Below are positions 1 through 64,000 of a stretch of 64,000 bases of DNA, one piece after another. This stretch comes from Polytrichum commune (Eukaryota > Streptophyta > Polytrichopsida > Polytrichales > Polytrichaceae). The stretch covers positions 15,564,001 to 15,628,000 of the forward strand of contig OX485806.1 in NCBI GenBank assembly GCA_950295325.1, written 5' to 3'. The stretch's first letter is position 1. Every line of letters starts with the position of its first letter. Position numbers and translations under genes: made by a program. A model generated the notes under the pieces. That model was not told where the DNA came from and searched no databases. It was given only the letters and a program-made list of their open reading frames with translations.

Positions 1-2380
1 CATGACGTAGAATACAAAATAAAGTTTCCAACGATTCAAACGAGTTCCCGATGATAAAATCAACGTTCCCATTTAGAGTTCCATTCAAGTTCGTGATTAT
101 CACTGGTACTTCATCGATGTCCTAACATTCTATCGCGTTGCAACTTCTCCCCGCTTTACACCTATCCTACTCTGTCGAATTCAATACACATAATTTAATC
201 GTGTTGCACCTGCAGATGTTATATGCTCAATGTTGTATTTACACATTGTCAGCTCCTCGCATTTGTTGTCATTGCTCAAATTGATTGTCTTAGCAAACTC
301 TTCAAGCATTGCGAACCTTCAATCCATAATTACTATAGTCTGCTCAACACTTTCATTAACCTCAATCCAACAGTGTCTGGGGAGATTTTTGGGCAGAATT
401 GGCCGAGATCCTAGTGTTTCCAAGTCCAACCGGTTACATGTTGACATCTTCTGGTTTGTCTTCATTAATTTGAAGTATATTCTATAATTTCCTCTAAATT
501 ATGAGTACTTTTCCTGTAGTCTTAAACTTCAACCAGTTTTTCCTCAACCTGAAGTGGTTCATCTGTAACCAGCGGTCGGTTCTCCCCGTTCATTCCAAGT
601 CACGTTGGAGATTCTAGAGAACACGAACTTATTTCATTGGACAATTAGTTTTTGTGTGCAGCAATCTGCTGGATTCATGTGAATTTCATCAGAAAATTGT
701 GATCACCTGGGATATATTCATCAAACCAAACTGGCACAACACCAAAGGCATCAAATCCTTACATATCCGTGGCCAAATGTGACAGATTACAAGGGCGCAA
801 CCTACTGGAGGCAAGATCAACAAGGGAGCCTCACTCTCTTCATCACCAGAACTCTCAGGCTCCTGCGACTCAGCTGGATCTTCTTCCTGGTGTCTCTGTT
901 CGCATTCACCTCAGATAACCAAACTCAAAAAATGCCATTTTGAGTATTGACACCCCCGGCAAAGTACAATGTGATGAATCCCACTGTGATGAAGACATTG
1001 TTACTCAGTATTTGTAGACTTATTCATAGAAAGTATTAGCTAGAACAACATCAAAAACCTAAGTTAAGCCTCACAACTAACCAAGACTTGCAGATGCAAC
1101 CTCAACACAAATACAACTTGACAGATGCCACTAACCAAGACTCATCACAAACTCAAACTAATGGAGCAGAGCACATTCAGACTCAAACTAATGGAAATAC
1201 AAGTAGGGTTTACTCACAAACGAGAGGCAACATAGTAGAAGAGGAGAGGCAAAACTGTGTAAGATGAGAGGCACCAGGCACTAAACAGCTCCTGCTAGCT
1301 TTGTTTATATGCTCTCTCTAATTAGGGTTTTGGCCAACTTAACAAGCCACCTTAACGATTCTGAGAAGTAACCAGCTGAAGTTCAAGACATCAGGGAAAT
1401 TCTTGACACCAAATCAATGCGGATCTCCATGCTGCACACTATCAATCTAAGTGACTGTAAGTTCATTCCTGGCTTCATGATTCAGTGCACCCAAAATTCC
1501 TCCCAAGATTCTCAATAATTCTGCCGGCATCTGCTTTTTCCTGTGGACATCCAAAGGAGCGACTGGCTCGGAGATTCGGACAGATTACTTCGGCGATTCG
1601 GACAAATTATAGAATGTCCCTAAACAAAACTGCCGTATACGATTATGGCTCTCCAACAAGGAGTCAATCAATGCATTCGCCTGTAAGAGCCATGTTCACG
1701 AAATTCTGAAAGAGTCTCCACAAAAGCTAAGCCGCACTCAGCCTACCCATGCTAAGCCAGGTGAACAAACCGTGGTAACCAAAAAGAAAGAATGGCGCAC
1801 TTAGCAGTCCTCCTCCACACACGAACCACAGCAAATGGGCTAGGTAGCGAGGAGCAAAACTCCGACCCCTGCCGCATGTGGAAGCCGGGCTGCAACGTCT
1901 CAAAACCCTGACGGGCCCGCTCTGTTTGGTAAAATCCATGGTCAAACGCGTTTTGAAGGTCTCTCACACCTTGAAAGGAGTCTAGGTCCACGTCTTTTTT
2001 AGATGTTGCTGACGGGTGGGCTTTTTGATTATCCACGGGATAAGGGAGAATCACCTATGGATAACTCAAATAACTTAGCCACAATCTGGAGAGCAAAACT
2101 AAAGATTATAATAACCTAGAACCCAAATGCAAACCATAACAAGAATGGATATGAATACCATATGACAACCATGGATGACATAAATTGAATTGAACTACTA
2201 TTCATTTTTTCTCTGAACCTCAAAGCCCTCTTTTGTACATACACCTTTACTTCAAAATTCTTATAGCCTTTCTAAATGTACAAACTAAAGAAAAATAGTA
2301 CCACTCCCTTACATATGTCATGTACACTAATGCCTCAAATAATACCTCTTCTTACACTCACATTAGTTCGTGTGTGATAT
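1..2380. other. Intergenic, no gene recognised (apart from the repeat at 365-600)
   Basis: Mixed AT-rich sequence without a convincing exon chain on either strand. Short ORFs at 1,485-1,709 (+) and 1,752-2,054 (-) have no recognisable domain and no splice partners. The part near 2,200-2,918 lies downstream of the ICME stop codon and probably includes that gene's 3' UTR. Confidence 0.5.
365..600 (+). repeat. Dispersed repeat family VI (plus-oriented copy)
   Basis: This segment reads like 31,945-32,175 in the same order: a stretch ending in GATTTTTGGGCA, then GAGATCCT..TGTTT, CAAGTCCA, TTACATGTTGAC, CTTCATTAATTTG or its equivalent, and TTTTCCTG.AGTC. Minus-oriented relatives lie near 37,520-37,750, 38,100-38,250, 42,895-43,225 and 62,635-62,850. 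It is an interspersed non-coding repeat. I see no protein-coding capacity in it, and the small ORFs here are not conserved between copies. The transposon class is unknown. Confidence 0.6.
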
Positions 2381-2918
2381 GAAGAGTCCAGCCCCCGGGT
2401 GCACAATCACTTGCAAAAACCATAAGAGATAGACATAGGTAAGATGGAAAACAACCAAGCGAGATGATTATGTTCCACAACTGATATAAAAATAGCCAAC
2501 AATGTCAAATTGTTGAGGCCAAATTGACATCCATATATATCCAGGTTTAAAATCATCAATATGAAAATAATCTTCGATCATTAATCAGCATTATGGCTCC
2601 TGATTTAGTAGTTCACCCTTTACAGTACTTTTCAGCTGACAAAAACCAGTGGCCCCAGCTTGCTTGCTCACAAGGCACTCGTTTGCACATTGTGATGGAC
2701 ATCTGGCTTTTGCTCAGAGAACAACCCTAACCTACAGATAAATGTGGTCTGCAATCTGGAGGATGCAAAACCCAAAGAGATTTTAGTCAATCAAAAGAAT
2801 GTGGGTTGATAATTACTGCCACCCTAACACTAACTTCTATGCAGCAATATTTTACTGTGTTCAGATTGATAGCCAGACTTGCATCATGGTGACTTGGGTT
2901 TCACCGGTGCTCCTGCTT

Positions 2919-5900
2919 TTAAAAAGGACTGATTTTATGTGCAAGTTGCAGTAAGATTTCAGGAACCAAGCGACGACGTAAATATTGTTCATCTTCTGCT
3001 CGGGCTTCTTCATCATGTGCATGAACCACAGCCAGAATGTCCGCCAACAATGCATCCCTACCCCCTCGCATAGGGTCCTGCATGTGCAAACAGGTTCAAT
3101 TCTGTAAAGGATGACTGGGCACAAATGGGAAACTTGCATCTCTCAGGCCACCAGATTTCCAAAGTCAACTGCTTAAAGGCAAAGCTTGTGCTTTGTTCAT
3201 TTATATCTTCAGTGAAATTTATGCACTTGATTGAAATTTTGAATCTCAATATGATAAGTGGTTATATTAGATTTCAAAAACAACCAGTGCAATAGATAAC
3301 ATATATCTTCTCACTCTTGCACACTAAGATCCATAAAAAGCAAGAAATCAATCTTAGCATGAGTGTTTCACATCTCTAAGTTGAAAACAGTAGATGAACA
3401 TATCACAGATTTTACAAGATCGTACTTATTAAAGACACCATGCAGATACCTGTAAAAATAAGTCTGTGTGCGATTTGCCTGGGTATAAGACTGTGTTTAC
3501 CCTTGCCCCAACCATTTTCAAAGTGGCCGCAAATTCAACACTACAAAACCAAGTACAAAATCATTGTGAGGATAAGAATACCAATAGAGTACTGAACATT
3601 TCAATAATCCTGTACAGCCAGCAACTCAGTCTAGATCTTTTCATTTCCTCTGAAATTTGTGATGCACCTTAATTGAAAGGACTTGTGTTATGAACTTAAA
3701 AACCATACTGACACTATCTGAGCTCACGTCTATGAAAATGCGACAAGTACATTACATAACACAAGTGGAGATATTACATGAGGTGTCAAGAAGTATATCT
3801 CTTTGTCCTCTATTTTCATGTAACGGGTATCTATTATAAGCCTTTAAATTATCAAAGCTCAAAACATGAAGTACCTGGCTTCGTGTGGAATAGAATAATC
3901 AGCTGTGCCATGAAACAAAGTGATTGGAGGTAACACAGGCACTGCCTCCTTAAACGATGGATTCATAATCATGTGCATTGGGGAATAAAGTGGCATTGAC
4001 TCCTCTCCCTCCATTATACTGCAATCCTCCAAAATGAACAATTATTCAGCACCCAGCACATAAACTTCATAACTGTGACAGTGTCAAATACATACCACCT
4101 TTGAAGTCTAGGGACCCTGCTTTGCAATCCTTAAATGTTATGAAGGGGTTTTCCATTATTAGATGAACTAGATGATAAGTCTTACAATAGATGCATCTAA
4201 AAGAATAGTAAGTCGTATAGAATGATCAACACATATATGCGGTTAATATCCTGAATGACCTTATCAAATCAAATACATGAAGCAAGAAATTCAGATCTTC
4301 ATAGATTGGTTCAGATCTGGTTCAATCAATATCACCAATCCGATCGCTTCTGACACTTACGATTACCAAAGTCATGTGGTACGACCCTGCAACACATTTG
4401 CATCCTAGACTGTCTACATGTCTATCTCACAGTATGAATTATAACTAGCTGTGTCCACATGTCTCCCACTTGATTACACAATTGCAAACACTGGATGACA
4501 AAGCAGAACGAGGTTAATGAGGTTTTAGTAAGTCTGACTCATGGTACCGGAAGAAGATAGATTTATAAAGGCCCCGCTGATGAAAATGCTCTGCAAGATC
4601 CACTAGGTTGTACCTGCTCCCAAAGCAACCCAATTTTATTATTACTGAGCCATAAAGACACAAACCCAAGTAGCACTCCTTGAATGGCAATCCAAGAGGT
4701 CCAGTTGAATGACAGATCTGTGGTCAGCAAAGGTAGCATACTGTTAACAGACCACCTGAATTCAGACATAATCAGAAAGACTTAGGAAAATAATCGCAAT
4801 GCCATTCATCAAGCCATTTTATTGAAGGGACAAACTAGTATAAACTCACCCTCCTGAAATAGCCAGATAGCCATTTATTTGAGATGATCTCCAAGAAAGT
4901 TTGGCAGGGTCCTCTGTTACTTGTTTCACTGCTTGCTTCAATAAAGCACAAGTTGCCAGGTGTGCACCTGCAGATTGCCCAGCTAGAAAGATCCTGCTCA
5001 AGAATAAAAAGAAGTCATTGTAAAAAAAGGTTCAGGGAAAGCTTTCTATACAATACGTTAGGTATGCAAGGACAGAAGTTTTAAATCAAGTACTCAGAGC
5101 AATCAGGGGAACCACATGAAAATATGTGCACACCAAACTCAACTTGCAAGGTCATATGGCTGGAATGTCAAAAGAAGAAAAGGAAAAGGAAATTTGGATC
5201 AAAAAGAACTACTGTAGCAGCTAAGCTGATTAACTTACAGGTTTGGATCACCACCAAAATCTGCAACACTTCGACATAAATAGCCTATCCCAGTGGAAAC
5301 ATCTGAAACCATGTCACTGATGCAGCCTTGTGGGAAATTTCTGGAAAAAAGGATCATCATATTAACACTTAGCATTCTGTCATATACCATTTGGATTCAA
5401 TAGCACAAGTATATTAATATCCAAGCATACGTAGGTCTAGTCAGATTCATTTTGTTTTTTCGTTGTTTCACACCTCCTCATCTGATTGAAGAAAAGTGAA
5501 CCAACCATGGGCATAGATGTAACACAGATAAATACACAAAATGACACAAAAATGAAGGAATTTATACATTGTGCACATTGACATCCCGCACCCACCAATA
5601 TAAGCAACTCCAAAACCAGAAGAGGAAGTAGAAGCACCTATAATCAACACATGCCACGATGATATTCCGATCAACAAGCTGCTGAGCTAATAGTGTACCC
5701 CAAGCCTTATACCTGCCACATTCCTCCCAGTTGCTTAATTTACATCACCCATCATAAAGCCACAAGAGTCGAAGAGAGAAATAGCCACACAAAAAAAAGT
5801 CCATATAAAAGAGTGAGTCTTACCCAATGATCCAAGCACCACCTGTCACAAAAATTACGACAGGCCTTGATTTGTGAGTCATTGGAGGCAAATACAAGTC

Positions 5901-7429
5901 GAACCTGTTCATCATTGCCCAAAAGACACATAGATTATGAGGAAGTCCACAAATGTACGGGATCGATTCCACAAACTAGATATCTTCTTTTGACTGGTAC
6001 CAAGATATCTAAAACAAGGTCTTAGATAATGTGGAGTGGCCACATATTCAATATCAACACCTTAAATACAAGAAACTCCTACAAGGCTAGTCAAGATATG
6101 TAAGATCACAAGATAAGCACAATAACCTACTACAGCAGGACAGTGGAATGTACAGTGACAGATTTTACCTGTTGCGAGGTAGATCTCCATAAACAAAGCT
6201 GCGGTGAACACACTTGGCAAAGAAGTAATAATATCCAACTGCAAGTATACAAAAGAGTGGATTAGCAAGAGTCTTTGTGATACACTAAGTCCAAATTGTA
6301 GTGAGACATTAAGGCCCACTTCACACATGAGACTGAAGGCCTGTGACCATTGCAATCTAAGATATCCCATTGGTCGAAAAGGCCACAACTGTCCAAGTTC
6401 ACTTCACACTAGAAGGTGAAGGTGAAGGCACAAATTATCATGGATGAAAGTCTACATGGATTCCTACATGGCAGACTATAAACAATGTTTCATGGTCTGC
6501 AAAAATTTGCATCAGGCCCACCTCCAAGGGGCAGGCCTCACACAGATTCTAGCAGACCATGTCAGTTTGTACAAAAATGGCTTTCCCATTTCTCATAGTC
6601 AGCCTTTGGATGAGAGTCAAGGACCCTCACAATTACAGGATCCCAGCCCTTGGCTTGTGTGTGAAGTGGCCCTTACAATTGTCCCAAAGGTATTCTTCAA
6701 CTTAAATAAACAACAAACTATTAAGGCATGAGGTCACACAACAATTGAGCAAGACTCACCTTGAATAAATCCAGGCATAAGAAAGAGGGCATACAAACTG
6801 AGTCGTATAAACTTGCTTATCCATCGTGTTCCAACTCTGTTCTTGAGAATAGACATCAATATATCATCTCAGCATTAGAGTATGTATAATAACACACAAT
6901 TGGTCCAGAAATTTTATCCGTAACTAGGGAATATTAAGCAAATAACCCTGTAGAGAGGGGATCCTAGGCAGATTTCTGACATCTTATAACAGAAGAAGCA
7001 GACACACCGAGGGAAAGAGGAAGAAAGAGGATGGCATGTCACAAAACAACTGTCAACAACTGGATGCTTGTGTAGTCTGATAAAACTGACAACAGAGTTC
7101 AATTAGATAACAGTGTATTCAAAGGGAGGCTGAGGAAACAAAACAGTGGTATGAGAATGCATTTGAAAGAAAGTGAAAGAAGACTCTTACCCAAGCAACC
7201 ACAGCAGAGTAAGGGCTAGCCGTGTCACCAAGTAAGTTTCGCTGGCTGCATGTTGTACATCGTTCGACAGCTTCCTTAGAGAACCTTCATGATGAGGACT
7301 TTCGCAACTAAGGAGCGATGGATCTGAGAAGGCCCTTCTCTGCCGATATTCTACTCCAGAAAGAGGAGACTGTTCAACAATATGCACATTCATAAGATCT
7401 CTCTCCAACACTAAGAATATGTTGCCCAT
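2919..7429 (-). CDS. ICME: Isoprenylcysteine alpha-carbonyl methylesterase (ICME-type alpha/beta hydrolase), 11 coding exons
   Basis: ICME hydrolyses the methyl ester on isoprenylated C-terminal cysteines. It reverses the ICMT reaction at ER/Golgi membranes, and in Arabidopsis it affects ABA signalling. Minus-strand exons are 7429-7191, 6836-6760, 6238-6169, 5904-5824, 5712-5638, 5340-5239, 4993-4850, 4613-4548, 4018-3875, 3540-3450 and 3077-2919. All have GT/AG borders and matching phases, and they give a 415-aa protein, close to the ~427 aa I recall for Arabidopsis. Visible features are a hydrophobic segment in exon 2 ([16 protein letters not shown]), oxyanion-hole GGAW at 150-153, nucleophile elbow GQSAG (Ser222), Asp325 in HGTADYS, His357 in GKSHTD, and the conserved C-terminus [17 protein letters not shown]. 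The start at 7429 is the first ATG after an acceptor. A GC-rich upstream exon is possible (see 9013-9273). The exon 4613-4548 is only 66 nt and fits the family exactly. Confidence 0.93.
6311..6674. mobile_element. MITE-like element in an ICME intron, TIR AAGGSCCACTTCACACA
   Basis: It begins AAGGCCCACTTCACACA and ends with the reverse complement of AAGGGCCACTTCACACACA. It lies inside the ICME intron 6239-6759. Related pieces occur at 9,720-9,805 and 11,818-11,942, in opposite orientation; the internal segment GACCATTGCA..CTAAGATATC at 6,345 matches 11,883-11,912 on the other strand. There is no coding capacity. I could not identify a clean target-site duplication, so the exact ends are approximate. 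Confidence 0.65.
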
Positions 7430-7789
7430 ACCTGATGCAGGCAATGTGAGAGTTTGTAAATAGTTACAATGGTCATTGTCATTTCACAACAGTGCCTCAA
7501 TCAATCTTCTCCCTATCCTTGTGTCAGGAGTTTCTGATATTCTGAGGTTTTAATTGGCAGGTTTTGATGGCAATGAGCTTACAAACAGTTTCATCAAAAG
7601 TAATTTCAGATATGGTATTCTCAACAACCCTCTCCTTTCTAGAGTGAATCCTGAGGTTGAATGGCATGGGCAATTTCGAGCAGTCTTTGTTATTGCGCTG
7701 GCAAAGCTTCAACCTGATTTTCATCCCCTCGACAAACATTATGGATTCCTGGAGCAGAAACCCTTTCAGCTTACTTTCGGCTTCTTATG

Positions 7790-8975
7790 AATACATGAAG
7801 GTTCTATTGCCTCAGCAAAGCCTGATCGACAGAGATATTCCGAGAACAAAAGAGAAAGGAATCTCCTGAGATTTTGCACTGTGAATTTGAGAGAGGACCT
7901 ATGTGCCCTTGTCAGCAGGACAGTACACTGAAATAGAATCGAGAATTTCGTAACCACTGGATGAAAAACTAAACCAATGGACAGACAGACTTCTCCATTT
8001 CCTCAGCACAGGATGACCGACGGGGAGAAATTGGGGTCGGTAAAAGGGAAGCCTCAGGGGATGTAGCATTGTGATTTCGAGAGTAAAATTCTGAGACCTT
8101 GTCTCGGGAAGAAATGTACGTCAACCTCTGAAATAATAGAATGATTGACAGTGTATAATCACATCCACTTCCTTCAACTCGATGTTTCCAAAGTAGGAAA
8201 CTGGAAAGGATCGAGACTTGCATTCTCAAAGAATGAAGGATAAATAGGCACAAATTCCACTACATAGGGATAACGAAGTACATTGCAGCAACGAAACTGT
8301 GAGACCGCCTCAGCAAGACCTGATCGACTGGGACATTCTAAACTCAAAAAAGAAGTAATCGTCCTGAAATTCAAGATCGTATTTGTCCGCCCTTGTATGA
8401 GTGAAGAAGGTTACTCTGTAATCTCAGAGACATTAGTACGATCCCAATTATTTTGCACATAGCTCGACTGATCTTTCCAGTGATAGTTTTCCAAGTCGGA
8501 ACATCGCAAAAGCATGGCACGCTCTTCATAATCCTCAAATTTATGAGATGACTATTCTAAACTCAAAGAACGAAAGGTATAATCAACACTGTAAAATCGA
8601 GAGCACAAATCTACGCCATTGCTTGAGGTTAACAAAGTGAAGAAGGCTGCACTGTAATCTCAGAGACATCATTAGCATGATCACACCACTTCTTTTGCAC
8701 ATAGCTCGACCGATGTTTCCACTGGAAACATACCAAGTCCAAGCATCGCAAAAACCACGGCATGCTCTTCCTCTGTAATCCTCGACACTGCAAAGGCGAG
8801 AGCATAATTCTGTGTCCTTGTTTGAGGACAACAAAAGTGAAGAATCCTATCCTATGATCTCCAAGACAACATTAACATGATCGCCACTTAATTTGCACAA
8901 AGCTCGACCGACCTCTCCATCCACTGGATACCTTCCAAGTCGGAACATCGCAAAAAGCACGGCACGCACTTGCAC
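7790..8975. repeat. Degenerate tandem repeat, unit about 200-250 bp
   Basis: The landmark string TTTTGCACATAGCTCGAC recurs near 8,451 and 8,693 and in altered form near 8,890. Each time it is followed by CCAAGTC.GAACATCGCAAAA and GGCA.GCTCTTC-like words. A second landmark, CTGTAATCTCAGAGACAT, recurs near 8,415 and 8,655. Weaker copies around 7,800-7,960 and 8,010-8,110 share the CAGCAA..CCTGATCGAC and GAGAG words. The array lies upstream of the first resolved ICME exon, in the presumed first intron. It is non-coding; the short minus-strand ORFs in it are shadows. Confidence 0.6.
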
Positions 8976-9012
8976 CATCCTCAAATTCACACAAGCTCTC
9001 GTCTCCCATCTC

Positions 9013-9273
9013 TCAGCACGAGGAGTGAAAAAACCATACCCGCTGCACATGCCAGCTCCCGCTTCTCAGCATGTCAGGCTCCCCACGCGGAAGAATGTGG
9101 CCATCGACGAACGACAACGCCGGCCCTGGTACGACGCCGCGGTCGATGTCCACGACCATGTCGACCTCCGAGGCCTCGCTGATCTCCGACGTCCCGGCTC
9201 CCCCGTCGCTGTCTCCTGGCGGCAGTTTGCTATACTGCGGTCCACCTCCTGCGCGCCCCGAAGTGGACAACAT
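9013..9273 (-). CDS. Possible GC-rich upstream exon of ICME (unresolved)
   Basis: A GC-rich open frame on the minus strand starts with ATG at 9273 and reads a Ser/Gly/acidic-rich, probably disordered peptide. A good donor (CAGCGG before GTATGG) sits near 9,030. Plant ICME proteins have variable N-termini, so this could be the first exon. However, the donor is in phase 0, while the acceptor at 7432/7433 needs phase 1 to continue the ICME frame. Either a further small exon is missing, or this stretch is 5' leader or an upstream ORF and translation starts at 7429. Function is not claimed beyond proximity. Confidence 0.35.
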   Translation of the reverse strand: MLSTSGRAGGGPQYSKLPPGDSDGGAGTSEISEASEVDMVVDIDRGVVPGPALSFVDGHILPRGEPDMLRSGSWHVQRVWFFHSSC

Positions 9274-9275
9274 TC

Positions 9276-9600
9276 TTATTTACCTCCCTCCCTCCCTCCC
9301 TCCTCCCTCCCTCCCTCCCTCCCTCCTCCAGGCTACAACTAGTAAACCCTAATTCTCACCACCACTGCCATCTCCCGCCACTCTGCCCGCTCTCCTTCAA
9401 ATTCCGCGCCACATTCCGCGGCAACGTCCAGCTGACCCAGCCTCCAGCAGCGGCCATGTGCAAGACGCTCTCGTCTTGCAGCTGCGGCGGAGGATGGAAT
9501 GGCAAATTGCAACGTGCGCGACAAGCAGACGGCGGGGTCGGAGACGTAGACATTGCTCGTCGTTGAGCTTCGATAGAGTAGAGTAACGTAGAGTAGAGTA
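9276..9600. promoter_or_regulatory. GC-rich probable promoter/leader region upstream of ICME
   Basis: Composition rises sharply compared with the flanking AT-rich DNA. It contains a (CCCT)n pyrimidine tract at about 9,288-9,330 and a telo-box AAACCCTAA at 9,344-9,352. Telo-boxes are common in plant housekeeping promoters. No transcription start can be fixed from sequence alone. Confidence 0.4.
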
Positions 9601-9719
9601 GTAAGCTTCCCAATTCCTTTGGGTCGACTACCTGTTAGCTACTCTCTCGCTTCGTAGCACTCTTCTTCCCCCCCCCCGGGGATTAGGGAATAATGGTTTC
9701 TCCAGTGTTCCTTTAATTT

Positions 9720-10033
9720 AAAGGCCACTTCACACACTACCCAAGGGCCATAATCATCATGCAATTGTGAGGGCCCTTGGTTCTCATCCAAAGGCCATAC
9801 CACTGAGGGCCCGTTCACACGGCTCCCAAGTCCCAACATGGAGGCGAAGTCCTAACATAATTATCATTAAAATCGGATCTTTATTATTTTATACACAAAT
9901 ATTTGCAGGGTTTGGGTTGAGAGTTGGGTCTAGCTCTTTGCTTGACCCAACCCACAACCCAAGTCCCAAGTCCCAAGCCTCACTTTCAAACAATGTTGTC
10001 ATGTAGGCATCCATGTTAAAGTTGGGACTTAGG
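9720..10033. mobile_element. Left part of a MITE-like repeat (copy A), split by a later insertion
   Basis: From about 9,800 the sequence matches copy B at 11,930-12,195 step by step: CAAGTCCCAACAT.GAGGC, TTATTTTAT.CA, GTTGGGTCTAGCT, CAAGTCCCAAGCCTCAC, GTAGGCATCCATGT, and a final GACTTAGG. Copy A breaks off after CTTAGG at 10,033 and resumes at 11,320 with ACTTGGGACC. The terminal words (GTTCACAC, GTGTGAAGTGG) resemble those of the 6,311-6,674 element. Nothing in it codes. Confidence 0.6.
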
Positions 10034-11319
10034 GCCATGTACCGGTCCCGGTCCATTTTTTAAATGAGTGAGAAACGGGTGACATCATCCAAAAAATGAG
10101 TGATATCACCCATTTTATGAAGGAGTACTTCTATGTGGGGTGCCGGTTTATTTTGATTTCCTACTTTCTCACTAAATATGGTGAGTGATAAGACATGACA
10201 CTTTATGAAGGTGACTGGCAATGAAGGTCATCATCATTTAACTTTACATATTAGATTTGCACATCAATTTCCATACATTTACTAAATGAATTATAAATTA
10301 TGTGTTGTTGATATGCGTAGGTTGGTACTAATGTCATCTATGGAAATATGTAAATAAATATTATTATTATTATTATTTTAGTTGAAATTGTCATTGTACG
10401 TTGTTTATAAGTGATTTTTGATACATTTTTTTATTAAACCCGACAAGTAACATGGGCCATCATTAGTACATATTGACTAGAATTAAGATAACAGTAGTCT
10501 ACAATGAATTTAAAGTAAAAGCACATAGTTCATTATTTTTGCGTTAATAGATTTGCAAAAATAACATGCGATTATTTTGGATAAACTTAAGACAACCGGG
10601 CATGAGCCCCAGGAGTACTCCTCAAAAGAAAGGACTTGAAGAACAAAGTGACCTTTAGTACCCAAGGGTGTACCCAAGGTGACCGGCCGATCCGGTCACC
10701 AGAGCTTTCTAACCGGCACACGTCCTTCTTGTGACCGTTAGGACCGCCCGTCCTTTGGCACCGGTCCTTGCCACAACGTACAATGAGGGACACCCATCCA
10801 TGTGGGGTACCGGTCCTTGGGTGAGAGGGATGGGCACATGGCACCACCCTCTTTTCACTGACCCACCCATTTATTGGCTCTGTCTGTAGGACAGAGGCTA
10901 TGCATCAGCTTCTTCATTTCAAGAGCAAATTTCCTAACCACTTTGTGTTCACACTTGAACGTTACTTGTTCATGTTATTTTTGACCCACTTTATTTAATG
11001 TGAATGTTAACTATAGTTTATATACAAGTGCTCCCTAAAATGCATTGAAAGATATCTAGTTAACTATAGTTAGGCAGTTCTTGATTAGTTATTTCAAAAT
11101 TTTCAGGTGATAAATGAGTAGCTTCAATCCTTGACCTGTATTTGAGAAGAAGGTGCACAAAATCCAAGGAAGGTTTGGTATAGTGAATAGCCATGGATTG
11201 GCATGAGCAAAGTAATCAGCTACAATTGTAGTCTTTCATAGCAAAGGACAAAGCCTCACGGTTCTACCGTTTTCTTGTTTCTAAAAGAACGGACCAGGAC
11301 CGGTACATGGAACCTTGCC
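10034..11319. mobile_element. 1,286-bp TIR element nested in copy A, 6-bp TSD CTTAGG
   Basis: The ends carry an inverted repeat around CATGTACCGGTCC: CCATGTACCGG near 10,034 and the reverse complement of CCATGTACCGG near 11,300. The host repeat is interrupted exactly here. CTTAGG is present once in uninterrupted copy B (about 12,168) and on both sides of this insertion (10,028-10,033 and 11,320-11,325). This comparison gives the insertion boundaries and a 6-bp duplication. No transposase frame is visible, so it is non-autonomous. The superfamily is not assigned. Confidence 0.7.
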
Positions 11320-11558
11320 CTTAGGACTTGGGACCCCGTGTGAAGTGGTAAGTCCCAAATTCACCATGCTCTTCACGATTGAAATTGCATGGATTGACCT
11401 CGAGTGATTTGGGACTTAGGACTGGGGACCTCGTGTGAAACGACCCCGGCATGTTATGCCATAATTTGTGTAAAGCCTACCTCTTGGAGGTGGGCCTAAC
11501 GCAACTTCCAGGAGACCGTGAAACATTATTTATAATATGCCATCTAGGAATCTATGTA

Positions 11559-11787
11559 CTCCCTCCATCCCAAAATGATTGTCCTACCCCCTGGAGTTTT
11601 CTGTCTTAAATTTTATTATTGGAGATCAAATGTTTATTGATTTTGTTGATGCAAAAAATATGCCAAATAATTTGGTGTGCCAAACAATTTCTCCATCAAC
11701 AAAATCAATAAACAGTTGATCTCCGATAATTAAGTTTGGGACAAAAAAACTCTGGGGGGTAGAACAATCATTTTGGGATGGAGGGGG
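11559..11787. mobile_element. Stowaway-like MITE (Tc1/mariner type), TA target site
   Basis: It starts CTCCCTCCATCCCAAAATGA and ends with the reverse complement of CCCCCTCCATCCCAAAATGA, flanked by TA on both sides (11,557-11,558 and 11,788-11,789). The interior is also largely self-complementary (GGAGATCAA..GTTTATTGATTTTGTTGATG against its reverse complement), so the whole 229 bp can form a long hairpin. Terminus, length and TA target match the Stowaway family known from plant genomes. Confidence 0.85.
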
Positions 11788-11817
11788 TAGACTTTTTCAT
11801 CCATGATAATTTTTTTG

Positions 11818-12199
11818 GGCCCTTAGGCCTTCACCTTCTCGTGTGAAGTGAACTTGGAGAGTCTCAACCTTTTTGACCAATATTGAGATATCTTAGAATG
11901 CAATGGTCATGGGCTTTCGATCTCATGTATGAAGTGGCCCTTGGGAAGTCCCAACATAGAGGCAATGTCCCAACTTTTGAGCCTTGAGAAACCTTAAAAA
12001 TATTGTTGATATTCATCAAAGTCATCCTTTTGATTATTTTATGCAGAAATTTGCGATGCTTGTGTTGAAAGTTGGGTCTAGCTTTTGCTCCACCCAATTT
12101 TCAACACAAGTCCCAAGCCTCACCTCCCAAAAGTGTTGCCTTGCCATGTAGGCATCCATGTCATACTTGAGACTTAGGACTTGGGACCCCATATAAAGT
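11818..12199. mobile_element. MITE-like repeats: element end plus intact copy B
   Basis: 11,818-11,942 is an inverted relative of the left part of the 6,311-6,674 element. 11,938-12,199 is the uninterrupted relative of copy A at 9,800-10,033 plus 11,320-11,347. The short ORFs here (11,864-12,243, minus) are not genes. Confidence 0.55.
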
Positions 12200-15100
12200 G
12201 CTAAAAGCATCGCCAATGGGTGTCCATTAGATGTGCCCGTCAAAGGTCATTTGACGCGACCCTGGGGTAGTGCCGGCCAGTGGCGTGGGGAAGTGCTAGG
12301 CATCCAATTTTCATGAAAGCCTTAAGAAACCTTGGGCTAAACCTTGTGTTTTAGCCAACTCCATGGGAGTTCAATCCCAACACTTTATGCATGACTCTAT
12401 TATCATCTGAATATCAAGGTTTTGGGGTTTGGTTGAGGGCAAGAGGGATTTTTTGCAGGAGCATATGAGTCTATGGTTGATTTCATGTCAAATGTCTCTT
12501 ATTACTAACCCCAATTTCCGGTATTTGTAGTTAATTTTGGTGCCAAAATATCTAGAATAATTTTTGACGGTCTCAGAGACGTAGGCATTGCTACTACTCA
12601 TGTTGTTGTCTGTAAAGTAGTAAGCATCTTATTTCCTTCAGCTAAGGTAGAAGGCGCTAAGACTGACCCTTTGGATGATTTAGTCTATTTTTGGAGCCCA
12701 TTTGAACTACTAGAAATCATGATTGGCTTAGCAAATTGGCTTATACATGGTAGAAAGTAAATTATTGTAAATTGCACATCATATGGATAGATTGTAAATT
12801 ATCAAAGTCACTTGCCCTAGCTTTCTAAATCCATGTCTAGACCCATTGTTTATCCAATGCAAATGGCTCTCAAAGTCCTCCAAAAACTCCCCCAAACACC
12901 CCATAATATTATTAGCCCCTTGCTCCATTTGGTGGGCCCAATTATTGCTATGGTGATTCTTGGTAATGTAGGTGGGATTCCCAAATGCTACAGTGCTAGG
13001 CCAAAAGTCGGGATTATTGTGAGGGGGAGACGACTCGTTGCTATGGGTTTGAAACCCCAAGACCATGAGTGTGACATGTTATGGCTCGTTTTAAGCATGT
13101 TAGGTTGGTGTCATGCCATTGCCAACAGGATTGTAATCTACATTATCGTTAGGACAAACGACAATTGCAATGTACATTATGCCCATCTCCATTGCAAAAG
13201 TCAAGAACATGACCCATGGCAGCCAAATTAGGGGTCAAGTTCTTGGGGATAAAGTGAGTTAGGTTGGGGGTAATTTTGGTAAAGGTGGTTTGTTATGGGG
13301 CCAAATCTCTCCCTTCACTAAACCTGAGACTTATTGACATGCTCCCATCTCCCTCTACTTCGATGGGGTATCTATAGGGTATATTCCCAAGGAGATTGGT
13401 TGTCAGAGGAGGCTCTAGTAACATGTGCACATGCTTAATCTAACCTCGGCTAAAGCTAATATCTCGGTTATTGGTAAATGGGCATGATGTATTTTAGTGA
13501 GGGAACAAACCTTGTAGGCTGAATAATTTTATGCCCCCCTCCCCAAATAGAGGTAGATGTACATAAAGGGTTTTTGAGGCTCATAATAAACAATGACACT
13601 ATACGTGTTGTTATGTAATGTGGTGGATGTTCCAATTTGTTTTCATGCACTGTCATCATTTGGCTATCGCCCCAATGACTACCCAAGTCATTCTTGTTAA
13701 GGTTTGCTTTTGTGTCCTAATTTGTCCAAACTAGAGGATCTTTGAGTGCTCTTCACTCCCTTTAGTTATGTTCTCGTGGTTGTGTCATTGCCCTAGAACA
13801 CCATCTAAAATCTAGAATGCCTTTCACTACCAAGACTTGATATATTGGCGGGGTTTACACAATGCACCAAAAATTTGGCAACAATGTGGGAAGAATGTAG
13901 AGAACCTATTGACCTAATGGCCCACCCTTTGTGTATGGAGATTTGAAGGCTTTGTTGGTATCAAAAGTCAAACGAATCAACGTGGGCTTAAAACTCAACC
14001 AATCATTTGATGATAAATTGTATGATACTATCATCGCCCTAACATCGATGGTGTATGTTGTAGGGTCAAAGGATTATGAATTACATCGTGTGGATGAAAA
14101 TCCTTCTATAGCCCTTTCTTGTTGGCAAATGAAAGTGGATCATCTATGTAGTAAAGGCCTATTTGTTTTTTGATTTAAGTTTTGTGCATGTAGTGGAGGC
14201 ATTTATCACATTAGATGGAGAACATTAATATATATACATGAGTCTATTATCTAGCATACCATCGATACATGCATATGTAATAAGGACTGGTTTGTTTCTT
14301 GATTTATACTTTGTGTATATAGTGGAGGCGTTCACCACATTAGAGGGGGAACCTTAGTATTTGTACACGCCTCGATTGTCTAGCATACCATTAGTATATT
14401 TAAGGTTCATTACACAATTGTGTCGTATTTGCACTCATTTGTATGCAGTAAGCGTCCTAGGGGGTGGAGTCCTCAGTGGGAACCTAAATGGCGTGCGTGG
14501 GTGACTATAAAAAATAACCCTCTTTATATAAAAGACTTTTAACGAAGTAGAAAATGGACCCATGTATTTAGACCAAGATTTTCAATTCAATGTAACAAAT
14601 GCCTCCACTACATGTATAACATATAAACCATGAAATAAACAAGCATTTATTACTTCTATAATCCACTTTTCACTTTCCATTGAAAATATCGTGCATGGAG
14701 GGGGTATTATCATGAGACATTACCGTATAGTACACATAGGGGAGTGGTATTATTATTCATCACTATTGACCATGGAATAATACATTAATTTGGCTTGAAA
14801 CATGATGGTTACCTCAACTTGAAAGCTTCAACTCTAGGATCGTTGTATGTTGTTGAGTTTTATTTAAATGACAAGGTTCTTCATTTCACATTTTCATTAT
14901 GAAGTTGGTTTCCAAATTCCATTGGTTAGTAAAAAGAAGAATGTAGATGGTAGTGGATTCAAAGGTCACCCTCGACATCAAGATGATATGAAGCCAAGTT
15001 CATAGTGTCCTATGGCATTTTATGTCATTGTGGTAACTTTTCTAATGACTCTTCTTATGAATAAATTTACAAATATTGTCATGGATGATTAATTGTTGGA

Positions 15101-18100
15101 TGAATTCCATGCCAATTCTTGAAACAACTTTGGTGTTCTTTGCATCCTAACATTTATGTAATGAAATGATGTCATGGATGGTTGAAACTTGATTGAAAAA
15201 TCACTTATTAAGTAACAATAATTGCAACATCGTAAATTTGTAATGCCCAATTATTTTTACAAGGAATGACTAATAATGTTAGGTTTGCATTAGTGTTCGT
15301 GACACTACACATTGCGATTTATAGTTAGTATTGAGCAAGACAAATAGAATTGGTGAGACTAAATACATTATTTAGTGTAGTGCCCCAAGGTGAGTAATCT
15401 AGCAATAAGAATACAATTAAGATTACATAGATCAATCTTATATTGTTACTTTCTATGAGTGGCCTACATCCCCCGAGATATGGAACATGAGATTAAGACG
15501 GGATGGTTAGCAAATTGAAATCGTGGTTGCACCCATGTCCTTCGTAATTTGCAGAGCCCATATAAATATCTCGTTTATTGTCAAAGTGAAGATTCTCATG
15601 CTCATTGAATGGTCATATACCCCCCTCCCGAATATGCTGATTATACTTTGAGCACATAGTTCAATCTGATTAGAAACATGTATTTTTGATGTCCATTCTT
15701 AGAACCACACAACCCACGTACATACCATTCAAATATAGATGTCTCAAAAGGAAGGAACAAATAATTGAATAAGAGGTTGTCTACTTTAAGGTATGGGCAT
15801 TGTAAAGTGCTCATTGGCTCATATGTTTTATGTCAAACTACAAATTCCACATAGGATTTGAGTGGTTGTCGAGCAATATTGGATTGCCATGTGGCAATCC
15901 CCAAACAATAAAGAGAGTGATTCATATATTAAGAGCATGAGAAGCCAAAAGCACTCTATAGTATTGGTATCGTGATAGAATAGAATCACATGAAGCGGAA
16001 TACTATTCAAATGTTTGAATTGGCACGAGTGGAACTTGTCATACGCGGTTGTGTGTTAACACCTTCTCCAAAAATCATTGTATTATCCCTATGTGCACGC
16101 AAAAAGTGACCATCAATGAAACATATCTTCATGGACATGAAGAATATCTAGTTACTTCCAGAACCTTCCAATTGTTCGTGAAAGAAAATTGCTTCCATCT
16201 CGTTGGGATATTATCAAAATTTTAAAAGTTTGGCAAAAGATCGAGACCTAAAGTTGGGATTCCCTAAGTTAATACGGGCCAAAATTATGCATGGTTCTCT
16301 TGGTATACTCAAGAAGCCCTCAATAAGGAGGGTTGCTTTGTCAAGTTTATGGTATATATGTGGATCAAATGACATTTATGATATTTGTATGTCATGTGTC
16401 ATTGGGGCCTACAACATGTAAGTGAAGTAGCTCCCCTCCACTTATCTCCGTATCATATTTTCTATTTTTGTGGATTTTGAAAGTATAGGAATCTCAAAAT
16501 CTCTAACATTTAACTCCATTATGCTTCTCTTCTTTAACTCCTAAAGGTTGAGACACATGTTTTCATTTAGGCAGTCAATGATACTCAATAATATCATCAT
16601 ACGCATTCATAACTTCCAATTTGGGACACATGGATGGCTGAAAAAGTTGTGTGAACGATCCTAAATCTAGAAAGCTTCCATATGCATGGTAAGATCTATC
16701 ATGAGAGTGCCAAGTTTTTTTGGTGGCTTTTGAATAGGATTTAATTGTTTTAGACCATGTTGGGGTGATTTTGCTTCCGCCTTTATGAATTAGCCTACTC
16801 AAGTCCATTACAACTCGAATTTGTTTTCTTTCTATTTATTAATGTATGGGAACTTAAATTAGCACCAAACGTGTCTTTGTTGACATGGGTACGCTACGTG
16901 GTAACTTTGAACTCTAGTCAACCTACATATCTCTCTTGAAATTGTAGGCTTAAATAGTACATGCCATAAAACCTTGGTAAATTTGATGTTTAATAGGTTG
17001 ATTTCAAAATAGTCATAAGCTTTGGAACTTATTTTCATTCAAAAAAATGTAAAAATTCTAACAAAATAGAGTCCCATAACATTAGTTAACACATATCTTC
17101 AATTGGGTGGGTGGATTCATAACGTCTTTCATTTTTCTCACACTTCACACTACAATGTTAACTTGATGATGTAGGAAGACCCTCACTCTGTTGAGTAATG
17201 TTAGGTTGAACTGCACCATAAGAACACAATACTCTAAAAGGTAACAAAGTCATTCTCTTCCTCCTATTGCTTATGAATTCATGTATATCAACCCACCAAA
17301 TCGACTCAAGGACATACTTACTAAAAAATAGACCCAGTGAGGCCCAATATTCTAATAAGCAACATATAAACAACCAATAAGCAACATGCCTTCTTAACAT
17401 TGGTTGACACCAACCAATGTTTCAAATTTTGTGGGTTACAATTTAGAGTAAACTAAATAAATATATAATGCTATTGAGAGGTCAACATGAGGGGGGTGTT
17501 GCATTCCCCATGATATCATCATAGTTCTCATTCAGGGTGTGACAATTAACACAATATTCGTGAAAGCGTCACATGGCACATAAAAATGTCATACGTGTCA
17601 TTTTTTCGAATGCAAGGAAGATTGGTTTGAATTGGTATGTGGAGGTGGTTTTTGCTGATTACACAAGTTTTTGTCACCTATAATTTTTTTCAAAGTTCAA
17701 GTGCATTCCACAAGACTATAAATTATGTCGGCATTGAAAAACAAAAGAAAACATCACATGTGAATGTGATGTTTTCACGAATGCTATGCTAATTTGTCAT
17801 TGCCCACAACTTTGTTGTGCCTATTTATCTTCACATCTCCACCAAGATTGCAATGCTTTAGACTAGGGTTTTTGTGCAAGTGTTATGAGACTTTTGCATT
17901 ATGTTGGTGCTTTGAATCTTGAGGACGAGGAATTAGAAGTGCAAGAGTGAAACATGATAAGGGGGAGGGGTAGGGATCCCCTATGTAAAAACTTGATCCC
18001 CCTATAGGCAGTTTGATTAGTTAACACACGTGAGGGGGACAATGGTAAAAATTGACCCCCATCTCGGTTAGTTGTTGATTTATCCCAATTCATGTCCACT

Positions 18101-18640
18101 AGATTAATATGGGTTCTTTGAACTCGATTTAAGAGTTAATTTGGTTAAAAAGTAAAATCCCGCAATAAAAATCCATGTTTTCACTCTCTCCTTCCTTGAT
18201 TCGTCCTCTTCCTCGGTAGGCATTGTGAAAATCCCCCCCCCCTTTAGGTTTGTGACTGTTTTATCTCAAATAATTGAGCTAATTCAAGGGCTGAAAACAT
18301 TACTGCATCAAATAAACGAAAACAAACAGCTTCGCTATAAGAGGCATTGTCCTATTGACTGCCTATCTACTCTACTCTAGCATGTGATAACACAATTCAA
18401 TACATTTTCACCTTCACAATAAACGAGTTTAACGTAGAGACCACGAGCAATAAGTGAGGTTAACGTAGAGACCACGAATCATTAGCCCAGAGTAACCTCT
18501 GGACTGCATATTATTTCAGAGCTTTTATGTGGTACGCACTTATGGGACACTATTTCCCTCTCTCCGGTTATTTTTTCTATTTTTTTTTCTCCGCCCGGCC
18601 GCCGCTGCCCGGCCTGGCCATTGTCCGGGAGCAAGTGAAT
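12200..18640. other. Gene-poor AT-rich interval with old repeats
   Basis: I found no exon chain or protein domain on either strand. Recognisable contents are listed here. A direct duplication of about 125 bp lies at 14,157-14,284 and 14,285-14,410 (TAGTGGAGGC.TT..CACATTAGA); its inverted relative at about 14,575-14,690 suggests a hairpin or TIR element. One copy of dispersed repeat family V lies near 15,450-15,750. A G homopolymer sits at about 18,648-18,661. ORFs such as 12,833-13,231 and 13,931-14,173 have no family resemblance that I recognise. Confidence 0.5.
15450..15750 (+). repeat. Dispersed repeat family V
   Basis: Shared words are ATGGTTAGCAAAT..AAATCG, CATATAA.TAT.TCGTTTATTGTC, GTGAAGATTC and GATGTCCATTCTTAGAACC. 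Corresponding segments occur at about 31,020-31,330 (+), 60,700-61,020 (+), 62,890-63,250 (-) and partially 33,690-33,830. There is no coding capacity. Confidence 0.6.
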
Positions 18641-18699
18641 TAGTGTGGGGGGGGGGGGGGGCAGCGTTGCAACCCTCGGTCATAGGCGGGGCCTAAAGC

Positions 18700-18994
18700 T
18701 TCTGTAAACACGGTGACCTAAAACCCTATTCCAGAGTTTGCATAAACCCTAATTTCGGCATGCGTTTCTTGAGCGATTCAACGATCGATAGATCTAAGTT
18801 ATCTCCTCGGCGGATTGCTGTATAGCTCGGCCAGAAAATTGAGCCACTGCCTCATATCATTACTTACGTATCATCCCTTTCCATTCCTCTGAGGAGAAGT
18901 CGGTTCGAATTCGCTGCACTGAGCGAAGCATAACAGGGAAAATCTAAGAGAGAAGGCTTGAGGAGCAAGGGAGCTTTGTTTCTGGTTAGGAGCC
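18700..18994 (+). promoter_or_regulatory. MetRS promoter/5' UTR region with telo-box motifs
   Basis: AAACCCTAA at 18,744-18,752 and a related AAAACCCTATT at about 18,719 lie within 300 bp of the MetRS start. Such telo-boxes are frequent in plant translation-machinery promoters. The start context AGCCATGGCG is a strong plant initiation context. Confidence 0.5.
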
Positions 18995-21900
18995 ATGGCG
19001 TCTGACGAAGGGACTAATGAGCTCGAGAAAAAGGTCAGGAATTGTCTCCCGTTTGCATCAGAAACAAAATTCCGTGAGGTTGTTGGCGAACAGAGAGTTT
19101 GGACCCTTACAAATGATTAGCTACTCCTCCCTTGGGTTAGCCTTGGTTTGACCGAAGGCGACCATTTTTGATGACTGCTGAAATGTGATTGCTGTCCGCG
19201 TGTGGGCGGAAGTTCTTACTTGTGTGGAGGTTTTAATGTTTTCTCTCCAGGAGAATTCACCGCGAGAGCCTATCCCAGGGAAGCGGAACATCCTGGTCAC
19301 AAGTGCACTGCCTTATGTCAACAATGTGCCTCACCTGGGGAACATTATCGGATGTAAGTAGTTCCCGTATTGCACACATAAAAGGAAAAAAAACTAACTG
19401 GAAATTGAACTCAGCACACATGTCTTACTCGATCCTTTTCATATGAATTTATACAAATTTTCCTGTAGCGTTGTGGCTATATGTTATGGGCTCCCCTTTG
19501 TTCGAAATTGAACCAATATGGCGCAGTGCGGTTAGTTTCTTGAATTTTGAGTATTGGCTGGACTCAGCGGGTGATGGACACATGAATTCCTGATAGCCAA
19601 TTTTGGATTCTCTACATGCAGGTGTCTTGAGTGCAGATGTTTACACACGTTACTGCCGAAGGCGGGGTTACAATGTTATCTTCATGTGCGGAACTGATGA
19701 GTATGGAACTGCAACAGAAACCAAGGCTTTGGAGGAGGGTCTTACTCCACGACAAATCTGTGACAAGTATGGAACCTCTGTCTGAATATGGTCGTGGACC
19801 GCTTTGAGAATTTCTCAAGGTGTTTGGTTTTGCTGTCAATTTTTACGTTGTTTTAAAAAGAATTGAAGTAAAATGGGGATTCATGAACACATGTGGTCAT
19901 ACTCTTACTAAGTGATCAACGGTTGGAGCTTACAGTGGGACCCTGCAGTTCTTTACATGGAATCATACTCAAGTTGTGCGTTCATTTCTTTGCTGCTTTA
20001 GGTACCATGCAATTCATAAGGACATATACAACTGGTTCGACATTGACTTTGACAAGTTTGGGCGAACATCTACACCTCAGCAGACTGAAATTGCACAAGC
20101 CATCTTCATGTCATTATATGAGAAGAAACGTCTGAACGAGAACACCATGACCCAGGTGTGTATGTGACCTATCTCATATCTGTGTTTAACAAAGAGACTG
20201 GAGTGAAATTACCATGTCATGAAGACCTGTGAATCTCTCCCTTCTATAGTAGTCAAGGGTGCAGTGGCGGTGGTTTATCCTTTCTCTGGCTACTGTCTCA
20301 GTGTGTTGCTTTGTCCTTGGGCCTTGGAAAATCTCATTGTTAGAAAAGTTATTGTTGGCTTTGGTGTGGACTCTAAACTGCAATGTTAGTTGAGTTGTTT
20401 GTTGATCAAATGCAAAATGCTTCTCTAAATCACCACAAGTGTGCTTAGAAAGCACTCAAGTTATCCCTTTAGCATTTTAATCCCCAACAGTGTCAATATC
20501 AGGTGCGTGATTTATCTAAGTCATAGTTTTTTTTTTGCAATGCAGCCATATTGTACCACATGCAACCGTTTCTTGGCAGACAGATTGGTGGAGGGCACAT
20601 GTCCACATGCAGGATGTGGGTATGAAGACGCTCGAGGGGATCAGTGCGATAAATGTGGAAAGCTGCTAGATGCAGAGCAGTTAATCAAGCCTCGTTGCAA
20701 GGTAGTGTTCTCCCTTGACTGTAGATAACAAAGTGACGGTTCCCTACTTATTGCCTGGATATAGGTGTTTTTGAATGAGGTTGTGGGGGCTATGTAAGTC
20801 ATCATGTTTAGGTCATAGGCATTCTGTTTAAGCAGAACTCTCCTTGACCTCTTTAATCTTGACATGGAGCATTGTTTCTTTGTTAAAGGAATCTATTCTC
20901 ATGTGCATATTAAGACATCTGTAAGCTCATTTTCAGATTCTGATTGCAGGTATGTGGAAATGCTCCTGAGAAACGGGATACAGATCACTTGTTTCTTGAC
21001 CTACCAGCACTCAAGGATCAGTTGGAGGAGTATGTAACTAGCACATCTGTGGTTGGACAATGGAGTGCAAATTCAATCCAGACAACCAATGCTTGGATCC
21101 GTGATGGTTTGAAAGAGCGATGCATCACTCGTGACCTGAAGTGGGGTGTCCCAGTGCCTCTTGAGAGATACAAAGAGAAGGTACAAGACTTATTTTAATT
21201 TCAATTTTAAAAATTTAGTTGTACTAGATATTTTCATGGTTGGAAGTAACAAGAGGTTTCTTTGTTATGGTATGTGCTGGACGTCCTGAACATGTTCCTC
21301 ACTGGAATATTCAGGTCTTTTATGTATGGTTTGATGCACCAATCGGCTACATCTCCATTACTGCTAATTACATGCCAGAATGGGAGAAGTGGTGGAAAGC
21401 TCCTGAGGATGTGGAGCTTGTACAATTCATGGGAAAGGACAATGTGCCATTTCATACTGTAAGATATAACTGTCTGTTTTTGTAAAATTAGGATGCTTGC
21501 TGTCTCACTTGTCATATTTGAAGATGTTTCTATGTAGAGCCTTTGTTTACTTGACAAAGAGTGTCTTGCTTATGAAGACATGTATATTGTGTGATGTGGC
21601 ACATTATATTGGGCCTTGCCTCTACCTCGTTCAGGTAGATGAATGATGTATCTATCTGATTTAAATTATTGTTTATTCTTTTTGCACAGGTGATCTTCCC
21701 CTGCACACTCCTGGGTACTGGAGAACCTTGGACCCTGATGAAAACAATAAGTGTCACGGAATACTTGAACTACGAGTCAGGTATGTTCTCTTCCTTGTTC
21801 CTTGTTCCTTGAAATTTGAAAGTTGGATGACCAGGAATTTCAGCTGCTCAATTATATTGGAGTTCAATATTAGGAGGTTGTCAGATCTGTTGCCCTTGGC

Positions 21901-24900
21901 TTCTGTTGGGCTACAGTGTGGGTTCACTGATTTGTATCATCTCTTATATTTTATTACATGGACTCATTTTACTCCTCTTAGGAGAGTATGGAATTTCAGA
22001 ATGTAAAGTGAGTATAAACTGATACTTCCAGCTGATGAAGACTACTGCTTTCAAGTGATGTTTGGATCTTTCATGTGCTACTTTGTTTGAGATATATATT
22101 TGTGATGTTAAATAAATGGAGCTGTCCTTGAATTGTGCAGGAAAATTCTCCAAAAGTAGGGGTGTGGGGGTTTTTGGTAATGACGTGAAAACCACAAATA
22201 TTCCTGTAGAAGTATGGAGATACTATCTTCTTGTCAATCGGCCAGAGGTACACTAATCTTATCCTCATTGAGAGACTTGCAAGGCTAAAATGCAACCTCA
22301 TGTATACACTCCTTGTATATATTTTTAAGCTCATATTACTTATGTTTTCATATTCCCTCAATAATACGAAAACTTTACTCCATTTGTCATATTAAAGAGA
22401 AGAAGACACCTTGATAATACGACTTTTTTTGTGTTTCCCAATGTGTCATACTAAAGAGGGAGAACAGTAGAAAGCAATATAGACGGTATGAAATAATAAC
22501 TTATAACTCCAAACAAATACAAGTATTTTCAAGAACTCTTGAAATAGGACTCCAAAGATCTTTGGTGTTGCCTACCCAAGTTAGCAACTTTTGAAGACTC
22601 ATTAACACCAAAATATAAAGAGTTCTCTAATAAGAAACTAGACAACAATGATGCATGACGTTTAGCATCAAGATATTGGTGATACTGTGTACAAGGCAAC
22701 ATACTAGGCAGGAGGCCACTCTCACCCTAACCATGTCCATTCTACACTAGTAACCCTAAGTAATATTAAGTTCCCAATGATAAGTAAAGTTCCCAAGTAG
22801 TTCCCAAGTGAAAATGGATGTATTATAGATGTACATAACATAGATGAAAGGAATTTTAGCATTAACTACTTCTTTAATATGACAAAACGAAGATACTAAA
22901 TGTCGCATTATCGAGTGTCGTAGTCGTATAAAAGAGGGAGTTTTGAACTTAAAAGTTTGGTCGCGCAAAAATGTGTCATAATATTGAGGGTGTTGTATAA
23001 ACGAGTGTCGTATTAACGAGGTTAGACTGTACCCAGCTACTGCTTGAATCTATCTGTGAGGTACTTCTCTAGTTTTTGGCATTTGGGTACATCTTTGTTG
23101 TTCTTCCAATACGTTCTGCATGTCGTGTGTGGCCCCACAGAATATTGTGGTCGTTCTTTTTGTTATCAAGGAAAAGCAGAATTGAGAACTTTGGAAGTAT
23201 TTATTGTCTTAAATGGATTTCCTTGCTATTCTTAGTAAGCTGAACTTGAAGTTTTTAAAGGCTTGTCTGAAGAAAATGTTCTTTTATGGGTTGTGCATCT
23301 GTATGGTGATGATCATTTAATTTTTTAAAAAAACATTTTTAATTTTTTTAATTTTTAATTTTTTTAATTTTTAATTTTTTTAATTTTTAATTTTTTTTGG
23401 GTCTTTTAATGATGTCTTTACTACAGGTCTCAGATACTCTGTTTACCTGGGCAGACCTTCAGGCCAAGCAAAACAATGAGTTGCTAAAGAATCTGGGCAA
23501 CTTTGTTCATCGGACCTTGTCTTTTCTGGCGAAACCCTCAGGTCTGCACCACCTCAAATTCAAAAGTTATGAATGTATTCTCTATCTAGCTCGTCCAAAG
23601 TGTTCTGTAGGCTATTGTTTTTGCTTGAAAATCATATATGAATTGATCATATACAAATAATGGTCATGAGCTGAAGGTTTTGTGGGATTTCTGGACAGGG
23701 GAAGGAGGGTACAGTTCAGTGGTTCCAGAAGCTATCAAGCCTGAGGAGCATGAACTCACAGCCAATTTCGGAAGAGAAGTTGGGAAGGCTGTGACTGAGT
23801 ATCTTGAAGCCATGGAGAAAGTGAAGTTGAAGGCAGGCCTTAGAGCAGCAATGAACGTCTCCAGCCTTGGCAACCTTTACCTACAGGTATGGCACCTAAA
23901 TAAGTTTCGGAGAATTGTCAGAACCCATTTGTGAAGCGAAAGTCCTACTTCTGTATGGTTGATCCTATGTTGTAGAGTTCCATCATGGCCATGTTTGTAA
24001 ATCTTAACTTTTTGTCATATCAATCATGGTTCATGGGAACAGGACAGCAAATTCTGGAAGCTGTACAAGGAAGATCCACCTGCATGTGCAATTGTGTTGA
24101 AGGCCTCTGTTGGACTGGTTCATTTGTTGGCGACTCTTCTTGAGCCATTCATGCCATCTTTCTCCCACAAGGTAGGGTTTCAGAAGAATTTTTCATTCTT
24201 CTTTTCCTGTGGTTCAGTTTCAGGCTTGAATGTCCTTGAAAGTCAAGAGGGTGCATCTTAATCAGGACTTGAAACTTGACTTACTGGGATGTGCTATCCT
24301 GGCAGGTTCTTGCTCAACTGAATTTACCAGTATCAACTTTGTCCTTAGTGGAGGAGAAGGGTGATTTGGAGCGAATCTCAAAACCCTGGGAATTGGTGCC
24401 ATCAGGTCACACTATTGGCAGTCCAGAACCAATCTTCTCGGAAATGGTTTGTCTTTCTGTATCCCCCAAGATTTCAATCCTTCAACAAAGACCATGTGGC
24501 ATTTCAACTCGTGGGTGTCAAAGGTCTATAGATTTCCGTTGCTGTACATGATATGTTTGGTTTACTATGGTTGGTTTTGAAGTAGGTAGTATACTGCTTT
24601 CATTACAGAATGGATTATTTGGTTCAGTAATCAACATGTGAATCTAATGTTGAGGACATTTTTGGCTGGTGCAGAAAAATGAGGAGATGGAAAACTACCG
24701 GGCAAAGTTTGCTGGGACTCAGGCAGACAGGGACAAAATTGCGCAGGAACTAGCAGCAGGAGCCAACATCAAAGAGCCGAAGGCAAAGAAAGGTGGGAAA
24801 GGAGCACCGGCAGCTAAAAAGACTCCTGCGGAAGTGAAGGAGCTGCCAGTGGATGTGTCCAGGCTTGATATCCGAGTCGGTGTGATCACAGATGTGAAGA

Positions 24901-26115
24901 AACATCCAGATGCGGACTCCCTTTATGTAGAGCAGATAGATGTTGGAGAGCCTACGCCACGGACGGTTGTGAGTGGACTTGTGAAGTTCATACCCTTGGA
25001 GGAGATGCAGGTACAATCTATGCCTCTCTTACATTAAGTAAATAGCAATGTTTTGTACTCATAGCATTCTTAAGTGGTGTTGTGGGTGCCCTCCCTAGAG
25101 AAGCATCTTAGAGAGTAAGGTATGTGGGTGTTATTTGGTTCGTTTTTCATGTTCTCCAACTACTACCAAGTATAATTACACAACGAAACTTGTTGCATTA
25201 GCAAATCTAGGATGAAGCATCAATAGAATTCGGAAAATAGGACCTTCCATGACTTAGTTATGGCTGTTGGAATTGCGTGTTTGTTGACTTCTTAACTGAA
25301 TACATAGGTCCTCCCAATTGTGTTCACTATTGAGTGTGGAGTAGTAATATAATTTGAAGATGTAGTCCAATCTCTTTTAACATGTGTCTTTTTGATGTTT
25401 GTTCTTTGATACTCACCTAACCACACACCAATCAAATATAGGGTCCGATTAAGAACAGTTAGCTGAATAACACCCAAATACCTTAAATGCTCAGTGAGAA
25501 TTTTTTGGCAAGGTCTTGAAGTTGAATCTTGGTAGATGGGAGAAGTCTTTGTCTAAAGGTAGATAGGCAACAATGAGGTGTCGACTAATTAGAGCTTGCC
25601 ACTTGACTATGCTTGTCTATCATGCATGTAGTCAAGGACCTTGATTCTTGGATTTGTTCTTGAAGCTAGAACAGAAAGAGAGCGTCCTTTTACATACTTA
25701 AGAATGCTAAGCTTTTGCAGTTGATTTTCGGTGAATTTGTTTGGTTTCTGATTTTGATGAGATACAAATCTATTTGGTGCAGAATCGGAGAGTTTGTGTG
25801 CTTTGCAACTTGAAACCGGCAGCTATGAGGGGAATCAAGTCGCAAGCAATGGTATTGGCTGCATCAAATGCTGATCACACTGAAGTGGAGTTGGTAACCC
25901 CACCTGAGGGAGCTGAAATAGGGGAGAGAATTACATTCCCAGGTTTCCCTGGTGAAGCTGATGATGTACTTAACCCCAAGAAGAAGATTTGGGAAAGCGT
26001 GCAGCCAGACCTGCACACCGATGACAACCTTGTAGCCCAGTACAAAGATGTTCCTTTTACTACATCAGCTGGCATCTGTCAGGTTAAATCTATTGCAAAA
26101 GGTGGAATCAAGTAG
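18995..26115 (+). CDS. MetRS: Cytosolic methionyl-tRNA synthetase, 15 exons, 803 aa
   Basis: Class I aminoacyl-tRNA synthetase that charges tRNA-Met. Exons are 18995-19033, 19251-19353, 19622-19766, 20002-20155, 20546-20701, 20950-21180, 21315-21458, 21690-21780, 22141-22247, 23427-23541, 23699-23886, 24043-24171, 24306-24446, 24675-25010 and 25783-26115. All have GT/AG borders and compatible phases, giving 804 codons including the stop. This is very close to plant cytosolic MetRS (about 800 aa). Seen: the HIGH-type signature HLGN at 41-44; paired cysteines C150/C153, C166/C171 and C181/C184 of the zinc knuckle inserted in the catalytic domain; the KMSKS-type loop KFSKS at 356-360; an anticodon-binding helical region; a Lys/Ala-rich linker (614-630); and a C-terminal OB-fold tRNA-binding domain (about 640-803, [17 protein letters not shown]) like EMAPII/Arc1p. 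There is no transit peptide, so a cytosolic enzyme is inferred. The gene looks intact. Confidence 0.97.
22352..23025. mobile_element. Probable degenerate inverted-repeat element in MetRS intron 9
   Basis: TTTGTCATATTAAAGA near 22,385 recurs in reverse complement as TCTTTAATATGACAAA near 22,870, with further shared outer words (CCCTCAATAATACGA against GTCATAATATTGAGGG). Both lie in the 1.18-kb intron 22,248-23,426. The ends are not resolved and no coding frame is present. Confidence 0.4.
23325..23398. repeat. Short-period A/T tandem repeat
   Basis: TTTTTAATTTTTAATTTT-type units are repeated just upstream of MetRS exon 10. It is intronic and functions at most as a polypyrimidine/AT-rich acceptor context. 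Confidence 0.8.
25117..25484. mobile_element. MITE family I, copy in MetRS intron 14
   Basis: It starts AAGGTATGTGGGTGTTAT and ends with the reverse complement of AAGGTATTTGGGTGTTAT. The element is 368 bp, lies wholly within the intron 25,011-25,782, and has internal similarity to the copies at 28,466-28,849 and 36,976-37,305 (AACTACTACC.A.TA, TCTCTTTTAA.CATGTGTCTT, ACCACACACCAATC). It has no coding capacity. The target-site duplication is not clear. Confidence 0.8.
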
Positions 26116-28465
26116 GCGATTAAAAAAATAGCTTCTCTCCCTTTCTGAGCTCTGAGCCTTCTCATTGTTCATGGGAGTGTTTGTGTTCCCTCACCAACTT
26201 GGATTTTGAGGTCTAAGTGACAGTGCATCAAGTTTGTTTGATGTGCTGAGGACATCGACTTGCTGCATCCGCTTCTGGACGTATTTGAGGCAATATGCTC
26301 TATTGGATGCATTCATTAGTTTGGAATAAGTTAACTCTAAATATTAACATTGGAGAGTCAACAAAACTCACTTGAGAGATTATATTGGCTCATTTAACAT
26401 TTTGGCCCCAGATGTGCGCTCACATTGACCATGTTCGCCTTGAGTACACTGCAAATTTTGTAAAAGATCCTTACTCAGAAAACCTCTATATTCCTACTTG
26501 TGATTGTTAACTGAAACAATTGAGAGGAAGTGTAAACAATCTCACCCATCTTTTTAAATGTCATCAAAACTTTTGAAGGTGCAGTGAAGTAGTGTTATCT
26601 CAACAAACTTCTTCTGCTCTTATACTCTGAGATTGAAGTTAGCTAGTAAAACTGTATAAACCTGAACCTTGTAGGCAGTCAAACATAAACCTTGTATTAG
26701 AAAAAACGGGAAACTCACCTTGTAAGATTCAGGTTGAGATGAAGTGATTATGACGTATTTCAATGCCACAACAACTTTTATCATTAGGTTGTCCGAGTCT
26801 TAGTTTCCTGGAAGAACGTGGTCGTTTAAAATCTCATGTATGTTACGCACTCAAACAAACTTGTAAATTACCGTGTAGTGGATAGTATAGTGGGTGAGAT
26901 TCTTTTGGGCAAAGTGGTTTAGTCAGTCTAGGTTTTGTGTGTACGTTGTGGTTGGTTTGGGTTTACATAGCTAGAAGGCATGCCTCTTTTGTTGGATTAA
27001 ATTGGGAAGAGAGCACAGAGGAGGCTGTCACTAATGAAGTCTTGTCTTACCCACTGGAAAGTTCAGTTTAATTTAGAAATCACATTTGGGACCTTACAAA
27101 GCCTAGAAGGTAATTCTCTTGAAGTCTATGGGACAGGATGGCTGGGCGTACTGTCTTCTCTAAATAATTATTGGAAAGTTGTGTAATCAATTTGTGTGGC
27201 ATTATCAGGAATAACATAAGACTTATGGTGTCTATCTATTGCACAGCAATACAAATTAAAAACTTAAGGGGATGTGAAAACCAGCAGAGGCAAACCTTAT
27301 CCTTTTGTATATATTTGTCATTGCTAACTGCTGACCCATATATACACATATACGCTTGGGGCCCAAAACATGTAGCCCATCACAATGCATATTTTCGCTC
27401 CTTCCAAGCAGCATCCCAATGTGTTATTTGGTCGTGCTGTTTGGAGGCACACCAAAACATGCTCCCTTCATTCGATACGTGGCATGCACTTCTTCCTATG
27501 TGGTGAAGCGTCACTCTTGATCACATCCTTGGTTTCTATTTTGAGCTAACCGGCCTTTCCAGCAAATCGCATCTCAAAATGCAAGTGGCCTTCGTTTAAT
27601 GTTCACTCAATGTTGTTACATGCCCTTTGTGGTTTGATATTCTTCTAGCTAGGGACTCATTCAATGGTGAATCTACCCACAATTTACCCTTAATGGCTTG
27701 CACGCTTCAAAATGGACATGTCTACTTCAAATGGATAGATCTTGCTCAAACATATGTAAATTTTAGTCATGTTTTTTCACAGTGAATGTATAACTATCAG
27801 AACTCTTTTATCATTTTAAAACGCTCGACCATTCAAATTCATTATTCGTTATTTTTTGATGTGTCACAATGTGTTCACATCTTACAAAATCTTTTGATAG
27901 TTTTACCATGCTATATAATCTTCACAACTTCTGATCACTTTATGGCATTGATGATTTTTTTCCTTGATATCAAGCTTTTCATCAACTTTGAATTTTTGCC
28001 ATATCGATGTGATCCTAAGTTGACGATGCTTCACAACTTCTCTTTTCTGAAAATTTTCGAAACACCTTCAAAAACATGGTTTTATAACACATCTTAGAAT
28101 TTGCAAGACCCCTCGCTCTTTAAGGGTTCAATCTTTGAGACCCTCAAACTATAAAATAAGAGAGAAGTGATTTATAGGTGCAACCCTGTGTGTGGGAGAT
28201 ATTGATTCGCCACCGAAGTTGGTGTATTTAGATCAATGTGAAATGGTGGTTGAAATCATGTCACATTGGGAAAGTATTTGCTGATTACCAAAATGGCCCG
28301 CAATTATGCAATCGGACAAAAACTTGAGATACTTCACAACTGTTGAGCTTTGTCACACTAGCTAGTACACCACACCCTAAAGACTGTCTCCCGAAAACCA
28401 AAAACCAACAATGACACAAAGGGAGAATGAGTGGGAAGAGGAATTTAACATCGGGGACATGAATC
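26116..28465. other. Intergenic, nothing recognised beyond the MetRS 3' UTR
   Basis: The first few hundred bases probably hold the MetRS 3' UTR. ORFs at 27,171-27,506 and 27,786-28,097 show no recognisable domain. No repeat boundary could be fixed. Confidence 0.5.
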
Positions 28466-28849
28466 AAGGCATGTGGCTGTTATGATCGGTCCGTTTTCCA
28501 TGTCCTCCAACTTCTACCGAATAGATTCACTCAATAAAACTTGTGTTTGATTAGTAAATCTATGATGAAGCATTGACCAAAAAAAAACATATAGAAAATT
28601 GAATCTTTTCTAATTTAGTTATGATTATTGGAAGTGCGTGTTTGTTTATTTCTTAAGTGAATGTATAGATCCTCCCAGTTGTGTTCAATATTGAGTGTAA
28701 AATAGATGATAAAATTGAAGACAGAGTTTAATCTCTCTTAAACATGTATCTTTATGGTGTTTGTTCTTTGAACCTCACCTAACCACACACCAATCGAAAT
28801 ATAGGTGTTTGATTTAAGAAAAAACAACCGAATAATGCCCGCATGCCTT
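28466..28849. mobile_element. MITE family I, copy 2
   Basis: Ends AAGGCATGTGGCTGTTAT and the reverse complement of AAGGCATGCGGGCATTAT. The internal sequence is collinear with the copy at 25,117-25,484. Length 384 bp. Confidence 0.8.
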
Positions 28850-29484
28850 AATGGTGAAATGGAGCCGTGAATCGTGATAAATGTGCACAAATCGAATGGC
28901 TTCGAGAGACCACAACATTAGGGTGACACAAAGAAATGATGAGGAGGATCGGATACTCTATCCAACACGGCGTTTGTACATACATGCTATTTTTGTTGTC
29001 CAATATAATAGTTGTTGTGTTGTGAGGGTGTTCCTTAAGAGAATGTCCTTCTATCGAGATGAGAGGGAGTCCCGATAAGAAATAGTTTAAAATTAAAAGG
29101 GAGGAATAGAAGCGGAGCAAGAAACAATCTCCTATAGGTTGTCGGTTTATGTAACCATTTGAACCAACCTAGGGAGGAAGAGACTCTACCATGTGAACTT
29201 GAATCAACACCATGTGGATAGTCGTCTGTAGTGAGTGGGGAAAATACATTGTTTGTAGATTCATGTCATTTGTTTGAAGGGTCCCTTGTTTTTCCAAAAC
29301 AACAATTGTTTTGTTGTGAAGTTGTTTCTTGAGGGAATATCTTCCTATCGAGATGACTCGGAAGTCCCAATGAGAAATGGTTAAAACAAACGGAGGGCAC
29401 TAGAAGCAAAGTAAAAGAACAATCTCTTATCAATTGTCGGCTTGTTTATTGCATGTGAACCACCATATGGAGGAAGCGGAGAGA

Positions 29485-29729
29485 GGGTAAATTGCATATG
29501 AGCATACCTCTCATCCATCCAACATGGAAACTTGACTCCTATAGGTTTGTAGCCAATTCATCTCAAATGAATTGGACCAAATTAATTTGGGATCTTTAAA
29601 GTTACTTCCAGTGCCAAATCAACTAGGGAAATTTTATCCAAGCAGCATGTCACTTCAATAGTTTTATTTATTTATTTATTTATTATTTGGTTGGATGAAT
29701 GAGAGGTATGCTCTTGTGTGATAATTCCC
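29485..29729. mobile_element. MITE family II, copy 1
   Basis: The TIRs contain CATACCTCTCATCCATCC on the left and the reverse complement of CATACCTCTCATTCATCC on the right, with outer ends GGGTAAATTGCA and GGGAATTATCACA. It is 245 bp and AT-rich, with a TTTA tandem run near 29,665. Relatives lie at about 40,905-41,110, 63,408-63,638 and a right end at about 42,035-42,075. Confidence 0.75.
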
Positions 29730-30420
29730 TATGTTAGGAGAAAGCATCATTGGCACGTGAACTTGAACCGATGTCATGTGGAAAGTTATATGCAATGAGT
29801 GAAAATAATGACTCCCAAATATGTTAGTTAGAATAACATTTAGATGCTTGAGAATAAAAGGTGGCTGCCAAGTAGTTTAGTCATCATGACACTTGAATGC
29901 TTGAGAAATGAAAGGCGGTTACATGTTACACACATGAGAAAGCAACATTCAAAAGCTTGCACTCGAAGTAACGTGCGGCCGGATCATGCTTCACTTTTGT
30001 CAAAAAGCGGATCCCTTGGTTTGCCTTTCTTTCTATTGGTTTTGCTAAATCCTTTTGCATGGAGGCATGGAAGATGGGCACTAGTGCTAATGTTTAAAGT
30101 TTCAATTTACGACACTATAGCCACATTGAGTAAACCAAAGCCAATTGTGATAGGTTGTGGATTTTCTCAACAACATCCACGTTGCCTGTCCACACTTGTC
30201 GCTTCGGGGTACACCGGTTCTGGTATCACGTATGGGTCACACTATTTTGGGAGAGGGAATCAATTAGTGTGGATGCCACACAAGTGCAGTTAAGAGCTAC
30301 TTAGTGTTTGACCAAACGCATGTCTACCTCAGCCGATTACATAATCCCATAATTGGTGCACTTGGGACTTATTCACAATCGTTGTTGAGTACGGAAATCT
30401 CAACAACTCCCAGTGGATGC

Positions 30421-31004
30421 CTAAGGGGCTACTTACATCATGGACCATGAAGTTGTCCCATATTGGAGGGCATTTTTCCATGAACATATTTCATGGTCAC
30501 CTTTCCATGGTCTGATTTTTATAATGCTTTTTCAAAGTCTTTGGGCCCCTGACTAGGTGTAAACTGAATGTGAACCAAGAAAAGTGAGCATGCACCAAAA
30601 AATGGATGTGCTGATTTTCTTTTATATATGTCAAAATGGTGAGTTTTGGGAAATTCTTTCATGTTTGACCTTTTTGCCTTCTTCCCTTCTTTCCTCGTAA
30701 CTAAGGAAACGTTTGGCCAAAAGAAGAAGAAGAAAAAGAAGAATGGCATTTCTCTACCATGGTCCCTTGACATTTGTAGGGAGAGAACCTCTTTTGCCTC
30801 TCCCACATCAAAACCCTTTGGACCATGACAATGGATAACGTAGGCCTGAATATAGGCCTCTTGGGGACCTCAAGTTCCATGGTCACTCTTAAAATTTTTC
30901 ATTGATGTAAACCAAAGTGGTCCCGGGACGAGTTCACCAGCCAATCACATATTTTAGAGGAGCAAGGGACGACTTTATGGTCCACGATGTAAACAACCCC
31001 TAAG
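30421..31004. mobile_element. 584-bp TIR element, 3-bp TSD TGC
   Basis: The left end CTAAGGGGCTACTTACATC matches the reverse complement of the right end, CTTAGGGGTTGTTTACATC. Pairing continues through GTGGACCAT.AAGT.GTCCC for about 39 bp in total. TGC flanks both sides (30,418-30,420 and 31,005-31,007). The interior has a polypurine run (AAGAAGAAG) and no coding frame. The superfamily is not assigned. Confidence 0.8.
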
Positions 31005-31019
31005 TGCATTCTACGTAGA

Positions 31020-31330
31020 GAAATATTACTAAGGTTGATGGGTCTTAACTAATAACTTTCTTTGACTAGCCTACTTCTCCTAGGACATGAAACACATGAT
31101 TAGTACTAGATGGTTAGCAAATCCAAATCGAGTCTGTAGCCACTTTCCTCATAATTCTCGCAACTCATATGAGTATATGGTTCATTATCAAAGTGAAGAT
31201 TCCCGTACTCATCAAATGGTCATATCGGTCCCCTCAATTATGTTGACTATCGAACCTAGAATGGTTATCATATTTTGAACATGTAGTCCAATCTCTTTTA
31301 AACACACGTCTTTTTTAGTATCCGTTCTTG
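31020..31330 (+). repeat. Dispersed repeat family V, copy 2
   Basis: Collinear with 15,450-15,750: CTCCTAGGACATGAAACACA, TAGATGGTTAGCAAATCC, CTCATATGAGTATATGG, CATGTAGTCCAATCTC and TCCGTTCTTGAA. It is followed at 31,945 by family VI in the same orientation. Confidence 0.65.
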
Positions 31331-31944
31331 AAAGTGTGAAGAGTCATAGCTTAAGTTAACGCTTGTCCTCTGGACTAGCATCGAGTCAGCAATGAGGTAT
31401 CTTTGAGTGTCAAGGTACGATTAGTTGTCCACTTGCAAAATCATATGGGATTCATATGCTATTGTTAGGTGTTATGTCCTTGGGCCTCATAAACTACCTC
31501 ACCCAATTCTACCCAATTGATCCTTGGGGAGTTCGCTAGGTCCCAAAACATGGTTAAGGTATGTGAGCCTAAAACGGACACCGGTTGCAAAGCGGTCACT
31601 TCCTTTAAATCACAAAATCACAAGAAATAAACATCGTTTTAGAATGCAAAATCTAAGAGCATCGTACGTCGACAATTCGTCGAGCTTCTAATTTCAGGCT
31701 CACCGACATCGTTGTGCGCGAACCACCTGCATGGCATTATTACGTAGCTCACCAAATGGTGCGAGGGGGGAGGCCGGGGCTCCAAACAATATTCAACACA
31801 TCGATGGTTTCTTTTTCTCGTTCCAAACCATCGATTCCAAGAATCAGATGAAACGTGAAGTCCACCTAAATGAATACCAAACCATTAGGTTGATGCATGC
31901 TTTGTTAATTATGACGTTTGTTCTTTGAGCCTTGCCTCCAGTGA

Positions 31945-32260
31945 TCGATCGGGGATATTTTTGGGCATGCATAATCGGTTGAGATCCTCGTGTTTGCAAG
32001 TCCAGCCAGTTACATACATGTTGACGTCCATCCTCCGGTTTTTTTTTTTTAAATCGGGGTACAGTGTATTCCTTAAATTCCTCTAAAACGATCGGTAATT
32101 TTCCTGCAGTCTCCAACTTCACAAACTCAACCGCTTCATCTGCAACTAACTGCCTGTTCGATCTCCCCGACCATAGCTCGCCTCACCGCACACCCATCAA
32201 ATATAGGTGTCCGATCGATTTGGAAAAGTAACCGAATAACACCCACACACACACCCCCTG
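31945..32260 (+). repeat. Dispersed repeat family VI, copy 2
   Basis: Parallel to 365-600: GGGATATTTTTGGGCA, GAGATCCTCGTGTTTGCAAG, CAGTTACATACATGTTGAC and TTCCTGCAGTC. The following CACACCCATCAAATATAGG word belongs to the same larger composite that is seen inverted at 62,635-63,250. Confidence 0.6.
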
Positions 32261-32364
32261 AAACTGGATGCCCACCATCAGAAGACGGATCGAGTGAAGC
32301 ACAAACCGAGCAACATAAGAGTTGGGTGTCGAACAACGACTGCAGGAGGGCACTGTAACATACA

Positions 32365-32445
32365 TACAGACAGACACACAGACACACACACAGACAGACA
32401 CACATATCTCTATCTATCTATCTATCTATCTATCGAGTACGCAGA
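32365..32445. repeat. Microsatellites (CAGA/CACA)n and (TCTA)n
   Basis: A run of ACAGACAGACACACA-type units is followed by TCTATCTATC repeats. The translated Cys/Val-rich ORFs on the minus strand (32,136-32,405) come from this repeat and are not genes. Confidence 0.9.
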
Positions 32446-35000
32446 TAGATAGCTAGGGAGGGGTGGTCTAGCTAGCTAGGTCGATGCTTGTGATAGATGG
32501 GACCGGTGCTTGTGATAGACGGGACCGGGAGGGGAGGGGGGCCTTTCAGAAACGGACGGTGCAGCTTTATCAACACCGTATCGAAATGGCCCAAAAAACA
32601 AACTCGTCAAAACTCCATCGATCCAAGGCAGGCATACGGAGGAGGGAGGGGAGGGCCTTATCCAGTACTCCTGGCCTGGCGCCTGAGTCGCTTGCTGATA
32701 GCAACAAAAGGCAGGCAGGCAGGCAAGGTCGGTGTGAAGGAGCAATCTGTGACTCGTATAACTCCGAGTACGCTCGTACAAGTGCAACCCACGCCACGCC
32801 TTCAGGCTTCAATTATGCTGCCCGGCCTGCACGGAGTTTGTATATATCTATTTTTCTATCGATACATATATATATCCCAATTAGTGCGTGCCATTATTTG
32901 GAGACATGCCAGTGTTATAATGTGTGACTTTGGAGTTCAATAAGTTGTTTGGACGATATAAAACATATCTGATTCTGCCTGGTAGAATAGTACGTTCTCA
33001 TTAAATAGTTATAGCGTTGCGGAACAACAAAGGGTAACACACACAGTATAGTTGGGGTAGTCGGTGTAGATGTCTGTCACTTAGTATTACCTAAGGTGAA
33101 AACTAGTGTTGGTGTGGTATTGTCTCTTAATTTTGATACCATTTGGGAATCTATAATGAGGATTTTGTGGTTTTTTGATACTAGTAGGGTGTGAGTATTG
33201 ATTGTAGTTTTTGTTTTTGTTTTTGTTGTTTTTTTGTTTGGTGTGGGCCAAGCCTATATAAAGTTTCTATTAGTTTGACATACCCACCAAATTTCAGTAT
33301 TATTGATGTTTATTAATTGACTGGTATTACAAATTTGATACCCATGGGTAGGTTCTTTGATACCATTATTCATGTTTATTATTGATATCCACACATTATT
33401 GACCTATATACCAAACCAATGTTGGTGAATACGTAGGCCAAATGTTGGTAAGCATTGTTTTGTGTGGATAGAGAGAATTCTCTAGGGTACTAAGATACAT
33501 GGTCCTCTTGTGGGCACTTCCAATTCCACTTACATCTCGAAGTGTCGGATCGGATTAAAAATTGTCTCATGTGGTGGGCAACCGCGAGTCTTAAAGACTG
33601 TCATGTCAAATTTTGGACTCCAAATCAAGATGTGAAAAACAAACACTATAAGAGGTCAGAGTGAAAGTTCTCTTCCTCTTTAAGTGATTAGAGAGGCCCT
33701 CCCTACTGTGTTCATAAATGAACCTTGAAAGATATTTAGATTATGAACACATGTCCTCATCTGACACGTGCACTTTTAGTGTCCATTCTTAGCTACAAAC
33801 TTTACCATATACCACTCAAATACAAGTATTGTTTGAGAAAATTGACCACAAAAAGGCCCACATGCCTTAACGGTGTGTTGAATATTCAGTGACTCAACGC
33901 CAACACCCGTTTAATCAGTCGCATTGCCGCTCTCATGTCTCCCAACAAACACGTGGCAAATGCGTGTTTAATATCCTCCTGCCACCTTTACATACATCAA
34001 TGCACCAAGTCGATTGAACGCTGAATAAATACTGACCAGGCAACAGGCATAAACAATAGTTTATGGAGCTCAGGAAGGACAAAGCAATGACCATCATTGA
34101 CTGCTTCAAATGGCCATACATATTCATCCCTAATATTACTTAGCCCAATACTCTTTAAAGCAAGCTCAACTCCTAATGCGCTGGTCAACCGACACTACCA
34201 CACAACTCGCTTGCATGCTTGTTGCGTTTGCTGGGCGGAGGAGGTCACGCTTTGTTCTTCTTGTTATGTTCCATGTTGATCTTCAATGTTGATCCTTCAT
34301 GGTGCATCTATAATGTGTTGTTGGAACATGTACCATATCTTTGCCAATCTTCATAGTTTTCGCATGTTATTGTCATTCTTTGTTTCAAGTTGTTGTGATT
34401 TTTGATATTCATGTTGGTGGATGCGTCCACACTTTGCTCTTGTTATTATTGTCCCCTCATTCTTCAATGTGGGATCTTCTATGATGCAGAGTCCATATTG
34501 TATCAATGTAACATATATCATATCGTCATCAATGTTCATAATATTTGCATGTTGCTGTCATCCTTCGTGTTTGTGTTGTTATGAATTCTAATACTCATGT
34601 TGGTGTATGCGTCATGGAGGTTTATGAGAGATTTATTTACTAGGGAGCAAAACATCTGTAACCTGGTTGGGAAATTGTAGTCAGTGTGACAATATGTTAT
34701 AGACTTGACAAATGAACATGCAATATTAAGATAGTACAACCAATGTATGGGATGAGACCCTATGGGTGGAGCCATGATGCCTCCATGATGGCATGTATGT
34801 ATGTGAGCGCCATGGGATGGCCTCTTGTTACATGTTATGTGGCTGTAACGACGACCTGGCAACTTGGCAACCTCCACCCACAATAGCCGACATGTACTGC
34901 CACCCTTTACAACGGGCACCCGAGCTATATTTGGAGTAGCAATGTATGGACCTGCTCAGTAACGTGACATGCATGCATGCAGTTGTGCGGCAATGTTGGC
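32446..35000. other. Intergenic, no gene recognised
   Basis: Overlapping ORFs at 32,484-32,943 and 34,536-34,919 have no domain or splice context. A partial family V piece lies near 33,690-33,830. The 32,500-32,830 part is GC-richer than its flanks, but I see no exon structure. Confidence 0.45.
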
Positions 35001-35079
35001 TAACGGGCACATTGAGAGTCGAATTTGCCTTAATGAGTATTAAGTTAACTAATATTAGGGCATATTCATGAATGCTTGT

Positions 35080-35660
35080 AGCGAGCAAGCGAGGAGCCGC
35101 CACGGTTATAAGCTGGGTACAGTTGAAACAATGATTTTCAGCACCGGAGCGTGGTTATTATTTTTGACGTAAACTCCATTTTAATGGGTCTTGTTAGCAA
35201 TCGAAAGGGGATTCTAGTGCATCTTAGCATGGAGTATTTGGATATAGTATGAATGAATTTGGTTATTTTGAAAATGTTGCCTACATGTGTCATCAAAATG
35301 CAACCTTAGGCTCTCACAAATGATCATAATTTGATTGTGTACATATTTGTAATCAATGTCGAGGCTTTAGGACTAGTTTTTGAATCAAAATGTAAGGTGG
35401 TTTATTAATAGTGATAAGAGCAAGCAAGGAGGCACCACAATTGTAGGTTAGGTACAGAAGAAACAGCGACAATCACCCTTTTAAGCAACTGAGCGTACAT
35501 ATTATCATTAGCATGAATTTTATCTTTAAGTGTGTCTTGTTAGTAATTGAAATTAAGGAGATCCCCGTGCATCTTAGCATAGATCATTTAGATGCCAGAT
35601 GAATAAGTTGTGAATTTCCAAGCATTGTTTTAAATGTGTCACCCACACTAACCTTAATAA
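35080..35660. repeat. Diverged direct duplication, period about 330 bp
   Basis: Copy 1 (35,080-35,310) and copy 2 (35,405-35,650) share AGCAAGC.AGGAG.C.CCAC, GTACAG..GAAACA, TCTTGTTAG.AAT.GAAA and GTGCATCTTAGCAT. A third fragment occurs near 38,545-38,650. It is non-coding. Confidence 0.6.
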
Positions 35661-36690
35661 GCTGGCATAGACTTACATATTCCGAAACATGTACATCTTT
35701 GACATCCACGTCTAGGTTTTAGGGCCGTTTTTGGATCAAAATGTATGGTGGATTTCGGATCAAGGTTGCTTTTGGATCAAGGTCATTTTTGTGCATGCGT
35801 GTGTGTTTGGGAGCTTTGAGTGCGTTCTTGTGAGGAGTGGACGACTGGGTCGCCTCATCATGGGTGACCAATTTGTTTTGGAATACTAAGCCTTGGAAAA
35901 AGTCCTCAGGAACCTGAAGAACGATTTGATGAACCACCCAGCTATAAAGGGGCCCATAACACAAAACCTTTACCAAAGTGGGGCACACTTGAGAAGTTTG
36001 AAGCCAGGTGTCAAATGCTCATTGGTGGGATAACACTCTCTCTATTGACTAGATTGCCAGCTCAAGACAAATGGGTTGGGGTTTTTCTGTAAACCCTAAA
36101 CTCCGTAATATCAACCCCCATAATGTCACACACTCTCTAATATCCTGAAACCCTAGGGAACGGATGTTCGTAGTTCAAATCTCACTCCTTATTGTCACAT
36201 TCCTCTCCCTTATATCACGAAATTTGTCATTAATGCAAACTATCCAAAAAGTCAACTCACACCCTCACATTGCGCCATGTGTCAACATGTGGAGTGTCAC
36301 CTTCTTATTCTTATTCTTATTCTTCTTATGCCACTTGTTGAATGTTGATGCATGTGTCCGCCACATCGCCTGGGAAGGCCAAGTGGAGTGGACTACACTA
36401 GCGTAGGTGACAGGAGATCGAATTCAAATTGTTTTCACATCTCCTTTGTGTTATTCCATAATTTCACATGCTACACTAAATCTATAATATCACGCATCCA
36501 TGTTAACACTACAAAACTCCATGATATCATGTGCACTTTGGTTGCCACAGGTGTGATACTACGGAGTTTAGAGTGTACTGGGGATGTTATTAGTCTAAGA
36601 ATAAATTAGTAGATCATAAAAGGTGATCAACGTACCCTAACAATGATTTGGATCTTGTATGATTTGCATCCACAGAGATTGTCAATGGTG

Positions 36691-36691
36691 C

Positions 36692-36729
<38 letters not shown>
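36691..36729. repeat. (TA)n microsatellite
   Basis: An uninterrupted TA dinucleotide run in an AT-rich intergenic region. Confidence 0.95.
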
Positions 36730-36731
<2 letters not shown>

Positions 36732-36975
36732 TAACTTCAGTACTTCAAATGCCAAAAACAGTCTTATGAGATTTGAAACTAGTTGAAATAAGAGGTTATG
36801 GTACATGTCATTGTTAGAAAAATGTGATCAACCCTAGCTAATGTTTCATATGTATTTTTCTGCATCCAAGCTACTGCTGGTGGCACTTACGGTGTTACTT
36901 ATCCTAACCTCAATGTTTTCAATGTCAAATATAGTCCTCCGATATCCGGATATACTGACAATTAGAGGCTATTCA

Positions 36976-37305
36976 AAGGTCTGTGGGCACTGTTATTTGG
37001 TTATTTTGATTAATCGGACACCTATATTCAATTGGTGTGTAGTTCGGGAAGGATAAAAGAACAAACACTATAAAGGCACATGTTTAAAAGAGATTGGACT
37101 AAGTTTTTGATTTTTAATTAACTACTCCACACTCAATAATGAACACAATTGAAAGGACCTATGTATCCAATTAAGTAATCAACAAACATGCACTTCCGAT
37201 AATGATAATCAAGTAAGGGGAGATCCGATTTTCATCCGAGTTTTTCTCATGGTTCATTGTAGATTTGCTAATTGAAAAACAAACCGAGTAACACCCACAT
37301 ACCTT
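36976..37305. mobile_element. MITE family I, copy 3 (opposite orientation)
   Basis: It begins AAGGTCTGTGGGCACTGTT and ends with the reverse complement of AAGGTATGTGGGTGTTAC. Internal words are the reverse complement of the copy at 28,466-28,849 (AAGAGATTGGACT, CTACTCCACACTCAATA). Length 330 bp. Confidence 0.75.
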
Positions 37306-37519
37306 CCATATTATTCTAGAGAAATGTGATCAACCGTAGCCAATGTTCCGAATCTTATATCTGCATCCACTAGACTGTTGATAGTGCTCATCATGATGTT
37401 TGAGTGACTTCTTCAACTCTGTGATAATGGTCACACTCACTCGAGCGGCTTTACACACGACTCAGTTAGACATTCCCGCAGGTAAGTCTATCTTAAAGTT
37501 TTAATCCTCGTAAATGAAT

Positions 37520-38270
37520 GGATAAATGAATGGGAAGAACTGACTGCTAGTTACAGATGACCCGGTTGAGTTTGAGAAACAACCGGTTGAAGTTGAAGAC
37601 TTCAGGAAGAGTACCCATCATTTTGTAGGAATCTGTGGAATATACCTCAAAATATTAAAGAGAAACCGAAAGATCATCACATGCACCCGGTTGGATTTGG
37701 AAACACTTGGATTTTGACCGATTGTGCCCAAAAATGTCCCCGGAACCAATGAACGGGGAGAAGCATCAACTACTTACAGATGAATCTCTCAAAACAACCC
37801 TTCAAAACGCAACCCCAAATTGAAAACGAAGACGTCACTTGAAATCCTCAATATAATCTCCCTGTCACAAGAACCAACAAGCGTAGGGCATCGTCACTAC
37901 AAGAAGTGGAGCTAGATGGTGCATTCTCAATTCTCCACACTGTACCGGGAACATGTATCATATAGTTCATGCACAAGTTGAATATGAGTTTTGTGTTTCA
38001 TTCCTATATTCTTGGATCGACTTCTTGGATTTGAACCAACCCTTCATCTGAAAGGCTGAAATTCAAGAGCCCTTCACAATGAAACTCATATGAGGGCTTC
38101 AATCTTGAACACTGATACCGATCATTTTAGAGAACGTTAAAGAATATACCTTGAACTGATAAAGGGAAAAACCGAAAGATGTCAACACGTAACCGGTTGG
38201 ACTTGGAAACACTTGGAGGATCTCAACCGTGTGTGCCCAAAAATCTCCTCAGACATCGCCTCAGACACTG
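37520..38270 (-). repeat. Two minus-oriented copies of repeat family VI
   Basis: 37,520-37,750 and about 38,100-38,270 both contain ACCGAAAGAT, ACCCGGTTGGA or ACCGGTTGGA, TTGGAAACACTTGGA and GTGCCCAAAAAT, the reverse complement of the words at 365-600. Confidence 0.6.
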
Positions 38271-39688
38271 GGCTGGATGGCAACTTTACTTTTAAGGAGG
38301 GCCAATGGAAGGGCCTCCAACAAGCTGGCCACTCATATTCACGTCCAGACTCCAAACACCCTGGGCCCCCATGGCATTTGGACTGGGTAGCATGTTCGAT
38401 TCCTCGACCCCAACTTTGATGAATTTTTCTTCTGAGCTAGCTGCCACCTAGTAGACACCCTAGCTAACAACGTCTTCGTGTACTTTTGCGAAATCCACCC
38501 AAACGTTCACATAAGGTAGATTAAGGTAGATGATCCGTGTGCTAAAACCGTCACTTTAAGCGCGGAGTGTATGTGTTATTATGAGATTGATGACGTTTTA
38601 TATTTTTCTCATGGGTAATTGAAAGGGGATTCCAACGCACGTACGTCCGTCTTGTTTGAACTCCGTATGCAAAAGATATAAGGACTCAAAGTTTCTATTG
38701 ATAGATGACTCAAGACCAAGGCATGGACACGATGTTGAGGTGGTGGACATTCTCATATTCAACAGAGTTAGTTCGTAAAGTAAGGTGGATGAAACCATAA
38801 GTTAGTCCCAAGCCGTGAGTTTTATGAGAATTGGCACAAAGCTAGTCGAATTTTCTCAATGCTTGAGTTATCATCCACAAGGAGTGGTGTCGGGCTGTTA
38901 AAAATTGCTTTTCTAGGTTGTCCTACTAGGATGGGTGGGCCAAGCCAACCTTCCATAAGTCAATCCAAGATTTACTAGGACAAATTAAGGTCCCATGTGC
39001 ATACCCTTTTTCAGAGCCTAAAAATCTCTCAAAGTTTGAGAGGTGGGAGGAGGAGACCCCAAACTTAAAAAATAGGCTCCCAAACATAATGAGCTAGCGA
39101 GCTCCTAATAAAAAGTTTTCTCAAAGAAGGATCAAACCCACGATTTTGTCTCTCTTTGAGGGACTTTATGGATTACTCTAATATGCATTTATTGTGGAAA
39201 ATTTGAAGGCGTTGGTTTTGGATGTGGCGTTGGTTTTAGCACCCACTTACCTTATGTTGAATCAAAGTGTAGTACTACGTCACACACAAATTATGAGATT
39301 TGTAATTTGGGTGCCTACGGCCTAACCGTGTGTTTGGATTAGGTGCAAAGTGCAAGTACAAAGTACCCATATTGATTTGTTATGCAATGCACAACTTCAT
39401 GTGGATTATGATCCCTTTGGAGGTCCCCTTTGTCTAATAGAATGAGGTCAACCTCAAACAACCAATGATGTGTATCATATACTAGATGTAGTCCAAATCT
39501 TTTGTCCAAAGGAATGTTTGAGTTGCGTGCATTAATTGTGTTAAAAGTAGTGTTGGACTTTCCTCACAAAGCATTAATCGACCACACAAATGCACCCCGG
39601 TAGATTCGCATCAAACACGCGTATATAGGTGGAAAACAAGTATTTGAAGACCCTTGGCAAGGACTACATAATATATACAGGCCAAATA

Positions 39689-39710
39689 CACACACACACA
39701 CACACACACA
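39689..39710. repeat. (CA)n microsatellite
   Basis: CACACACACA run followed by TATCTATATATC. Confidence 0.9.
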
Positions 39711-39879
39711 TATCTATATATCACATCAATCAAATAGGAAGGTTGCGTGATGAGCTTGGTTGCTTGGATTGCACTACACCTCATTTTGATCATCGTGGAG
39801 TCGTGATTATTTCATACTGTATATAAGCACCGCAATGAAAACACTTTTCACCGTTCTTGAAGCCAATTTGTTTTTTGAG

Positions 39880-40222
39880 TGTGGCCCCCATAAGGTCACA
39901 ATCGTCACAAACATTTTGACACCACTTGTGTTTTAATTGAAAGAGATTGGACTATGTGTCGTTTGTTTTTTCATTTAAATTTACCAACCACTCCACACTC
40001 AATAGTGAACACAATTGCAAAAACTTATATATTTAATCAAGAAATCAACAAACATGCACTTATGATAACCATAACTGAATAAGGGGAGGTCCAAATCTTA
40101 ATCTAGTTTTTGTTGATGCTTCAGCGTAGATTCACTAATACAACACAAGTTTTGTTGTGTAAATCTAATTGGTAGAATTTGGAGAACATGAAAAATAAAC
40201 CGAATAATTCCGACATGCCTAA
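39880..40222 (-). mobile_element. Partial MITE family I copy
   Basis: The internal part (GAAAGAGATTGGACTATGTG, CCACTCCACACTCAATAGTG, AAACAAGCAC-like words) and the right end (CCGAATAATTCCGACATGCC) match family I in minus orientation. The left end is not identifiable. Confidence 0.55.
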
Positions 40223-40904
40223 GGACACACGTAATCTAACTACCATACCGGTTAGAAGAAGAAGAAGAAGAGGGCTTTTGAGCTTGAAAGGTCAAATTTG
40301 AAAAATGTGGCATGAACAGACTTGCTTGTCCTAAGGTACAATCCACTGTGAAGAGAGGAAGGCTTCACTGTAGTTGATGTCACTTAAGGAATCACTACAA
40401 GCATATGAATCCTAGATAATTGACCCACGTCACTAGAAACATCTCCTGTGTAACTGGAATTTTCTACGAAGCTAACATAATGATGAATTTGCGTTGTTCT
40501 TTCATTGACGTGGGACGATTGCATAGGGCTCATATGCCAGTGGTGAATGGCCGTACGTGGGTAGAATTCACGAACCTTATTTGAATGGGTCCTACAGATA
40601 TTGTTCATATGGTGGGCTCGTTTCATCATCATGCTCACACTTTGACTTCTCTTTCATATGTATCTCTTTATACATAAGCTCAAACATGGTGCCCATTTAT
40701 TTGGATCATTATGTTTGAAAGTCCTAAGTGGGCAGCCTGCCCTTGAAACCAGGGGAATAAGCACGAATGTTCAATCAAATTGCATTCTCAGAAAGTGGTC
40801 TAGTCCGAGTCTATCTCGAGCACTCACCACATTCTTTGGAATGTCCATGTACTATATATAATCTATTTAACCTGTGTTTACCACCCCATCAGATTATATA
40901 TATA

Positions 40905-41110
40905 TATAGAGAGAGAGAGCCTCTCATCCATACAACATAAACACTTGACCCGTACAAGTTTGTGGTCAATACATCGGAAACTAGTTTGATGGTCTTTAAA
41001 GCTAATTTTGGTGTCATATTAATAAAAGATAGAAACATCCGCACTGCATACTCTTTCTGGGTTCTTATGTTGAATGAATGATATGTACGCTGGTGTACAA
41101 TGAGTTCCTC
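40905..41110. mobile_element. MITE family II, diverged copy
   Basis: Left CCTCTCATCCATACAACATAA and right TATGTTGAATGAATGATATG pair imperfectly. The centre matches 29,500-29,700 in gapped form (CTTTAAAG.TA.TTT.GTG). An AG/TA microsatellite abuts the left end. Confidence 0.5.
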
Positions 41111-42894
41111 CATATTTGAACACTTATGGCTCACATAGAATTATTGAGGAGCATGTTGTTACACTATGGGGTCGACAATTTGCGAGCATAACGTATTTTT
41201 AAAATCTTGGCCCACCTCCTTACATAATGAATAATATCCAGTGTGAAACTTATTGAATTCGTGTCTTTGAGCTAATAGCTAAGATTTTCGGGCTTGCCTT
41301 ACCGGAGATGAAATGTTTGTATATTAATTTTATTTGGTGAGGGTCACTACTAGGGGGGGGGCACGTGAACCAACGCATCTACTGGGTAGGTTTGTGCCAT
41401 ATCACCAACTAGCCTCATTGTGTGATGCCCTTTCAAAAAGGGAGCACCATAATGAGGCTGAGTAATGTTATGTGGAAGATTTTGAGCCATCTTTTGCTAA
41501 AATAAAGTATACTCTGGTACACACTTGTAAAAAAGTGGTAGCCAAACGACAAGTTCATACAACATGCTTGTAAAACTGGCACGACATATATATGAGGGGT
41601 CAAGAATTGACATGTCAATTTAGCTACCATTCCTCTATTAGTGACACCATTGCTTACTTATAATAAGTACTTTGCTAAAATCTGCAACTACATGCAACAT
41701 CACAATGCACTTGATGCGACTACATTTTGTGTGAAGGTTGTTGTTTTAATGCCATTGCATTATTGACGTGCTCATCATTATCATTCGCGTCACAGTTTGC
41801 TTTATGAATGGCAGATTCTGCAACCCCCAAAACCTTAATGTTTGCGGTGGCGTGGGGCTTATGTTGGACACTTATAATATGAGTGGTATTTGACTTGGAG
41901 TTAATAACATGCACCAAAAACACACACATGCTATGATGAGATTGGACTATATGCTCAAATGTATTCACCATCCTAGAGTTAATTATTGACTCAAATGGGA
42001 GAGCCACAAAGTTGTACGGGGTCAAGTTTTTACGTTGGACGGATGAGAGGTTCGCTCACATGTCATAATCCCTTCCTCCCCCCCCCCCCAACCTCAACTC
42101 AGGGTGAATGTCGTCCATGTAACCTCATCCAGCATGGACGAAAGGATCCTGGTAATAAAAATGAGTCCCCTAAAAGGTGGAGGGCTGATTCATCCCACCC
42201 AGACCCCCCGCCAAAGCAATTTTGCATCTCACCGATGCCATCTTCCGAAGTCACATCACCTTCAAACACACATATCTCATGCTACAAAACGATCTTTTGC
42301 GCTTCCACCTTCCTCACGGACGAGTTTACGTAGACGCCCACGAATCCTTCGCCCCAAACTCCAACACTGGCAACAACACAACTCATGCTTTGTTCCTTTT
42401 CCTTTTCCTTTTCCTTTTTGACAATAAAGGAACACAAAAACCCAGTACTACATATACACACGAATATGGACTGGACCGCGGGTACTACTAAGGCTGGGAC
42501 AGACCAACGCGTACACTGATTCCTTGGAGGCAAGGGTTCGCCCAAATCCGGGTACTAAGGAGAGTACGGGGTCGGTTAGGTTAGGTTACCGTTGATTGCG
42601 CGAGAGTGGGGAAGACCGAGGCAGCAGACGGGCAGGCAAGCAAGAAGGCAAGTCAGCCAGCCAGCCAGCCTGCCTGCCTGCCCATCTCCTGAGGCTGAGG
42701 ATAGGATGAGTGCATGTGGGTGCCCGTTTAATTGTCCTCGAATCGCTTGTTGTCGTTTGTTTGCTTGTTTGTTTATTTGTTTTTCCCTTCCTTCCCTTCC
42801 CAGGAGACTGAGTCGTGAGGGTGGGTAGCAGTAAGTTAGGGTGTACTTGAGAGGCTCGCAGGCAGTAATGGCAGATGAGGATAAGAAGAAGGCT

Positions 42895-43225
42895 CCAGGT
42901 TCCCGAGCCCCCCTCAGCAATGAACGGGGACAAGACAGCCGACCCGCTATGTTACTATGTACAGATGAACCTGTTGGTGGTTCAGAAATAAGCAGTTGAA
43001 GAAGGGCAAGGCCTTCAGGGCAGGGAAAGTCCGTCACCCATCGATCGCTTGCCAGGAATCTGTGGAATATACGCATGCCTGTAACCCCGTTGTTTTTTCA
43101 ATAATAAATGGGAAAAAGGGCAGGCCGGAGGATCATTGCAGCTAGCGGCCTGTAAGTTAACCGGCCGGTTGGACTTGGAAAGCACTCGGATCTCATGTGA
43201 CCGATGCTGCTGGCTGCCCAGATTG
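42895..43225 (-). repeat. Repeat family VI, minus-oriented copy
   Basis: Contains AATGAACGGGGA, TACAGATGAACC, GGAATCTGTGGAATATACGC, GGTTGGACTTGGAAA and CTCGGATCTCA, in the same order as 37,520-37,750. Confidence 0.6.
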
Positions 43226-43531
43226 ATTTCTGCCTGGACACTGTTTCCCAAGCCTCGCTTTTCTCCTTTTCCCTGCAACATCATGCCACAGACCGACCGA
43301 CCTGTGGACGGGACGAGTATACAGCAGCCTCAGAATCTGTGGTACTGATAATCAGGTTTTTGTTGGGTTTTTGTTTCGAAAGTGCTTTCGTGAAGCTCAT
43401 GGGCTTTCATGTCGAAGCCCCGACCGTGTGGACATGTTCCTCAGTTGTATGTCAACAGCTTTGTTTCATGAATGCTTCATGAAGCAAGCTTGCAAATCTC
43501 ACTTTATAACTGATCTTGAAAATACGTAAAA

Positions 43532-43790
43532 ATGGCCTTATCAACTAAAATGAGTCAATTGGGCCATTATGAGACAATCCGTACCGTCATAATTGATGAG
43601 ATCTTCCATATTACAAGTGATTATTTGCATGGTTTTATAAACATGTGTGGGTGTATTGGAATGGTTGAGTTGTATTTTAAGAACCCTCAATGGGTGTTCT
43701 CTTGTACCAATTAGCAATCATTACGTTCCCATCACGTTCCCTATATTAAATTGAGTGGACCAATTGGCTCATTTTAATTGATAAGGCCAT
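43532..43790. mobile_element. MITE family IV, 259 bp, immediately left of the giant element
   Basis: The left end ATGGCCTTATCAACTAAAAT and the reverse complement of the right end, ATGGCCTTATCAATTAAAAT, pair for about 31 bp with two mismatches (through GAG.CAATTGG). It is flanked by AAAA on both sides. It has no coding capacity and is separate from the 44,051 element. Confidence 0.8.
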
Positions 43791-44050
43791 AAAACCTAAG
43801 AATAATAAGGGTCAAGTCACGACTACGGCCTTCAAACCTAATTTAGGTCCAATGCAAGCAAAATTTTCTCGAAGATCGTCTCAATTCAACAATTTATTGA
43901 AGGAAACATGCATTTTTTTTTTTTTTTTTAATTTTTTTATAGTGGAACTAACTGTACGGAGGGTGTACAAAAGACATCTTTGTGATGTTAGAATTGTTCA
44001 TACAAAATTTCAGTTGTTTGTGTGTTTCAAATCAAAAGATTATAACCATA

Positions 44051-44078
44051 AACACTATATTCGGTAATTGGAGACTTT
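44051..44078 (+). repeat. Left terminal inverted repeat of the 16.56-kb element
   Basis: Twenty-eight bases, one mismatch against the right TIR. Just inside, ATTTTGAGACT (44,085-44,095) is repeated in the same plus-strand orientation near the right end (60,564-60,574). Confidence 0.88.
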
Positions 44079-44359
44079 TTGTTGATTTTGAGACTATTTA
44101 AGGACGTGGCTTTCACATTTGTAGGAAGGAAAACACTAAAAATATGCTATGTTCCCAATTTTGGAAACAAATAAGAGACTCAAATGCATGGAACCACACA
44201 TAAAAATAAGAAAATGGGATATATGAAAACATTTGCATATGGAAAATCAATATCATATTTATTGAATAGGGGTTGAAGTACAAAATACAAGTGGAATATC
44301 CAATATTAGGCGAAAGTCCTAGAAACATAATTCCACAACTACATGTATGTTAATATAGC

Positions 44360-45244
44360 CTATACGTTCGGATCATGATTACGACTCACTACTTTTGCTT
44401 TTGCAATACTATTATTAGCATTTATGGCCGTTTCACGTTCTTTTGCTTTCATGGCCTCCATGGCTCTAAAGATCTCGGGTCCGCGGCTAAAACCTTGTGT
44501 ATTTGTCGACCCCGAATATGTGCCATTTGCCCATATTTGCCGACCCCCTACCGAATAAGTGGAATACGAATGCGATTGGGAAAACGAACGTCTTTCACTC
44601 TTCCGTAGGGCCAAACAACGATCAGACTCGCAAGAAGCAGTCTTCAGTGTTCGCCTATCCAATGACGAAGTCGAGGATGAACGGCCCACATTCATGTGTA
44701 TTGGGGTCTGAAACAATGACCATAAATACATATAATGATGTGGGTTAGTATAAGTTACGGATGGAAGTCCGAAAAACCCAATAATATGAAATGCACTAAT
44801 CCACGGAAATCATGAAGAAAAAACTTGAGAATGCCAATAATTGGGCACCTTGGCCTGCGGGGCGGTGGTTTGAGCTTCTGCGACATCGAGGGGGGCCACA
44901 AGCACAACAGGGACGCTCGTAAACGCCGGGACACCAATTTGGGGTTCATCCATACAAAGGCGTCTGGTCGACCGCGGGTTTCGAACGTGCTTCTCATTGC
45001 GGAGGGGAGATGGAGATGGAGATGGAGCGTAATTGAGTTTTGCAACCTTTGGAGGAGGGCTATCGACAACTCCGTCTTCAAACCCCGAGTCTTTGGAGTA
45101 ATCAACAGCAGAGGCGGCATCGACGGCTGAAAATTGAAATAGTGAAGGCATTGAAATGTCGGTCACACCGATGGAAGGGGAGCTGGGGCCCGGTTTAGAT
45201 GCACACATGCCATAGACGAGACTTTGGGATGCTTGGTGAGGCAA
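44360..45244 (-). CDS. Two 3' exons of the minus-strand element gene (unknown, low complexity)
   Basis: Exon 45244-44849 (acceptor GTGTCTTAG before TTGCCTCACC) joins exon 44707-44360 (acceptor TTGTTTCAG) in phase 0 across the 141-nt intron 44,848-44,708. Together they encode about 247 residues of Ser/Pro-rich, probably disordered sequence with no domain that I recognise. The intron contains a degenerate copy of the element's palindrome (44,754-44,776), as the other introns do. The first exon also starts in phase 0, but the HAD exon upstream ends in TGA at 45,333. The connection is therefore unclear: an alternative isoform, a separate small gene with an unseen first exon, or a transcript broken by the stop codon. 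No start codon is visible. Confidence 0.5.
44754..44776. repeat. Degenerate palindrome copy in intron 44,848-44,708
   Basis: GTTACGGATGGAAGTCCGAAA: the left arm TTACGGA and right arm TCCG are kept, and the centre is altered. It is in an intron, like nearly all the other copies. Confidence 0.6.
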
Positions 45245-45332
45245 CTAAGACACAAAAATACATTTACAAAATACGGGGAGAAATGTTAGATATAAACATG
45301 GAGAGTCCAAGTACAAACCCAAAAAGCAGTTC

Positions 45333-46100
45333 TCATATTAATTTATTGAGTTTGGCATAGCCGTACAACCTCCTAAATTCCTCATCTCTTGGGCCTAGAG
45401 GCCTATTGCCAATGGGGTTGGAGAGGACAAAATCCGGGACACTTCCGGGGTGATAGGCAAGCCTCCTAATGTAGGGTCCTAGTTCATTCTCTAGAAAGTT
45501 GTCATTTCTATCACTCTCCCAAGGATCCGGGAATATGCAACTGCCCAGGGGATTGAGAATACTCTTTGCCGGGCTGTCGTCAATGAAGAGCGTGTTCTCC
45601 GGGGTGGGCCAACAACCGTGGGGCACCCCCTCCAACATAGGGACGCCCACCCAAAGGTTCTTCCTCAGTACCTTTAGGAATTGAGGCCCTCGGCCTCCTC
45701 CGACCTTGGGTACAATGTTGCCATTACAGTCATAAAGGTCATCGCAATGTTCTTGACCGAGAAGCAAGCATGGCATTGTGAGTTCTCGGAAAAGGAAACC
45801 GACGATGGCCTTCGTGTTGTCCATGAGCATAGAGCTCCAGATGATGACATGGGCCAAGCCAAGGACATCACGAAGGAAGCACCTCAACCCCGGCCGGGCC
45901 CGTACAACCTTCTTGTTAATGAGAGTATCGAACTGTCCGCCGTAATCCATGTCTTGTGGACTACGGAAGGGACCCTTCGACGCACTATTGGAGATATGCA
46001 TGGAATGACAAAGCACCCCATTGAGGTCAAATATTATGAACGGTTTCCTCATGGGCCGGCTTGGTCTTTCAGCGGGGTTGCGACATATCTCCGACGGACC
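45333..46100 (-). CDS. FCP1/NIF-type HAD phosphatase-like domain exon
   Basis: Begins after a clear acceptor (CCATCACAG at about 46,101-46,109) in phase 0 and runs 255 codons to TGA. HAD motif I is FIIFDLNGVL (D25 of the exon; the usual second aspartate at +2 is Asn27). Motif II is IIWSS (about 86-90), and the acidic motif is LFIDDSP (171-177). The arrangement resembles the FCP1 homology domain of CTD and NLI-interacting-factor phosphatases, about the right length. The D-x-N variant may weaken phosphatase chemistry, although similar DLNG forms exist in plant FCP1-like proteins as I recall. An in-phase donor (GAAGAG before GTAATC, 46,441/46,440) lies upstream at the end of the ParB/methylase ORF. 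This exon is therefore probably the C-terminal domain of that protein, giving 1,614 aa in total. If it is independent, ATG at 46,052 would start a 239-aa protein. Confidence 0.75.
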   Translation of the reverse strand, partial: GPSEICRNPAERPSRPMRKPFIIFDLNGVLCHSMHISNSASKGPFRSPQDMDYGGQFDTLINKKVVRARPGLRCFLRDVLGLAHVIIWSSMLMDNTKAIVGFLFRELTMPCLLLGQEHCDDLYDCNGNIVPKVGGGRGPQFLKVLRKNLWVGVPMLEGVPHGCWPTPENTLFIDDSPAKSILNPLGSCIFPDPWESDRNDNFLENELGPYIRRLAYHPGSVPDFVLSNPIGNRPLGPRDEEFRRLYGYAKLNKLI

Positions 46101-46394
46101 CTGTGATGGAAAATACTATCTAGGTGAATGGTACTACCCATGAAAACCAATTGACAAGCATGCACAAACTCAACAAACAAATATAAGGCAAAAAAAATAC
46201 GAATACGCAGTTCAAAAAATTTGTATTAATGTGATTGGTTTAATACATTTCGCGAATAATTTACATTGTCACAAAAGGTCTCCCCTAAAACTAATTGAAT
46301 CTATGCTGGCAAAATTGCATCCACCCGCTGGGCGAAGTCGAGCATCGAACTCGACAATATGTACACGCCACGAAGTTGGCAGACAAGGAAGTTT

Positions 46395-46408
46395 CGGACG
46401 CGCGTCCG
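46395..46408. repeat. Palindrome copy in intron 46,440-46,101
   Basis: Core CGGACGCGCGTCCG with flanks TTT and TAA, matching the family half-site TTTACGGACGC with the left A missing. It lies just downstream of the proposed donor at 46,440. Confidence 0.85.
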
Positions 46409-46425
46409 TAACGTGGGAGGCAAGC

Positions 46426-49400
46426 TCAAAGGTGGATTACCTCTTCAGCGGAGAGGTCCTCGCCAGCAGTGCCTCCCTCACCAGGCCCCATCGTGGGCAC
46501 AGGTGCCGGACGCGCGTCCGCAAAATTGTGCATGCTATCCTCCACCACCAAGGAGCCTCCAGCCGCTTGCGACCCCTGGGTATCGACATGAGGTTGATCT
46601 TCATCTGTGGTGTCTTGGCTGCCCCGCATATGTTCATCTTCTTGGCTGCCCCGCATATCTTCATCCTCTTGGCTGCCTCGCATATCTTCATCTTCTTGGC
46701 TGCCAATGGTTGTGATGTCTTCAATGGCGCCTTTCTCGTGAGCACCTGCCGTATAACGTGCAGGTCTCTCCTCCTCTCGTACGCTATGAGAGGAGGGCTC
46801 TGGGGTGTCGGCAACCTGGGGAGAGGGCGGGACATACAAGGCGGGGGCTGGATAGGTATGCTCTGGTATGTACACCGTATGGCTACTAGACGGAGGCCGC
46901 ATGAGAGTGGGAGGCATCGACATGCCGGCTTCGGGAGCTGCATACATTACTGGGGGTCTTGCTTGCAAGCTCTGCATGAGGCTCATAAATTGTTGGCTCT
47001 GGGCCAAGAATTGTTGATTTTGAGCCATGAGATCGGCGTGCCTTCGAGCAGACTCCAACCTAGCCTCCTCCATCTCAGCTTGGATGGCGGCCATCTTTCT
47101 GGCGTGCTCCTCGTTAGCTTCTCGAAGCCGTTGGTCAAGCTCTTCCTTCATTCTTTTCTCCAGTTTCTCGTCCAATTCGGCCACAGACATCGGCTCTTTC
47201 TTCACCTTGCCAGGTTCAGAAGGCAAGGCAGAGAGGGCATTGTACATCCTAACCTCATCCTCGTCTTCATCGGAGAGTTCCAAGACGGCGCCTTCAGGGT
47301 ACTCGTTGTAAGGAGTCTTCTTTCTCTGTCGACGACTCTCACGGTATGAGGCGATATCCGGCCTCAAAATCAACTCCAGCACATCTCTACCCTCCATAGG
47401 TGGTAGCTCTGCCTGTTCAGACCCCCCTCCAGATGAGGCTGTGCATCCGGCTTCTGTCGCAACGTCCACATCCTTCTCTGCCATAAGCCCAGCAGCACGC
47501 GATGGACCCGCAGTGGAAGGAAACCCAACTCGAGAAGTGGGAGTCCCAAAGGGAGAGGAAATAGGGGTAGGATGGACCCTTATTGGAGTGAAGTCTTCCT
47601 GCGCCCCCTCTGTATCCATGTGGTCTTCGCCCAAGACAAATTGATGAGGATGAACAGGATCACGAACAAGGCCGGGCACGTGATCTTGTCTGGCTGGCTG
47701 CTCTCTTGGGGAGACGGCCTCTTGGTCTCCGTCACTGTCCCACTCCGTCGCAGGAGTTCCCTCTTCTCTTGAGGCAAGAGGCACCACAGGATGGGGGGTA
47801 AGGACATCGATGATGTCTTCGATATCTATTTTCGAGGCAAGAACCCTATGAGTATTCGCCTCATCCATGTCGCGAGCCTCCACAAACGAATTTACCTGCA
47901 ACCCAAGCATCTGCACCAAAACAAGGAAATTATAGTCATTCCATTGTTGCGAGCAAGTATGAGGACAAATATAATCATGAAGCACTGCAATTTACGGACG
48001 CGCGGCCGTAAATTTACACTGCATATTTGTGTGGCCAATGTTACGGATGCGCGGCCGTAAATTTCAATTCAGATGAACCATGGAAAGAGGTGCATACAAG
48101 TACTTACCAATGCCGCATAAACAAATTTGGTGCCTCCGAAGACGTTGTAAACTGTTTCACTCATCACAGTCACAGCCTTCAAGACTCCAATATAAAAATC
48201 CATTCGGAGTTCGTACGCCGGGTAGATTGCATACATAGTCTCCGCGACAAGCTCCTTGGGGTGTGGTGGTGGCAACGAGTATACTTTCTTGAACACGTTC
48301 TGCGCTTTGATAGGCATCCGCCCACTTGGTGAAGACTTGTGTGTCAAGAAATAAAGTGCCAAAGCCCCGACCTGCTTCGCCCCTCTTGCCTCTTCAATAA
48401 CACTGATCCCTTCCGTCTTCGCGGGGATGTATGTGCTGTGGTAAAGATCGTATTGGAGGTTCATCGTCGATGTGTAAAGCTGGACGACCGATGCGGACCT
48501 CTCTTGATCTACGATCCAGAGCCACACATTTGGCTCGAAGAGGGCAGGCGACCGATAGCTCTTGAAGGCCTTGAAGAAGTTGTCATAGAAAGCGGTCCCG
48601 CTAGCGTTTTGTCTCCAAGATCCGGGAAATGCACGGAAATCAAATAGTGCGAACGGACAACCCCGGGGGTCATCTCTCACAGAGGCTTTTGAAGCATGTG
48701 TGTCCCATGTGCCAAACTTCAAGGCCGTTGTAACAGTGCAGAATCTTACGACCCCTTCGAATTTTGCTTTCTTTTTTCTGTCAAGGAAATGGACGTACAA
48801 CGCCGTCTCTCTTTCGTCGATAGACCCTTTCTTCTCGTTCCTCCTAGATCTTTGGGCTAGGAAGGGAGATGCGCCTTTTATCAATGATCGCATGGAGACC
48901 CCATTGATGTGATATTCCTCCTTGAGCGTCCTCCAGTTTTCCCACATTATTTTACCATCTGTATCAGTGAGGTTGTGGGAGGACAGCAGCTTGCTAATTT
49001 CCCTTATAGCCATGGTCTTCTTCTTCCTGTATTCACACCATTCTTTAATGTGGTACGTGGAAGGCTTCATGTGCTTCGGCCGCTTCAGGAAGATTTTGGG
49101 GTAGGGCAGTGTCCTCCTCGGAGTCTCCAATAGGATGTGTTGTGCCGCTCTGTACAGTTCGGAGTCGAGCAATCCTTGGAGGGGACGAAAGAACTCTCTC
49201 AGGATAGGTGGCACCTTAACCTTCGAGTCGCTCTTGTACGTGTTTTCTGCATCCGGATTGATAAGGTCTCCGTTGTTGTGGGCATCGAATAGGCGCAACC
49301 AAATTGTCCATGTCTCTTCTGTGGCGGTGATGAGCTTAAGTTCCCCCTTCAGCTCCTGCACCGTCTTCATGCCGCTTGTCTTCAAGTCAATGCTGGAGAA

Positions 49401-50831
49401 CTTTGTCAAGATGGCATTGCTGAATGTCTGCAATGCCATGTATTACAAGAAATCAGCGGAGCTTAAATCAAATGAATTAAAGAATTGGAAGGAGATGGGA
49501 AGAAGTTTACGGACGCGCGTCCGTAAAATTATACTGAGACATACCTGCCATTTGGGATTCTTGATGACTGCATTCTCCCTCTCTTTTGGGGGACAATCGT
49601 GCTCTACCCACAAGGTCCTTCCAGCCACGATGTTGGCAGCCCATGAAGCCTCGAACTGCCTCACTTTATTCCCTTGGTTCATGAAGGCAGATATTGCGAT
49701 GAGCTGGTTCGAGTCTTTGGAATGGACGACGAATGCCTTCCAGTATCGGATTGTCTCTTTCAAAGGGCTCTTCCACTCATCGTCCTCTAGGAGAGCTTTT
49801 GCAGCCATCACACTATGTTGGCCGTCGACTATGTAGAACTCTCCATCTTTGAGAATTGGCCAGTTTTGCGCTGTGACTTCAACCACAGGATCCTTTGGTG
49901 TCACACATATGGTTTGCCTATCAAATTTGGGGTTGTTCATAATGTTATTCATTTGCCACCACACCCCGGTCTCTTCTTTGGCACGAGTATTCATACTCTC
50001 CGTGCCCTTGTGGCATTTGTAGACATCCACATCAAACGTGAAATATCTTCCAAGTGGCCAGCAGCCCTTTGTCTTCTCGTCGAACTCTTGGAAAATCTTT
50101 GTGGAAAGTTCGGCGTCAGGGCGTTGTCCTTTCTTCAGGAGTGGTGCGACAGTAAGAGTAGAGCTCACATCTGGACCCTCTGTTAGCCATGACGACTCCA
50201 TCTGTGAGTGGGAGCGTTTACTAGTCTGCTTGCTCCCTCTTGATGCCCCACTCTGTGAGGGTCTCGAGGCTTCTGGCACGTGTTTAGGAACACGTTTAGG
50301 TCGTTTAGTAACTGGTTTTTTCGCCTTTCCTTTCTTGGCTTCCAGTAATGCCCCATTTACTCTTGTCACATTGTTCAAGAGACGTCCAAGCCGTTTACCC
50401 GTCCAGGGTGCATTGCATGCATAGTCTTGGAATTCATTCTGTAAATTGAAGCAAGACGCATCTGGGCTGGCATTTTCACATTCATTTTTGTTGAACGGAT
50501 GGTACAACTCGTGCAAAATGAATGTGATCCTATCATTTTTCTTTTCAAGGTCAATGACAACATAATCACCTTGGGCTATCGCACACTCTACTGTCCAGTT
50601 TTTTACCTTCATCCACTTCTCGGATTCATGTATATCTGCTTTTATTTGATAGGCAAATCTAAGGACAAATATATCATTTTCGTCTTTTTCTACAATAACT
50701 GTCCAGTTATCTACAATGTCTTCGCGTGGCTTGTAATGGTCGTTGTGGCTTATGTCTTTGATGGCTTTTGGAAGCGGAGGATGGACAAGCTCTGCGAATA
50801 AATCAATAGCGGGTCTTTTTGTAAATTCCAT
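46426..50831 (-). CDS. ParB/DGQH-like domain plus DNA-methylase-like protein with disordered tail (three exons)
   Basis: Exons 50831-49545, 49427-48108 and 47910-46441, all phase 0. Without splicing on to the HAD exon, the frame stops at 46,426. Exon 1 (residues 1-429) has a basic NLS-like stretch at 166-183 and FYIVDGQHSVMAAKAL at 332-347. The latter resembles the ParB/Srx-fold and DGQHR signature (D-G-x-H-R, then AA). Exon 2 (430-869) contains YDNFFKAFK..LFEPNVWLWIV (710-735) and ends VYNVFGGTKFVYAAL, which continues into exon 3 as MLGLQVNSFVE. Across the junction this matches the SAM-binding motif of N4-C/N6-A DNA methylases (DxFxGSGT..AA..LGR). The expected catalytic DPPY/W is replaced by DFRAFPGSW (692-700), so activity is doubtful. 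Exon 3 (870-1359) is acidic and disordered, with a coiled coil at about 1112-1185 and a GSQEDEDMR tandem repeat. ParB-methylase fusions are known in phages; here one lies inside a plant transposon. Confidence 0.7.
46507..46520. repeat. Exonic palindrome copy
   Basis: CGGACGCGCGTCCG inside the coding frame of exon 3, translated as part of ADARPAP. It is the only copy that falls in predicted coding sequence, and its outer arms (TGC/GCA) are also inverted. Confidence 0.8.
46612..46707 (-). repeat. 27-bp coding tandem repeat
   Basis: Three to four units encoding GSQEDEDMR in the ParB/methylase gene's acidic tail. Units differ by single substitutions (one has EDEH). It lies within exon 3, in frame. 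Confidence 0.85.
47991..48060. repeat. Two palindrome copies in intron 48,107-47,911
   Basis: Copies at 47,991-48,012 and 48,041-48,060. Both have the variant centre GCGCGGCC instead of GCGCGTCC. They sit between a strong donor (GTAAGT at 48,107) and the acceptor TTTTGGTGCAG (47,911). Confidence 0.9.
49506..49527. repeat. Palindrome copy in intron 49,544-49,428
   Basis: A perfect 22-bp palindrome (TTTACGGACGC plus its reverse complement) centred in the 117-nt intron between exons 1 and 2 of the ParB/methylase gene. Confidence 0.95.
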
Positions 50832-50886
50832 CTGCAAATGTAAAATATACAAGTCAGTATTAAGGTCTGGGAATGCAGAGCCTATC

Positions 50887-51503
50887 TTACGAACGCGCGG
50901 TCGTAAACCTTTGCGTACCCTTTCCTATATAATGTGGTTATGTATTATGTTATAGTACATGTCAAGTTTACGGACGCACGTCCGTAAACTTGAGATATCT
51001 TATAAAAAGAAATCACATACATGATATATGTCCAGAGTTTACGGACGCGCGTCCGTAAACTCTGCACATATATCATCTAAAAGTTTCTATTTCTATATTC
51101 TATGAATATAATATGTTTTTTATTATTATGTAGCCCTAATTTACGGACGTGCATCCGTAAATTCTTGGAAAATAAGTTCATTTTTGTTGTGTAGAACTTG
51201 TATATTTTGTAGAACTTATTTTGAAAACCCATGACATGTATTATACTCTGAGATTTTCATAGTTTTTGCTGCCTAGTTTACGGACGCGCGTCCGTAAACT
51301 CTGCACATGTATCATGTACCACATTTAGTGTACTTAGATATTTCAAGTTTACGGACGCACGTCCGTAAACTTATCATTCATGTTTTTAAATAGTTCTTTT
51401 TAAATATATCTACAATTTACGGACGTGCGTCCGTAAACTGTTCACACATAGTGCGATGCATATTCCCAGGGTTCCCTGAAGTTTACGGACGTGCGTCCGT
51501 AAA
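50887..51503. repeat. Cluster of eight palindromes in the 5' intron of the ParB/methylase gene
   Basis: Copies at 50,887-50,906, 50,967-50,988, 51,038-51,059, 51,140-51,161, 51,277-51,298, 51,348-51,369, 51,416-51,437 and 51,482-51,503. Consensus is half-site TTTACGGACGC followed by its reverse complement. Spacing is 60-140 bp, in AT-rich DNA. Several extend to arms of 15-16 bp (for example TGAAG before and CTTCA after the copy at 51,482). The whole cluster lies between a probable donor (51,759) and the acceptor at 50,832, directly before the ATG. Confidence 0.95.
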
Positions 51504-51759
51504 CTTCAGGCCATTTTTTAATTACTCTAAATTTAATTACTTTGCACAATTACTGTGTTTCTGGATATTGCTCCGAAATTTTCGGAACAGGTTTTTTGTT
51601 GCATTCCATTCATGTGCAATGTTCATCTTTACTTGGAATGCAACATGGATTTGCACTCCAAATTAGAATATATCAGGTGTTGCATTGCAATAGCAGATTC
51701 TACACTCCAAACTAAGAAGAATGTTCCATTTCAATTTGCAATGTACTAGAAACACTTAC

Positions 51760-51805
51760 CTTTGTACAATGTTTGCTGCTCAACTACAGCTGCAGCTAGG
51801 ACAGA
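51760..51805 (-). promoter_or_regulatory. Probable small 5' UTR exon of the ParB/methylase gene
   Basis: Acceptor TTAATTTGCAG (minus strand) followed by 46 nt and a consensus donor AAG before GTAAGTG. It would splice to the exon beginning exactly at ATG 50,831. It contains no ATG and so is non-coding leader if used. Confidence 0.5.
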
Positions 51806-52289
51806 CTGCAAATTAACAATAAAATTGAAGTTAGAAACCTCTGGTAATGCAATGTGCACATTCAAGATTCAACTAAACTGTGTGTTGCTCCTAAAATGCA
51901 TCAAACCCACCAAAAAAACCCTACTACAAAGATTGCACTGGATTGAACATTGACATCAGATAGAAGTGAACAAAGCAAAACATATGATTTCTTAGAACTT
52001 GGAAAAAGTGAATTCAAGTGAAGTGAAGACAATTACAAACTGAAAGGAGGAGCACTCTGAAACAACTGAAATACTCCAACCCTAAAACCCTTGCAACAAC
52101 TGAAACTACTCCATTAATGTCCTAATGAGACTGCAAGCAAAAAACTACTCAATTTTTGATGTTACTTGCAATTGTGAGTGCAACAAAACATTGCATGCTC
52201 ACACAATACTCACAATCCTCCTCTTGTGCATCAATACATAAACTCAAATCACCTAATTAGCACCTGGAACAGCACATCTAGCAAAGAGG

Positions 52290-52640
52290 GAAAGAAAAAA
52301 ACACCTGCCTGGAGCTCCTGGCGCTCTTATGGAACTAAAAGCAAGGAGGAGGAGAAACAACAAAGGAAGAGCAAGGAGGAGGAGAAAGAGGAGAAACAAC
52401 AAGAAGGAGGAGGAGGAGAAGGAGGACCAACAAGGGAGAAGGAGGACCAGTAATAGTAGCAAGGGAGAAGGAGGAGAAGGAGGAGCAGCAAGGGCGAGGA
52501 GCAAGGGCGAGGAGGAAAGGAACGATGGTGGGCGAGGAGGAAAGGAGCGAAAGGGAGTAAGCGAAAGGAGCAAAATGAGCAAAAAGGAGCGAAAGGAGCG
52601 AAGAGCAAGGGAGTGTATCGAAACCCTAAACCCTAAACGT
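52290..52640 (-). promoter_or_regulatory. CT-rich leader and telo-box promoter region of the minus-strand element gene
   Basis: On the minus strand, 52,320-52,610 is a long CT-rich tract such as is often found in plant leaders. It is preceded by AAACCCTAAACCCTAAA at 52,621-52,637, a double telo-box. A possible donor (GGCAG before GTGTTTT) lies near 52,296. The overlapping charged ORFs in this tract on both strands are artefacts of the purine repeat. Confidence 0.45.
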
Positions 52641-55600
52641 CACATCCACTCCCTACCTAGACGTCCCATCAACCCGCGCCCAAAGGCCACATGTAACCCT
52701 TACGTGGCATATGTCTATTGGTCTATTTTGTGATTGCTAGAGTCCACCCTCGATAAATGTTACACTTCCACATGTTAACTCATAATTGTATTTGTTAACA
52801 AATTCGTACTCCTCTCATATTGCTAACTAGAATGTAAACTTTGTTACATGTTAAGAATAATTTATTCCCCTCTTTGTTAATTTGCCACTTATAAATGTTA
52901 ACCTACGAACTACATCCAATATTGTGAGATGACATCCATTACATTGAGTCACAACCTTTCAAAGTGGCAAAAGCCACCAAATTTGACTTTTGTGATCAAA
53001 TTATTAATATGGGTTATATTGTGATTGATACACATATTTTATAATTTATAATTTTGCAAAACTCTCCCTCCATAATTGTAATGAATTAAATTTGTTAAGC
53101 ATTCAAAAAGCTCCCTTTATAGTTGTTACAATGTTAACTCACAATAAATGTAAGGAAAATTATATTCCAGAGCATAACATTTATAGAGGATGGATTGTAT
53201 GTGGTGAGTCCAAAAACGAATACCAAAAACAATTGCTGACCAAAAATAAAGGAATCTCAATGCTCAAATTATAATAACCATCTAGGCCCAATAGTAAACA
53301 TAATTTTGAAGTATGGGTTGAGGTTGAGTAACTCAAGTGTAAGATTTTCTTTGTGGACTTGTTGTAATATGAAGGTAAGCGGGCTTTAAATTACTAGTAC
53401 ACTAAATATTATAAGTAGTATTGCTTAATATTTAGAATTATGGAATGCTATATTAACTATTCATTGTATATTATGTCATTGGCATCAATTAAATAACATC
53501 AATAATAAAAAAGATAAAGCATTTTGTAATTTTTTACCACAAAGGTGGGATTCAAATGCAATTGGGACAATAATATACCCATTGGCCAAAAATTCAATTA
53601 ACCCTAAACCCCTACACCCTTATGAATCCCTCAATTATCGCAATAATTTGTGAAAGGGGATTTTCAACCTAAATTATACTATCAATAGCAACTTGGGGAC
53701 TTTATTGAAGTTGGACACTTGGGATGCTTTGATGTGAATATCATTATTAATGATATTTAAATTAAGCATGTTTGAAACACAATTAACAAAACCAAACATC
53801 GAGATAATATGGGTTAAGATCAAATGCTTATAATATCTTAAACAACGTTAGGGGTTAATTCAATCCCTCTGCACATAGGTCTAAGCTTGTATTAGAACAA
53901 AAGGAATGGGTAGGTGTTGAATTTACATCCCTCTTGTCCATTAAACAACCTTCAGGATTCATGCAATCCTTCCAAACCTAGGCATGAGCTTGTATTATCG
54001 CCTATAAGTAGTAGCAAATTGTTGTTTATATTGGAGTTTTGTTTCCACGACATGTATGGTTGTGTTAAGTATTCGATTATAGAATACCAATATATGATGT
54101 TCAAAACCTATCTTCAAAAGTAAAGGTTTAAAGCAAATGGATAAATATGACTTAGAACATAACTTTGATGATCTTAAATGTTTTGAAGGCTTAATTGTTT
54201 TCATATTGTATCCCATCAAAGAATAACAAGTCTCGGCTAAATCTTGTACTTGCCTCTAAGGGGTGGATTTTACCCAGGCAAACAAAGATTAAAAAAATGA
54301 AAGGTAAGGTTACGCAACCCATGTACCTTTTTCCTTAGCCAAATTAAGACCACATATTGGATTGCCATTCACAATTTGATAAATCTTTGTTCTATGTCAC
54401 CTACTTTTTCACCACTTACCATGTCTTCAAGAATAATTTGTAAACATAAATTTGCTTGACTTTTGAAATCTTGATGGTTTTGTTTTAGAGAATTTTAAGC
54501 CTTGACATGAGTCGGGAGTCGTTTATAGGGTTTAGGGTTTAGGGTTTAGGGTTAAGAGTATCCCCCTTGTGTCACCGACTTAATATTGGTTGCCTTATTA
54601 CTATTTAGATACCCTACCCTCCCTTTCTGTCCATTATATTTTATGGGTTAATAGTATTACGTAGAACAACAATTGGTATAATTGTTTGCTTGCTTGTTTT
54701 GAATTACTTTCCACTTAAGCCTTGACATGTATCAGGAGTTGTTCAGTTAACCATGCTTGCATCTCTATGTCCACATGTTTGTTTAGGTTTGGGTGGTTAT
54801 AGGGTTTAGGGTTGAGGGTAAGAATGTTACTTGGAGCAACAATTGGTATTGTTTGAGTATTAATTAATGTAGGTAATGTACATGAGGTACTAAAATATGT
54901 TTTTCCTCACGTATAGTACATGAAGAAGGCTAGTATAATTAGTTTTTTTGAAGTAAATGTTGATGTACGGAAGGGGCCCCTAAGGTTTAGAGAGAAAATT
55001 GATAATATTGAATTTAATGCAACCCATGTTACCTAGGACAATAGATGTGCTACTATCATGGCCTTACGGTAATCAAAGTTTCTGTATCAGATATGAATAC
55101 AATTATGTATAGGTGTGTATAGGTGGGTAAATTAAAAATGTTGGATGGTTAGGTGGTGGCCAATGTAATTATAATATTAAATGCAAGATGAGAGGAGATA
55201 GCATGATATTATGGTCAATACCATTACATTGTATGCAAAACAATAAAGTAGTTGCTAATTTAATTTTGATTACATGTATTTTTATACTCCATGTACTATT
55301 GTTGTTGCTAATTTAATTTTGTTGTCTACGTTTTTTAAAATGTACTCTTCATATTAGGTACTCCAATATTATAAACCACCCCTCAACAATGTTTATTGCT
55401 CATATAATATTAACCAATTTACTTTGTTGTATACCACAAATACATAGATGCCTTTTTCTTTGTCATTATGTGGACTCATGGTCTATGCATGTAGTCCACA
55501 TGAATACACATTCCATTGTAAGGCTGGCATACGGAATGTAGTAATGCTAGGTTTGTATTTATAGGACATAGTTGGTGGCTGGTATCCTATGTTGGAAAAC

Positions 55601-55660
55601 GGATCCAAGGTAAAGCGATCAGTACTTAAGGGGACACCCCCCACCGTCGGGACTTTTTTT
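52640..55660. other. Central AT-rich spacer between the two divergent units of the element
   Basis: No exon chain or domain on either strand. It holds plant-type telomere repeats (54,525-54,553, four TTTAGGG-type units; 54,799-54,815, shorter). It also holds a diverged direct duplication of about 220 bp (54,498-54,690 and 54,717-54,860) that shares AAGCCTTGACATG, GGAGT.GTT and CAACAATTGGTAT. None of the palindromes found in the flanking introns occur here. Confidence 0.55.
54525..54553 (+). repeat. Interstitial plant-type telomere repeat inside the element
   Basis: About four consecutive TTTAGGG units. A shorter related run is at 54,799-54,815, as part of a local duplication. Confidence 0.9.
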
Positions 55661-55669
55661 GCATCTCAG

Positions 55670-55717
55670 CTGTGGGTTGCGCTCTTGTAGTGTGCTCCTG
55701 CTACAGATTTTGTGCAG
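55670..55717 (+). promoter_or_regulatory. Probable small 5' UTR exon of the transposase gene
   Basis: Acceptor TTTTTTTGCATCTCAG, 48 nt, then donor GCAG before GTAAAG. It mirrors the small leader exon of the divergent gene. If used, the following intron (55,718-56,886) contains the seven palindromes of the right cluster. A diverged partial duplicate of this exon lies near 55,795-55,870. Confidence 0.4.
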
Positions 55718-55894
55718 GTAAAGATCCTATTGCAATGGACCTATTATACCCTAAACCCCAAGTCCTGAGCCCATTAGGGTACACAATTTGTATTTGGGTT
55801 GCACTCTCCTTGTAGTGTGCTGATTTTTTTAAAATTTCGGACAGTTATCCTTTCTGGTGCAATGATCCTATTTTCACGCCGCAAATCACGGAGA

Positions 55895-56747
55895 TTTACG
55901 GACGCGCGTCCGTAAACCTTAAACATATTGGTTCATTGAACCTTTATTTGTTTGAGCCAATACTCATGTACGTTGAGGTTTACGGACGTGCGTCCGTAAA
56001 CCTGCATACCTTTGGTGCTATAGTTCTGTAGGTCACCTACACCACCTGTCGTGTAGAGCACCACAACGACAATATATTACCATGGAAGTTTACGGACGCG
56101 CGTCCGTAAACCGTAAACCCCTTGGCGCGTTGGACATTGTATTTAGGCTAGTAATGATGTCCACAGAGGTGTATTCCATCGATCACTGTCTTTATGCTAG
56201 GAATGAGGTCCACAGAGGTTTACGGACGCGCGTCCGTAAACCTGGAAAGCTTTGTTACCATAATGTGCCATGTAGACTGAGACTGCAGTGAGACTGCAGT
56301 GAGACTGTACGGTCATGAAGGGTTGGGAGCTCGCATCCCTTAGCCTACATCACCCTATGTGTCATACTATAATAATTTGACAGTGATTAAACATTTTAGG
56401 AAGCGCGTATGGCCGTGTTCAAACCTCTTCAAATTTCATGAGTCGTCAGGCTTGTGTATACATGGCCGTGTTTGGAGGACCTCTTGCTTCCTTGAACCTC
56501 TGTCTAGGACTACATTGATGTTTGTCATACGGATGTTTACGGACGCGCGTCCGTATACCTTTGTTTTGGTTGAGGGTTTAACTGAACTCTGTGTACGAGC
56601 CGATTTACGGATGCGCGTCCATAAACCAGTGATGTTTTTTTTGCCTCCTCCTTTCCGCTCCTATGAACACATCAATGTATCCGTATGCGCGTGTGCTTGC
56701 GCTGCTGATGTTATTACATGGAGGTATACGGACGCACGTTCGTATAC
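55895..56747. repeat. Cluster of seven palindromes upstream of the transposase start
   Basis: Copies at 55,895-55,916, 55,979-56,000, 56,089-56,110, 56,219-56,240, 56,536-56,557, 56,604-56,625 and 56,724-56,747. The first four are perfect or near-perfect 22-mers. The last three have paired or unpaired changes (TATACGG arms in the last). All lie within the presumed 5' intron ending at the acceptor TTTTGTAG (56,886). Confidence 0.95.
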
Positions 56748-56891
56748 CAATGCTAGCTTTGTTTTCAAGCCATGAAATCCACTAGTGTTCACATTGTGTT
56801 TCATTGACAATAATAAGCGTTAGGGCTATCCATGACATTTATTGAATGGGATATTTTGACATACTCTTCATTTGGCTCTTTTGTAGTGGCC

Positions 56892-59800
56892 ATGGATTCC
56901 AACGTCGGTGATAGTGGGGTTGATTTTTCGTCGGAAACGTCAAGCTATGCTAGCGAGTTTGAAGTTGTCGTGGAACAAGAAACTACAATTGGTGTCGCCA
57001 ATGTAGAGGATGAATTCCTCCCACCATGTGAGGGTTATTCCCGGGAGCAGTGGATTGATCTTGATGTCGTCCTCCTCAATGGATGTGGCGTCCCCGTGGC
57101 TGATGGTGTTTGTCGGAACTCGAATCCTACGGATTGTATTGATGCAAATCCCCTTGGGGAAGAAGATGTGGGGGTGTGCATTTTGAATTCTTTACATCCG
57201 TTGGAAGTGCCTTCTGGTTGGAGATTCTCTCTTCGTCGATGGCCGTTGCGCAGTGTTCTTCATGATGGTGTCAGCTTGTGGAATCATTCCCGCCGTTTTG
57301 ATCAAATGCAATCGGCATTGTTCTCCACAATGCGCCCTAGAATGGGTCGGCGTAAATATGATTCCGTTCGTTTGCCTCGTGAACCCACGCAACGTCGTCG
57401 AGATCAAACATTGGGAGATGCATCTATTAGGTCCGTAGCAACAAATGATTGTTGTGCAAAGAGATGTTGCCAACTATTTCCCCGTGACAAGATCAAATCT
57501 TTGAGACAAGAGATGTGGCTCGCGGACTTTCGTATGCGATCTGCAAAGAAACTTGAAGTCCATCGCAACATGCATCTTGATGTCGAAGGTCGTAAGGTTG
57601 TGACCTTGGAAAATGTCGAGATATGTTGCAAGGCATGGTACATTATACATGCAGTTTCAAAGGCAGATTTTTATAGGTTCCGGAACTACTCGATGCAAGG
57701 ACGCCGTTCTCGGTTCCATGGCAACTCTGGCACAAAGAAGCCTAGGGAGGCAACACTCCAAGCGGCTGCAACACTATCAACCATCATTATGCCATTGGCA
57801 GATGCGATGCCACACAAGACGCGAACTCTGCCGTCGGGGGAAAAGGTTGTTCAGATGGTTTTGCCTACAGGGACAAAATGGAAGAACATACTTATGGATG
57901 TTAATGAAATTGGCGAAAAGGCTGGATGTGGGCCGATTTCGTTGTCAAAATTGAGTGTGATCAAGAATCAACAATTCGCAGAATACATTACGAAGAGACC
58001 TGGGGATAAGTTTGCCAGGTGTTCTGCTTGTGAGAAATATAAAGGCCTTCGAGATGCACATCCCATTGGGACTGAGTCCCACAACCGACATCAACTGAAA
58101 TACATTGAGCATGTCAACAACCAGGAGGCACACCGTCAAGACTACTACAAGAATCGCGCATTATCGATAATGAGGCCGAATGAGGTTTTGACAATCATTC
58201 ATGACAAAATGGACCATGCAAAGACGGCGTGCCCTTGTTATGCGCGGAAAATAAAGGCTACAGATGGATATTTCAAGCTTCCAATATCTGTCACAGGTTT
58301 GTTGGTTTTCACATTTATTTTTTGCGCGCCCACATACTCATTGTTAAGATTTACGGATGTACGTCCGTAAGTGTACATTTTTTTGCTTGCTTGGGGAAAT
58401 TTTTGAATTTCATTCATATATACGATTTGTGTGGCTAAATGCAGGTATGATCGCACATGGTCATGTGGACGTGAAATATGCACATTATGGCTTGGATTTC
58501 TATCCTGGCGACGCCAATCATACCGTAGGGTCTTTTGCAAAACTTCTACGAGATCTTGAGAGTCCGCCCACATCATCCTCTCGTGCTCTTTTTGTTGGAT
58601 GTGGAACAACACCGATTTATGAGGCTGTGCTAGAGGGGAAGGAGGTTTGCCTATCTTCACTGCAAGAACCGCCTGAACAACCCGTTCTTGCTAAACCTTT
58701 GCCTCCAACTCTACACGTGCAACTTGACAATTGTGCCAAGGACAACAAATGTCGATACGTATTTTGTTTTTGGTCATTGCTCGTAGCCAAGGGCATTTTC
58801 AAAGAAGTGTTTGTGTCTTTTTTTATGGTTGGCCACACGCACGATGACATTGACGCTTCATTCGGACGTTGGAGTATGAAGTTGCACGAGGAGGATTTTC
58901 CCACAATTCCTCTTCTCATGAAATCGTACATGGATTTGGATAATGTGCCAGTCATCCCGCATTTGATTGAAGAAGTGCCCGATTTCAAATCGTTTATCAA
59001 ACCATTCATTCTTAAGGGAGGTGACCGCTTAGTGGGCCATACCAAGGCTCAACAATTCCGATTCTATATGCGTGATGATGGTCTGCCGGCCATGCAATTC
59101 AAAGTTTTGTGTACCTCCCCGAATTGGGGCCCAGAGGAAGGGATACTCGTATGGCGCCAAAACGAAGATGGCAAATGTATGCTACCTGATGGGGAGCCGA
59201 AGCCCTGCAAACCCAACCCCATGAGGAATGGACCAGAAATCATCAAAGGTATATCTGGATTCATCGAGTACTGGAAAGATTTGTGCGAGGAAGACATCAC
59301 AAGACGTGTTCGGGATACCCACGAACCATTGATTGCGTATTGGGATCGCATCCGCTCAGCGTTGCTAGCACCCGAAGACGATAGACCATCATGTTTGACA
59401 CAAGGTTTTTGGCCACTAAGCCGAGTGACAATCGTGGAATCTGAGGCCATGTTCTTCAACAATGGGGACGTTCGTGAAGAGTTCGCGGCGGACGACCATT
59501 ATGTTGGCCCTGCTCGTAATCGCCCGGCTCCATCATTTCGTGTGGCTATTGATTGCTACGAAGGTTATATGGTCCTCGTACGTCCTGGAGATGAGGAACA
59601 TCCTAAACCGATTTGGTTGGTGAAAGCATTGTCATCACCAAATTTTGTTCCAACTAGCCCAAATTTTCGTCAAATTGAGGTGGAATATTGCCGTCCAAGC
59701 ACCAAAGATCAAAATATGTTCCGCACATATTTAGGGTGGGACACGAAAAAAGGTTTCAAATGGACAATGGACTCAGCATACGAACCAATATGGATAAACA

Positions 59801-59967
59801 CGGATACCATACTTTGTGCTTGGAAACCACGCAAAGGTTCCAAAACTGAAACAATGACCATCCCCCAAAAACATATAGATTTTGCCAAAGACAACTTGGC
59901 ACGTATTGCTGCTGCAGAAAACAATGTCGAGAATGGAAATGAAGCAGAAGATGAAGATGGTGAATGA
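56892..59967 (+). CDS. Putative RNase H-like transposase (DUF7869-type, GHTHDDID motif), two coding exons
   Basis: Exons 56892-58296 and 58445-59967, 975 aa. The intron (148 nt) splits a Gly codon in phase 1 and contains a palindrome. I chose ATG 56,892 because it follows an acceptor (TTTTGTAG, 56,886) by five bases in a strong context (GCCATGG). An in-frame ATG at 56,832 would lie in the intron. Seen: a Cys-rich segment CC..RCC (187-193), possible zinc ligands C377xxC380, FKLPISVTGMIAHGH across the splice site (461-475), NHTVGSFAKLLRDLE (493-507), QLDNCAKDNK (561-570) and GHTHDDIDASFG (598-609). D438 (IIHDKMD), D563 and D603/D605 make a plausible DDD/E triad. From memory this layout matches a family of uncharacterised eukaryotic proteins with a GHTHEDID signature. 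Transposase function is inferred from the triad and from its position in a TIR element. The tail is acidic. Confidence 0.8.
58350..58370. repeat. Palindrome copy in the transposase intron
   Basis: TTTACGGATGTACGTCCGTAA, with TpG/CpA at the central CpG positions. It lies in the middle of intron 58,297-58,444. Confidence 0.9.
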
Positions 59968-60091
59968 TATTGACGTAGGTTTGGACCAAAGATATTTGAA
60001 TGTGTATTGGTTTTTCATAAAATATATGACATTGGGGTCGAATACTATATTAGACACATTTTATAGCAATTTTATAGATTACAATTATATT

Positions 60092-60367
60092 GCATGGATG
60101 CATTGATTTACGGATGTGGAATCCAAATGTTTTTTATGTTTGTGTTTTTACGGATGTGGACCCTAAACTATATAATTATATTGCATGGATGCATTGATTT
60201 ACGGATGTGGAATCCAAATGTTTTTTATGTTTGTGTTTTTACGGATGTGGACCCTAAACTATATAATTATATTGCATGGATGCATTGATTTACGGATGTG
60301 GAATCCAAATGTTTTTTATGTCTGTGTTTTTACGGATGTGGACCCTAAACTATATAATTATATTGCA
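60092..60367 (+). repeat. 91-bp tandem repeat, three units, near the right end of the element
   Basis: Units begin at 60,094, 60,185 and 60,276 (ATGGATGCATTGATTTACGG), nearly identical (one T-to-C difference near 60,320). Each unit has two half-sites, TTTACGGATGTGG, related to one arm of the element's palindrome. The ORFs at 60,094-60,448 are read-through of the repeat, not genes. Confidence 0.9.
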
Positions 60368-60578
60368 GATGCTAATTTGCAATTTCGTGTCATTGGAATA
60401 TTGTGTTGGCATAGTTTTGATTATCAACTGAATAATTACTATATTTAGAAACATATATATTCATCACATATGGATCTTTAAAACATTATGTTGCCATTGT
60501 TCCCCATGTTCCCCATGTTCGCTACGTTCACAATATTCGCATCCGAAACTACGGGTCCAATTTATTTTGAGACTTTCC

Positions 60579-60606
60579 AAAGTCTCCAATTAACGAATAT
60601 AGTGTT
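60579..60606 (-). repeat. Right terminal inverted repeat of the 16.56-kb element
   Basis: Reverse complement of the left TIR with one mismatch. A small hairpin GAGACTTT-CC-AAAGTCTC overlaps its inner edge (60,570-60,587). CATA follows at 60,607-60,610. Confidence 0.88.
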
Positions 60607-62067
60607 CATATATGTGTACAATGGTATGGTTGGACAAAGATAGATGTCTGGTCAAGAAAGTCAATTTTAAATTTTTGGGGTTAATCGCTCATGGGCTACG
60701 GTAAGTGGACCATAATCAAACACTTTACTCTTTGCACCCACTTCTCGTAGGATATGAAACACACAATTAGTGCAAGACATTTAGCAAATCCAAATCGTGC
60801 TCTTACCCATTTTCCTCATAATTTGGAAGTTCATATGAATGTATCCTATTTGTTATGAAGGCGAGGATTCATGTGCTTTCCTCCCCAATTATGATGATTA
60901 TTGAGTCTAGAATAATCAACATATTTTGAGCATGTAGCCTCTTTTGAACACATGCCTTTCTGGTGTCTGTTCTTAATCCACACCTACCCACACAAGACTT
61001 TAATATAGGTGTCCACATTTTGGGGGCGATTGCATGAACACCGGTCTACCTTAATCGGTAGAGAAATATTTTTGTTGATCTAGCCAATTGTGATTGGGGG
61101 TGGGGTTTAGGGGAGGTTGAGAGCCCATGCAAGCTACTTTACCTGTTCCAACATTTGTTTCAAAATCACTATAATTGCTTCTACTGACTTGGTGGTTTGT
61201 TACTTGACAAAGAGGATCAACAAATGTGGAAAGAGGCTTTTGAGAGGACTCCATAGATCATAGCATTTGTGTTAGATTAGAACCCAACTAGAAAAGGTTT
61301 ACACTTTCAAATGTCATTTAAAATTTTAATTAGAAACATTTTTATTTTAAAAAAACCTAGGAGTATTTATTTTCACTTCCTTGGAACTAAAAAAAATTAT
61401 AACCACAAAAAAGTAAAAGAAATGCACTCCAAAATCGTGTTTCTTAGAAATATTTCGGCAACACCAAACCAAGTTCTAAGGATGCTGACCCTAGGGTGCT
61501 ACTAACTATAGTTGCCCGTGACTTTAGAAAATTGTCATTCACAAGTCTAGGTAACATCATGAGTTGGGCTTACTCACTACAAATGTATGACACACAAGCA
61601 ACACATCATGTGTCTTTGACAAAACATGCAAATCTACCATAATCATGATAGGTTTACCAAATAGCATAAGTTTGTGACGCATGACAATTTTCATGGACTT
61701 AGGATGTGCTGCCCAAGTCTCATATGTTTGTCATGATTAGATATGTTTAATTCCAATTGACTTGGGTTGGAGGAGGTTGTTGTTGTTGTTGTTGTTGGAT
61801 CGATGGATTTGTTGGTGTTGTTGATATGAAGTCCTTGTGTACCCCAAACCAGAGGCTTGCCACATTAGGAGGACACCAGTTTCAAAGTGATTTTCACATG
61901 TTCATGTAAACAACTTCCATTGACTCCCAATTTTACCCTTGGGGTGGCAAACCCTACCCTATAAAATTAATTATTTCTGAATCCCATCTAGTGTTGCATC
62001 TAATGGGATGCATCATTTTTCCTGTTTTGTTTTTTTTCTTTCACAAAGAGGCGCTCCAATATCATGC

Positions 62068-62622
62068 TTAAGGTACTGAGGCCTTAAAACATCACTTTAA
62101 GAAAATTTTCTATTTCAAGAAGGTTATGTAGGTTGATTTTTTTTTAAATCCATAAATTAGCGAATCGATACAAATATTATAAATAAATTCATATGCAACC
62201 TAGAGAAATATTCAAAGTCATCTAAGGAAAGAGCCTTTTATTGTGAACTAGGGGGGGGGGGGTTTCTAATGATGTTGACTTGCTAAGTAGAATCACCACA
62301 AAATCAACCTTATTGCAAGGGAGGATCTTTTATTGAATGAAGGTGTTGTACCCTTTTGTGGATCTCTTCTTACACCACCTCGTTGAGTGGATAGATCCCT
62401 AATTAGCCTTTGTGATTGGCAAAGTTGGTGCTCTCCTAAAAGTGTTCTTGCATCCTTCTTACATTGCTATTATGAACGGCCGAAGCAATGTTATTTTATA
62501 CTTAATGATGCATATGATAAATCGATATTAACAATGACTTACTCGATGGCCCCATTGCACTCACTTGTTCATGGCTTAAGGATTAAAAATAAGTGTGATG
62601 CTTTAAGGCCTCAATACCTTAG
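62068..62622. mobile_element. About 555-bp TIR element
   Basis: Left TTAAGGTACTGAGGCCTTAA pairs with the reverse complement of the right end, CTAAGGTATTGAGGCCTTAA, and continues through A.CATCAC. It contains a G homopolymer near 62,253. The TSD is not resolved and there is no transposase frame. Confidence 0.6.
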
Positions 62623-62634
62623 ACACAAGGAAGC

Positions 62635-63250
62635 ATGACCCCATGAATGGGGAGAACCAACCGCTAGTTACAAATGAATTAGTTGAGTTTGAGAAATAAC
62701 TAGTTGAAGTTCAAGACTTCAAGATAATTACCAAACATTGTAGAAGAATTTAAAGAATACAACTCAATTAAAAAAGAATAGCCGAAGGATGTCAACATGT
62801 ACCCTGTTGGACTTGGAAACATTAGGATCTCAATTGATTATACCAAAAAATCCCCCCCATACAGTGCATTGACTTTAGGAATTCCTTAATACAATCTTTG
62901 TTTGCACTAAGGTAGACATGCCTAATTCGGTTACTTATCTTAATCAAATATAGGTCCTATATTTGAGTGGTATGTGGTTCGGCATGGCTCTAAGAAACTA
63001 ATATAAAAAAAAACATGTGTATTATATAGGATAATCATTCTAGGCTCAATATTCAACAAGATTTCACTTTTTATTTTATTTTATTTATTTTGGGGGGGGA
63101 GGGGTTTACATGACTAGTTACTAGTTAATGAGTATAAGAATCTTCACTTCGATAATTAATGAGATATTTATAGGAGCTCCAAAAATTATGAGGAAAGCAG
63201 CTACGGTCTCAATTTGGATTTGCTAACTGTACTAATCACGTGTTTCCTAT
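62635..63250 (-). repeat. Composite dispersed repeat (families VI and V adjacent)
   Basis: 62,635-62,850 matches 37,520-37,750 (family VI) and 62,890-63,250 is the reverse complement of 60,700-61,020 (family V). Read on the minus strand the order is V then VI, the same order as 31,020-32,260. The two families are therefore parts of one larger element. Confidence 0.6.
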
Positions 63251-63407
63251 CTTAGGAGACGTGGGCTTGTTGGGAAAAGGAATCATTTAAGATCTATCCA
63301 CCTTAGTAGAAAAGGTTTACACTTTCAAATCTCATTCTTCAAACCTCCTTGCATCAATTTTTTCTCAAGTAGGAGTCACCATCTAGACCCCTGGCTAGGT
63401 GGCGAGA

Positions 63408-63638
63408 GGGAACTATCGCAAATGAGGATACCTTTCATCCATCCATCATAAACTAGTTGAAGTAGTACGCAATCCAAATGTTACTTTTCTCATTGATTTG
63501 ACACATGATGTTCTAGCTTTGAAGACATCAAATTAGTCTAGTCCAAGTCATTTGAGACGTACCAACCACAAACCTATAGATGGGATCTCAACTTCGTTTA
63601 TTGGATGAATGAGAAGGGCATAGTCAAGTACACAACTC
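63408..63638. mobile_element. MITE family II, copy
   Basis: Left GGGAACTATCGCAAATGAGG then ATACCTTTCATCCATCC. On the right, GGATGAATGAGAAGGGCATA pairs with it. It is similar in size to the 29,485-29,729 copy. The right end is approximate. Confidence 0.6.
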
Positions 63639-64000
63639 CATTACCCTGCATAGGTTTAGTGATAGTGATTCGGAATTATATATTAACTTTTAATTTTGTG
63701 AAGGAAGAAATCATAAACATTTAAAAAAACATTGATCTACAAAGCCAAGTTATTTATGTTGAGAAATGTTTTTCAAGAAAAGTCTACATATTTTTGAAGA
63801 GGGTGCAAGTAGTGTGCAAGTAGCTCTATTGAACTCAGAATATCTACAAATAATTATTTCTACAAATTTTTGTAATTTTTTTCTCAATTTTATAATGAAT
63901 TCAAGGAATATGAAAAGAGAAATCCAAAATTCAAAATATTTAAGGTTATGAAATCTACGTCCAAAACCAAGTCTAACCACTACCTTTTGAACAATATATT

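Follow-up and report, generated by a model that had tools for sequence, protein, structure and literature searches.

The window, a stretch of 64,000 nucleotides, contains a complete transposon of 16,556 bp with terminal inverted repeats (TIRs) at positions 44051–60606, delimited by its matching ends and a target-site duplication (TSD). The 4-bp TSD CATA was found at both borders (left copy at 44047–44050, right copy at 60607–60610); the left 28-bp TIR is AACACTATATTCGGTAATTGGAGACTTT (44051–44078, plus strand), and the right one, read on the minus strand, is AACACTATATTCGTTAATTGGAGACTTT (60579–60606), with an inner hairpin adjoining it. The TIRs are equal at 27 of 28 positions, differing only by G/T at position 14, and both the matching ends and the direct repeat reported in the first-pass annotation were thus confirmed. 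A tandem array of 3.1 units of 91 bp (60083–60367), with a sequence resembling a palindrome half-site (TTTACGGATG), lies near the right end. The genome-wide search proposed at that earlier stage, performed on the 408-Mb genome with the 28-bp TIR as pattern (position 14 free, up to three mismatches allowed), gave 1383 forward and 1374 reverse matches, compared with 0 and 0 for the reversed pattern used as control. Among 20 other TIR pairs, the 4-bp TSD was identical in 17, carried one mismatch in 1 and did not match in 2, and empty sites were matched by the joined flanks of two copies. The element is therefore a real and very abundant TIR transposon, and the possibility that ordinary host genes had been mistaken for one was ruled out by the many TIRs, the duplications and the empty sites. 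WRKY exons, which are typical of plants, were found at 34 places in the host genome; together with the many same-ended copies and the empty sites, they agree with the earlier description of an autonomous plant DNA transposon, and the window element is autonomous-looking. Among the related families, the F502 element is bordered on both sides by AAAT, a 4-bp TSD, and F692 presents, as candidate ends, a 29-bp inverted repeat starting with GGGGATATTAAC, the flanks of which form no duplication.

Two long divergent multi-exon genes had been described within the element, and both proved to be open in the window copy once spliced at GT-AG sites, which were taken from the sequence and not from RNA. The transposase gene lies on the plus strand, with coding exon 1 running from the ATG to the donor GTTTGT (56892–58296) and coding exon 2 at 58445–59967, and encodes 975 amino acids. 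Exon 2 contains DUF7869 (QLDNC...GHTHDDID; PF25273, 134.5 bits), which was found in a Pfam scan of eight exon frames and is an uncharacterised family, as had been anticipated; the LDNC and GHTHDDID motifs are kept in most of the aligned transposase rows. The AlphaFold model of exon 2 was poor (pLDDT 46), and only its C-terminal, barrel-like part was matched, mostly to barrel folds with VIA-align Z values of 5.0–6.3, a range below 8 that can reflect a common arrangement. The RNase-H fold was not listed for this poor model, from which its absence does not follow.

The second gene occupies the minus strand and encodes 1614 amino acids, with its stop at 45333–45335. Its four exons comprise a part that is weakly ParB-like around VDGQHS (exon 1, 49545–50831, 429 codons), a predicted amino-methyltransferase-like fold with NVFGGTK placed, on our reading of the model, at the C-terminal end (exon 2, 48108–49427, 440 codons), a poorly conserved linker with repeats (exon 3, 46441–47910, 490 codons) and an FCP1/NIF-type HAD domain (exon 4, 45333–46100). 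Behind the HAD-exon stop, two further conserved frames on the minus strand (44360–45244; tblastn 84.7% and 96.6% in E27947) appear to form a small reading frame of their own and may belong to a third, small gene.

The ParB-like assignment made in the first-pass annotation was only partly sustained. A single-pair hhalign comparison gave P 0.0016, a weak likeness, but ParB_N (PF02195) did not appear in the Pfam scan of the eight exon frames, nor was it one of the six families that the nine-row A1 alignment gave at E ≤ 10; in the genome scan, PF02195 occurred at four places, all on the small contigs C10, C12 and C23. PHROG 1033 (ParB-like) was matched in three of nine rows and was not found for the scanned exons of F502, E57013 and F692, and the viral contigs, with 22 pattern matches, contained no relative of the ParB-like exon. 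The DNA-methylase-like assignment survived at the level of fold only. Methyltransferases made up 49 of the 50 VIA-align rows listed (six of the 49 of C5 type) for model 690–908, with Z values of 5.0–7.2, again below 8, on a poor AlphaFold model of exons 1 and 2 (pLDDT 39), and Foldseek returned no match to the methyltransferase-like model at E 0.001 or better. At the position of the expected motif IV, which is our reading of this poor model, the aligned families carry DFRA (window), DFRG (E57013), DFRN or DTRF and not DPPY/W, and the motif (D/N/S)PP(Y/F/W) of beta-class amino DNA methyltransferases, in whose fold motif IV precedes motif I, was not found in them. Since the catalytic DPPY is absent, a DNA modification activity of the second protein appears unlikely. 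When exon 2 was compared by hhalign with bacterial ParB-methyltransferases, P values of 0.4 and 0.24 were obtained, neither of them significant, and comparison with a nuclear 577-aa methyltransferase-like frame gave P 0.12.

The HAD assignment was borne out by Pfam NIF (PF03031), with 45.5 bits in the window and 34.8 in F692 against a cut-off of 21.8. HAD motif I reads DLNGVL (window) or DVNGIL, thus DxN and not the catalytic DxDx(T/V), and the WSS and DDS motifs are kept in six aligned rows. Not all copies retain the HAD part, since motif I of E57013 reads YLNGVL, without the first Asp, and in E11461 the HAD match is absent altogether. Among PDB sequences, no HAD chain was found with the HAD exon alone, and profiles A1 and A7 gave nothing below E 0.09. 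The best PDB match of profile A8, a designed cytochrome trimer (E 0.00014), was the sum of three weak stretches and was taken as chance.

The private family of palindromes noticed earlier amounts to 21 sites within four mismatches of TTTACGGACGCGCGTCCGTAAA, 20 of which are noncoding (binomial p = 6e-6); at up to six mismatches the window copy contains 22 sites, compared with a mean of 0.0 for shuffled cores. A chance origin of palindromes was rejected on the basis of reversed-pattern controls (0) and shuffled cores (0.0–0.05). Each palindrome consists of an arm, two free bases and the reversed arm, with arms of 9–10 bp forming dyads of 20–22 bp. Eight lie at the 5′ end of the second gene or farther upstream (50886–51503), and seven have the corresponding position at the transposase gene (55895–56746); the former cluster is about 6.8 kb away from the left end of the element, the latter about 3.9 kb from the right. 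Within the second gene, a perfect palindrome lies in intron 1 (49506–49527), two in intron 2 (47991–48061) and one in intron 3 (46391–46412), while a degenerate copy with four mismatches in exon 3 (46503–46524) is the only coding one among the 21; another degenerate copy, also with four mismatches, lies in the transposase intron (58350–58371). A possible splice acceptor immediately precedes the start codon of the second gene, and another lies five bases ahead of the transposase ATG; the two clusters, earlier called promoter, may for this reason be placed in 5′-UTR introns. The sites contain CG pairs, and at their CpG positions 45 of 49 changes were C>T/G>A, compared with 11 of 70 elsewhere, in a count in which related copies enter repeatedly. 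That each family has palindromes of its own, which vary along with the second gene, was beyond what could be seen at first pass.

Every family studied carries its own palindrome near both genes and in introns. Genome-wide, the classes TTTACGGACG-nn, TTTACGAACG-nn, TTTGGGTCG-nn and CCACGGGTG-nn were represented by 1147, 2909, 9731 and 819 perfect sites, respectively (14,606 in total), with none for the reversed control of each class. Each family has one exact arm sequence, and the two centre bases vary freely among the matches listed for the two largest classes. No palindromes of other classes were detected, at up to two mismatches, in F502 and two F692 loci; this count is blind to sister classes, which are one base per arm apart, and a base-pair tally was used for these instead. 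One symmetric base change sets the palindromes of the sister groups apart: in E57013 and E11461, all 50 of the 50 sites had A/T at the discriminating arm base pair, and among 85 sites of four window-type elements it was G/C in 76, A/T in 3 and other in 6. E57013 has the same 28-bp TIR as the window element, with identities to it of 70% and 85% in transposase exons 1 and 2 and of 44%, 52%, 31% and 61% in exons 1–4 of the second gene. Transposase exon 1 also diverges between the sister groups, to 70–77%, and the contrast between the two genes is therefore only one of degree. Two other families retain the layout of the window element, F502 with identities of 33% in exon 1 and 41% in the HAD part, and F692 with 22% in exon 2 and 34% in the HAD part. 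For exon 1 of F692 tblastn found nothing, and the exon was assigned from its position and a GQH motif; the first F692 locus contains palindromes, and no second gene was found in the 18 kb read there. For the six exon comparisons between subfamilies in which dS could be measured, dN/dS was 0.06–0.15, taken as a sign of selection. Between the window element and F474, pS was 0.23 in transposase exon 2, as against 0.59 in the first exon of the second gene. This difference in synonymous divergence points to module exchange, in which the palindromes could have travelled along with the neighbouring DNA.

The explanation that best accommodates the whole, with a probability of about 0.52, is that of an autonomous TIR transposon whose accessory protein would bind the element's own palindromes for self-directed anti-silencing. 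The DUF7869 protein would act at the 28-bp ends and make the 4-bp duplications, presumably as the transposase and by a cut-and-paste mode. Because the palindromes and the second gene change together, the 1614-aa protein is proposed to recognise, as a dimer, the palindromes at the 5′ regions and introns of its own element. Its methyltransferase-like part, having lost the catalytic motif, probably serves for DNA reading or protein contacts, and the FCP1-type HAD part may act there on RNA polymerase II or chromatin proteins. The likely effect would be self-directed anti-silencing and transcriptional control: given the CG pairs in the sites and their decay in the manner of methylated DNA, the protein would counter host methylation and keep the element genes open, only in copies with its own address. 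A wider claim, to which we would give somewhat less than even odds, is that in this transposon group ParB-like, dead-methyltransferase and polymerase-CTD-phosphatase-like modules have come together as a single regulator with sequence specificity, whose cognate 20–22-bp dyad is re-coded genome-wide with each new family, leaving thousands of orthogonal sites through which a family opens no chromatin but its own.

Four other explanations were considered, all of them improbable to different degrees. The transposase itself might bind the palindromes as internal sites, comparable to the subterminal repeats of En/Spm, with the second protein doing something else; subterminal arrays of transposase sites are known, the palindromes cluster beside both genes, and transposase exon 1, which may hold a DNA-binding part, shows the divergence described above. 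This is unlikely, although it is the best of the four, since the palindromes change while the TIR stays identical and the transposase is better conserved, the clusters lie kilobases away from either end, and four noncoding sites are within introns of the second gene. Rather less probable is an active DNA methyltransferase role for the second protein, which would then mark the DNA of its own element, a proposal made for algal ParB-methyltransferase transposons (PMC12477816) and one with which the predicted fold-level match to amino-methyltransferases is consistent; the residues at the expected motif IV and the hhalign values against the bacterial fusions argue against it.

The palindromic multi-site arrays and the weakly ParB-like region would also suit a parS-like role, in which the protein would serve to cluster or segregate copies, or to join the element ends, instead of controlling transcription. 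We regard this as quite improbable, because partition is needless for integrated elements, the sites lie beside genes and in introns, away from the ends, and no ParA-like Pfam match was found in the eight frames scanned. Slightly less probable again is that the palindromes act as RNA, as intron or 5′-UTR hairpins guiding splicing or small-RNA processing; all noncoding clusters could be transcribed, and there are possible acceptors before both start codons, but hairpins need neither one arm sequence nor change with a protein, and the exact arms of each family and the free centres among the matches listed for the two largest classes do not fit such a role. Binding of the palindromes by the second protein, for anti-silencing, thus remains the preferred reading. 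Since the likely targets can be seen in the sequence as four variants, with 14,606 perfect copies altogether, the idea of a self-acting protein is directly testable. If true, VANC-like self-targeted anti-silencing would have been invented a second time, from an unrelated origin; the system would also illustrate how protein-DNA specificity switches in nature, and orthogonal DNA-binding modules for plants might be drawn from it.

Among known systems, EnSpm/CACTA elements are similar in the CACTA of the ends and the many internal repeats, but the window element differs in its 4-bp instead of 3-bp TSD, in the AA before CACTA and in its DUF7869 transposase; identity with this group was ruled out by the TSD and by the lack of Transposase_21 (tnp2) in eight exon frames. 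A 4-bp TSD is a feature of Sola1, which the window element resembles in this and in its TIRs. VANDALs are Mutator-like, and their VANC-type domain is DUF1985, for which the Pfam scan of the eight frames gave no match at E values of up to 1. With bacterial and phage ParB-methyltransferase fusions, the second protein shares the order of a ParB-like and then a methyltransferase-like part, and its putative targets recall the palindromic arrays of ParB-parS; unlike those fusions, it shows marginal ParB likeness, non-significant methyltransferase likeness and no catalytic motif. VANC of Arabidopsis, a VANDAL accessory protein, is described as binding short motifs that recur in the noncoding regions of the family to which it belongs, and as evolving together with its motif (PMC5735166). 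The parallel lies in an accessory protein, family-own noncoding motifs and joint change of both, binding being presumed in the window protein; the differences lie in the sites, which are 20–22-bp dyads with a free centre and not the VANC21 motif YAGTATTAY, which is no long palindrome (PMC5735166), and in the missing VANC-type Pfam domain. Closest in layout is Sola1-1_Ec32 of Ectocarpus, a 21.5-kb TIR transposon with a ParB-like and N4C/N6A-methyltransferase gene opposite the transposase, for which related green and red algal elements are cited (PMC12477816). The window element shares the large size, the TIRs and the position of an opposite-strand gene, here with a weakly ParB-like and a predicted methyltransferase-like part, and differs in its WRKY-bearing plant host, in the added FCP1-type HAD domain, in the degenerate methyltransferase motif and in its private palindrome arrays; palindromes are not mentioned in the main text of PMC12477816, and its passages on the algal genes name no target sites. 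Opposite-strand ParB-methyltransferase genes are thus already reported in algal transposons (PMC12477816), and what is new here, at the level of sequence, is the presence of family-specific palindromes that change jointly with the second gene.

The window element (44051-60606) was found to carry 28-bp TIRs equal at 27 of 28 positions, with CATA flanking both sides, in agreement with the first-pass annotation, and lies within C4:15564001-15628000 of a 408-Mb genome in 64 contigs, where WRKY matches occurred at 34 places, as befits a plant host. A genome-wide search for the TIR (≤3 mismatches), proposed in that annotation as a check together with a search for empty sites, returned 1383 forward and 1374 reverse matches, against 0 for the reversed pattern used as control; if each copy has two ends, this corresponds to up to about 1,380 copies. 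Twenty facing TIR pairs, 7.5 to 45 kb apart, were taken from the perfect matches listed for C1–C3, a sample that favours intact ends; identical four bases stood outside both ends in 17 of these, one pair differed by a single base (CTTA/CTTG) and two pairs had different flanking bases, the duplicated bases having no fixed sequence. Empty sites were sought with the flanks of three pairs joined with one duplication in a single query, and both the first and the third construct recovered them: of 40 matches scored among 362 candidates, 39 crossed the first construct's junction at 97–99% and one crossed that of the third at 98%, with none belonging to the second. Similarly, one tandem repeat hosts an element in one unit while the neighbouring unit is an unoccupied site (L017/L018). 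The window element belongs to a mobile family.

The two long divergent multi-exon genes described earlier were recovered, with splicing read from GT-AG borders, as a transposase of 975 aa with DUF7869 at 134.5 bits (Pfam) and a second protein of 1614 aa in four coding exons. A plant telomere-like repeat, (TAGGGTT)4, lies between them (window 54526-54553). The C-terminal part of the transposase (window 59539-59883) may be a chromatin-reader-like module, since its poor model aligns with SH3-like barrels (MazF, MSL3 chromo barrel, PWWP and BAH; Z 5.0-6.3). The DUF7869 frame at L057 (C7:2070500-2080499) is more distant, with about 31% identity and no window-class palindromes; the group to which it belongs scores higher against the Pfam model (186.5 bits) than does the window family.

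The same divergent layout was found in four further copies with the window TIR, E30492, E27947, E57013 and E11461 (19.1, 17.4, 18.3 and 14.6 kb, respectively, flanks included), and in three other groups: F474, known from its left end (TIR with two mismatches, right end outside the read region), F502, with 18.1 kb between near-identical TIRs and AAAT at both sides, and F692. The two exceptions were E11461, where the HAD match was absent, and the first F692 locus, where the second gene was not found within 18 kb and was read instead at a separate locus (L072). By tblastn, F692 exon 2 and HAD were 22% and 34% identical, respectively; exon 1 gave no tblastn match and was placed by position and a GQH motif. 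Between subfamilies, dS was measurable for six exon comparisons, all with dN/dS of 0.06-0.15, whereas comparisons with E57013 (second gene) and F502 were saturated; transposase exon 2 of the window and the nearly identical E30492 gave 1.10 from very few changes. The family carries two conserved genes.

The domains proposed for the second gene fared unequally. Its HAD domain was confirmed in exon 4 as FCP1/NIF-type (45.5 bits, Pfam), with DxN in place of DxD, WSS and DDS retained, and YxN as motif I in E57013. Exon 1 appears weakly ParB-like around VDGQHS: PHROG 1033 (ParB-like) was matched by 3 of 9 rows of the exon-1 alignment (best E 0.009) and by none of the F502, E57013 and F692 exons scanned, and an hhalign comparison with four ParB domains encoded on small contigs of bacterial appearance yielded P 0.0074, which improved to P 0.0016 (probability 16%) once exon 1 of the distant F692 group was included. 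This marginal likeness is what stands of the ParB-like claim, ParB_N being absent among the Pfam matches of exon 1. Sequence searches with exon 2 gave no match; its poor model (pLDDT 39) had CcrM as best Foldseek match (E 0.05, probability 0.96), with nothing at E 0.001, and VIA-align of residues 690-908 gave methyltransferases in 49 of 50 rows listed, six of them C5 enzymes and most of the N6A/N4C or MT-A70 type, at Z 5.0-7.2, values below 8 that possibly reflect just a common arrangement. A methylase-like part is suggested at this fold level, but methylation activity is not expected, because DFRA, DFRG, DFRN or DTRF stand across families where DPPY should. Exon 3 contains a 27-bp tandem repeat (window 46613-46704) encoding a repeated GSQEDEDMR stretch. 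Elsewhere in the assembly, small contigs C10, C12 and C23 (L064-L066, L068-L071) hold bacterial-looking ParB, methyltransferase and ParB-methyltransferase frames that are probably bacterial DNA, and a nuclear 577-aa frame (L067, C4:44111740), present in at least three places, resembles methyltransferases at one end (DIPD, LDLFVGTGA), with no DUF7869 match beside it among those listed.

The private palindromes were likewise borne out, each family studied having one dyad of an arm, two free bases and the reversed arm. Perfect copies genome-wide numbered 1147 for the TTTACGGACG class, 2909 for the TTTACGAACG class, 9731 for the TTTGGGTCG class and 819 for the CCACGGGTG class, each with 0 for the reversed control. 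In the window, 20 of 21 palindromes (≤4 mismatches) were noncoding (p 6e-6): eight lie ahead of the second gene and seven ahead of the transposase gene, while four fall in second-gene introns and one in the transposase intron; the remaining palindrome is in exon 3. Placement was similar in F502, whose palindromes cluster at both genes and also occur in second-gene introns, and in F692, where exon 3 holds at least one site. Window-class sites on C1 formed seven clusters among the matches listed, six of them in elements with a ParB-exon match; for the cluster at 25.98 Mb this match was absent among the 87 scored. A tandem array (window 60083-60367; 91-bp unit, 3.1 copies, 99%) contains TTTACGGATG, resembling half of the family palindrome.

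The dyads changed jointly with the second gene. Between the window and the sister group E57013/E11461 the 28-bp TIR is unchanged, with differing adjoining bases, and transposase identity is 85% in exon 2 and 70-77% in exon 1; second-gene exons 1-4 are 44%, 52%, 31% and 61% identical in E57013, making the second protein the one most changed. With sites located through 18 shared arm positions, the discriminating pair was A/T in 50 of 50 sister-group palindromes, whereas the 85 of four window-type elements had 76 G/C, 3 A/T and 6 other. Such a uniform, symmetric change would be expected if a dimeric protein had changed specificity. Alternatively, the palindromes may have travelled together with the second gene: modules were probably exchanged, since synonymous divergence (pS) differs between the two genes, being 0.23 in transposase exon 2 and 0.59 in second-gene exon 1 for window-F474, and 0.61 (window-E11461) and 0.79 (window-E57013), respectively, for the sister group. 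Joint travel would still tie the palindromes to the second gene, not necessarily through binding. The 88 sites of the four window-type elements bear the mark that decaying methylated cytosines leave: C>T or G>A made up 45 of the 49 changes at CpG positions, compared with 11 of 70 at other positions, in a count that includes related copies repeatedly and in which the centre pair may be unconstrained. The second protein is predicted to bind the dyads and, at the genes of the element, to counter methylation or tune polymerase II.

Neither private palindromes nor the HAD fusion came up in the literature searched, which left most subscription papers outside its reach. The first-pass annotation had regarded the transposon as of an unrecognised type; a TIR transposon with a second protein it is, but the kind is already known, because one paper describes an Ectocarpus Sola1, a 21.5-kb element with a ParB-methyltransferase gene on the strand opposite the transposase, and cites similar algal proteins, suggested to bind and modify their own transposon (PMC12477816), and a review table includes Sola1 of Physcomitrella (PMC9033089). 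In the F502 element, twenty palindromes lie upstream of the transposase at nearly exact 78-bp spacing (L060, about C5:45712810-45714310), a tandem array like VANC targets. The second protein is not a VANC by sequence, but VANC of VANDAL elements, whose motifs in noncoding repeats evolve with the protein (PMC5735166), offers its closest working model.

Follow-up and report, generated by a model that had tools for sequence, protein, structure and literature searches.

The 22-bp perfect palindrome TTTACGGACGCGCGTCCGTAAA is present in 22 copies with 0–6 mismatches (six exact, seven with one mismatch), all within one element of the 64-kb window (the whole stretch of DNA that was analyzed), and 21 of these copies fall within predicted introns, the exception (46503) being coding. 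Within the window, the sites are confined to the element, they are biased to predicted introns, and their outer CpGs are conserved better than the central ones. The chance is about even that the palindromes are bound by a DNA-binding factor, probably one that the element itself encodes, which would keep the element active by acting from its introns; we infer that a protein would bind them, that this protein would originate from the element and that its binding would affect silencing.

A palindrome confined to one element of the window

The next-best match after the 22 copies, at 42313, has seven mismatches, and the remaining 47 kb of the window is free of copies at up to six mismatches; the central spacer of the element holds zero palindromes. 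A motif scan of the 64-kb window with TACGGACGNNCGTCCGTA and three mismatches allowed yields 23 matches, namely, the 22 sites and 38634, against 0.02 expected (from 100 shuffles, with the highest shuffle count of 1). On the + strand, TTTACGG occurs 22 times in the window, every time between 47,991 and 60,329. The anticipated number of about 22 palindromes, nearly all intronic, with arrays of eight and seven in the 5' introns, one coding copy (46503, in left exon 3) and none outside the element or in the spacer, is borne out by the coordinates (Table 1). The same inventory overlooked six degenerate TTTACGGATGTGG half-sites outside the introns, which lie about 265–500 bp from the right end of the element. 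The copies are not independent because 51277 and 51348 belong to a segment that duplicates 50967 and 51038 in inverted orientation. Site spacing gives no consistent helical-phase signal (periods 9.5–11.5, in small samples and without a significance test). Some copies (51038, 51482) extend into longer palindromes.

The element spans 44,051–60,606 (16.6 kb), encompasses two genes and is bounded by 28-bp terminal inverted repeats; a single element thus holds the sites, as originally proposed, with ends that exceed the span given then. Outside the repeats, CATA is found on both flanks (44047–44050 and 60607–60610), possibly as a 4-bp target-site duplication of the kind expected of a cut-and-paste DNA transposon, although a chance match could explain it. 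Rfam and ARAGORN give no matches in the 64-kb window.

Table 1. Features of the element; palindromes of the two arrays are given by their first positions.
Feature	Position	Strand	Remarks
Left terminal inverted repeat	44051..44078	+	AACACTATATTCGGTAATTGGAGACTTT
Left gene	44360..50831	-	six coding exons (predicted); 1,842-aa open frame if spliced as predicted
Degenerate palindrome	44754..44775		6 mismatches; in predicted left intron 44708-44848
Palindrome	46391..46412		in predicted left intron 46101-46440
Palindrome	46503..46524		in open coding sequence, left exon 3
Palindrome	47991..48012		in predicted left intron 47911-48107
Second palindrome of the same intron	48040..48061		in predicted left intron 47911-48107
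Exact palindrome	49506..49527		in predicted left intron 49428-49544
Predicted 5'-leader intron of left gene	50832..51759	-	eight palindromes
Eight palindromes, left 5' intron	50886, 50967, 51038, 51140, 51277, 51348, 51416, 51482		
Quasi-palindrome, 62 bp	51018..51079		around exact site 51038; 94% complementary
Predicted 5'-leader intron, or promoter/leader, of right gene	55718..56889	+	seven palindromes; donor weak
Seven palindromes, right 5' intron	55895, 55979, 56089, 56219, 56536, 56604, 56725		
Right gene	56892..59967	+	two predicted coding exons; 975 aa; DUF7869 (PF25273)
Palindrome	58350..58371		in predicted internal intron of right gene, 58297-58444
91-bp tandem array, 3.1 copies	60083..60367	+	six TTTACGGATGTGG half-sites; 3' of right gene, outside predicted introns
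Right terminal inverted repeat	60579..60606	-	27/28 identical to left repeat

Placement in predicted introns

All introns and splice sites considered here are predictions and, on these predictions, the palindromes are biased to introns beyond chance. When seven clusters were placed at random in the element, 21 intronic sites were obtained in 1 of 100,000 trials, and with placement within noncoding sequence only, all 21 were intronic in a fraction of 0.0002 of 20,000. Circular shifts of the whole site set reach 21 intronic sites in 84 of 16,555 cases; among shifts of at least 60 bp, the maximum is 20, reached by four shifts. A site had been claimed for every internal intron that could be defined, and five internal introns indeed hold sites; the predicted left-gene intron 45222-45369, which has a weak donor and was picked to keep the frame open, holds none. 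When the seven introns other than 45222-45369 were compared with the sites masked, no intron matched another at E 0.05, and descent of the introns from one inserted sequence was rejected, given that the seven share no sequence besides the sites.

The two 5' introns differ in the quality of their donors. The left donor, AAG/GTAAGT, is strong (score 8.71, P 0.023, from 300 shuffles), whereas the right one, CAG/GTAAAG, is third-ranked upstream of its gene, where the best donor is at chance level (P 0.57). As not even the best donor there rises above chance, a promoter or leader is a possible identity for the right array.

CpG pattern of the sites and what may bind them

Among the 22 copies, the CpGs are changed in 1 of 44 outer, 6 of 44 middle and 9 of 22 central positions. 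The difference between central and outer CpGs is significant by Fisher's test (P 1e-4; 4e-4 when 44754 and 46503 are omitted; 9e-4 for the 15 copies of the arrays), and that between middle and outer ones is not (P 0.11). At the CpG columns, 16 of the 18 changes are C>T or G>A, a bias that fits, as expected, deamination of methylated CpG; the non-CpG columns also carry 21 changes, so that CpG decay is not the sole change. In the left 5' intron, 34 of the 38 CpGs are inside sites and the observed-to-expected CpG ratio outside them is 0.21; the contrast is weaker in the right 5' intron (31 of 58; 0.57). Origin of the sites as a by-product of general CpG richness was rejected because the left 5' intron is CpG-poor outside sites. 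The retention of the outer CpGs, with a decayed center, suggests a putative protein-binding site of two half-sites under selection and argues that selection acts on the half-site sequence rather than on the number of CpGs; the pattern also predicts the bases that would be contacted. The original idea that the palindromes keep binding or modification sites dense without disturbing the proteins is the best fit to the intron bias, the unrelated introns and the kept outer CpGs, with the amendment that half-site sequence is favored over CpG number.

Under the proposed mechanism, a dimeric or two-headed DNA-binding factor, probably a product of the element itself, would read a half-site of about RTTTACGGA(C), with the center loosely read, and would bind along the element, for the most part in the 5' introns (or leaders) of the two genes, with one or two binding positions in most of the internal introns. 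The bound factor would keep the chromatin and transcription of the element active (anti-silencing and autoregulation), on the model of VANC21, which exerts its effect on VANDAL21 from motifs located in introns and elsewhere in noncoding sequence. The sites would reside in introns because an invariant 22-mer places no constraint on the protein there and can be tolerated.

The main rival explanation, under which the palindromes act as RNA, that is, as intronic hairpins controlling how the transcripts are spliced, retained in the nucleus or used to produce small RNAs, appears doubtful, even if an intronic position is natural for such a role. Folding of the left 5' intron is much better than that of 20 shuffles (z -20), but this score does not discriminate, since every palindromic DNA sequence folds once it is RNA. 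Pairing among the first five flanking bases exceeds that obtained by free shuffling (22 sites, P 0.0008; 20 sites with duplicated copies removed, P 0.0028), but with the shuffling of flanks restricted to within groups and the duplicates again removed, P is 0.09, so that most of the pairing is an array-specific symmetric consensus. A 19-pair helix outscores all 500 shuffles both in covariation and in the percentage of bases paired, but the core is kept by sequence and compensatory changes are few: two-sided change is seen in 3 of the 9 core pairs (columns 11–19), in one copy each, and the count of further pair types is ordinary, being reached by 123 of 500 shuffles. The exonic site and the six half-sites outside predicted introns also count against hairpins.

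The palindromes could instead be ordinary enhancer or silencer sites in both leaders, with strays in other introns, that are recognized by a host transcription factor or methyl-CpG reader. Such a function would fit the position of both arrays, about 1 kb or less ahead of the respective start codons, as well as the possible promoter or leader nature of the right array, but sites are also found in five of the internal introns, at distances of up to 6 kb from the start codon of the left gene. The central spacer, the expected location of the promoters, holds no site, and the same genome shows no copy at six or fewer mismatches in the other 47 kb of the window, so that this explanation is unlikely.

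Recognition of the sites by the transposase for excision, analogous to the subterminal repeats of CACTA elements, is very unlikely. A precedent exists in a soybean CACTA element, the subterminal repeats of which can form 2 palindromes at one border and 12 at the other and represent domains for TNPA-like binding (PMC2613891), and the six 3' half-sites lie near the right end. The strong sites, however, are internal: the leftmost is the degenerate 44754 (0.7 kb in), followed by 46391 (2.3 kb), the site nearest the right end, half-sites aside, is 58350 (2.2 kb in), and the left and right arrays are about 7 kb and about 4–5 kb, respectively, from the nearer end. Finally, a tiny mobile or self-copying palindrome that tends to survive in introns, to which the non-homologous surroundings of the copies and the longer palindromes around 51038 and 51482 would lend themselves, is highly improbable, and the notion of introns as landing sites for such a repeat is not supported either, given that flanking direct repeats never exceed 4 bp (22 sites; 3–8 bp tested, with up to 2 bp of play), that no dispersed copies with flanking duplications are found within the window, the other 47 kb of which is free of copies, and that a neutral repeat is not expected to keep outer over central CpGs.

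The two proteins and known systems

The right protein matches DUF7869 with E 2.8e-41 and 141.7 bits, well over the Pfam cut-off of 26 (exon 2 alone, E 5.4e-38), and has no other Pfam match at E up to 1; it is presumed to be the transposase. The DUF7869 family (PF25273) has no assigned function, and a literature search on it found no paper naming the family. The left protein contains a NIF/CTD-phosphatase-like domain in its C-terminal third, with no further match above curated cut-offs in the parts scanned, all outside exon 5, and no recognized DNA-binding domain in the same parts (KfrA_N, E 0.056, is under its cut-off). A ParB-like reading of its DGQHS stretch has no support from any library and was set aside. 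NCBIfam gives sub-cut-off matches only: the NIF exon matches TIGR02251 (dullard-like phosphatase) at E 2.6e-5, and exon 3 matches BREX_BrxC at E 0.026 as well as PRK05771 at E 0.58, the latter two probably reflecting a coiled coil. Sequence searches of PDB produced no match for left exon 1 at E 10 or for the NIF exon at E 0.01, and five matches for right exon 2 (E 0.19–1.8) that were taken as chance; AlphaFold single-sequence models of single exons have pLDDT of 33.5 and 32.1, too low for use. Pattern searches of viral_contigs for relatives of the two proteins matched one stretch in one case and none in the other, and a search of genome_contigs for relatives of the right protein matched four stretches, with no relative confirmed in any of these searches. 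Searching viral_contigs with the palindrome, its center left free, and with a degenerate nucleotide pattern encoding the GHTH(D/E)DID motif gave no match.

The closest parallel to the proposed binding is the VANC/VANDAL system of Arabidopsis. According to the parts of the reports used here (PMC5735166, PMC10398659), VANDALs carry many short motifs in repeated clusters, in introns and noncoding parts and mostly outside coding exons, along with a second large protein besides the transposase; VANC21 binds a 9-bp motif in vitro, with targets in tandem repeats, introns included, and its ChIP signal is highest in introns, intergenic and terminal noncoding regions (PMC5735166). The present element shares this layout, having motif clusters in noncoding parts (21 of 22 sites in predicted introns) and a second large protein besides the presumed transposase. 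The differences are that the site here is a CpG-rich palindrome of 22–26 bp, whereas the 9-bp VANC motif, YAGTATTAY, is not described as a palindrome in the same portion of its source; that the presumed transposase, unlike that of VANDALs, carries DUF7869; and that the VANC domains DUF1985 and DUF287 (PMC5735166) have no match in the gene parts put to Pfam (for the left gene, all outside exon 5). Sequence-specific anti-silencing from intronic motifs is known for Arabidopsis VANDALs, and Spm TnpA (PMC10398659) and MURA are also linked to demethylation, as far as the portions of the literature covered extend.

With CACTA/EnSpm elements, the element shares termini that contain CACTATATTCG and, judging from PMC2613891, GC-rich repeated motifs able to form palindromes and the combination of a transposase with a DNA-binding protein. 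Unlike in those elements, however, the strong sites are internal rather than subterminal, with motif arrays lacking near both ends and only degenerate half-sites near the right one. CACTA begins at base 3 of the terminus common to both ends, which start with AACACTA if CATA is the duplication; there is no 3-bp duplication before CACTA (the flanks are AAA and TTC), and the right protein has no Tnp2-type transposase domain, only DUF7869 (E up to 1).

A more specific version of the anti-silencing reading, and a distinctly doubtful one, is that an element whose presumed transposase carries DUF7869 independently evolved a VANC-like system in which the 1,842-aa protein would be directed to the intronic palindromes, its NIF/CTD-phosphatase-like domain acting on RNA polymerase II crossing the introns, so that the element would be kept transcribed and unsilenced. 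If so, this would be a second case of anti-silencing, in which the presumed transposase is of another kind, the site is a discrete 22-bp palindrome and the partner resembles a phosphatase, implying convergent evolution and providing a compact, testable protein–site pair.

Distribution of the palindromes

When the perfect 22-bp CpG-rich palindrome TTTACGGACGCGCGTCCGTAAA was scanned across all 64,000 bases of the window, 22 copies (the sites) with 0–6 mismatches were found, 6 exact and 7 with one, all within 44,754–58,371; the next-best match, at 42,313, has 7 mismatches. With looser criteria, a local scan returned 23 matches, namely the 22 sites and 38,634, versus 0.02 expected. The positions and counts of the original prediction, including eight and seven copies in the two 5' introns, are recovered by the window scan, with three sites shifted by 1–4 bp. 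The element itself, a putative mobile DNA element, is bounded by 28-bp inverted repeats (AACACTATATTCGKTAATTGGAGACTTT), each flanked by CATA, and this terminus has no further match in the window at up to 3 mismatches. Two divergently oriented genes lie inside.

Features of the element and its surroundings
Feature	Position	Strand	Sites
Inverted-repeat pair left of the element	43,532–43,790
Terminal inverted repeats	44,051–44,078; 60,579–60,606
Left gene	44,360–50,831	−
Left NIF/CTD-phosphatase-like domain	45,453–46,037	−
27-bp tandem repeat, left exon 3	46,613–46,704
Four left internal introns (predicted)		−	1, 2, 1 and 1
Left 5' intron (predicted)	50,832–51,759	−	8
Inverted duplication, left 5' intron	50,959–51,377
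Central spacer	51,760–55,717		0
Possible leader exon, left gene	51,760–51,805	−
Telomere-like clusters	52,621–52,628; 54,526–54,540	opposite
Right 5' intron (predicted)	55,718–56,889	+	7
Right gene	56,892–59,967	+
Right internal intron (predicted)		+	1
Half-site array	60,083–60,367

With splice sites picked by eye, 21 of the 22 fall in predicted introns, which comprise 3,179 of the 16,556 bases of the element (other noncoding sequence, 4,908; coding, 8,469; a site-less left intron was masked as 45,215–45,350 and afterwards refined to 45,222–45,369). Random cluster placement in the element reached 21 intronic sites in 1 of 100,000 trials and, when placement was confined to noncoding sequence, all 21 were intronic in a fraction of 0.0002 of 20,000 trials. 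The predicted single coding copy and the site-free spacer (~4 kb) between the genes were both found as described; the claim that nearly all sites are intronic agrees with the count, but for the right array it depends on a weak donor. Of the two 5' donors, the left scores as strong (P 0.023) and the right does not; those at 44,848 and 45,369 are weak. Counting the right array as leader or promoter would leave 14 of the 22 sites intronic. On the 3' side of the right gene, a 91-bp tandem array contains six copies of the half-site TTTACGGATGTGG, with the second half degenerate; these show that half-site repetition extends outside introns, near the right end of the element.

DNA site or RNA hairpin

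BLAST found no match between any of the seven introns compared with sites masked; therefore, the shared unit is the palindrome plus at most a few bases per side, typically AAG..CTT for copies of the left array and AGG..CCT for those of the right. Columns 5, 6, 8, 10, 17 and 20 are invariant in all 22 copies, which are partly non-independent, an inverted duplication connecting four left copies. Among the changes at CpG columns, 16 of 18 are C>T or G>A, and 21 changes occur at non-CpG columns. Nine of 22 copies are altered at the central CpG, against 6 of 44 at the two middle CpGs and 1 of 44 at the two outer ones (Fisher test, centre versus outer, 1e-4; middle versus outer, 0.11). The sites cover 176 of the 928 bases of the left 5' intron and hold 34 of its 38 CpGs; the contrast is weaker in the right 5' intron, with 31 of 58. 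On the simplest interpretation, deamination erodes the CpGs except where the half-site is read.

The palindromes might instead work as RNA: the left 5' intron fold is very stable (z −20) and covariation over the 22 oriented copies exceeds 500 shuffles. However, such a fold is expected from any palindrome set, the covariation is located mostly in the flanks, within-group shuffling with duplicated copies dropped leaves P 0.09, and core variation is low: three pairs show a two-sided change, each in a single copy. Because sequence conservation is clearer than pairing conservation, a protein reading DNA sites appears the favoured alternative. The duplication in the left 5' intron (108 bp, 82%) duplicates two palindromes.

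The two genes

The right gene encodes 975 amino acids in two predicted exons and matches DUF7869 (E 2.8e-41), to which Pfam gives no function and which was not found named in the literature searched. Judging by the element termini and by the aspartates that the LDN and GHTHDDID motifs contain, DUF7869 is probably a transposase. The left gene (1,842 amino acids, six predicted exons, no internal stop) has first three coding exons of 1287, 1320 and 1470 bases, each a multiple of three, and a NIF/CTD-phosphatase-like domain in the C-terminal third (PF03031, E 8.3e-12); the NCBIfam dullard-like model matches below cut-off only. The domain, perhaps a captured host gene, is possibly catalytically altered. 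Classical members carry DxDx(T/V), and DLNGV stands at this position. The tandem repeat in exon 3 (3.4 copies) encodes repeated GSQEDEDMR peptides. For the left gene, a 46-base leader exon at 51,760–51,805 and a further 5' intron are suggested by a canonical acceptor, TTTGCAG, immediately upstream of these bases.

Candidate function and known systems

We favour the palindromes as candidate sites for a factor that would act on chromatin and transcription of the element itself. Within VANDAL21, Arabidopsis VANC21 is described at introns and at intergenic and terminal noncoding regions, binding a 9-bp motif in vitro, removing methylation and targeting changing tandem repeats in introns (PMC5735166, PMC10398659). 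Demethylation is also linked to Spm TnpA (PMC10398659), many paired subterminal motifs are described in a soybean CACTA element (PMC2613891), and TET/JBP dioxygenase genes occur in some transposons of fungi (PMC12730594). The present element resembles VANDAL21/VANC21 in site layout and CACTA in two-function logic but differs from both in its protein domains, where tested. No similar arrangement was found among the papers listed, mostly titles and abstract openings, on palindromes, introns and transposase sites, anti-silencing and new superfamilies, which is weak evidence of absence; no paper turned up on a transposon combined with ParB and a phosphatase.

Directly left of the element, 189 bp enclosed by a 35-bp inverted-repeat pair (91%) resemble a small MITE. 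TTTAGGG is the plant-type telomere repeat, whose presence in the spacer suggests a plant-like genome, and 7 of the 17 occurrences of such telomere-like repeats (AAACCCTA or complement) in the window lie in the central spacer, in two clusters.
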